From IMG/VR virus record IMGVR_UViG_3300023174_000501, positions 1 to 29,500 of that record: a DNA stretch of 29,500 nucleotides; one strand, 5' to 3'. The position numbers were made by a program, and so were the translations under genes. This stretch comes from a virus. Positions 1 to 29,500 of the stretch are shown here, one piece after another (within the stretch, counting starts at the first letter, position 1; each line of letters starts with the position of its first letter). The notes beneath the pieces are model-generated. The model had not been told where the DNA came from. It made no database searches and worked only from the letters and a program-made list of their open reading frames with translations.

Positions 1-127
1 CTTGCATTTGAGCGTTTGAAATAACTTTTGCTCTTTCAAGTTCAATCAAAGCATCACTAGTTCTAGTGTGTTCAACCCTTATGCCCTCCATTTTGCCTGC
101 CCGATAATCTTTACTCCAAATGTTGAC
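1..127. repeat. Direct terminal repeat, left copy
   Basis: These 127 bases recur at the right end of the window (29374-29500). The only difference is base 122 (g here, c at 29495). The copies are 29,373 bp apart and the right copy runs to the last base shown, so the true repeat may be longer. A minus-strand reading frame passes through the repeat and stays open across the join, which supports a circular or terminally redundant genome. Whether this is a biological repeat or the overlap left by assembling a circular molecule cannot be decided from the sequence. Confidence 0.95.
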
Positions 128-181
128 GGCATTCAACCTGAAGCATTGACAAGTTTGATTTACACAATTACTGCAGCTCAT
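1..181 (-). CDS. Small Cys-rich hypothetical protein (N-terminal part, runs off the left edge)
   Basis: An ATG at 181 opens a frame that is still open at base 1. If the ends are joined, it continues into 29373-29321 and stops, giving 77 residues. The N-terminus has Cys at residues 3, 6, 11 and 13 (a CxxC and a CxC), which may bind metal; the rest is charged and helical. The start overlaps the preceding stop by one base (TGATG), so translation is probably coupled. The one mismatch between terminal copies changes residue 20 from Asn to Lys. No family recognised. Confidence 0.6.
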   Translation of the reverse strand, partial: MSCSNCVNQTCQCFRLNAVNIWSKDYRAGKMEGIRVEHTRTSDALIELERAKVISNAQMQ

Positions 182-333
182 CACATTTTCCCTTCACAAA
201 CAGTCGTAGAGTGACTACCAGATAGATCCTGATACTCGATTTGATAACAGTTGCGACTTTGCCACCATAAAGCCACAACCCCGATGAAAATAAAAAATAG
301 AGCAACAAATAACATTCTAAGTTCTTTACTCAT
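181..333 (-). CDS. Small single-pass membrane protein (50 aa)
   Basis: The frame encodes 50 residues with one strongly hydrophobic segment at about residues 7-24 (Leu, Phe, Val, Ile, ending in Trp-Trp) and a short polar C-terminal tail with two Cys. Its ATG overlaps the end of the 71-residue gene by eight bases and its stop overlaps the next ATG by one, so it sits in a tightly coupled chain. Function unknown; a minor membrane protein of the accessory early region is the most that can be said. Confidence 0.6.
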   Translation of the reverse strand: MSKELRMLFVALFFIFIGVVALWWQSRNCYQIEYQDLSGSHSTTVCEGKM

Positions 334-541
334 TTTTCATTCCCTCAATTTGTCTGATTAGCTCGTCCCTACCAATTTGAATAAGTTGAACATCATTCAT
401 CCAAATAAAAGGATTTCGCTTTAACAATTCAATTATGCGTTTCTGTTCAGTTTTAACACCTGCAACATAAGCCTGTTCAATCGATAACTGTATAGATGCA
501 TAAGTTGTAGTCACCTCATCGTCATTTTTCCACTCACTCAT
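326..541 (-). CDS. Hypothetical protein (71 aa)
   Basis: The 71-residue product is soluble, charged and helical. Residues about 30-70 (E-Q-K-R-I-I-E-L-L ... R-D-E-L-I-R-Q-I) resemble the layout of the neighbouring 53-residue product (R-E-R-M-L-E-L-L ... V-E-D-L-L-K-L-I-K), so the two may be distant paralogues. The start lies in an 8-nt overlap with the upstream gene. No known domain recognised. Confidence 0.6.
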   Translation of the reverse strand: MSEWKNDDEVTTTYASIQLSIEQAYVAGVKTEQKRIIELLKRNPFIWMNDVQLIQIGRDELIRQIEGMKNE

Positions 542-695
542 CTGTTTGTCCTTCTTTAATAAGTTTTAGCAAATCTTCGACAGGCACAACAACTAGCCCA
601 CCGAAAATGTATTTGTCCAGCAACTCGAGCATGCGTTCACGCACTCGCTGTTCGCCTTGTTTACGATAATATTCACGAACCCCTTCAGCACTCAT
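534..695 (-). CDS. Hypothetical protein (53 aa)
   Basis: The start chosen is the ATG at 695, which shares a base with the stop of the preceding small membrane gene (TAATG) and has a GGGGG run just upstream. The longer frame beginning at 776 would overlap that gene almost completely. The product is a short, charged helical protein with R-E-R-M-L-E-L-L and ends in an acidic tail. Similar in layout to the 71-residue protein next door. Function unknown. Confidence 0.55.
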   Translation of the reverse strand: MSAEGVREYYRKQGEQRVRERMLELLDKYIFGGLVVVPVEDLLKLIKEGQTDE

Positions 696-781
696 TACAA
701 CCCCCAAACAATCTTGCCCAACATACCTACAACGAACATGAAAAGGTAACTGCCTGCAATCACACTGAAACACCACATCAT
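695..781 (-). CDS. Tiny membrane protein (28 aa)
   Basis: Two ATGs in a row at 781 and 778 open a 28-residue, almost entirely hydrophobic peptide that could span the membrane once. It begins five bases after the preceding stop and ends in a TAATG overlap with the next gene, which fits the spacing of real genes in this block. A longer frame back to 883 exists but overlaps the upstream gene. Because it is so short, this is a tentative gene. Confidence 0.4.
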   Translation of the reverse strand: MMWCFSVIAGSYLFMFVVGMLGKIVWGL

Positions 782-786
782 TGTTT

Positions 787-987
787 TCAATTCATCACTT
801 CCAATCCTTGAAGAACATGCGACACTGCTCTGTTGCGTGTAATAAACACTGATTGAGCGTAAGCAGTGATTGCACAATCCCAAATCTCAAATAAGTCACT
901 GTGATTCAGAAAATCTTTACCCACTGCCAACCATGCTTTATAGGTGTTGATTGCATCAAGGAATAGTTCTTCAGGTGTCCTCATCAT
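787..987 (-). CDS. Hypothetical protein (66 aa)
   Basis: The chosen start at 987 (two ATGs in a row) overlaps the stop of the upstream gene in an ATGA junction. The longer frame to 1080 would lie inside that gene. The product is a helical soluble protein with aromatic residues (L-F-L-D-A, Y-K-A-W-L, F-E-I-W-D). No domain recognised. Confidence 0.55.
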   Translation of the reverse strand: MMRTPEELFLDAINTYKAWLAVGKDFLNHSDLFEIWDCAITAYAQSVFITRNRAVSHVLQGLEVMN

Positions 988-1133
988 GCACCTACAACTT
1001 CTACTAGATCTGAAGTTGCAATTAGGAAGTTTGCTTTGTCCAATGAGATTCTGACCCAACGCATAGCTGAATTGTGCCATTCAAAAGCAATCTGAGTTCC
1101 TGCCTTGTTTGTTGCAAATTTGATACTTGTCAT
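984..1133 (-). CDS. Hypothetical protein (49 aa)
   Basis: The ATG at 1133 follows a good ribosome-binding site (AAAGGA, 6-7 bases upstream), so this start is preferred over the longer frame from 1184. The short product has alternating hydrophobic residues suggesting a beta-rich fold (IAFEW, RWVRISL). It appears to be the first gene after the TAGGCT/palindrome element in the gap next to rusA. Function unknown. Confidence 0.55.
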   Translation of the reverse strand: MTSIKFATNKAGTQIAFEWHNSAMRWVRISLDKANFLIATSDLVEVVGA

Positions 1134-1215
1134 TTGTTTGTCCTTTGTCCGTTTCTCAACCGCTTTGGCTGATAGAACAATCATTGCAGTAAAGACATGA
1201 AATAAGCAACATTTG

Positions 1216-1244
1216 AGCCTATGTTTTTGATTACATTTATGTAA
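1216..1244 (-). promoter_or_regulatory. Candidate promoter with palindromic operator
   Basis: The 116-bp gap between rusA and the next gene holds, read on the minus strand, a perfect inverted repeat TTACATAAATGTAA (1231-1244). A TAGGCT hexamer follows 9 bases later (1221-1216), identical to the -10-like hexamers in front of terS and the first glycosyltransferase. The palindrome would cover the -35 region, a usual place for a repressor or activator site. The promoter call is inference; both motifs are directly visible. Confidence 0.4.
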
Positions 1245-1249
1245 CAGAA

Positions 1250-1687
1250 TTACAGGTAATTTGTGATAGTTACCGCTACACCTGACTGTCCGACAGCATA
1301 CTTCTTAGAGACATCAAGCCTCACAACTTGACTGTCATCCTTCCAAATACCCCCAAAAGTGCAGGAATCAAGCAAACTGCGTGCAAGTTTATCGACATCA
1401 GGTGGAACAGTAGGCAAAGATCTAGTCACAGACTTCTTGCGTGTCAAATAAAACACTGCCTCAACCTTCACAGCCCCCACAAACATAGAATCATCCCCAG
1501 AATCAGTCATAGCCTGTTTTACAGCATTACTGACAGCCTTCCTCCAAGCAGGCAACTTAGGTGAACTTTCAACAATCATAGGTATCTTCGCACCTGCAGC
1601 TGTTGTTCTCTGACCGACATACTTCTTTGACCCTTGAGGTGCAGGATCAACCCCAAACACAGTAAAACTAAAACTATCCCTTGCCAT
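1250..1687 (-). CDS. rusA: RusA-like Holliday junction resolvase
   Basis: This 145-residue protein has the length and motif layout of RusA endonucleases, which cut four-way junctions made during phage recombination and replication. A PDVDK motif (residues 96-100) is followed by L-D, then by W-K-D-D-S-Q-V (115-121). These carry the acidic metal-binding residues (D97, D99, D117, D118) expected in the active site. N-terminal F-T-V-x-G-x-P-x-P-Q-G-S also fits. The gene overlaps the end of a small membrane-protein gene and lies downstream of SSB-like and helicase genes. Resolving branched DNA before packaging is the likely role. Confidence 0.9.
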   Translation of the reverse strand: MARDSFSFTVFGVDPAPQGSKKYVGQRTTAAGAKIPMIVESSPKLPAWRKAVSNAVKQAMTDSGDDSMFVGAVKVEAVFYLTRKKSVTRSLPTVPPDVDKLARSLLDSCTFGGIWKDDSQVVRLDVSKKYAVGQSGVAVTITNYL

Positions 1688-1820
1688 ACCAGTTCACCAA
1701 AATAACTAGATAACAGAAAACCCCCACCAACCCATTTAGAGCTGATAGAGGTTGAACTGTAAACAAAGAGTCAGTTAACAGCAAAGTCCCAAACAGAAAC
1801 CCTGTCAACCAAGTTCGCAT
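1674..1820 (-). CDS. Small membrane protein (48 aa)
   Basis: An ATG directly after the SSB-like stop opens a 48-residue frame with two hydrophobic stretches, about residues 4-20 and 27-43, separated by a short polar turn. It overlaps the rusA start by 14 bases. Its exact abutment to the upstream stop supports a real gene. No function can be assigned. Confidence 0.5.
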   Translation of the reverse strand: MRTWLTGFLFGTLLLTDSLFTVQPLSALNGLVGVFCYLVILVNWYGKG

Positions 1821-2123
1821 TTAGAAAGGTGCAGAAACTTCAACAGGCTTAGGTGCATCGATTTGAGCATTATTGATGTCAAGTTTCACTTTACGTGCAG
1901 CCTGACCATTACGATCTTCATAATCTTCAATCTTTGTTGACAGTTGCCCAAACACAGTCACCTCAGCACCCTCAGCAACACCATGAGCGACAGCAAACCA
2001 AACAGTATAACTACGAGTGTAATCTTCACCAGTAGCAGACTTATAGGATTCAACAAGATTCAAACCCTGATTGCTTGCCCCAAAAACTTTTGATACTTTA
2101 CCTGAAACTTTTACAACAGCCAT
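1821..2123 (-). CDS. SSB-like single-stranded DNA-binding protein
   Basis: The 100-residue product looks like a minimal OB-fold protein. Its N-terminus reads V-K-V-S-G-K-V, followed by alternating beta strands with aromatic residues (YTVWFAVAH), a G-x-x-V-T-V-F-G-Q-L turn typical of SSB proteins, and a final strand (KVKLDINNAQI). It lacks the acidic C-terminal tail of bacterial SSB. It is preceded by a purine-rich ribosome-binding site (AGGAAAAGGA) and sits between helicase and resolvase genes, fitting a role in coating single-stranded DNA. Family assignment is by pattern only. Confidence 0.65.
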   Translation of the reverse strand: MAVVKVSGKVSKVFGASNQGLNLVESYKSATGEDYTRSYTVWFAVAHGVAEGAEVTVFGQLSTKIEDYEDRNGQAARKVKLDINNAQIDAPKPVEVSAPF

Positions 2124-2179
2124 AACTTTTTCCTTTTCCTAATAAATAAATGTTTTAACGAATCATAATGAGCATACAA

Positions 2180-2449
2180 TCAACCTGCGACAATATGCGA
2201 CGGGTTTACACAATCCCGATGCCCACAAACACGCTCCCCAACCAAAACAAGCCTCCCAAACTCGTCAACAGGATTCAAAAACTGATCTACAGCCCCAACA
2301 TGCGGACTACACCGCAACTTGCCATACTGAATCGTTGTAGCAGGCTTCACACGACAACTAACACACAACAAATCCTTACGATTACGTTTCTCAGCGTTCA
2401 CAGCCCACCTAAAACCACACTTACAACACTCAACCTGATTATCCTGCAA
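2180..2449 (-). CDS. Zinc-binding HNH-like protein, copy 1
   Basis: The protein has two Cys pairs (C-C-K-C and C-V-S-C) followed by G-E-R-V-C-G-H-R-D-C-V-N-P-S-H-I. That last motif matches the CVNPxH part of HNH_3-type nuclease folds. The first His and catalytic residues of an HNH nuclease are not clear, so it may be a degenerate nuclease or a structural DNA-binding zinc protein. The preferred start is a TTG at 2449, six bases after AAGGAG and overlapping the dnaB stop; an ATG at 2515 would add 22 residues inside dnaB. A clear paralogue lies at 4288-4653. Confidence 0.65.
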   Translation of the reverse strand: MQDNQVECCKCGFRWAVNAEKRNRKDLLCVSCRVKPATTIQYGKLRCSPHVGAVDQFLNPVDEFGRLVLVGERVCGHRDCVNPSHIVAG

Positions 2450-3728
2450 ACCCAATCTCCTTAACCCTAGAGAACTCACCAACAAAGTTTGCTTCAAACC
2501 AACCCGTAGCACCATGCCTATTCTTTACAACATCCAAAACAATTAAACTCTTCTGCCCAAAACTCAACCTATCAGCATTCCTACCCTTACCAATAGCAAT
2601 ATCTTTCAACACATCAGCATCAGACTGCTTCCTAGACAACATAACAATCACATCCGCATCCTGTTCAATCTGACCAGAATCACGCAAATCAGAAGCATTA
2701 GGACGTTCATCAGGTTTACCCTGATCTACACGCCTATTCAACTGAGCCAACGCAACAACAGGAACACCAAACTCCTTAGCAAGATTCTTCAAATCAATGC
2801 TAATCTGCGAAATCTGTTCATACTTCGGTGCCTTCGGATTGTTTGCTGCAATGAGTTGCAGATAGTCAACAAAAATGGCTTTCACAGGTCGCTTCAACAT
2901 CACAGCATTCACGTAAGCTCTAATCTGTGCCACAGTTTGACCGCCACGATCACTGATAATCAACTTATTTTCGACAGTGCGAATCAAATCCTGTATCTTC
3001 CGTCTATCAGCATCAAGTAAATCACCTCGCTCAATTTTGCTTAAAGTAATCTGCAGTTCCCCTGCCACAACACGATTCAACAGGCTAGCCTTATCCATTT
3101 CCAAACTAAAAAACAGCACATCCTCACGCCGAGCAATCTCCCAAGCCAACTGCAAACCAACCACAGTCTTACCAACCCCAGGTCTAGCCCCAAACACATA
3201 CAAACCCGACTGCTTCAACCCCACAATCAAACTATTTAAACCTTCAAAACAAGTAGGCAACAAACGTTTCGGATTCAAAATGTCATTCAACATCATCTGC
3301 AAATCCCAACGCAAATCAGGCAACTCCAATGCTTCAGCAACACGCAACTTATCTAACTTAGCCCGAACAGCATCAATTCTCGCCTGCACACCCCCAGAAA
3401 CATCAGTCTGCAAATCTGAAGCCAACAACCTCAACTGCCGGTCAACACTCGCCTCAACAACCTTCGACACATAATAATGCAAATTAGCGGGATAAACAGC
3501 CAACATCACAGCATCACAAACACGCTGCCTAACAGTCTGATCCTTCAACTCTGCACACACAGTAAACACATCAAAAAAGGCTTTAGCATCAAACTGTTTA
3601 GACATCACATCAAAAGCCTGAACAAACCAAGGCGAATCAAAATCTTCACCCGAAATAGCAAGATCACCGAAACCCCTACCCTGATTCGACAACAAACTCC
3701 CAATCACAAGCTCTTCAAAATCAATCAT
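2439..3728 (-). CDS. dnaB: DnaB-like replicative helicase
   Basis: A 429-residue RecA-fold helicase of the DnaB family that unwinds DNA at the phage fork. The N-terminal helical domain (about 1-130) is followed by Walker A GARPGVGKT (181-189), S-L-E-M (209-212), Walker B IFVDYLQLI (286-294), a sensor Q-L-N-R (330-333) and an R-D-S-G-Q-I-E-Q-D-A-D stretch (350-360), in the order expected for the family. The frame has GTG at 3731, but the ATG at 3728 overlaps the upstream stop (TGATG) and is preferred. It follows the winged-helix initiator gene, the usual partner that recruits helicase to an origin. Confidence 0.93.
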   Translation of the reverse strand: MIDFEELVIGSLLSNQGRGFGDLAISGEDFDSPWFVQAFDVMSKQFDAKAFFDVFTVCAELKDQTVRQRVCDAVMLAVYPANLHYYVSKVVEASVDRQLRLLASDLQTDVSGGVQARIDAVRAKLDKLRVAEALELPDLRWDLQMMLNDILNPKRLLPTCFEGLNSLIVGLKQSGLYVFGARPGVGKTVVGLQLAWEIARREDVLFFSLEMDKASLLNRVVAGELQITLSKIERGDLLDADRRKIQDLIRTVENKLIISDRGGQTVAQIRAYVNAVMLKRPVKAIFVDYLQLIAANNPKAPKYEQISQISIDLKNLAKEFGVPVVALAQLNRRVDQGKPDERPNASDLRDSGQIEQDADVIVMLSRKQSDADVLKDIAIGKGRNADRLSFGQKSLIVLDVVKNRHGATGWFEANFVGEFSRVKEIGFAG

Positions 3729-4288
3729 CACTCAGCATCCCTCTCAGCATTGTTCAAAAATGTCCACCAACGCTCAAGCCTGACCTTCTCGGTATAAGCA
3801 GAACTACACTCAAAAGACTGTTCAAACTGTTTCAACAACACCTGCACCTGCAACGGAGCAAACCCAGAAACATCACAAGACTTCCAAAACAGAGGCGTAA
3901 AATCTGTTGACTCAAACTTATTTATTTCTTGCTTATCTAATTTATTTAATTGTTTATATAATAGGCGGAAGTTTTTGTCGTTTTCACCGGAAGTTTTTGC
4001 AGATATAGCGGAAGTTTTTGTCGTTTCAATACAAGAAATCCAATACAAATTCGCTTTCTGAGAAAGATTACTGCCCTTCACCCAACGCAACTCACCCAAC
4101 GTTTCAAGTCGCCTAATACTATTCCTGATAGATCTATTATCAACACCGCAAACCTTAGCCAAATAATCTTGACTAGGCCAAGCCCCCACCCCAACCTTAT
4201 ATCTGCGAGCAATAGCCAACAACACTAATTTGTCTGTTTTACTTGCTTGAGAGTTATCCCAAACTAAATCCATCTCTCTATAACCCAT
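3728..4288 (-). CDS. Winged-helix replication initiator / helicase-loader-like protein
   Basis: The first ~90 residues form a helix-turn-helix domain of the HTH_36 type: T-D-K-L-V-L-L-A-I-A, then W-P-S-Q-D-Y-L-A-K-V-C-G-V, then R-S-I-R-N-S-I-R-R-L-E. The middle (about 95-125) is low in order and is where the DNA carries three iterons. The C-terminal ~60 residues are helical and could contact helicase. Domain plan and position directly before dnaB match lambda O-type initiators. The start overlaps the upstream stop (TAATG) and has AAGGAC upstream. A transcriptional regulator is the alternative; the iterons favour an initiator. Confidence 0.75.
   Translation of the reverse strand: MGYREMDLVWDNSQASKTDKLVLLAIARRYKVGVGAWPSQDYLAKVCGVDNRSIRNSIRRLETLGELRWVKGSNLSQKANLYWISCIETTKTSAISAKTSGENDKNFRLLYKQLNKLDKQEINKFESTDFTPLFWKSCDVSGFAPLQVQVLLKQFEQSFECSSAYTEKVRLERWWTFLNNAERDAE
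3917..4027. other. Candidate replication origin: three iterons plus AT-rich tract
   Basis: The 12-mer cggaagtttttg occurs three times, at 3966-3977, 3988-3999 and 4009-4020, with periods of 22 and 21 bp. Copies 1 and 3 match over 19 bases. The iterons lie inside the initiator gene and border a strongly AT-rich stretch (about 3917-3963) that could melt. Copies 1 and 2 fall in different reading frames, so protein constraint does not explain the repeat. The arrangement resembles the lambda origin within gene O. Confidence 0.7.
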
Positions 4289-4653
4289 TATTTTGTCCTT
4301 GCTCTCTTGTCTTGTTGCCTTATTTCGCTGCTCATCAAAATTAAGTCCAAATCTGAAACTGTTTTCTTTGCAGGTTTAATAACATGATTTCTGTTGACAC
4401 AATCTTTGAACCCGCATAAACGTTCTCCAGGCATGTAGAGGTCGCCTATAGCGTTGATTGGTCGCCACAGCTCATCAACTTCACCTGTGTAGGGTATGCA
4501 CTCTATTTTGCCTAAAATTGGATGATTGACTATGAGTCGCAGTTTTGGTGTTGCCCTGCAGTCTGCACAGTGATCCCATTGTGGTCTGTGCCTTGACTTG
4601 TTTTTAGCCCAAGTGCTGTAAGGGATAATTTGGCCGCATTGTAAACAGAACAT
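4288..4653 (-). CDS. Zinc-binding HNH-like protein, copy 2
   Basis: Paralogue of the 2180-2449 protein. It has C-L-Q-C near the start, C-A-D-C, then L-G-K-I-E-C, G-E-V-D-E-L and G-E-R-L-C-G-F-K-D-C-V-N-R-N-H, with a basic tail. The chosen start at 4653 follows GAAGG and places the first Cys pair near the N-terminus as in copy 1; an ATG at 4704 is possible but has no ribosome-binding site. The C-x9-NxH end resembles HNH_3-type zinc folds, but catalytic residues are not certain. It lies directly upstream of the initiator gene. DNA binding or nicking near the origin is possible but unproven. Confidence 0.65.
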   Translation of the reverse strand: MFCLQCGQIIPYSTWAKNKSRHRPQWDHCADCRATPKLRLIVNHPILGKIECIPYTGEVDELWRPINAIGDLYMPGERLCGFKDCVNRNHVIKPAKKTVSDLDLILMSSEIRQQDKRARTK

Positions 4654-4716
4654 GTCACCTTCGTTGAAGATGCTTGTGCTGTTGTCTAACCTAGTTGTCC
4701 GCATGTCAAGTATCTA

Positions 4717-4731
4717 AGCACATAAAGTGCT
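4717..4731. promoter_or_regulatory. Small inverted repeat in a short intergenic gap
   Basis: agcac-ataaa-gtgct is a perfect 5-bp inverted repeat in the short gap between two genes. It lacks a T-tract, so it is not a standard terminator; it could be a protein site or chance. Confidence 0.2.
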
Positions 4732-4738
4732 GAAACAC

Positions 4739-4912
4739 CTAATCTTCGCTGAAAGATGTCAAAAAATGTAGGCGTGTCGTCTGTTCAGCTAGTCTGGCAA
4801 GGGTTTTAGCCCGAAGTATAGGGTCTTGAGTGAGAGTGACGACTAGTTCGCCTAACTCGTTGCAGTGTGCTTGTAGCACGCTAATTGCTTGTTTGAGTTC
4901 TAACGATTCCAT
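4739..4912 (-). CDS. Hypothetical helical protein (57 aa)
   Basis: The ATG at 4912 follows AAGG and is preferred over the longer frame to 4996, which lies wholly inside the upstream gene. The product is predicted to be all helical (S-L-E-L-K-Q-A-I-S-V-L and similar stretches) and ends with acidic residues. It overlaps the candidate annealase gene by 32 bases. Function unknown. Confidence 0.5.
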   Translation of the reverse strand: MESLELKQAISVLQAHCNELGELVVTLTQDPILRAKTLARLAEQTTRLHFLTSFSED

Positions 4913-5390
4913 CAGCCTTACCTTTGATCGCTTCAAGAATACTAGATGGTGCTTTACCTTGTTTCGCCTCATTGTAGAGTGAGCGTAACCCTTCAATGTC
5001 GTTAATGTTTGACAATGCTACATTCCAGTTACGATCTACGGGTTCAGTTGAAAGTCTTGCTACTTTGCCCATTTCTTGTGCTGAAGGTCTTTTACCTTTA
5101 GGACTAAACTCGTGTCCAAGCAAAGATAGGCAGCGTGCTGTTGCACTTGTTGAACAGTTTTCAACAAAAGATGTTTTGTTTACCGGTGATGAACCTAAAC
5201 GTTCTTCCGCATAATCGACTGCCATAGGGTTGACATCATCTCTTTTTGCATAGCATTCGGCTTTAAAAACTACTTGTTCAGGTGTAAATGATACGAGTTC
5301 TGTATGTAGCCTGCCATTCGGGTATTTCAACCAGAACAGGTCTATGCGTTCTTGTGCAGTCTGATATTCGCTGAGGTTAAAGTGTGCCAT
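4881..5390 (-). CDS. Candidate single-strand annealing recombinase
   Basis: The 169-residue product has an N-terminal E-R-I-D-L-F-W-L-K-Y-P-N-G-R, a beta-rich stretch with V-V-F-K-A-E-C-Y, then Y-A-E-E-R-L-G-S-S-P-V-N-K-T-S and E-N-C-S-T-S-A-T-A-R-C-L-S-L-L-G. The last motif resembles the ENxxTSAxGRALxxLG motif of Erf/Rad52-like phage annealases. It overlaps the YqaJ-type exonuclease stop by one base (TAATG), the usual exonuclease-annealase pairing. Such proteins anneal the strands exposed by the exonuclease. I infer this from motif and context; a hypothetical accessory protein is the alternative. Confidence 0.6.
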   Translation of the reverse strand: MAHFNLSEYQTAQERIDLFWLKYPNGRLHTELVSFTPEQVVFKAECYAKRDDVNPMAVDYAEERLGSSPVNKTSFVENCSTSATARCLSLLGHEFSPKGKRPSAQEMGKVARLSTEPVDRNWNVALSNINDIEGLRSLYNEAKQGKAPSSILEAIKGKADGIVRTQTSN

Positions 5391-6271
5391 TATTTCGCTT
5401 TCTTGATTGTTAGATATGGTGCATTACCTGATCGTTGAGATAAAGTGACAACAACTTCACCATCAATGCAACCATTCTTAGCCCCGTTTAATGCTTGAAT
5501 TACTCTTGATTTCATTTCTCGTAAATGTGTTTCAGCTGTATCTAAATCTGTTTGAGCGTTCATCAATTCTATTCCGAGTGTCCCTAATTCTTCGTCACGA
5601 GTTTCAACGTTAGGTGAGAGTTTGCGTGTCGTTTCATAGGTGCTTTCACTGCCATCCCATTCAGGTTGCAGGTTATCTAAAACATGTTGCCTAAACTTTT
5701 TGACTTGCTGCAGTATCGCTTCCCATTCGAAGTCATCCCAGATAACCTCGTATTCTTTATATCTGCCTGCATTAACTACAGCAAACACAGCTTTCTTCAA
5801 ACCAAAAACAAACATATACCAAAACACTTGAGCCTTATAGTGTTCAGGCACGTCATCCCAAAATGTTGCAGTGTGCTTAATTTCTAGAATGTAGCCTTGC
5901 CCTGTCGCATCTATACAAACCGCATCAGGGTTAGCGTGCATCCATGACGCTGAAGGTGCAGCATAAGTGCCAACCTCTTCAACAACATGATCAACATGAT
6001 TCTCTGTATAAAGTTGACGGATAGCAGGTTCAACGAGTTGACCTAAACGCATAGCAGTATTACCTACAACATCTCGTTCAATGCGACCTGTCTTTTCAGC
6101 CCACAAGGTCACTGCAGAAGTAAAAGGCGACAACCCAAGAATTGCACCAACCTCACTACCGGAAATGACACCTGGACGATTACGCAACTCATGCCACTCA
6201 GGACTGTTGTTTTCAAAGTTACCTAAATGTAATGCTTTATTTAGGATTTCCTGTATTTTGGTATTTCTCAT
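5390..6271 (-). CDS. YqaJ/lambda-exonuclease-type recombination nuclease
   Basis: A 293-residue nuclease of the PD-(D/E)xK superfamily that degrades one strand of a duplex to start recombination. Visible motifs: W-H-E-L-R-N-R with G-V-I-S-G-S-E-V-G-A-I-L-G (26-46), R-L-G-Q-L-V-E-P (75-82), N-P-D-A (D116), I-L-E-I-K-H (E130, K132) and Q148, in family order. A helical C-terminal part (about 215-260) follows. It is the first leftward gene after the divergent whiB start. No Shine-Dalgarno is present; TAGAGT sits at -12 to -7, suggesting a leaderless transcript. Confidence 0.87.
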   Translation of the reverse strand: MRNTKIQEILNKALHLGNFENNSPEWHELRNRPGVISGSEVGAILGLSPFTSAVTLWAEKTGRIERDVVGNTAMRLGQLVEPAIRQLYTENHVDHVVEEVGTYAAPSASWMHANPDAVCIDATGQGYILEIKHTATFWDDVPEHYKAQVFWYMFVFGLKKAVFAVVNAGRYKEYEVIWDDFEWEAILQQVKKFRQHVLDNLQPEWDGSESTYETTRKLSPNVETRDEELGTLGIELMNAQTDLDTAETHLREMKSRVIQALNGAKNGCIDGEVVVTLSQRSGNAPYLTIKKAK

Positions 6272-6286
6272 AACTAAACTCTAAAC
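6272..6286. promoter_or_regulatory. Divergent leaderless promoters of exo and whiB
   Basis: Only 15 bp separate the two divergent ATGs, and neither side has a ribosome-binding site. For whiB, TAAACT lies at 6275-6280, exactly -12 to -7 from its ATG. For exo, TAGAGT lies at 6283-6278 on the minus strand, also -12 to -7. Both fit the actinobacterial TANNNT -10 box if transcription starts at the A of ATG. The two hexamers overlap by three bases, so the promoters should exclude each other. Confidence 0.55.
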
Positions 6287-6580
6287 ATGACCGCAGACAA
6301 ACTTGCTTTAAATCGGATTACCTTAGATTTGCATGAAGCAATCATTGACAATGGTGGTGTCGAATGTGAGCAAGTGCCACACGTTTTCTTTCCCGAAGAT
6401 CTTGCAACACCAGGTCAATCACATATGCGAATAATGGCGACAGATACAGCGAGAGAAATCTGTTTACGATGCCCTGTAATAGCTCAATGCTTGAAGGTAG
6501 GAATGTTTGAAGAGTTCGGTATATGGGGTGGCACTACACCGGAACAGCGTAAACAAATACGTAAAACAAGCAGATACTAG
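6287..6580 (+). CDS. whiB: WhiB-family iron-sulfur transcription factor
   Basis: A 97-residue protein with the four WhiB cysteines at C27, C59, C62 and C68 (C...CxxC-x5-C), which bind a 4Fe-4S cluster, followed by the GIWGG turn (78-82) and a basic C-terminal tail (R-K-Q-I-R-K) for DNA contact. WhiB proteins occur in Actinobacteria and their phages, so this is the main host clue. It is the only plus-strand gene, starts 15 bp from the divergent exo gene and ends in a shared CTAG with the convergent neighbour. It is well placed to switch transcription at the start of the leftward program, possibly through host sigma factor binding. Confidence 0.95.
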   Translation: MTADKLALNRITLDLHEAIIDNGGVECEQVPHVFFPEDLATPGQSHMRIMATDTAREICLRCPVIAQCLKVGMFEEFGIWGGTTPEQRKQIRKTSRY

Positions 6581-6741
6581 TCATCCCTGTTTCTGATAGG
6601 GAAAGTTACAGCCCAAATGATTATGCTTGCAATAATGCAATACCCGATAACAGTTTTAGCACTGCCCTCTAACACAATCCACGCCACAAGCATTCCTAAG
6701 AGTGTCCACAACTGTCCAATAATGTCTTTCAAAAAGTTCAT
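6577..6741 (-). CDS. Small two-pass membrane protein at the end of the lysis region
   Basis: The 54-residue product has hydrophobic stretches at about residues 10-25 and 30-47 and a charged C-terminal tail (R-N-R-D-D). It starts in a TAATG overlap with the proline-rich gene and ends at TAG in a CTAG palindrome that also gives the whiB stop. A small holin or lysis helper is possible by position and topology; there is no diagnostic motif. Confidence 0.55.
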   Translation of the reverse strand: MNFLKDIIGQLWTLLGMLVAWIVLEGSAKTVIGYCIIASIIIWAVTFPIRNRDD

Positions 6742-7463
6742 TAGTTCATCTTTCTTTGTTTAGGTGACCCGTTTGCAAGGCTGGCAGTAGCAGCAGTCAT
6801 AGCGGTTTGTGTTGATAACTGTGCAATCTGTGTAACGATTACCGCAGAAACTAGGGTTTGTTTGGCTTTTTTACGCACTTCAGGTGACATGTCTGCACCA
6901 ACATTTCCAACAAAATTGAGTGCATCAGTCAAAGCCACAATAGATGAACCTAAAACAGGGATAGCAGCAATGTTTGCAGGAACTTGAATGTCATCTTGTT
7001 CAGCTTGATTCATCAGATCATCTAGTAACGCTTGATGCTGTTCATCAGGGGTCAACACAACATCAGGTATAACAGGCTTAGAAGGCTCTACAACAGGTTT
7101 GACAGTCGGTTGCAGGTCAGGTATCGGTTCAGGGTCTATGACAGGCTCTACAGGCGGTTTAGGGACTATTACAGGCGGTTCAGGGTCAATTACAGGCAAT
7201 TCAGGTTCTATAGGCGGTTTAGGCGGTTCAGTAGGGTAAATCACCGGTATAGAAGGCTGAGGGTCAGGAACAACAGGATCAACACAATCTTCAAACTCAA
7301 AGTCACAAACATTGTCCTCAATCCAACAATCATCAACCCGAATGTCACAAACATCAGTGACAGGCAAATCAACAATATTGGTGTCTTCAGCCCCTGCAAC
7401 AGTCAAAGGCCACAAAGCAAAGATAAGGCTAAAGAAAATAGATGCAAGAAATCTTATACGCAT
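6741..7463 (-). CDS. Secreted or anchored proline-rich protein with heptad-spaced cysteines
   Basis: The 240-residue product starts with a clear signal peptide (about 1-25, ending V-A-G-A). Four cysteines follow at residues 39, 46, 53 and 60, spaced exactly seven apart, in two copies of a V-C-D-x4-D/E-D-C unit. Residues about 62-135 are rich in Pro with Glu, Asp and Lys, like rods that span cell walls. The C-terminal ~90 residues are Ala-rich and moderately hydrophobic. It lies after the holin candidate, so a wall-spanning lysis or surface role is plausible. No homologue recognised. Confidence 0.6.
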   Translation of the reverse strand: MRIRFLASIFFSLIFALWPLTVAGAEDTNIVDLPVTDVCDIRVDDCWIEDNVCDFEFEDCVDPVVPDPQPSIPVIYPTEPPKPPIEPELPVIDPEPPVIVPKPPVEPVIDPEPIPDLQPTVKPVVEPSKPVIPDVVLTPDEQHQALLDDLMNQAEQDDIQVPANIAAIPVLGSSIVALTDALNFVGNVGADMSPEVRKKAKQTLVSAVIVTQIAQLSTQTAMTAATASLANGSPKQRKMN

Positions 7464-7727
7464 TTATTTTGTGTCAGGCTCAGGCTTCACATTCTTCAAC
7501 TGAACACTCTGCTGAAAAGCAGCGTTAATCTCATTTTGAGTCAACTTACCATCTTCAAGGAAAGCCAAAGATAAACGTTCAATCACTTTAGCGACAGCAA
7601 GAATACCGCCAACAGCAGCAGCAGTAGCAGGAGCGACACCACCCAAACTTCCTGCACCAATAACACCCAACGCTGAAGCCACAAAAGTTGCGAGAACACG
7701 CAACAAAACATTACCGACAGATTTCAT
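7464..7727 (-). CDS. Holin-like membrane protein
   Basis: The 87-residue product has two hydrophobic, Ala/Gly-rich segments (about 8-28 and 31-46) with a short turn, then a polar region with E-D-G-K-L-T-Q-N-E-I-N-A-A-F. R-V-L-A-T-F-V-A-S-A-L near the N-terminus recalls actinophage/r1t-type holins. It lies two bases after the M23 endolysin gene. Holins form membrane lesions that time lysis. The assignment rests on topology and context. Confidence 0.65.
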   Translation of the reverse strand: MKSVGNVLLRVLATFVASALGVIGAGSLGGVAPATAAAVGGILAVAKVIERLSLAFLEDGKLTQNEINAAFQQSVQLKNVKPEPDTK

Positions 7728-7729
7728 AA

Positions 7730-8188
7730 CTACCCCTTATTTGCGAGAATATGTTTCAACGGGTCAACAAGATCTTCATAAGCAGACAAATGAATTTTAG
7801 GGTTACTCCACGCTTTATTTGCCTTGCCGATAGACAAATGTAGGTGAGCTCCGGTTGATGCAGATCCGCTTGGTGTGTTCTTTCCTCCACCAACTTTGCC
7901 GATAATGTCGCCTGCCTTAACTTTGTCATCCTTCTTGAGAGGTGACTGTTCAGCGAGGTGAGCGTAAAGCACAAAGTGTCCATCTTTAGCAGAGTGAACG
8001 ATAATCCAACCTAAAACATCAGTCCATTCGTTGATAAAAATTGTGCCATCAGTGATTGCAGGGATAGGTGTTTTTTCTGCAGGATGCCAATCTTGACCTC
8101 TATGTGGCCGACCATTACGATATGGTGCTAGATTGCCAAACTCGTCGCCTCGTAGTTTAGGGTTGAAAGGTTCAATGTATGTTGTCAT
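7730..8188 (-). CDS. M23-family peptidase endolysin
   Basis: The 152-residue product is a single LytM/M23 metallopeptidase domain. Zinc ligands are visible as H29-x3-D33 (H-R-G-Q-D-W) and H117 in A-H-L-H-L-S-I-G (114-121), with catalytic H77 (Y-A-H-L) and H115. It has no signal peptide and no separate wall-binding domain, so release by a holin is expected. It cuts peptide bridges in peptidoglycan. The start lacks a close ribosome-binding site, but TAAAAT lies at -12 to -7, suggesting its own leaderless lysis promoter. Confidence 0.88.
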   Translation of the reverse strand: MTTYIEPFNPKLRGDEFGNLAPYRNGRPHRGQDWHPAEKTPIPAITDGTIFINEWTDVLGWIIVHSAKDGHFVLYAHLAEQSPLKKDDKVKAGDIIGKVGGGKNTPSGSASTGAHLHLSIGKANKAWSNPKIHLSAYEDLVDPLKHILANKG

Positions 8189-8194
8189 ACACCA

Positions 8195-8200
8195 ATTTTA
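8195..8200 (-). promoter_or_regulatory. Candidate leaderless promoter of the endolysin gene
   Basis: TAAAAT on the minus strand is one base from TATAAT and sits at -12 to -7 from the endolysin ATG. An AAAGGG sequence is about 17 bases from the ATG, too far for normal ribosome binding. A -35 box is not evident. Confidence 0.45.
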
Positions 8201-8212
8201 TCAAACCCTTTA

Positions 8213-8425
8213 TTACGCTAAATCTGCTATCTGAGATTTCACTGCAACGATAGCAGTCTTGATGATCTCAATGTTTGCTGTCAGTCGTTCAACTTCTTCA
8301 GTGTTGCCTAATGCTGTTGCAACAGTTTTGGCTTCTTCGTTATGCCAACCTTCAACATTCAACTGCTCTAAACGAGTGTTTAGGGTTTGTAGCTTGTATT
8401 CATTAGATACATCAAAATCAGACAT
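8213..8425 (-). CDS. Small coiled-coil protein (70 aa)
   Basis: A 70-residue helical protein with heptad-like hydrophobic spacing (L-N-T-R-L-E-Q-L and V-E-R-L-T-A-N-I-E-I-I). The ATG overlaps the fibre-gene stop and follows AGGAG. Placed between the fibre and lysis genes, it could be a fibre chaperone or a minor virion protein; no family is recognised. Confidence 0.6.
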   Translation of the reverse strand: MSDFDVSNEYKLQTLNTRLEQLNVEGWHNEEAKTVATALGNTEEVERLTANIEIIKTAIVAVKSQIADLA

Positions 8426-9591
8426 TATGCTGCTCCTAGTGTTGTTATTGTTCCTGAACTTCCACGATACTTCAACGCACCTGCATCCACATACAAGATA
8501 CCGCCACCAGTCGGGTTAGATGTAGGAATAGTTGATGCGTTAGCAATACCAATAACTACAGTCCCACCACCTAAAGAAGCAGTTGCAGAACCTAATTGAA
8601 TGTTGCGACCACCTGACAACGAAATTGCTGTTAGGCCGTCAGTATAAGAAATAGAAGAAGTTCTAATCTGTCCAGTAGGACCTATCACTGTTAATGCTGT
8701 TCCACCGCTGTTCTGCCATTCCTGCAAGTTAGCAGACTGAGATGCAGCACCTTTGACTGTCATTGGAACTGTTGTGGCGTTTCCCGCAGTAACAGAAATA
8801 TTAAATGAACTTGAAATAGTAGGAACAATAAAGTTACCTGACGAGTTTATTCTCGAAAGAATGACACCGCTAGAGTTATTCCATTCCTGTAAATTACCTG
8901 TCTGTGCAGTTCCACCTGCTCTAACAGAAATACCTACACCTGAAACTGAAGGCATAACAGATAGCACACCATTGCTTGCACCACCACCAATGTTTGCTGC
9001 TGAACTACTTAAGTTTTGTGTTGTCAACAAACCACTATCAGTCATAGATGCTACTGTGACTGTCCCTGATGCTGTTGACTGCCATTCCTGCAAATTTGCT
9101 GTCTGAGTTGCAGTTCCCCTGATAACTAAAGGTTTTACGCTTGCACCTTCAGAGTTAATAATATGTCCACCGACAGTGAAAGTGTTTGCTGCACCTAGAG
9201 ATGCTTTACCTGCAAGGCTTGTTGTCAAACCTGAAACTTGTGCTTGTGTGACTGTGCCTGAAATGTTTGTGACTGTGCCTGAAGTAAAATCACTGACCTG
9301 ACTTGTAGTGATGCTCAGTAGAGTTTGATCTATACCTACGATTGCTGAACTTGATGTGCCTGAGTTTGTTATCGGTGATATTACAGATACGACACCTGAA
9401 GCACCTGAAGCACCTGTAGCCCCTGTAGCCCCTGTAGCCCCTGTTGCACCTGTAGCGCCTGTCGCACCTTGTATCCCTGCAGTGCTTGTAGAAACATCGA
9501 CATTTGTTTCTGTTACAGCAACAGCAACATCCTGCTCAGTGACAGTAACATTCGTGTTTGATTCGACAACTGTGACAACAACATCGCTCAT
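8425..9591 (-). CDS. Tail fibre with collagen-like segment
   Basis: A 388-residue fibre protein. Residues 1-40 are Val/Thr-rich. Residues about 42-66 are G-A-T / G-A-S triplets typical of phage collagen-like stalks. Three repeats centred on N-L-Q-E-W occur at 166-170, 233-237 and 288-292, each followed by G-x-x-L/V and S/T-rich strands as in beta-structured fibre shafts. The end is L-Y-V-D-A-G-A-L-K-Y-R-G-S-S-G-T-I-T, common at fibre tips. It would trimerise and contact the host surface. Its triplets make a 9-bp DNA repeat near 9400-9480. Confidence 0.85.
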   Translation of the reverse strand: MSDVVVTVVESNTNVTVTEQDVAVAVTETNVDVSTSTAGIQGATGATGATGATGATGATGASGASGVVSVISPITNSGTSSSAIVGIDQTLLSITTSQVSDFTSGTVTNISGTVTQAQVSGLTTSLAGKASLGAANTFTVGGHIINSEGASVKPLVIRGTATQTANLQEWQSTASGTVTVASMTDSGLLTTQNLSSSAANIGGGASNGVLSVMPSVSGVGISVRAGGTAQTGNLQEWNNSSGVILSRINSSGNFIVPTISSSFNISVTAGNATTVPMTVKGAASQSANLQEWQNSGGTALTVIGPTGQIRTSSISYTDGLTAISLSGGRNIQLGSATASLGGGTVVIGIANASTIPTSNPTGGGILYVDAGALKYRGSSGTITTLGAA

Positions 9592-9935
9592 CTAGTCACG
9601 TTTCCTGTAACAGTGAAACCGCCTTCAAGTAAACGAGTGACAACACTTGACCCTGAAATAATCTCTAAATCGTATGCATAACTACCTGCAGGGATAGCGG
9701 AAGATTGTGCTGAAGTGATAGCAACAGCAATAGTGCCTGCAGTGCCACCCAAAGTAATACCTGTTCCAGAAGTCAAAGAAATTAGATACGCTGTAGAGTC
9801 GGCTGCTTCACGAACCTGCATACGAGAACTATAGCCAGTCAAATTCAATGCTGTGCCACCCTGAGTGATAGTAAAAGTTCTATCCCAATCTGCACCTTGA
9901 TACGCTGTAATGTTGTATGTTCCAGGGTTAATCAT
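9588..9935 (-). CDS. Virion-associated beta-sandwich protein (tail/baseplate region)
   Basis: The 115-residue product begins with G-T-Y-N-I-T-A-Y-Q-G-A-D-W and has L-N-L-T-G-Y-S-S-R-M-Q-V-R, A-G-S-Y-A-Y-D-L-E-I and R-L-L-E-G-G-F-T-V-T, all beta strands. This pattern is seen in small phage tail proteins placed before fibre genes. It overlaps the fibre gene by four bases (ATGA). Role is inferred from position; perhaps a fibre adaptor. Confidence 0.6.
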   Translation of the reverse strand: MINPGTYNITAYQGADWDRTFTITQGGTALNLTGYSSRMQVREAADSTAYLISLTSGTGITLGGTAGTIAVAITSAQSSAIPAGSYAYDLEIISGSSVVTRLLEGGFTVTGNVTR

Positions 9936-10159
9936 TGACCTAATCCTTTACTAATCCAAAAAACTATAAGCGAAGTCAATACAGCTGTAATAACGCTAGG
10001 AATCCAAGCGTTCCTGTTCATGTTCTTTTCAAGGTCACGAATACGATTCTCATGATCACGACTAGCCTCAAGTATTTGAATACTGTTTGCTTTCAATATT
10101 TCTATGTCACGAACAATCTGCAACAACAAAGCCTGATTAGTAGGTTTCTGGTCAGTCAT
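9932..10159 (-). CDS. XhlA-like coiled-coil membrane protein
   Basis: The 75-residue product has a charged helical N-terminal part (I-V-R-D-I-E-I-L-K and R-I-R-D-L-E-K) followed by one membrane span (about 53-70). This order matches XhlA-type haemolysin/holin helpers of phages. It lies among fibre genes, about 2 kb before the endolysin. A lysis helper or a tail-linked membrane protein are both possible. Confidence 0.6.
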   Translation of the reverse strand: MTDQKPTNQALLLQIVRDIEILKANSIQILEASRDHENRIRDLEKNMNRNAWIPSVITAVLTSLIVFWISKGLGQ

Positions 10160-10262
10160 CCGCAGTCATCTTTTCGCCACATAAACCACAATATAAATCA
10201 ATATCAAGTGCAGTGAACTCAATACTTTTATTTTGGCAATCAACAGTTTTACAAGTCAACAT
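10152..10262 (-). CDS. Tiny zinc-ribbon-like protein (36 aa)
   Basis: A 36-residue frame with C4 and C9 and a C-G-L-C pair at 25-28, a minimal zinc-ribbon layout. It follows AGGAT eight bases before its ATG, fills the gap between two tail genes and overlaps the next gene by eight bases, which supports it being real. Function unknown. Confidence 0.5.
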   Translation of the reverse strand: MLTCKTVDCQNKSIEFTALDIDLYCGLCGEKMTADD

Positions 10263-10265
10263 TTA

Positions 10266-10619
10266 TTATCCTGCAGCCGTTCCAGAAGTCATTTGAACAG
10301 CAAAACCATAAACAGTAAAAGAAGCGGCAGATGAAGCGTTACCGTTATTTCTTAAACCGACAGTCAAAGTTGCGGTGCTTACAGCCGAAACATAGGCAGT
10401 AATGTAAGGGTCAGAGCAAGAAACTGTTGCAATAGGTGCAACTTGAAAACGTGAAGCAGGCAAAGTTATAGCCACAGTTGTTTGAGTATTTACAGCGATA
10501 GCACCACTTGAATAGGAAGCAGTAACTGCAGCAGTGTTTAAAGGTAAATCTTGAAACGAATTGTTTAGATCTGAAGCGGTAAGAACATCACCGATAGTCC
10601 AAGTCTTATATCCAGCCAT
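10266..10619 (-). CDS. Small tail/virion protein (117 aa)
   Basis: The N-terminus (Y-K-T-W-T-I-G-D-V-L-T-A-S-D-L-N) is a motif seen at the start of many phage tail and fibre proteins. The remainder is Ser/Thr/Ala/Val-rich beta structure. It sits between the large minor tail protein and the fibre module. A tail-tip or fibre-attachment protein is likely. Confidence 0.6.
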   Translation of the reverse strand: MAGYKTWTIGDVLTASDLNNSFQDLPLNTAAVTASYSSGAIAVNTQTTVAITLPASRFQVAPIATVSCSDPYITAYVSAVSTATLTVGLRNNGNASSAASFTVYGFAVQMTSGTAAG

Positions 10620-10633
10620 AATAACCTATTCTA

Positions 10634-12487
10634 CTAGCCGACAATGGAGGTGTCTAAAATTGCTAAAACGCTACTATCCAAGCGTATAGCAAGTCGCTCC
10701 AAACTAGATAAACGCAAAGTAACATGCGATCTCTCAACATCAGCGTTATGGTCAACACCTAAAACTTGATAATACTTAGATATCACAGTTCCCGTCGCTG
10801 AGGGTTGAAAACAGACTCTAACAACATCACGAATTTCAATAGCCAAAACTTGATTCTGTTGAGCATCAGTCAAAGATTCCAAAGCCACAGTTATTTCCTG
10901 AGCTCGATACTCGGGTAAACGATACTCTGCAAGATAACTAGAAGCCAAAGTAGTAGGTCGAGTTAAAGAAGTAGTCAAATTATCTGTTTGACTATAAGAC
11001 TTGTTTCCGTAACGATCTGCAAGAGTTGTATCTGTTGCTGTTGCAGTAGCGTTCACACCGGCGACTTGAATGTTGTTATACATCTGTTCAGAGCCATACA
11101 CAACCTGCAAATCAGTGAAAGGAAGCCCTGTGCCATTACCATAAGCAGTTCCCTGACTGTTTACATCAGCGAAAGTCAAAATTGTTCGTGCAGTAGCAGT
11201 AGAAGCAGTTGAAATGACCATACCTGAACCTGTTGCTAAAGGTGTCCCCAACCATGCAACATCGTATCTAGTCGTTGAAGTATTCGAGTAAGGGTTAGAT
11301 GATCCGTCAAAGTATTGACCTGCTGTAGCCCCAGCAACTTTAGGTTCAACAATAATTCCGTTAGTTAGAAAAGCAACACCTGCTGTTCCTAAAGCCAAAC
11401 TTTCAAAATAGATACCTGAAGCTGTCCCTGACCATACTGCTGTTGCCTGCACTAATTCCCAACCTGACGAGAAAGAGAAAGTTACTGAAGCAGTTGCGAT
11501 TGCAGAGTTTCTACTATTGACTATAAGAAGTTTTTGATAAATATCTGTTGCAGCACTAGTTCCAACATTTGCGTAAAAAGATAAAACAGTTGTTCCTGAA
11601 GTCAAACCATAAGGGTTATATTTAGCGGAGTTCACTTCATTGAAAATAAATCCTGTGCTTAATGCTGTCCCAACAACTGCAGCGACGTGTGCAGTCCCAT
11701 TTTCGTAAGGTGCAGAAGCAGAAGTAGTTACAGCTGTCCCATAAGTCCAACCATTAGGATAAGCAGTTCCTGTAGCAGAAGAAGCACTTAAATTGGATGG
11801 TGGAGGAGTCCAATTTTGTTTTAAAACATTTGTGAAAGTATAGTCAACAAACGATCTATCTTTGAAACATAAAACAGCGGAAGCATTTGAATAGAAGTCG
11901 CCTGGCTCACTTCGAGCAAGATTTTGAAGGTAAGTCAACAAATTGTCGTTGTCATTATTTATGTCATTACCAACTAAAGTAGCTCCACCTGAGTTTATGC
12001 CAGCATATTCTGAAGCACCAAAATTGTTGAAACCCAATAATCGAATCATACGATCAGTTGTTGTTTCAACATAGCCTTGAGTTCCAGCAGTTAAAAGTTG
12101 ATTGCTTACCTTAAAAAATTCGTCTATAGCAGTGACTGTGGCTTGACCATCGAAACCTGATTCGGCAAAACTAAAATCCCATGATTGAACAAAACCAGTA
12201 AAAACACGAACATAACCTAATGACGCACTTTTCGCTGATACCTTTATTTTGCCGCCAGGTTGAACTAACGAATAACTGCCTGAACCATACCAAAGAATTG
12301 AACTCGTGTTTGTCGGGTCAAAAGTTCTATCGTTATTGTTGAAAGTTATTGACAGTGTCCCTGCACTATAGTCATCTAGGCTTCGACTGATTCCCTTGTT
12401 GATTGTCACATTTCTTGCATAAGAACTTATGTCAATGTAACCGCTAGAGCCAAATTGAAGTTCAACAAGATAAGTAGGAACAGTCAT
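10634..12487 (-). CDS. Large minor tail protein (tail tip/baseplate)
   Basis: The 617-residue product lies directly after the tape measure, the usual place for distal tail or baseplate-hub proteins. The N-terminal ~120 residues (V-E-L-Q-F-G-S-S-G-Y-I-D-I-S, then R-N-V-T-I-N-K-G-I-S-R, then F-N-N-N-D-R-T-F) are typical of actinophage minor tail proteins. A Ser/Thr-rich middle (about 230-420) may be a carbohydrate-binding beta-sandwich. The C-terminal part resembles hub domains. It probably joins the tube to the fibres. Confidence 0.75.
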   Translation of the reverse strand: MTVPTYLVELQFGSSGYIDISSYARNVTINKGISRSLDDYSAGTLSITFNNNDRTFDPTNTSSILWYGSGSYSLVQPGGKIKVSAKSASLGYVRVFTGFVQSWDFSFAESGFDGQATVTAIDEFFKVSNQLLTAGTQGYVETTTDRMIRLLGFNNFGASEYAGINSGGATLVGNDINNDNDNLLTYLQNLARSEPGDFYSNASAVLCFKDRSFVDYTFTNVLKQNWTPPPSNLSASSATGTAYPNGWTYGTAVTTSASAPYENGTAHVAAVVGTALSTGFIFNEVNSAKYNPYGLTSGTTVLSFYANVGTSAATDIYQKLLIVNSRNSAIATASVTFSFSSGWELVQATAVWSGTASGIYFESLALGTAGVAFLTNGIIVEPKVAGATAGQYFDGSSNPYSNTSTTRYDVAWLGTPLATGSGMVISTASTATARTILTFADVNSQGTAYGNGTGLPFTDLQVVYGSEQMYNNIQVAGVNATATATDTTLADRYGNKSYSQTDNLTTSLTRPTTLASSYLAEYRLPEYRAQEITVALESLTDAQQNQVLAIEIRDVVRVCFQPSATGTVISKYYQVLGVDHNADVERSHVTLRLSSLERLAIRLDSSVLAILDTSIVG

Positions 12488-13720
12488 TTATCTACGTGCT
12501 TGCCCAGTAACGAAATTCGGCAAACTTCCATTAGTTTTAACATATTTACCCAAAGCATCAACAACCGCTTTAGGATCAGCAGAATAATTGTTAATAATAA
12601 TGTTTTGTTTGCCTTGATTTTTTGCAGCATCAATAGCAGATTGTTTGAATGTTTTACCTGTTGCGGGGTTTATTTCATTTGAAATGTCGCCACCAAAGCC
12701 AGTTCCAATCATAGGTAACATTTTGAGATTACTTATTGGCCCAGTCGGAACTACAGGAGGAACATTAGGTATAACACTCTTAGCTTGTATTGCAGTCATA
12801 GCTGTAATAAGTGAAGCAATTGTTTTACCTGTTGAAGCCAAAACCATGATTGCTTTCAACGCAAGTAATGCAGGCAACATTTTGACAAGGTTAGAAGCAA
12901 CATTGCCGAAACCCTTCATAGCATCACCATTACCAAACAAAGCAAAGAAATCTTTCACCTGCCCAAACGCATCCTTTACAGCAGTCTTAATCTCTTTAAA
13001 CATTTTGCCAGGTTCAGTTTTAGGATTAGATAAGTCATCAAAAAACTTGCCTACAGTTTCAACAATTCCGCCAGGTTTAGTTAACTCAGTTACAGTGTCA
13101 GCAAGAATAGGCAAAACGACGTTACCTAACTTTTCTTTCAAAATGTCCATACTGTTATTGAACTTCATAAATGGATCAGCGTTAACTATTGCTGAACCCG
13201 AAAATTCTGCAGCCAAATCAGCGAGAGCATCCTTAGAGTTTTTTAGTTCAGGGAACATACCAATCAACGATTTAGTGTTACCTGCATATGCTTTCGCTAA
13301 CGCATTTGCCACTTTCGTGCTAGATTTCCCTGTGCCTGCCACAACATCTAACTGAATTTTGAGTAGTTTTTGAGCAGCACTAACACTCTTCGTAACGTTA
13401 CCGAACTTAGCTAAACTCGGTCTAAGGTCATCGTCGAAAATACCTGTTTGTAAAGATAAAGAAGTAATAAACTTGTCATTTTGTATAAGAGATGCTTTGG
13501 TTGCCCCAGCATTTTTAGTCAACTGCATGTTCAACAACTTTGTTGACTTAGCATCAGCGGAAGCAGCCTTAGCAGCATCTAAAAGCGTGTCAGCGACCTG
13601 TTTCAGCCCTAAACCAATACCAATACCGGCGAGAGTCTTTTTAAGCCCTCCAAAGCCATGCTGTGCCTTTTTGATACCAGAATCATCAAACTTAGAAAGA
13701 AGTTTTACAATTACAGACAT
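12488..13720 (-). CDS. Tape measure protein
   Basis: The 410-residue product is mostly helical, with a Gly/Leu-rich segment near residues 25-45 (G-F-G-G-L-K-K-T-L-A-G-I) and hydrophobic helices at about 270-320 that may cross the host membrane during DNA entry. The C-terminal part has I-I-I-N-N-Y, common at the end of tape measures. At about 0.15 nm per residue the tail would be near 60 nm, short for a siphovirus. It follows the chaperone region and precedes the minor tail gene, as expected. Confidence 0.85.
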   Translation of the reverse strand: MSVIVKLLSKFDDSGIKKAQHGFGGLKKTLAGIGIGLGLKQVADTLLDAAKAASADAKSTKLLNMQLTKNAGATKASLIQNDKFITSLSLQTGIFDDDLRPSLAKFGNVTKSVSAAQKLLKIQLDVVAGTGKSSTKVANALAKAYAGNTKSLIGMFPELKNSKDALADLAAEFSGSAIVNADPFMKFNNSMDILKEKLGNVVLPILADTVTELTKPGGIVETVGKFFDDLSNPKTEPGKMFKEIKTAVKDAFGQVKDFFALFGNGDAMKGFGNVASNLVKMLPALLALKAIMVLASTGKTIASLITAMTAIQAKSVIPNVPPVVPTGPISNLKMLPMIGTGFGGDISNEINPATGKTFKQSAIDAAKNQGKQNIIINNYSADPKAVVDALGKYVKTNGSLPNFVTGQARR

Positions 13721-14280
13721 TAGTCGAGTTTCCTGTTCACCATGCGAGCATACTTATCAATAACTAATTTTATCTTGCTCTCAGCATCATCAAGACTGTC
13801 CTCAACAGCAGGATAAACAAAATCATTCGCATACCTACTCTTCAGGTTTGCAATCATGGTGCGACCCTGAGAAGTAACCTGATGTCTTCTTCTACCATTC
13901 TTATAGTCATATTCGCTAGTCACCTTCTTAGCTTTACGCATGCCACCCTTACCTGCAGTGTCAGCGATAGCAGTCATAGGTGAAGTAACCCAAACAGCAA
14001 CTAAAGGTGTTACAGCTGAAACTCTCGATCTGCCGGTGCGAAAACGAATAGACACAGAATCAGCCTTTTTACCTGCACCCCAAGCAAGTCTGCCTGTCGG
14101 ATTATTTTGAGGTAACATACCAGATAAAGGTGCTATAGAAGGAATAGCATTTTTAATGTTACTTGCAATAGGTTTAGCGATAGCCTTCGCTTCCTTCACC
14201 ATAGCCTTCTTCAAACCAGGTTCAAGAGCATTCAAATCTTTTATCAAACCCTTGACATCATAAATAACTTCATTAGCCAT
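13720..14280 (-). CDS. Tail assembly or minor structural protein (186 aa)
   Basis: The ATG at 14280 follows AAAGGA, so it is preferred over the upstream ATG at 14307. The product is basic and helical at its N-terminus (L-K-K-A-M-V-K-E-A-K-A-I-A-K-P-I), with a middle beta part and a helical C-terminus. That recalls HK97-gp10-like proteins, but those genes usually lie before the tail tube, whereas this one lies between chaperones and tape measure. The frameshifted chaperone stop overlaps its first codons. Function uncertain. Confidence 0.55.
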   Translation of the reverse strand: MANEVIYDVKGLIKDLNALEPGLKKAMVKEAKAIAKPIASNIKNAIPSIAPLSGMLPQNNPTGRLAWGAGKKADSVSIRFRTGRSRVSAVTPLVAVWVTSPMTAIADTAGKGGMRKAKKVTSEYDYKNGRRRHQVTSQGRTMIANLKSRYANDFVYPAVEDSLDDAESKIKLVIDKYARMVNRKLD

Positions 14281-14664
14281 TTGGATTCCTTTGGTGTTGT
14301 AAAGCAAACAGCATAGTATTTAGCATGCGATCAGATTCTTGCATTAACACTGATGGTGCAATACCGGTAGCAACACTCAGATTCGCAATCAACCAATGAA
14401 ACGAATCGACACCTAACGCCTTTAGGCTTTTGGGTCTGCAACCTCAACATTGCTTACAAGTTCAATCCAAGAGTCAAACGTTTCTGCAGTTTTCTTGAGT
14501 CTTGTAACAGATAACCAAGCCAAATAGAGTAAGTGTGTAACTTTTTCAAGTTTGTCAACACCTAAATCAAAGTGTGCTTCCCACTTCACAATGTCACCGG
14601 CAGAAGTAGTGACATCAAGGACTGTGCCATCAGATAGTTCTATGCGTAGGTTAATCTGATTCAT
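14273..14664 (-). CDS. Tail assembly chaperone, -1 frameshift product (G-T type)
   Basis: Reading from 14664, a -1 slip at CCCAAAA (14434-14428) carries the ribosome past the normal stop into a 51-codon extension that ends at TAA within the start of the next gene, giving 130 residues. The extension holds H-W-L-I-A-N-L-S-V-A-T-G-I-A-P-S and helical residues like tail-chaperone T domains. The location between tail tube and tape measure is where lambda G/GT-type frameshifts occur in siphoviruses. It also fills an otherwise empty 142-bp stretch. It should bind tape measure and guide tube assembly. Confidence 0.85.
14422..14664 (-). CDS. Tail assembly chaperone, unshifted product (G type)
   Basis: The 80-residue product starts two bases after the tail-tube stop and ends at TAA directly after the slippery site. 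It is small, acidic and helical, with L-S-D-G-T-V-L near the start, as for gpG-like proteins. It would be the abundant form, in excess over the frameshift product. Confidence 0.8.
   Translation of the reverse strand: MNQINLRIELSDGTVLDVTTSAGDIVKWEAHFDLGVDKLEKVTHLLYLAWLSVTRLKKTAETFDSWIELVSNVEVADPKA
14428..14434 (-). promoter_or_regulatory. Slippery heptamer for -1 programmed frameshift
   Basis: The heptamer C-CCA-AAA (X-XXY-YYZ in the zero frame) occurs one codon before the stop of the short chaperone. Just downstream, CCTAA-AGGCG-TTAGG can form a 5-bp hairpin that may help the slip. The -1 frame stays open for 51 codons. Confidence 0.85.
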
Positions 14665-14666
14665 GT

Positions 14667-15077
14667 CTAGCTAACTGCTCTCACGGCTGAACCCGATGTA
14701 GGCCATGTCAGGCTGAACGTGCTTAAGTCCCCAATATTTCCTGAGATAGGGGTCAAGTCAGTTACTAGACAGGTGACAGTGTAAGACGGATTTGCTGATC
14801 CTACAGCTGAAGAAGTAGGTTTTAGCACTACTGTTGCGTTAGTTCCCAGAAGCGGCCACAAAGTCGCATCAACTGTGTTTGCAGCATAATCCTGATTGAA
14901 TTGAAGTGTAAGAGTGCCTTCCTTTAGACCTGCAACACGAGTAACCCATGAAGAACCAAAAGCTGTTGTTGTGATGTCGTTAGCTGAAGTTTTTAGTTCA
15001 ACCTGAGTCAGGTATGAAGCCAAAGCTGTAGATCCGTTGATGCTAACGCTGAAGTCTGTTGCGACAAAGATTGCCAT
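14667..15077 (-). CDS. Major tail tube protein
   Basis: The 136-residue product is Thr/Ser/Val-rich and beta-structured: V-S-I-N-G, Y-L-T-Q-V-E-L, R-V-A-G-L-K-E-G-T-L-T-L-Q-F-N-Q-D-Y and a final F-S-L-T-W-P-T-S-G, as in short siphovirus tube proteins. It lies directly before the frameshifted chaperone gene, the normal position. Many copies would stack to form the tail tube. Confidence 0.82.
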   Translation of the reverse strand: MAIFVATDFSVSINGSTALASYLTQVELKTSANDITTTAFGSSWVTRVAGLKEGTLTLQFNQDYAANTVDATLWPLLGTNATVVLKPTSSAVGSANPSYTVTCLVTDLTPISGNIGDLSTFSLTWPTSGSAVRAVS

Positions 15078-15086
15078 TTATTATCC

Positions 15087-15488
15087 TTAACTTGCGAATA
15101 CTTGAACCGAAAACTCGGCACTGTAATAGTCTATTGCATTGATGCTTACACTTCCGATAGCACCTGTTTCAGCAACAAACACCTCAAAAGCATTACCACC
15201 CAAAGTGCGATCAGATTCAATCGCATACTTCACTGAACCTGCACCTGGAGCAAGTAAAACATCCATGTTCTTTTGTGCAGTCCGTTCAGAAACCCTACCT
15301 AACACGACCATAACTTTGAAAGTGTATTCAGCCATGCTTCTATTGTTTTGCTGATTGTAGGCAACCTTATCTATAGCAATCATGGCCATAGGCGGATTCA
15401 CTAGATCAGGTAGAGTTTCAACAACACGCAAACCCTTGATAGTGCTTATGTTAGCTGCTAACCCTGCTCTAAGGTCACTGATAGCCAT
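15087..15488 (-). CDS. Tail terminator-like protein
   Basis: The 133-residue product is mixed alpha/beta, with L-R-A-G-L-A-A-N-I near the start and L-P-D-L-V-N-P-P-M-A-M-I and Y-T-F-K-V-M-V-V-L-G as core strands, similar to small tail-terminator (gpU-like) proteins. It sits between the head-tail connector and the tail tube. It overlaps its upstream neighbour by one base. Neck completion protein is an alternative. Confidence 0.65.
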   Translation of the reverse strand: MAISDLRAGLAANISTIKGLRVVETLPDLVNPPMAMIAIDKVAYNQQNNRSMAEYTFKVMVVLGRVSERTAQKNMDVLLAPGAGSVKYAIESDRTLGGNAFEVFVAETGAIGSVSINAIDYYSAEFSVQVFAS

Positions 15489-16093
15489 TATGCGCCTGTT
15501 CTAAGAAGCCTAAACGGATTTATGAGCTGTGCAACGTCACCATCAATGTTCGAACCTACACGCATAATCCCCATGTCTGAAACACCTGCAACACCTAGAG
15601 GGGACTCTAAACGCTTAAACAGTCTTGATGCCTGAATGATGCAAGCAAACTTTATAGGGTCAGGAACACTTGACCAGCCGAACTGTCCTGTAACCTTCAC
15701 CAAAGCCATGTCAGCCCAAACAGGGAATAAATAGTTATCTGTAGCAGTTATACCTGTTATCGGATAATATCCGCCATTAGCAGTTCTATTAGCAGGTAAA
15801 ACTTGATAATCGCCTGCACCCCAAGTTGTGTCAAAGATAAGCGGATCAGTGCTAGAAGTTTCTAAAGCAGAAATGCTTTGAGCATCATCAATCCAACAGT
15901 TATAGGCATCAGTAGCTTTGAAATACCTGACCTCACCTGCAGTGCCTGAATAAAAGTAGCGGTTGCAGTATTGATCAATCATCCTTGATGCAGCGTTAAT
16001 GCTGTTCTCGATTAGAGCATCATCAATAGTGTCAGTTATCCGTAGGCTAGCCTTGACATCTGCAAGAGTGCAATACCCATTAGTTACAGCCAA
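15488..16093 (-). CDS. Head-tail connector (gp6/Ad1-like)
   Basis: The N-terminus reads C-T-L-A-D-V-K-A-S-L-R-I, then I-E-N-S-I-N-A-A-S-R-M-I-D-Q-Y-C-N-R-Y-F, a pattern typical of phage head-tail connector proteins that bind under the portal. The 201-residue length includes a beta insert with W-I-D-D. The start is TTG at 16093 with AGGAG upstream at good spacing. It follows the sugar module and heads the tail genes. Confidence 0.8.
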   Translation of the reverse strand: MAVTNGYCTLADVKASLRITDTIDDALIENSINAASRMIDQYCNRYFYSGTAGEVRYFKATDAYNCWIDDAQSISALETSSTDPLIFDTTWGAGDYQVLPANRTANGGYYPITGITATDNYLFPVWADMALVKVTGQFGWSSVPDPIKFACIIQASRLFKRLESPLGVAGVSDMGIMRVGSNIDGDVAQLINPFRLLRTGA

Positions 16094-16133
16094 AATAAAC
16101 TCCTAAAGTCAATACCTATTCTATCGGCAACGC

Positions 16134-17138
16134 TTAGATAAGTCTTTGAGTCCAAGTCTTAGGTGTCAAATCAGAGTCAATCTCAATCGGCAAATGATAT
16201 TCAAAATCCTTCACACGAGGTCTAATCCACTCCACCAAATCACGCAAACCCTGATCTAAACTGATAGTCGTTTCATAACCTAAAAGTTGTCTAGCCTTAT
16301 CGGAACTACATAAAGCAACAGGCACTTCTTGTGGTCTGCCAGGCATAAAGATAGGGTCAAGGTCAAAGCCAATAATGTTTGCAAGTCTTTCAGCAAGGTT
16401 CAAAATAGTTATAGGCGATTCATCAGGCCCAATGTTGATAACCTGCCCTACAACTTCCTCAGACTCACATGCCTGCAATATAGGTGCAATAACATCCTGA
16501 ATAAAACTAAAACATCTTTGCTGACTACCATCACCATAAATAATAGGCTGCTTACCCTGCAACATCCTGTTAGCCATAATGCTTGCAACGTTCCTAAACG
16601 GGTCATCAAATTTCTGTCTAGCACCAACAATGTTATGAGGAACAAGAATCACCAAATCAACATTATGAACTTCAGCAAGATTAGACAACAATTTTTCAGC
16701 TGACAACTTAGCAATACCATACGGATCTTGCGGTTTAGGTGTCAACGACTCATCAAAAACATGCCCTAAATTATCGCCATATCGTGCCATAGAAGACATG
16801 TAAACAAACTTTGGCACTCCAGCCCGAATACTCGCAGTCATAACGTTCACACTTATTTGAACAGTGTTTCTGACTACAAGGCTAGGACTGAACACACTCA
16901 AACCCTCATAAGCGGTGCAAGCAGCATGAATAACCAAATCAGCCCCAACAAATACAGGACTAATAGCAGTCAAATCATCCAAATCAAGTTCATAAAATTC
17001 GACACCTTCAGGAACATTCTCGATATTCCCACCAAGCAAGTTATCAATCCCACGAACCTGCCAGCCCTTAGCCAAATACGCATCAGCAACATGGCTACCA
17101 AGAAACCCTGCAACACCTGTAACAACAACTAATCCCAA
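16134..17138 (-). CDS. NAD-dependent sugar epimerase/dehydratase
   Basis: The 334-residue product is an extended short-chain dehydrogenase. It has the G8-x2-G11-x2-G14 nucleotide motif (T-G-V-A-G-F-L-G-S-H), S115-S116, and the catalytic Y140-x3-K144 pair. The whole domain is present, so it is probably active on a nucleotide sugar, as UDP-glucose 4-epimerase-type enzymes are. The start is TTG at 17138, overlapping the glycosyltransferase stop, with no ribosome-binding site, so translation is likely coupled. It is the third gene of a sugar module set between capsid and connector genes. Exact substrate cannot be told. Confidence 0.88.
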   Translation of the reverse strand: MGLVVVTGVAGFLGSHVADAYLAKGWQVRGIDNLLGGNIENVPEGVEFYELDLDDLTAISPVFVGADLVIHAACTAYEGLSVFSPSLVVRNTVQISVNVMTASIRAGVPKFVYMSSMARYGDNLGHVFDESLTPKPQDPYGIAKLSAEKLLSNLAEVHNVDLVILVPHNIVGARQKFDDPFRNVASIMANRMLQGKQPIIYGDGSQQRCFSFIQDVIAPILQACESEEVVGQVINIGPDESPITILNLAERLANIIGFDLDPIFMPGRPQEVPVALCSSDKARQLLGYETTISLDQGLRDLVEWIRPRVKDFEYHLPIEIDSDLTPKTWTQRLI

Positions 17139-17767
17139 GAGTTCACACGCCTAATCTGCAAATCCCAGCGACCCTCATCAAACCTGCCAGCATCAACTTT
17201 ACTGTCAAAATACTTTCGATTCTTAGCAAAAGTAAATTCATTACGCAAAGTCAACTGCACATTATTGTTGATAGTTGAACTGTTGTCATGTCCGAGCTGT
17301 AAAGGCAAACGATCTACACGCAAACCAGCCTGATTGATTCTTCGCTCAAAGTCATTATCTTCAAAATAGATAGGATGCAAACTTTCATCAAACAGTCCAA
17401 TAGACTTTACAATTTCTTCACCAACAGCAAAAGTCTGATAATAAGGAAACTTATCGCACAAAGTCAAAGCATCAGGTTTAGCAGTGTTTAGCAAAGTCAA
17501 ATCGCCATGCTCAAAATAGCAGTCAGCCGAAGTAAAAAACCAGCGTGACTCAAAAGGCAACATTTTGATACCCAAATTCCACGAACTTGCAACACCAAGA
17601 TTAGAAGGCACATCAACCCACCAAAGCGTAACCAAAGGATTATTGATTTTCAAAGGCCAATGCCTACCAGAATTGTTGATTACATAAACAGTCGCTTCGA
17701 TGTCAATGCTTTCAATCATACGAACAAGCAAATCAAACCTGTTCAAAACAGGAACAATCAACTTCAC
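17129..17767 (-). CDS. Family 2-like glycosyltransferase
   Basis: The 212-residue product starts I-V-P-V-L-N-R-F-D-L-L, then has N-L-G-V-A-S-S-W-N-L-G-I (56-67), an acidic metal site around T-S-A-D (D82) and Y-F-E-D-N-D-F-E-R-R (134-143), matching GT-A fold glycosyltransferases. It is shorter than most but covers the catalytic domain. The GTG start overlaps the preceding stop by four bases (GTGA). With its neighbours it could add sugars to virion proteins or to host surface glycans. Confidence 0.82.
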   Translation of the reverse strand: MKLIVPVLNRFDLLVRMIESIDIEATVYVINNSGRHWPLKINNPLVTLWWVDVPSNLGVASSWNLGIKMLPFESRWFFTSADCYFEHGDLTLLNTAKPDALTLCDKFPYYQTFAVGEEIVKSIGLFDESLHPIYFEDNDFERRINQAGLRVDRLPLQLGHDNSSTINNNVQLTLRNEFTFAKNRKYFDSKVDAGRFDEGRWDLQIRRVNSWD

Positions 17768-18945
17768 TTCGTCGCTAACTTGTCAATCAAAGGCTTCCAA
17801 GACTCTGCATAAACCTTATTAGCATCATACTGACGAGCAAAAGCCAAAGTATCAGGAAACTTCTTCCTTCCACGCTGATAAGCCTGCTCCAAAGCATCCA
17901 CAATACCTTGCACATTAGGAACATTGAACCAACAGTGTTGACCTGCATCCCAAAAAGGTTGCCCATTCACCAGAAACGAATCAGGACTCGCAAGTTCAGC
18001 CGAAGCCGCAAAGTTAGAGGTAATAATAGGCACGCCACAAGCCTGAGCTTCAATCTGAGGAATACCAAACCCTTCACCATAGTTAGTGAACAAACCGACA
18101 TCCCAAGCCGAATAGATAGCAGCCAAAGTCTTTTGACTTATCCCATAACTATAGGCAATAGGGTCAACGAACTTCACACGATCACTAGGCACACCACAAG
18201 CAGCAAGAATGTTAGGTAACACAAACCCTGACTGCTTACCATAAGGTTCAGTGTGCAAATACAACACAACATCATCATGCTGTTTTGCGAATATTGCGAA
18301 TGCAAGAAAATTCTCTGCAACAGCCTTCCTATGAATAAACCCTCCAGCCTTATTAGCAAAATTCATGCCCACAACAAACTTGTCACCATCATCACCAACA
18401 AATTCACGACCCGAAATACCTTCAGGCAAAACATCTGTCGGAGTAAAAACTTTAGTATCAACAGCATGAGGAATATATTCAGACTCAATACCTGCCTGCT
18501 CAATCATCTCTCTACCAAACTTGCTCATAGCAATCGGCGTGACATTAGGCTTCTTCAACCAGGCTAAAACCTTTTCAGGTGCAGGCTGATGATCTATCGG
18601 AGTCCAAGAAGCAATAGGCAAAGCATCTAAAGCAGGATTATCTAAAACCCAAACATCATAAAGCGTGATAAGGAAGTTAGGTAAATCCTTGTTTTCAGCT
18701 GACCAATGTTGATGATGTAAAGGCAACACGTCAGTGCTGTATTGATTCATGCCCCTAGAGTAATGAGGTATCTTCCCTGCACCTGTATCAATAAAAGAGT
18801 TGACACCCTCACCACCATAGTTAGACAACATAGCAACCTTATGACCCTGCCTAACAAGACGTTGAATCACCTGTTGCGATTGAGTGCCATAACCTGTGGG
18901 CTGATTGAGAGAGTTGCTATACCAAGAAATACATGCTTTAGTCAT
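17764..18945 (-). CDS. GT-B fold glycosyltransferase (GT1/GT4-like)
   Basis: The 393-residue product has an N-terminal Y-S-N-S-L-N-Q-P-T-G-Y-G-T-Q-S-Q loop and a C-terminal E291-G-F-G-I-P-Q-I-E299 followed by A-C-G-V-P-I-I-T, the E-x7-E nucleotide-sugar motif of GT4-type enzymes. It heads the sugar module. The start has no ribosome-binding site but has TAGGCT at -12 to -7, and the module is cut off from the capsid gene by a strong terminator, so it should be transcribed separately. Confidence 0.88.
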   Translation of the reverse strand: MTKACISWYSNSLNQPTGYGTQSQQVIQRLVRQGHKVAMLSNYGGEGVNSFIDTGAGKIPHYSRGMNQYSTDVLPLHHQHWSAENKDLPNFLITLYDVWVLDNPALDALPIASWTPIDHQPAPEKVLAWLKKPNVTPIAMSKFGREMIEQAGIESEYIPHAVDTKVFTPTDVLPEGISGREFVGDDGDKFVVGMNFANKAGGFIHRKAVAENFLAFAIFAKQHDDVVLYLHTEPYGKQSGFVLPNILAACGVPSDRVKFVDPIAYSYGISQKTLAAIYSAWDVGLFTNYGEGFGIPQIEAQACGVPIITSNFAASAELASPDSFLVNGQPFWDAGQHCWFNVPNVQGIVDALEQAYQRGRKKFPDTLAFARQYDANKVYAESWKPLIDKLATK

Positions 18946-18959
18946 GCCCTAAGCCTAAT
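18943..18959 (-). promoter_or_regulatory. Leaderless promoter/start element of the sugar module
   Basis: Minus strand ATTAGGCTTAGGGCATG, identical over 17 bases to the start region of terS (25996-26012). TAGGCT lies at -12 to -7 from the ATG, which suits a TANNNT -10 box and a transcript that starts at the ATG. It follows the capsid terminator directly. Confidence 0.5.
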
Positions 18960-19005
18960 AGAAAACACCCCCCAAAACAGTCCTACGCAACTGAATTGAG
19001 GGGTG
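18957..19005 (-). terminator. Rho-independent terminator after the capsid gene
   Basis: Read leftward, CACCCCTCAA pairs with TTGGGGGGTG (one G-T wobble), with an inner CAGT/ACTG stem, followed by TTTTCTATT. The stem spans 19005-18966. It lies 24 bp after the capsid stop and should keep most capsid transcription from entering the glycosyltransferase genes. Confidence 0.8.
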
Positions 19006-19028
19006 AAATCTAGGAAGGTAAAGAAGCC

Positions 19029-20195
19029 TTAGCTTGCTCCACCCTTGAACTTCTTGATGTTAGCAGTCTGAACTAGCTTGGAGTCAATTCTCCAGGTAGC
19101 ACGCCAGGTAGCGAGATCGTTACCAAACGCATAGTCATCGCTTCTGTCAACCTGTAGGCCGCCAGCATTTCTGATGTATAGGCTCTTTAGGTCACCAACA
19201 GCAAGAGAGTTAGCACCAACAGCAGGCGATGGCATTGCAGGAGTTTCAATAACAGGAACACCTAGAACTAGATCACGCTTGTCTTGACCCAAACCAATGT
19301 TGAACAAGTATTGGCCATAAGAGTCCTTTAGCTTACGCAACGCTGCAATCGAAGTGCTGTTTGCGAGCAGAGCAAAAGTAGGCTTTGCGCGAAGTGATCC
19401 GTCAAGGCTGTAAACAAGGTCAATAACGTTGTCAGCTGTGAAAGCACCGCTAACACCTGTTGAACCTGTAACACCTGTGCCAGCAACAGGCAAGAAACCT
19501 GTAGGCTCAACTGTTCCTGTTCCATTGACAATCTTGTCACCGATAGCGTAACCGAAAGCGTTACCAAACTGCTCTGCCAAGAATCCAATAATGTCAACGC
19601 CACTATCCAAAATCAGTTCCCTAGACAGCTGGCTCAAGGCTGAAAACTTAAAGCTCGATAGAGTGCTAAAGGCATTGAAGGCAGGCTCTGATGTGCCCAC
19701 ACTAACGCCTTGTCCCACGATAGTTGCAGTAGAGAAAGAGGCCTGAGAAGGAATCTGTAGGTTCTCACCTGAAGCGGTGTTGATTACAGTTCCATACTCA
19801 AGAAGAGGGTTTACAAGACGAGCAACCTTAACAATCTCGTTGTAGAAAGATGTAGGAACAGGCGCACCTGTGCTAGATCCTGTGATTGCGCGGAACTCGT
19901 GACCACGAATCTCACCCATCGCCATCTTGCGAAGAATGTCAGACTCGTTGTCAGAAACAGTTGCACCAGCAAAGTTCATAGCTGCAGCCTGAACTGCCTC
20001 AGCAGTCTTAGCCTCACGCTGTTCTAGTTCGATTAGTTCATTACGCTTGTTGATGTCAGCAGTTAGGGAAGCATACTTTGCTTCATCTTCACCTGACCAA
20101 ACACCGCCACGAGCTTCAACTGAATCAATCAGTTCCTTAGCTTCGTGCCATGCTTTAGCCTTAGCATCAACCTGCTTTGCGATAAATTCGCTCAT
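19029..20195 (-). CDS. Major capsid protein, HK97 fold
   Basis: The 388-residue product has a charged helical N-terminal part (about 1-95), which is probably a scaffold-like delta domain removed by the protease, then T-G-S-S-T-G-A-P-V-P-T-S-F, N-P-L-L-E-Y-G-T-V, a spine helix, V-N-G-T-G-T-V-E-P-T-G-F and a final R-A-T-W-R-I-D-S strand, as in HK97-fold capsids. ATG 20195 has AAAGGA at ideal spacing; the longer frame to 20258 lacks one. It has its own leader and a terminator on each side, which fits high-level expression of the most abundant virion protein. Confidence 0.92.
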   Translation of the reverse strand: MSEFIAKQVDAKAKAWHEAKELIDSVEARGGVWSGEDEAKYASLTADINKRNELIELEQREAKTAEAVQAAAMNFAGATVSDNESDILRKMAMGEIRGHEFRAITGSSTGAPVPTSFYNEIVKVARLVNPLLEYGTVINTASGENLQIPSQASFSTATIVGQGVSVGTSEPAFNAFSTLSSFKFSALSQLSRELILDSGVDIIGFLAEQFGNAFGYAIGDKIVNGTGTVEPTGFLPVAGTGVTGSTGVSGAFTADNVIDLVYSLDGSLRAKPTFALLANSTSIAALRKLKDSYGQYLFNIGLGQDKRDLVLGVPVIETPAMPSPAVGANSLAVGDLKSLYIRNAGGLQVDRSDDYAFGNDLATWRATWRIDSKLVQTANIKKFKGGAS

Positions 20196-20323
20196 AGGTT
20201 TGTTCCTTTCAAGAACATAAATAAATAAGGGGGGATTTAGGTTCAGAGATAAACTCACATAACCTGATCAGGGGATAAACGCTCACTGACATAAATAGTC
20301 TATACAACACGTTTATACACGCT
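20196..20323 (-). promoter_or_regulatory. Capsid leader and probable promoter region
   Basis: This non-coding stretch after the protease terminator must hold the capsid promoter. I see an inverted repeat ATAAACG...CGTTTAT (20275-20281 and 20310-20316) with several TA-rich hexamers between and beside its arms, but no clear -35/-10 pair. A strong ribosome-binding site (GAAAGGA) lies just before 20195. Confidence 0.4.
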
Positions 20324-20354
20324 AAAAGAAAACCCCCTGGGACAAATCAGGGGG
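20324..20354 (-). terminator. Rho-independent terminator after the protease gene
   Basis: Read leftward, CCCCCTG-atttgtcc-CAGGGGG (20354-20333, 7-bp GC stem) followed by TTTTCTTTT. It lies about 55 bp after the stop of the HAD-protease gene and before the capsid gene. Only the minus direction has the T-tract. Confidence 0.88.
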
Positions 20355-20408
20355 AAAGAAATTAGCTTCTTTTTTACCAACCGAGAGAGAGGACTCGATG
20401 TGGAATAA

Positions 20409-22265
20409 TTATACTCTCTGCATCAACAAATCAAGCTGTTTCTTCTTCAAGTCAAGAAGAGCAGAAGGGTTAGTCACTTCAGGGTCTTTCTTTAGAACCT
20501 TACCTAAAGTGTCTGTCAACAGTTCGCCTTGACGTTCAGTAAGTTCTTCACCTGACTCTAAAGCCAGCAAAGCATCAGTTAGTTCTTCAGCAGATACTCC
20601 ACGAATTTCAGCAAGTTTCAAAATCTTTTCAGATAGTTCAGTCATAGATCTAACATTAGCAGTTCCATCAGTTGCAGTGTAGGCGGGGAAAGCCACACCA
20701 ACAGAAACTTCATGCACATTGACACGCTTTAGGACACGCTCATTAGCATTGTTCCAAACATCGCCACCTGCAGGGATACGGAAGCCAAAACTGAAAGCTG
20801 TTACGTCACCCCTAGAGATACTTATTGCAGCATCTTTTCCTGCCTGAGTCTGAGGCAAATCGGCTTCAACAAGCAAACCACGACTATCTTCAGTCAGCCT
20901 TAGAGTGCCTGCACGAGTAGAACCCAAAACAATGCTGGTGTCATGATTCCACAACAGTTTGACATCATTCCTAGACTTCAAAGAATCCCTAAAAGCACCA
21001 GGTTCAATAGTTTCAATAAAAGGAAGTGGCTGTGAAGGGCTATTGAATACAGCTGCATAACCACGCAAAGTCATGCCATCACCCTCAGCACGAATCTCTA
21101 AATCAGTGAACACTGCTTCACGTCTTTCAATGCCAGCCAAAACACGCTCCCCACGTTCATGCAACTCTGCAACCTTAGAAGGCTCAACAAACCTCACAGA
21201 ATCTTCCTGCATAGCCAAAGGATCAACACTAGGGTCAACAACAACATCTTCAACAGCCACAGGTTCACTGATAGAGTCAACAATCTCACAAAGGTCATAA
21301 ACAGTTTCAGCGAGCTTTGCAATAGTTTCTAAAGCATCCCCCTTCAACTTATAAACCTTGTCTTGCAACTCAGTAACAGTGTAATCTTCCATGTTTCTTC
21401 CTTCACTAACAGCAGGCAAATCACTAGGGTTTAGCACCACATCAACGCCAGCATCACGATACGCTGACCTTGCTTCAGCATTATTTTCAATCACAAACAC
21501 CACATCCAAACCATCAGCAATCAAAGCCTTAGCAGTTTCACCCTTATACTTTGCAGAATCCTGCATATCATCAGGTTGCATAATCAATCTGCTATAACTA
21601 ACATCAAGTTTATTCAATAAAGCGGTAGTCGCATCACGATCAGACTCATGCCTACCTGTAACAACATAAAGTTCAACATCCTGAGCATCAATGTAGTCAT
21701 AGACAGCCTGATTTAGTCCACCCAAAACATATAGGGTGTCATCAAAATCTGAGATAGCAATTTTGTCACCTACAGCACGAGTAGCAGATTCACTGCTCAA
21801 CCCATTCACCCAAGTTTGACCTGCATCGCCACCCCACGCATCCCACGCCACACGACCTGCACTAGGGAAACCATCTTCACCACTATTGAAACCTGTAGCC
21901 TGTTTATCAACTTCATGTCTAGCAAAATAACTGATCATGCGATTGACAGTATCTGCTGAAACATCTGCACCCGAAGCAAGCTGTCTAGCCCTAGCCCTAC
22001 CAACATCAGTAAAACCTGACCCTGCATAACCTTCAGCAATCCACTTCAAAGCACGTTTAGCAGCAACAGCCACACCTTCAGGAGGACTATACGAACCTGC
22101 ATCAACTGCACGCTTCAACTCACCACCAGGCTTCATCTTCTCAGCAATACTCAAAGCAACCATCTGAGCGATAGCCTTCTTCTTGTCAGGATGACTACCC
22201 AAAACAGTGCCATCCTCTTTTACAGTGTCCCAACCAGCATCAGTCTTAGAAATAAAATATGGCAT
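20409..22265 (-). CDS. HAD phosphatase-like / HK97-type prohead protease fusion
   Basis: 618 residues in three parts. Residues about 50-155: a domain with A-A-K-R-A-L-K-W-I-A-E-G and F-A-R-H-E-V-D-K ... W-D-A-W-G-G-D-A-G, seen beside actinophage capsid proteases. Residues about 167-280: HAD-like, with D173-F-D175-D-T177, T-G-R (203-205), K241 and E-N-N (260-262). Residues about 385-540: S78 prohead protease, with L-R-G-Y-A-A-V-F-N, I-E-P-G-A-F, W-N-H441-D and T-A-F-S492-F-G-F; H441 and S492 are likely catalytic. It would process the capsid delta domain. A second start at M292 has its own ribosome-binding site. Confidence 0.85.
   Translation of the reverse strand: MPYFISKTDAGWDTVKEDGTVLGSHPDKKKAIAQMVALSIAEKMKPGGELKRAVDAGSYSPPEGVAVAAKRALKWIAEGYAGSGFTDVGRARARQLASGADVSADTVNRMISYFARHEVDKQATGFNSGEDGFPSAGRVAWDAWGGDAGQTWVNGLSSESATRAVGDKIAISDFDDTLYVLGGLNQAVYDYIDAQDVELYVVTGRHESDRDATTALLNKLDVSYSRLIMQPDDMQDSAKYKGETAKALIADGLDVVFVIENNAEARSAYRDAGVDVVLNPSDLPAVSEGRNMEDYTVTELQDKVYKLKGDALETIAKLAETVYDLCEIVDSISEPVAVEDVVVDPSVDPLAMQEDSVRFVEPSKVAELHERGERVLAGIERREAVFTDLEIRAEGDGMTLRGYAAVFNSPSQPLPFIETIEPGAFRDSLKSRNDVKLLWNHDTSIVLGSTRAGTLRLTEDSRGLLVEADLPQTQAGKDAAISISRGDVTAFSFGFRIPAGGDVWNNANERVLKRVNVHEVSVGVAFPAYTATDGTANVRSMTELSEKILKLAEIRGVSAEELTDALLALESGEELTERQGELLTDTLGKVLKKDPEVTNPSALLDLKKKQLDLLMQRV
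21390..21404 (-). promoter_or_regulatory. Internal ribosome-binding site and start in the protease gene
   Basis: GAAGGAAG (21404-21397) stands four bases before an in-frame ATG (21392-21390, M292), exactly between the HAD-like part and the protease part. Starting here gives a 327-residue protein that holds the complete protease. The sequence is as good as the best ribosome-binding sites in the window. Confidence 0.6.
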
Positions 22266-22537
22266 TAGTCCTGCTTCTGCAAAATCACGCCAAGACTATA
22301 AGTTCCAGAAGTAGTCACAGCGAAAAGCGAATCACCTGGATCAAGAATCAACTGCAAAACAACAGCAGAATTGATATGCGCAGACTGACCCTGAACTAAA
22401 CCACTACCACCAATCCAAATCTGTCTGTTAGCAACACTTTCAAGATTATGCAAAGTCACCTTAGTCGGTGAAGTATCAGGAGCAACAACCTGCACCAAAG
22501 TAGTCCCAACAGCATAAACAGCTTGAGTTATCGGCAT
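22265..22537 (-). CDS. Hypothetical virion-region protein (90 aa)
   Basis: The 90-residue product is beta-rich: T-L-V-Q-V-V-A, V-T-L-H-N-L, I-W-I-G-G-S-G, L-D-P-G-D-S-L-F-A-V-T. It is placed between portal and protease genes, directly abutting the portal stop and overlapping the protease ATG by one base. A small beta-sandwich head decoration or adaptor protein is possible; none is recognised. Confidence 0.6.
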   Translation of the reverse strand: MPITQAVYAVGTTLVQVVAPDTSPTKVTLHNLESVANRQIWIGGSGLVQGQSAHINSAVVLQLILDPGDSLFAVTTSGTYSLGVILQKQD

Positions 22538-23878
22538 TTATTCCCCTGTTTCATAACTGCCTGCAGGCACAGTAGTCGGATTCTGTAACTGCACTGTAGG
22601 CAAACCTGTGTGAGCAATCGGGTCAAGTCCAAGACTCTTCAAAACATCTTCAGGCACAAAGCCTAAACCAATCAACTTTTGCGCCATAGCAACCTTAGTT
22701 TCATCCTCAGTCAAAGAAGCAGCTGAAATGTTGACGTTAGTTAGAGGAACACGAACAACATCACCACCATCAACAGGGCGCATGTTTTCTTTACGTCTAA
22801 CCTCATTAGCAGACAGCACACCATTCTGCAACAGCTTCGCATAACCTTCAATTCGGGTAGCATAATCGCCACGCAACAAATCATCAGTGCTAAACGCTAA
22901 ATACGCTGTGTCAGGTAGCAGAGTTGAGAAAGCATCCTCAAGTTTTGCAAGCCAAGGTCTAAGCGTGTGAGTTACGAAAGCTATCTGCTTCTGTTCAATC
23001 GAGTTATAGCTCTGACCGCCATTATTCAAACCAATCATGTCTGTAGGGACACGATACGCTCTAGCAATATCCTCAACAGCAAGCCTACGACTGTCAAGCA
23101 TTTGCGCCTGATCGTTAGCAACCATTGTCGGTTTGAAAGTTGCACCACCAGAAAGAATCCCTGTCTTGTGTGCTCTACGGAAACCCTTATGCTGTCTGTC
23201 AAAACTCTTAGACAAGTTCTCTGCCTGTTCAGCAGTCAACGCTCCAGGATATTCGATTACACCATTTTGAGTTGTGCCTTGACCAAAGAAACGAGCAGCA
23301 AAAGACTCAAGACTAATAGCAAGCCCAATGTTTTCTTTCAGCGTGTCAATAGGTGATCTGCCCTTCAAATCACCTGGCATAAGAATAGAACCTGCAATAT
23401 GTAAAACATCATCAGTAGAAAGTTCTTTGCCAGCCTCACCTGTATAAACAAACAGTTTCTGACCAAAAGGATTACGTCTAACAGTCACAGCAAGAGGATT
23501 CAAAACCATCATGTTCAAAATCTCGCCTGAACTATCCCTAAACAAACGGATGTAAGCATTACCATCAATCAGCAAGCTAATCATTGTTTGCTGCCAAAAC
23601 GCCACACTAGGAATCATCACGTCAGGTTTAGCAACCCAAGAAGGTCTAGGGCGGTAAGGGTAAGCAATACCATCACGCCTAATGTAAGTGTCAACAGGTA
23701 ACGCTGAAACAGTGTCAGAAATCAAAGACACACAAGCCCAAACAGCGTTCACCGATAATGAAGTGTTGTAGTCAACAAACGCTGCAGACTGAGTTTCATA
23801 AGAAGTCAGATCACCTGCGCCCCACAAACTCTGAAACGAAATAGCCCTAGACTCGCCACCAGCAAGATTTCTTAGCAT
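22538..23878 (-). CDS. Portal protein, HK97 family
   Basis: The 446-residue product fits HK97-type portals: N-A-V-W-A-C-V-S-L-I-S-D-T-V-S near residue 45, L-I-D-G-N-A-Y-I-R, D-D-V-L-H-I, G-R-S-P-I, and A-R-A-Y-R-V-P-T-D-M-I-G. Twelve copies would form the ring for DNA passage at one capsid vertex. A GTG at 23881 precedes the ATG at 23878; the ATG, which overlaps the upstream stop (TGATG), is preferred. It follows the terminase genes as usual. Confidence 0.92.
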   Translation of the reverse strand: MLRNLAGGESRAISFQSLWGAGDLTSYETQSAAFVDYNTSLSVNAVWACVSLISDTVSALPVDTYIRRDGIAYPYRPRPSWVAKPDVMIPSVAFWQQTMISLLIDGNAYIRLFRDSSGEILNMMVLNPLAVTVRRNPFGQKLFVYTGEAGKELSTDDVLHIAGSILMPGDLKGRSPIDTLKENIGLAISLESFAARFFGQGTTQNGVIEYPGALTAEQAENLSKSFDRQHKGFRRAHKTGILSGGATFKPTMVANDQAQMLDSRRLAVEDIARAYRVPTDMIGLNNGGQSYNSIEQKQIAFVTHTLRPWLAKLEDAFSTLLPDTAYLAFSTDDLLRGDYATRIEGYAKLLQNGVLSANEVRRKENMRPVDGGDVVRVPLTNVNISAASLTEDETKVAMAQKLIGLGFVPEDVLKSLGLDPIAHTGLPTVQLQNPTTVPAGSYETGE

Positions 23879-24018
23879 CACTTATCGCCTTTATCTAACG
23901 CCAAACCAAACAACAAAACACCAACACCTGCAAGCACCACACCTGCAGGGAAATAAATCAAACCAGCACCAACCGCCACAACAGCTATACCAAGTGCCTG
24001 CAAAATCGTAGGTAGCAA
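23878..24018 (-). CDS. Small two-pass membrane protein (46 aa)
   Basis: The stretch between terminase and portal holds a 46-residue frame with two hydrophobic Gly/Val/Ala-rich segments (about 5-22 and 25-41) and a charged tail (L-D-K-G-D-K). The start is a TTG five bases after AAGGA; no ATG is available. It ends by overlapping the portal ATG. Function unknown. Confidence 0.5.
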   Translation of the reverse strand: MLPTILQALGIAVVAVGAGLIYFPAGVVLAGVGVLLFGLALDKGDK

Positions 24019-24026
24019 ATCAATCC

Positions 24027-25553
24027 TTAGAACGAAAAGAACTCTGGCAAAGCCATCGATTCCAGTTTACTAGTAGAACGGTCATAAGCGATAACAAAAG
24101 CAACAGCAGCGTCAATACGGCGTGAAGAAGCTCTTGACTCTTTCACAATACGAGGCCCAAGATTATCTATCTTCAACTTACAGTTATCGATATGTCTGGC
24201 AAGCAGAGCATCACCATCGTGAGTCAAAGTTGCTTCCGTAACTGAGTCATAAACTTTCTGGCAAGCACCAACCATACGTCTAGCAGAAGTTGAAGGATAC
24301 TCAACAATAGGCAAACCCAAATCCATCAAAGCCTGCATAGTGCGTTGCCATCGAAAAGGGTCAAAAGCGATCTCTTTAGTATTCGGATGTTTCTGAGCAA
24401 ACTCAATAATCGTCTGCTCAACATCAAGCGTGTCAACACGCCAATCATCAGGGTCATTAGCCTGCTTTTCCCATGCCTTCACCAACCAAACATGAGGCTT
24501 TTCCTCTTTAGTTTTAGGCACAGTCACCGCCACAATAGCTGTCGTATCACCATTGAACGAACCATCCACACCCAAAACAACGTCAGCCAAATCATCAACA
24601 ACAACATCCTCATGCAACGTATCCCACAAACCTGCAGGCAACCAAGAGTTTTGTGAAGATACCCATTGATTGCAACGCTTAGTTCTAAACTCTGCTTCAG
24701 GAGTTCGCTTCACCATAGACTCAAAATCGGCTTTACTGTTCAAATCACCATAACCAGGATTAGCTGCAATCCAAGTGCTTTCCAACTTATGATCAGCATC
24801 CAAATCAGCCTGCCACCACGCCATATAAAAGTTAGGGTCATCAATCTCACCCTTAGCAACCTTCTGACCATACTGATACAACTGATAAGCAGTAGAGTCT
24901 TGACCTGTAGTATCAGTCTTCACACCACAAGTAGTAGTTGCCAACATCATCGGCTGCTTCCTAGAAGCCTGAGCAAGTTGCATAACATCCCAAAGCTCAC
25001 GATTAGGTAGGGCATGGCACTCATCCATCACCACAAAACTAGGGTTCAAACCTTCCTTGCTGTAAGCCTCTGCACTTAGAACACGCCAGATAGAACCTGT
25101 AGCAGGCACTTCAATAACATCCCTATAAATGTTGCACATAGCAGCAAGTTCAGGTTCACGCTCAATAATCTTCCTAGCATCACCAAAAGTAATTCGAGCT
25201 TGCTCCTTTTCAGCTGCACAAGAATAAACTTCACCACCATCATCACCATTGAACAAAAACCAGAGTCCTAATCCTGTAACAAGGGCTGATTTTCCGTTTT
25301 TTCTGGCCATGCCCCACAAGGCAGTTCTTTTCTTGAACAGCCCACGCTCATCAAGTTCAAGCGTTTCTTCCAAAAGTTGTTCTTGCCATGATCTAAGACG
25401 AATAGGTGAACCTGTATTACCTGCAACCGAATCCTTAGTCAAAGTAACAAACGTGTTTATAAAATCGACAGCATCAGCACCCCTACTGCCAAACTCAAGT
25501 TTCGTAGGAGTCACCAAAGCAGGCGGCCAACTACTCAGACTGTTCAACAACAA
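24027..25553 (-). CDS. terL: Terminase large subunit
   Basis: The 508-residue motor has Walker A R-K-N-G-K-S (84-89), Walker B F-V-V-M-D-E (173-178), an A-T-T-T-C-G coupling motif (205-210) and a C-terminal RNase H-like nuclease with acidic residues in G-V-D-G-S (D330), D336 and A-F-D-P-F (D398). It pumps DNA into the prohead and cuts it. Family resembles Terminase_1/HK97-type. The start is one of three consecutive TTG codons near 25553, overlapping terS by 23 bases. Confidence 0.93.
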   Translation of the reverse strand: MLLNSLSSWPPALVTPTKLEFGSRGADAVDFINTFVTLTKDSVAGNTGSPIRLRSWQEQLLEETLELDERGLFKKRTALWGMARKNGKSALVTGLGLWFLFNGDDGGEVYSCAAEKEQARITFGDARKIIEREPELAAMCNIYRDVIEVPATGSIWRVLSAEAYSKEGLNPSFVVMDECHALPNRELWDVMQLAQASRKQPMMLATTTCGVKTDTTGQDSTAYQLYQYGQKVAKGEIDDPNFYMAWWQADLDADHKLESTWIAANPGYGDLNSKADFESMVKRTPEAEFRTKRCNQWVSSQNSWLPAGLWDTLHEDVVVDDLADVVLGVDGSFNGDTTAIVAVTVPKTKEEKPHVWLVKAWEKQANDPDDWRVDTLDVEQTIIEFAQKHPNTKEIAFDPFRWQRTMQALMDLGLPIVEYPSTSARRMVGACQKVYDSVTEATLTHDGDALLARHIDNCKLKIDNLGPRIVKESRASSRRIDAAVAFVIAYDRSTSKLESMALPEFFSF

Positions 25554-25998
25554 TCACCTGTTCACGCTGTTCCTGCCTACGCTTCAACTGCTCCATCTTA
25601 GACTCAGCCTTTATCTCAGCCAAACCCAACTTAGAACGAGCATCAACAGTCAAACCCAACTTCCCCAAATTATTTACAATCGCTGCTTCCAAATCCAACA
25701 GCTGACGATGAATATGAAAATCATCAGGCTTCGCCACAAACGCCTGCTCCAACAAAACCTGACGATCCAACTGCTTACAAGTCAACAACAACAACTCAAC
25801 ATCAGACTGAGGGCTAATCCAAGTCTGCCCCTGACCAAACACCCGATTCCACAAAAGCAAGCCAGCCCAATCCAAAGGCTGATGAGGTTCAACCCTGCCA
25901 GAATGCAAGCTAATCGTCTTATCAATGTCAGGCAACCTACGCTGACCAGGATTGCCTAACGCCCTTTTCACTTCCAAAGGTTTAGCAGGATTAGCCAT
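25531..25998 (-). CDS. terS: Terminase small subunit, P27-like
   Basis: The N-terminus has K-R-A-L-G-N-P-G-Q-R-R-L-P, a signature of P27-family small terminases, followed by helical segments and a charged coiled C-terminal part (E-Q-L-K-R-R-Q-E-Q-R-E). It recognises the packaging site and recruits the large subunit. Translation has no ribosome-binding site; TAGGCT lies at -12 to -7, so it is probably leaderless and opens the packaging transcript. Confidence 0.8.
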   Translation of the reverse strand: MANPAKPLEVKRALGNPGQRRLPDIDKTISLHSGRVEPHQPLDWAGLLLWNRVFGQGQTWISPQSDVELLLLTCKQLDRQVLLEQAFVAKPDDFHIHRQLLDLEAAIVNNLGKLGLTVDARSKLGLAEIKAESKMEQLKRRQEQREQVIVVEQSE

Positions 25999-26012
25999 GC
26001 CCTAAGCCTAAT
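25996..26012 (-). promoter_or_regulatory. Leaderless promoter/start element of terS
   Basis: Minus strand ATTAGGCTTAGGGCATG, the same 17 bases as at the first glycosyltransferase. TAGGCT (26010-26005) is at -12 to -7 from the ATG. No -35 box is obvious. Confidence 0.5.
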
Positions 26013-26020
26013 CCAACTTA

Positions 26021-26062
26021 ACCCCTGAACTGCAGAACCACGCTTAGACTTGTGGTCGGGGT
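26021..26062. other. Hairpin-forming region upstream of terS, possible packaging-site part
   Basis: acccc (26021-26025) pairs with ggggt (26058-26062), and ccac (26038-26041) with gtgg (26052-26055). There is no T-tract on either outlet, so it is not a standard terminator. It lies in the only sizeable gap next to the terminase genes, where a cos or pac site would be expected. The function is a guess. Confidence 0.3.
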
Positions 26063-26083
26063 GTAAAAAATAAAAGTCAAAAC

Positions 26084-26114
26084 AAAAAATGGCCACCCCC
26101 ATCAATACCGGTGG
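26084..26114 (-). terminator. Candidate terminator after the HNH gene
   Basis: Read leftward, CCACC (26114-26110) pairs with GGTGG (26097-26093), followed after CCA by TTTTTTG. The stem is short, so it is weaker than the other two terminators, but it lies properly between the HNH stop and the terS promoter. Confidence 0.45.
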
Positions 26115-26145
26115 TATCAAAAATGTTTTGTTGTGTTGATTTTGT

Positions 26146-26475
26146 TTAGGTTAGTGGCTTGTTGCCTCGTCTAGAGTTGCATAGCGAGTGTGCAGCATCT
26201 AGGGGACTGTTGATGTCGCCTGGTATTAGGTGATCTGCTGTGATCTCGTTGCGGTCTGTGAAGGGTTGTTTGCATAGGTGGCAGTGTGTGGCTGTGGCTT
26301 TGAGGTATGCCCTGATACGCCTATAGTTTGAGTCGTTGTAGATTACCCTGCCCCTCTTCCTAGCGTTTTGTCTGATTCGTTCTCGTTCATCTACCCCTAT
26401 TTGATGTGTTGCACAGTAGCTTCCGCCTGTGGTGAGTTGTTTGCATGTTAGGCAGGGTTTCGGGAATCTACTCAT
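26146..26475 (-). CDS. HNH endonuclease
   Basis: The 109-residue product has C-L-T-C near the start, C-H-L-C, then A-D-H-L-I-P-G-D, L-D-A-A-H-S-L-C-N-S-R-R-G-N-K, the HNH nuclease core. Chosen start 26475 overlaps the preceding stop by eight bases. HNH proteins beside terminase genes are common in HK97-like phages, where some are needed for packaging-linked cleavage. It is separated from terS by about 150 bp with a terminator and promoter. Confidence 0.88.
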   Translation of the reverse strand: MSRFPKPCLTCKQLTTGGSYCATHQIGVDERERIRQNARKRGRVIYNDSNYRRIRAYLKATATHCHLCKQPFTDRNEITADHLIPGDINSPLDAAHSLCNSRRGNKPLT

Positions 26476-26674
26476 TATCGTCATCTAACGGGTCGTAGAT
26501 GGCTTGAAAACCTAAAGCGACATCAGTGTTAGTCAATGTTGAACTGTCCCTGCTATCAGCCTTGTGTGGCTTATCTGAGTGTTTATGTGTCCTACGCCAA
26601 GTCTTGACAAGTTCGATGGCTTCTCTGTCATCTGTTTCAAACTCTGCACCACAGGAACATGTTTCTCTTATCAT
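26468..26674 (-). CDS. Hypothetical protein (68 aa)
   Basis: The 68-residue product begins with C-S-C-G-A-E-F-E-T-D-D, then W-R-R-T-H-K-H, and ends in an acidic D-P-L-D-D-D-N-E. The C-x-C and the two His residues could bind zinc. It overlaps NlpC/P60 and HNH genes at both ends. No family recognised. Confidence 0.6.
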   Translation of the reverse strand: MIRETCSCGAEFETDDREAIELVKTWRRTHKHSDKPHKADSRDSSTLTNTDVALGFQAIYDPLDDDNE

Positions 26675-27180
26675 TGTTCAATTATTCTAATGAACCTGAC
26701 TTCGCTGTGTCTAAAGTTTTTGATTGGTTCAACAATTGTGGTGTTGTATTCCCTGTTTGCGTTCACTATCTGCCTGTTCCCAACATACAAGGCTGCATGA
26801 TAAAAATCTGTTCTACCTTTATAGGCGAAGACAACTATGTCACCGATTCGAGGTTTATTGACTCTTCTACCAAGATGACCTTGTTTGTCAGCTGAGTGCG
26901 GTAGTTCTATACCTAACCGGCTGTAAGCGTATCTGACTAGCCCTGAACAGTCCCAGCCATGAATCGTTGATCCTGAGAAAACGTATGGTGTTTTGTGTTG
27001 CCTTGTTTGAATGTATTTTACTATTTTGACAAGTTGTTGTCTTTGAGCGTTCAACTCAAAAGCATGTTTTAGGCTAAAGGTTTGATGTTGTTCAAATCTT
27101 TGTATTGCTTGAGTCGGAATGTTTGCACCAAAGTTTAGACTCAAAATAATTGCAACTATAACTATTATGCGTGTTCTCAT
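26671..27180 (-). CDS. Exported NlpC/P60-family cell-wall hydrolase
   Basis: The 169-residue product has an N-terminal hydrophobic segment (residues 4-20, then A-N-I-P-T-Q-A), likely a signal peptide or anchor, and an NlpC/P60 domain with catalytic C78 (W-D-C-S-G-L), H128 (Y-H-A-A-L-Y-V-G) and a polar third residue near N140. Such enzymes cut peptidoglycan peptides. Being exported without holin and far from the endolysin, it may act at another time, for example on the wall of the infected cell before lysis, or be a virion component. Confidence 0.85.
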   Translation of the reverse strand: MRTRIIVIVAIILSLNFGANIPTQAIQRFEQHQTFSLKHAFELNAQRQQLVKIVKYIQTRQHKTPYVFSGSTIHGWDCSGLVRYAYSRLGIELPHSADKQGHLGRRVNKPRIGDIVVFAYKGRTDFYHAALYVGNRQIVNANREYNTTIVEPIKNFRHSEVRFIRIIEQ

Positions 27181-27353
27181 TAGGCATCCTTACCCCAACC
27201 GCCACCATTAAAGCGGATGTGTTGTATCCCAAACCTTCGTTCCATCACCAAATCGCATATCCCACAATAAGGTGCTTTAGGTTCAGTTTCGAGGTCTGCG
27301 ACTACTTGCTGAGTTACCCCACAATTAGAACACATAAACAGATATACAGGCAT
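27180..27353 (-). CDS. FmdB-like zinc-ribbon protein (57 aa)
   Basis: Starts M-P-V-Y-L-F-M-C-S-N-C-G, with a second pair C-G-I-C, and ends F-N-G-G-G-W-G-K-D-A, which matches small FmdB/zinc-ribbon proteins of phages and bacteria. The ATG at 27353 sits after a purine-rich AAAGGAAAGAGAG; the frame to 27494 lies inside the phosphoesterase gene. Its stop overlaps the NlpC start by one base. Probable nucleic-acid-binding regulator; role unproven. Confidence 0.72.
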   Translation of the reverse strand: MPVYLFMCSNCGVTQQVVADLETEPKAPYCGICDLVMERRFGIQHIRFNGGGWGKDA

Positions 27354-27378
27354 ACTTTTCTCTCTTTCCTTTGTTTTG

Positions 27379-28545
27379 TTACAGCTTCCAGACTGTCCCT
27401 GTAAAGTCTTTGTTACGTTCAAGTTCAAAACAGACAAGCCCTGGTTGACTGTCTTCGCCTTGTGATGTCCTCCACCAGTTAGATCCATTGTCAAGCGTTG
27501 ATGCCTGAACCCAATAGCGAGATGAACCTCGCTGAGTTGAACCTAACTCGATAACTCTTAGATGATGAAAATGACCTGAAACGAGTGTTGTTGCTGCATG
27601 GATAGGTTGCTTACCAAAAGCCTGCTTCCTCCACCAGTCAGGAATAGAGTCAGGTCTGTTCGCTTGATGTCCATGAACCATACCCAAAACATGAAAGCCA
27701 TCACCGAAAACATCTAAGGCAAGCGATTCGTCATGCGGTGCAGGTTCGTGAAATGTTATGTCTAATCCGACTTCGTGAGCGAGCCTAGCCAAAGTCCTAC
27801 CAATATGTATACCCCAATCATCTGTGGCTTTACCGACACGCTGTTTATTGACCCTCCATTGACAGTGATTGCTTCCTACAGATAAGTAAGTTATTGGTGC
27901 AAACTTGCTTAGTTCTTTCAAAACTTCGTAAGCGAAAGATGTGGCCAAATCAACCTGTTGCATAATACTGAGGTCATTGGATTGTAGTTGATGCATGTCT
28001 GCAGCGTTCCCAAAGTTTTCGATAGTGTCCCCAACATCACAAAAGATGATGCGTTCAGGTCGAACTGACTTTACCTTCTTGATTAGTTCTAGCTGTGTTT
28101 CTGCGACTCTCTGAATCATGGCATCAACGCCACCTCTGTGATCTACTTTCCCAACCTGCAAATCACTCCATAAAACAACTAACGCTTTATCCGACTGCAC
28201 AGGCTTAGGCACGACTCGTTTAGTTTTCTTAGCAAGCGAATAAAGCAAAGGTAAATCTATTGTTGAGTTTCTTTTAATCCAGCGAATCCTGACAGATGTC
28301 ATCCACATTGGCTCTAACGGGAATGGTCTAGCAACTTGCCAGCGACTAATTCTAGGTTCGCCCACAATTTCTATTTCGTCAGGATTGATGCCTGCTTCAC
28401 GCAAAAATCCGTCAACATCTGTTGCTTCACCATCAACGACAGGAGGTAGAACTGCTTCCCCACCTTTGCCATCAAAAGTTACTGACGGACTCCAACCTTC
28501 AGGTGCAGTGACCTTTGGTGCAGGTGTGCTTAAACCTTCCAACAT
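27379..28545 (-). CDS. Calcineurin-like metallophosphoesterase
   Basis: The 388-residue product carries the metal motifs in order: W-S-D-L-Q-V-G-K (Asp about 128), D-V-G-D-T-I-E-N (about 170-177), G-S-N-H (about 224-227), M-V-H-G-H (about 289-293) and S-G-H-F-H-H (about 323-328). The N-terminal ~115 residues form a separate domain with no clear match. Similar actinophage proteins are called Mre11-like nucleases, but other phosphodiesterase roles are possible. ATG 28545 follows an in-frame TTG at 28551 and overlaps the upstream gene by 16 bases. Confidence 0.82.
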   Translation of the reverse strand: MLEGLSTPAPKVTAPEGWSPSVTFDGKGGEAVLPPVVDGEATDVDGFLREAGINPDEIEIVGEPRISRWQVARPFPLEPMWMTSVRIRWIKRNSTIDLPLLYSLAKKTKRVVPKPVQSDKALVVLWSDLQVGKVDHRGGVDAMIQRVAETQLELIKKVKSVRPERIIFCDVGDTIENFGNAADMHQLQSNDLSIMQQVDLATSFAYEVLKELSKFAPITYLSVGSNHCQWRVNKQRVGKATDDWGIHIGRTLARLAHEVGLDITFHEPAPHDESLALDVFGDGFHVLGMVHGHQANRPDSIPDWWRKQAFGKQPIHAATTLVSGHFHHLRVIELGSTQRGSSRYWVQASTLDNGSNWWRTSQGEDSQPGLVCFELERNKDFTGTVWKL

Positions 28546-28754
28546 GAGCAACGCTTCTCTCTATGCTGTTTAATTGTTTTCTCTGACACAGCAATCCCCT
28601 TATTCGATAAAGCGTTTTCTAATGTGCGACAAGGCCATTCAGGGTTCATCACAGCTGTTTCTAAGATTTGTGCATCCTCTTTAGATAGCCCTGCCTTGAC
28701 TGTTCTCACTTTGCAGTTAAATTTCTTTGTAGGGATAGACAAATCTTCAAGCAT
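28530..28754 (-). CDS. Small helix-turn-helix-like protein (74 aa)
   Basis: The second half reads W-P-C-R-T-L-E-N-A-L-S-N-K-G-I-A-V-S-E-K-T-I-K, then Q-H-R-E-K-R-C-S-C-W, which has the spacing of a DNA-binding helix-turn-helix followed by a Cys-rich tail. It is coupled to the phosphoesterase gene. A small regulator or a DNA-binding partner of the phosphoesterase is possible. Confidence 0.55.
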   Translation of the reverse strand: MLEDLSIPTKKFNCKVRTVKAGLSKEDAQILETAVMNPEWPCRTLENALSNKGIAVSEKTIKQHREKRCSCWKV

Positions 28755-28975
28755 CAGCGTTTCTCTAACTTCAGATCATAAACTGTTGCAGTTGTATCTG
28801 CGTGAATAAGTTTCTTAGCAAAATTATCTGCCAAAGTCTGCATGATGTCGCCTTGTGCAGCACAAGCAAGCAACAAATCTGCCAAATTCAACTTGACATC
28901 TTCTAAATCACTTGACCAAACAAGATCCTTGTCCCTCAACAGTTCAACCGCTTCATCAATAGCTCTAGTTAACAT
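28754..28975 (-). CDS. Hypothetical helical protein (73 aa)
   Basis: A 73-residue acidic helical protein (E-A-V-E-L-L-R-D-K-D-L, L-A-D-L-L-L-A-C-A-A). It overlaps neighbours at both ends in the coupled small-gene run. No domain recognised. Confidence 0.55.
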   Translation of the reverse strand: MLTRAIDEAVELLRDKDLVWSSDLEDVKLNLADLLLACAAQGDIMQTLADNFAKKLIHADTTATVYDLKLEKR

Positions 28976-29201
28976 AGTTAGTCAACTTCTTTGTCTGACC
29001 TAAAATGAAATGCAGTTCAGCGATACGTTCAGTTGTCGCCTTATCTTTCACTTTATTGTTTGCCCTCAACAACACACGAATTTCGGCATGTATTTGAGCA
29101 CGAACCTCATTGATACCTGCTGCTCTACCTGTCAGGCGTGCCGAATACCAATATGTTCTCATAGTTTTAGGAAACAAAAACTCTAAAATTTCAATCATCA
29201 T
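28965..29201 (-). CDS. Hypothetical basic protein (78 aa)
   Basis: A 78-residue protein rich in Arg/Lys with helices (I-N-E-V-R-A-Q-I-H-A-E-I-R-V-L-L-R) and an N-terminal hydrophobic stretch (E-I-L-E-F-L-F). It overlaps the preceding and following genes by about 11 bases each. No function recognised. Confidence 0.55.
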   Translation of the reverse strand: MMIEILEFLFPKTMRTYWYSARLTGRAAGINEVRAQIHAEIRVLLRANNKVKDKATTERIAELHFILGQTKKLTNYVN

Positions 29202-29328
29202 CTAATCTTTCATCAATAGGATCAACATAACTTGCCTGAGTGACATACGACATCACAACAGCCAAAGACAGTGTTACAAGCACTGCAATAAGGATAAACA
29301 GTAAAACAGCCACAATCAGTTCAATCAA
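29191..29328 (-). CDS. Small membrane protein with TTG start (45 aa)
   Basis: A 45-residue frame with one very hydrophobic span (residues 3-25, Leu/Val/Ile/Ala) and an acidic tail (P-I-D-E-R-L-D-D-D). The only start after an in-frame stop is a TTG at 29328, which overlaps the previous stop; the end overlaps the next ATG. It fills the gap otherwise left between two small genes. Confidence 0.5.
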   Translation of the reverse strand: MIELIVAVLLFILIAVLVTLSLAVVMSYVTQASYVDPIDERLDDD

Positions 29329-29500
29329 TGTCAGCTACATCTGTAAGTTTTTCTAAAATCAAATCTAGAATTGCTTGCATTTGAGCGTTTGAAATAACTT
29401 TTGCTCTTTCAAGTTCAATCAAAGCATCACTAGTTCTAGTGTGTTCAACCCTTATGCCCTCCATTTTGCCTGCCCGATAATCTTTACTCCAAATCTTGAC
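29321..29500 (-). CDS. Small Cys-rich hypothetical protein (C-terminal part, runs off the right edge)
   Basis: C-terminal continuation of the 1-181 gene if the ends are joined. Helical and charged (A-L-I-E-L-E-R-A-K-V-I), ending L-T-D-V-A-D-I-D. The frame enters the right terminal repeat and stays open to the window end. Lys replaces Asn at residue 20 here because of the single repeat mismatch. Confidence 0.6.
   Translation of the reverse strand, partial: VKIWSKDYRAGKMEGIRVEHTRTSDALIELERAKVISNAQMQAILDLILEKLTDVADID
29374..29500. repeat. Direct terminal repeat, right copy
   Basis: Second copy of the first 127 bases of the window, with a single difference at 29495. It ends at the window edge, so its true right boundary is not visible. 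Confidence 0.95.

Follow-up and report, generated by a model that had tools for sequence, protein, structure and literature searches.

A probable iteron replication origin embedded in the initiator gene of an actinobacteriophage-like virus

The initiator-helicase locus and its repeats

The window analysed here (29.5 kb; positions 1 to 29,500 of the virus record IMGVR_UViG_3300023174_000501) carries on its minus strand an early module in which RecE/YqaJ is followed by two unassigned genes, a small Cys-rich protein, the initiator, a DnaB-like helicase, a second small Cys-rich protein and RusA. Among Pfam families the initiator hits HTH_36 (E 2.9e-13, residues 16-65), and its best PHROG is 8540, "replication initiation O-like" (E 1.1e-12), with replication initiators accounting for 10 of its 12 PHROG matches. 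The dnaB-like gene (2439-3731) overlaps the 3' end of the initiator gene (3728-4288), in agreement with the initial annotation, which had described a winged-helix gene directly before dnaB; no loader-like gene was recognised between the two. The features are given below in gene order.

5390-6271, minus strand: RecE/YqaJ-type exonuclease, upstream in the same early module (Pfam/PHROG profiles)
3728-4288, minus strand: initiator gene, 186 aa, with an N-terminal winged helix, a disordered linker and a C-terminal helical domain (ORF, profiles, AlphaFold2)
4037-4288, minus strand: winged-helix domain, residues 1-84, proposed iteron reader (HTH_36 at residues 16-65; model)
4100-4138, minus strand: recognition helix, residues 51-63, containing N56 (AlphaFold2 model; covariation in 39/39 genes)
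3896-4024, minus strand: linker-coding stretch housing the putative origin, residues 89-131 (pLDDT <50 at residues 90-120; array and AT tract lie here in relatives)
4009-4020, minus strand: iteron 1 (numbered in gene order), CAAAAACTTCCG, read as K-T-S and lying 57 bp ahead of the junction (exact repeat)
3988-3999, minus strand: iteron 2, read K-T-S, 21 bp after iteron 1 (exact repeat)
3966-3977, minus strand: iteron 3, read K-N-F in a shifted frame, 22 bp after iteron 2 (exact repeat)
3914-3963, unstranded: AT-rich tract that may act as the DNA-unwinding element (stability minimum of the window at widths of 30 to 100 bp)
3734-3895, minus strand: C-terminal helical domain, residues 132-185, proposed DnaB contact, exchanged between relatives (model; covaries with the N-terminus of the downstream DnaB)
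2439-3731, minus strand: phage DnaB-like replicative helicase, 430 aa (DnaB_C E 7e-66; PHROG 19 E 2.4e-82)
1250-1687, minus strand: RusA-like Holliday junction resolvase, downstream in the same module (Pfam/PHROG profiles)

The AlphaFold2 model of the initiator (22 sequences, mean pLDDT 70.7, pTM 0.41) places helices at residues 3-12, 17-28, 40-47 and 51-63 and wing strands at 67-70 and 81-84, while the linker residues 90-120 fall below a pLDDT of 50. A Foldseek search against the PDB returned generic winged helices only, none of them at E 0.001 or better. The two small Cys-rich proteins flanking the initiator-dnaB pair (4288-4704 and 2180-2515) are paralogues with 33% identity over 90 residues and a shared CGxxDCVNxxH motif; neither has a confident Pfam family, and similar proteins sit before the initiator in L011, L012 and L014.

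The linker-coding stretch contains CGGAAGTTTTTG as an exact repeat at 3966-3977, 3988-3999 and 4009-4020, with no further occurrence in the 29.5 kb; its gene-sense (minus-strand) form is CAAAAACTTCCG. The copies at 3966 and 4009 share 19 identical bases, GCGGAAGTTTTTGTCGTTT, over which the copy at 3988 is 74% identical. The three copies, their 22/21-bp spacing, the 19-base identity of the first and third, and the difference in codon frame (K-N-F at 3966, K-T-S at 3988 and 4009) were thus all re-found exactly as first annotated. No second array or origin was found elsewhere in the window.

Next to the repeats lies the long AT-rich tract that had also been pointed out, 87% AT over 3917-3963, which begins at a conserved junction, ATTA(A/T)AT (3956-3962, minus strand). 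Nearest-neighbour calculations find no 50-bp segment of the window less stable than 3914-3963 (z about 5), and the stability minimum of the entire 29.5 kb falls on this tract at every width from 30 to 100 bp.

The cumulative GC-skew minimum near 3.95 kb that had been suggested as a check is absent. The local skew does step near the array, although the neighbouring genes are all on one strand: third-position skew is +0.56 in the initiator and +0.78 in dnaB, as opposed to -0.26 in the adjacent upstream gene, and coding-strand GC skew is higher downstream of the array than upstream in 28/28 loci. The step sits closer to the gene start than to the array. Since the pattern becomes patchy further out and the cumulative minimum is missing, the step hints only faintly at forks leaving the array in both directions.

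Conservation of the array as DNA

Protein and alignment scans of IMG/VR yielded 38 distinct close relatives in which the linker is covered. Relatives that keep the protein and lose the repeats would, by the initial annotation, have refuted its reading, and the outcome favours that reading: all 38 have the array in the corresponding position, after the winged helix and ahead of the C-terminal domain, and in each it stops shortly before a conserved junction of the ATTA(A/T)AT type. Most have four units at a usual spacing of 21-22 bp, so the window, with three, lacks the outermost one. In most lineages the last step measures 22 bp rather than 21 bp, which puts the last unit in another frame than its neighbours, and this shifted-frame last copy (iteron 3 of the window) is kept in most relatives. 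Across relatives the arrays are read in two or even three codon frames. Mixed frames occur in the TGACC class as well (K-L-T, Q-N-D; word classes are described below), and all three frames are used in the L035, L089 and L091-L097 types (K/E-T-S, Q-K-L-P and K-N-F). With its Q-K-L-P unit, an L035-type gene by itself translates a single DNA word in all three frames.

Codon usage was compared among 14 divergent genes of the CTTCC class. K105, N106 and F107 are encoded by AAA, AAC and TTC in all 14, the AT-tract asparagine is AAT in 12/12, and the codons of N111, K112 and N115 in the AT tract are fixed in relatives as AAT, AAA and AAT. That asparagine is always AAC at the iteron and always AAT a few codons further on points to selection on the DNA. 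The mean major-codon fraction is 0.975 in the iterons and AT tract versus 0.66 elsewhere (permutation p <1e-5).

Synonymous recoding led to the same picture. Among 5000 recodings of the window linker none had three copies and none the cross-frame set; likewise, 0/5000 recreated the copies in L001, L010, L022, L028, L030 and L035, and the cross-frame set was reached 0 times in L049, 0 in L034, 8 in L042 and 16 in L031. L038, of the TGACC class, gave no signal in this test with the exact-word statistic. Overall, the window repeats are neither due to chance nor driven by the protein, and the earlier suggestion that they are conserved as DNA is borne out by the recodings, the near-fixed codons and the mixed frames of relatives.

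Beyond the close family, the distant winged-helix genes L054-L059 have no repeats. The far more distant, GC-rich L105-L107 carry four copies of GGACAATTTGTC in the initiator linker, one of them in another frame; this array, located around 1168-1900 in an unrelated GC-rich phage initiator, is by its layout probably another embedded origin. No close relative of the initiator was found in bacterial genomes, and a plasmid search gave one remote match. Searches with an iteron pair returned 21 matches in bacterial and archaeal genomes, whose hosts are unrelated and which were on that ground taken as chance occurrences. Two extra viral matches (L111, L112) were set aside, since they fall within an unrelated gene, on its opposite strand, and a third copy is lacking.

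Recognition helix, repeat word and exchange of the C-terminal domain

Most lineages have CTTCC as their repeat word; it is TGTCC in L022, L034 and L042, TGACC in L036-L041, L064-L066 and L080, AGACC in L087 and CACCC/CAGCC in L031, and minor variants aside, the copies within one array change word together. The change is mirrored in the modelled recognition helix. Residue 56 is Arg in 12/12 genes with G at the second base of the word and is not Arg in the other 27/27, so that R56 goes with G, and its absence with another base, in 39/39 genes. On a tree built with residue 56 masked, three changes are needed, at least two of which are forced by well-supported branches; because a single clade of R56 initiators has a p-AU of 0.14, the number of independent R56/G switches stays at two to three. 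The concerted change of the copies, together with the covariation of the helix, is the best indirect evidence that the initiator reads the repeats in its own gene, and strongly implies that it does. No word class of this initiator family exceeds shuffles in dyad symmetry, and from the asymmetry of the iterons we infer that the initiator might bind as a monomer.

According to the model, the putative origin is written in the part of the initiator that is expected to tolerate almost any peptide. The flanking domains have different histories. The C-terminal domains of relatives fall into several unrelated types; for example, the window and L004 have a similarity of 0.90 in the winged helix, 0.00 in the C-terminal domain and 0.03 in DnaB. 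Across 27 loci, variation in the C-terminal domain is correlated with that in the downstream DnaB (partial Spearman 0.69 when controlling for the winged helix, 0/2000 permutations), whereas the winged helix shows no such correlation (-0.06), and the point of exchange lies right after the origin. This covariation, the break at the origin and the lack of a recognised loader-like gene between initiator and DnaB lead us to infer that the C-terminal domain may contact DnaB directly. On the other hand, physical linkage could explain the joint exchange of the two in part, or even by itself. In L002, L003, L080 and L096 a methyltransferase-like gene with a TSPPY motif is inserted between initiator and dnaB.

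The proposed origin, its alternatives and known systems

Taken together, these observations make it very probable that the array is an iteron replication origin embedded in the initiator gene of an actinobacteriophage-like virus. In the mechanism that we propose, the N-terminal winged helix of the 186-aa protein would bind the asymmetric iterons, all three of which lie along the same face of the DNA at intervals of two helical turns. Strain exerted by the nucleoprotein complex thus formed would open the neighbouring AT tract (3914-3963). To the strand exposed there, the C-terminal helical domain would recruit DnaB, the product of the following phage gene, and theta replication would then start at the array.

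An operator, by which the protein would regulate its own operon with no role in replication, would give the same protein-DNA picture, a winged helix with binding sites in its own gene, and bound iterons could block transcription into dnaB. We nevertheless consider it quite unlikely. A conserved AT tract at a fixed distance is expected of an origin and not of an operator, the neighbours are dnaB, RecE/YqaJ and RusA, and lambda has a proven origin of this very layout (PMC7466680, PMC5043065); moreover, the site lies some 270 bp into the gene, and shuffled sequences contain more promoter-like matches, though on the whole scans for promoters and terminators told little. Still less likely is an RNA element or a recombination hot spot in the early transcript that involves no protein-bound DNA site. 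The C-terminal domain is exchanged exactly at the site, which therefore does serve as a recombination boundary, but such a boundary follows naturally from a conserved origin sequence, and a concerted change with the recognition helix needs a protein reader; an RNA element was rejected, as there is no Rfam match and the RNA folds no better than shuffles (z -0.95). Finally, amino-acid selection on K-T-S linker repeats, of which the DNA repeats would be a by-product, could appeal to the same tripeptide coming from two of the three copies and to AKTSA being repeated in many relatives, but has a negligible chance of being right, refuted as it is by copies in different frames (a third one in the L035-type genes), by fixed codons and an array that synonymous recoding does not recreate, and by the position of the peptide in a low-confidence, probably disordered linker.

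The embedded origin thus remains the preferred reading, and by analogy it is best explained as a system that would work like lambda O/ori-lambda and SPP1 gp38/oriL, i.e. as a known kind. In lambda the origin lies mid-gene in O and consists of iterons and an AT tract (PMC7466680, PMC5043065), the iterons being 19-bp inverted repeats bound by O dimers (PMC5043065). The lambda record has four annotated iterons at O offsets 348, 368, 392 and 415, in frames 0, 2, 2 and 1, directly followed by an 80% AT stretch; since they too are in mixed frames, cross-frame reading is a shared trait. Further likenesses are the roughly four iterons about two helical turns apart, the AT tract on their 3' side and a helicase function encoded next. 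In contrast, the lambda iterons are dyads and those of the window family asymmetric direct repeats, and lambda encodes a loader, P, and uses the host DnaB, whereas the window phage encodes its own DnaB with no P-like gene in between. An hhalign comparison of the initiator with the lambda O profile is not significant (probability 0.9%), while PHROGs 391, 678 and 345 are common to both. The label "lambda-like" of the initial annotation therefore holds for location, iteron number, the order of iterons and AT tract and the mixed frames, but not for dyad iterons, which of the two only lambda has, nor for direct O homology, which was undetected. Judged by its non-dyad iterons, its own DnaB and the insignificant direct similarity, the window initiator is not lambda O proper.

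In SPP1, oriL lies inside gene 38 and combines direct repeats with an AT-rich unwinding element, and the phage has a DnaB-type helicase, gp40 (PMC6316719). The window shares the direct repeats and unwinding element in the initiator gene as well as the phage-encoded DnaB-type helicase; SPP1, however, has a second origin, oriR, and the loader gp39, whereas in the window no second array and no loader gene were recognised. For the Staphylococcus phage 80alpha an origin has been inferred inside the initiator gene, ORF20, which is the point of likeness; it differs in that it has a DnaC/DnaI-like loader, ORF21, and encodes no helicase of its own (PMC5499656).

Of the named homologues found, the nearest is in the Arthrobacter phage Decurro (L044): its O-like gene encodes a homologous winged helix (hhalign probability 98.4%, E 8e-15). 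Unannotated repeat arrays follow the winged helix in Decurro, in the Curtobacterium phage Root (L043) and in RepO of the Pontimonas phage phiPsal1 (L108:24106-24240), and in all three the array is followed by the most AT-rich stretch of the gene, which makes them candidate origins in named phages. They differ from the window in that their repeats are dyads of unrelated sequence (the repeats of lambda, Root, Decurro, phiPsal1 and L105 all score as dyads), and phiPsal1 also in its 15-bp spacing and in the single frame shared by its copies.

A broader reading is that such loci are interchangeable origin modules, in which winged helix and iterons would form a cassette with an R56-reads-G code drifting in all copies, while the C-terminal domain and DnaB would be traded at the origin. 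We regard this as conceivable and put it slightly short of an even call. If true, the helicase partner could change without a change of the origin, and the origin word without a change of partner, with no separate loader. The present analysis places a replication origin, very probably, for little-studied environmental and probably actinobacterial phages, and the search for short words repeated across codon frames in an initiator linker offers a general route to phage origins. Since the approximately 40 natural variants include at least five iteron words and several types of C-terminal domain, they make up a panel on which to study initiator/origin coevolution as well as the choice of helicase by an initiator; what most merits experimental work is the recognition code and the helicase swap.

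The large terminase of the window is closest to that of phiPsal1 (53% identity), and the plus strand at 6287-6580, against the direction of the neighbouring genes, encodes a WhiB-family regulator, such as phiPsal1 also has. The terminase and the WhiB gene together suggest an actinobacterial host. Epimerase and glycosyltransferase-type genes (16134-18945) lie between the capsid and neck-type genes of the window, the same place that glycosyltransferases occupy in phiPsal1. Third-position GC skew also flips sharply, from +0.85 in the neighbour on the upstream side of the large terminase (25531-25998) to -0.52 at 26146-26484, in a gene of HNH type, which possibly marks a packaging site or genome end within 25531-26484.
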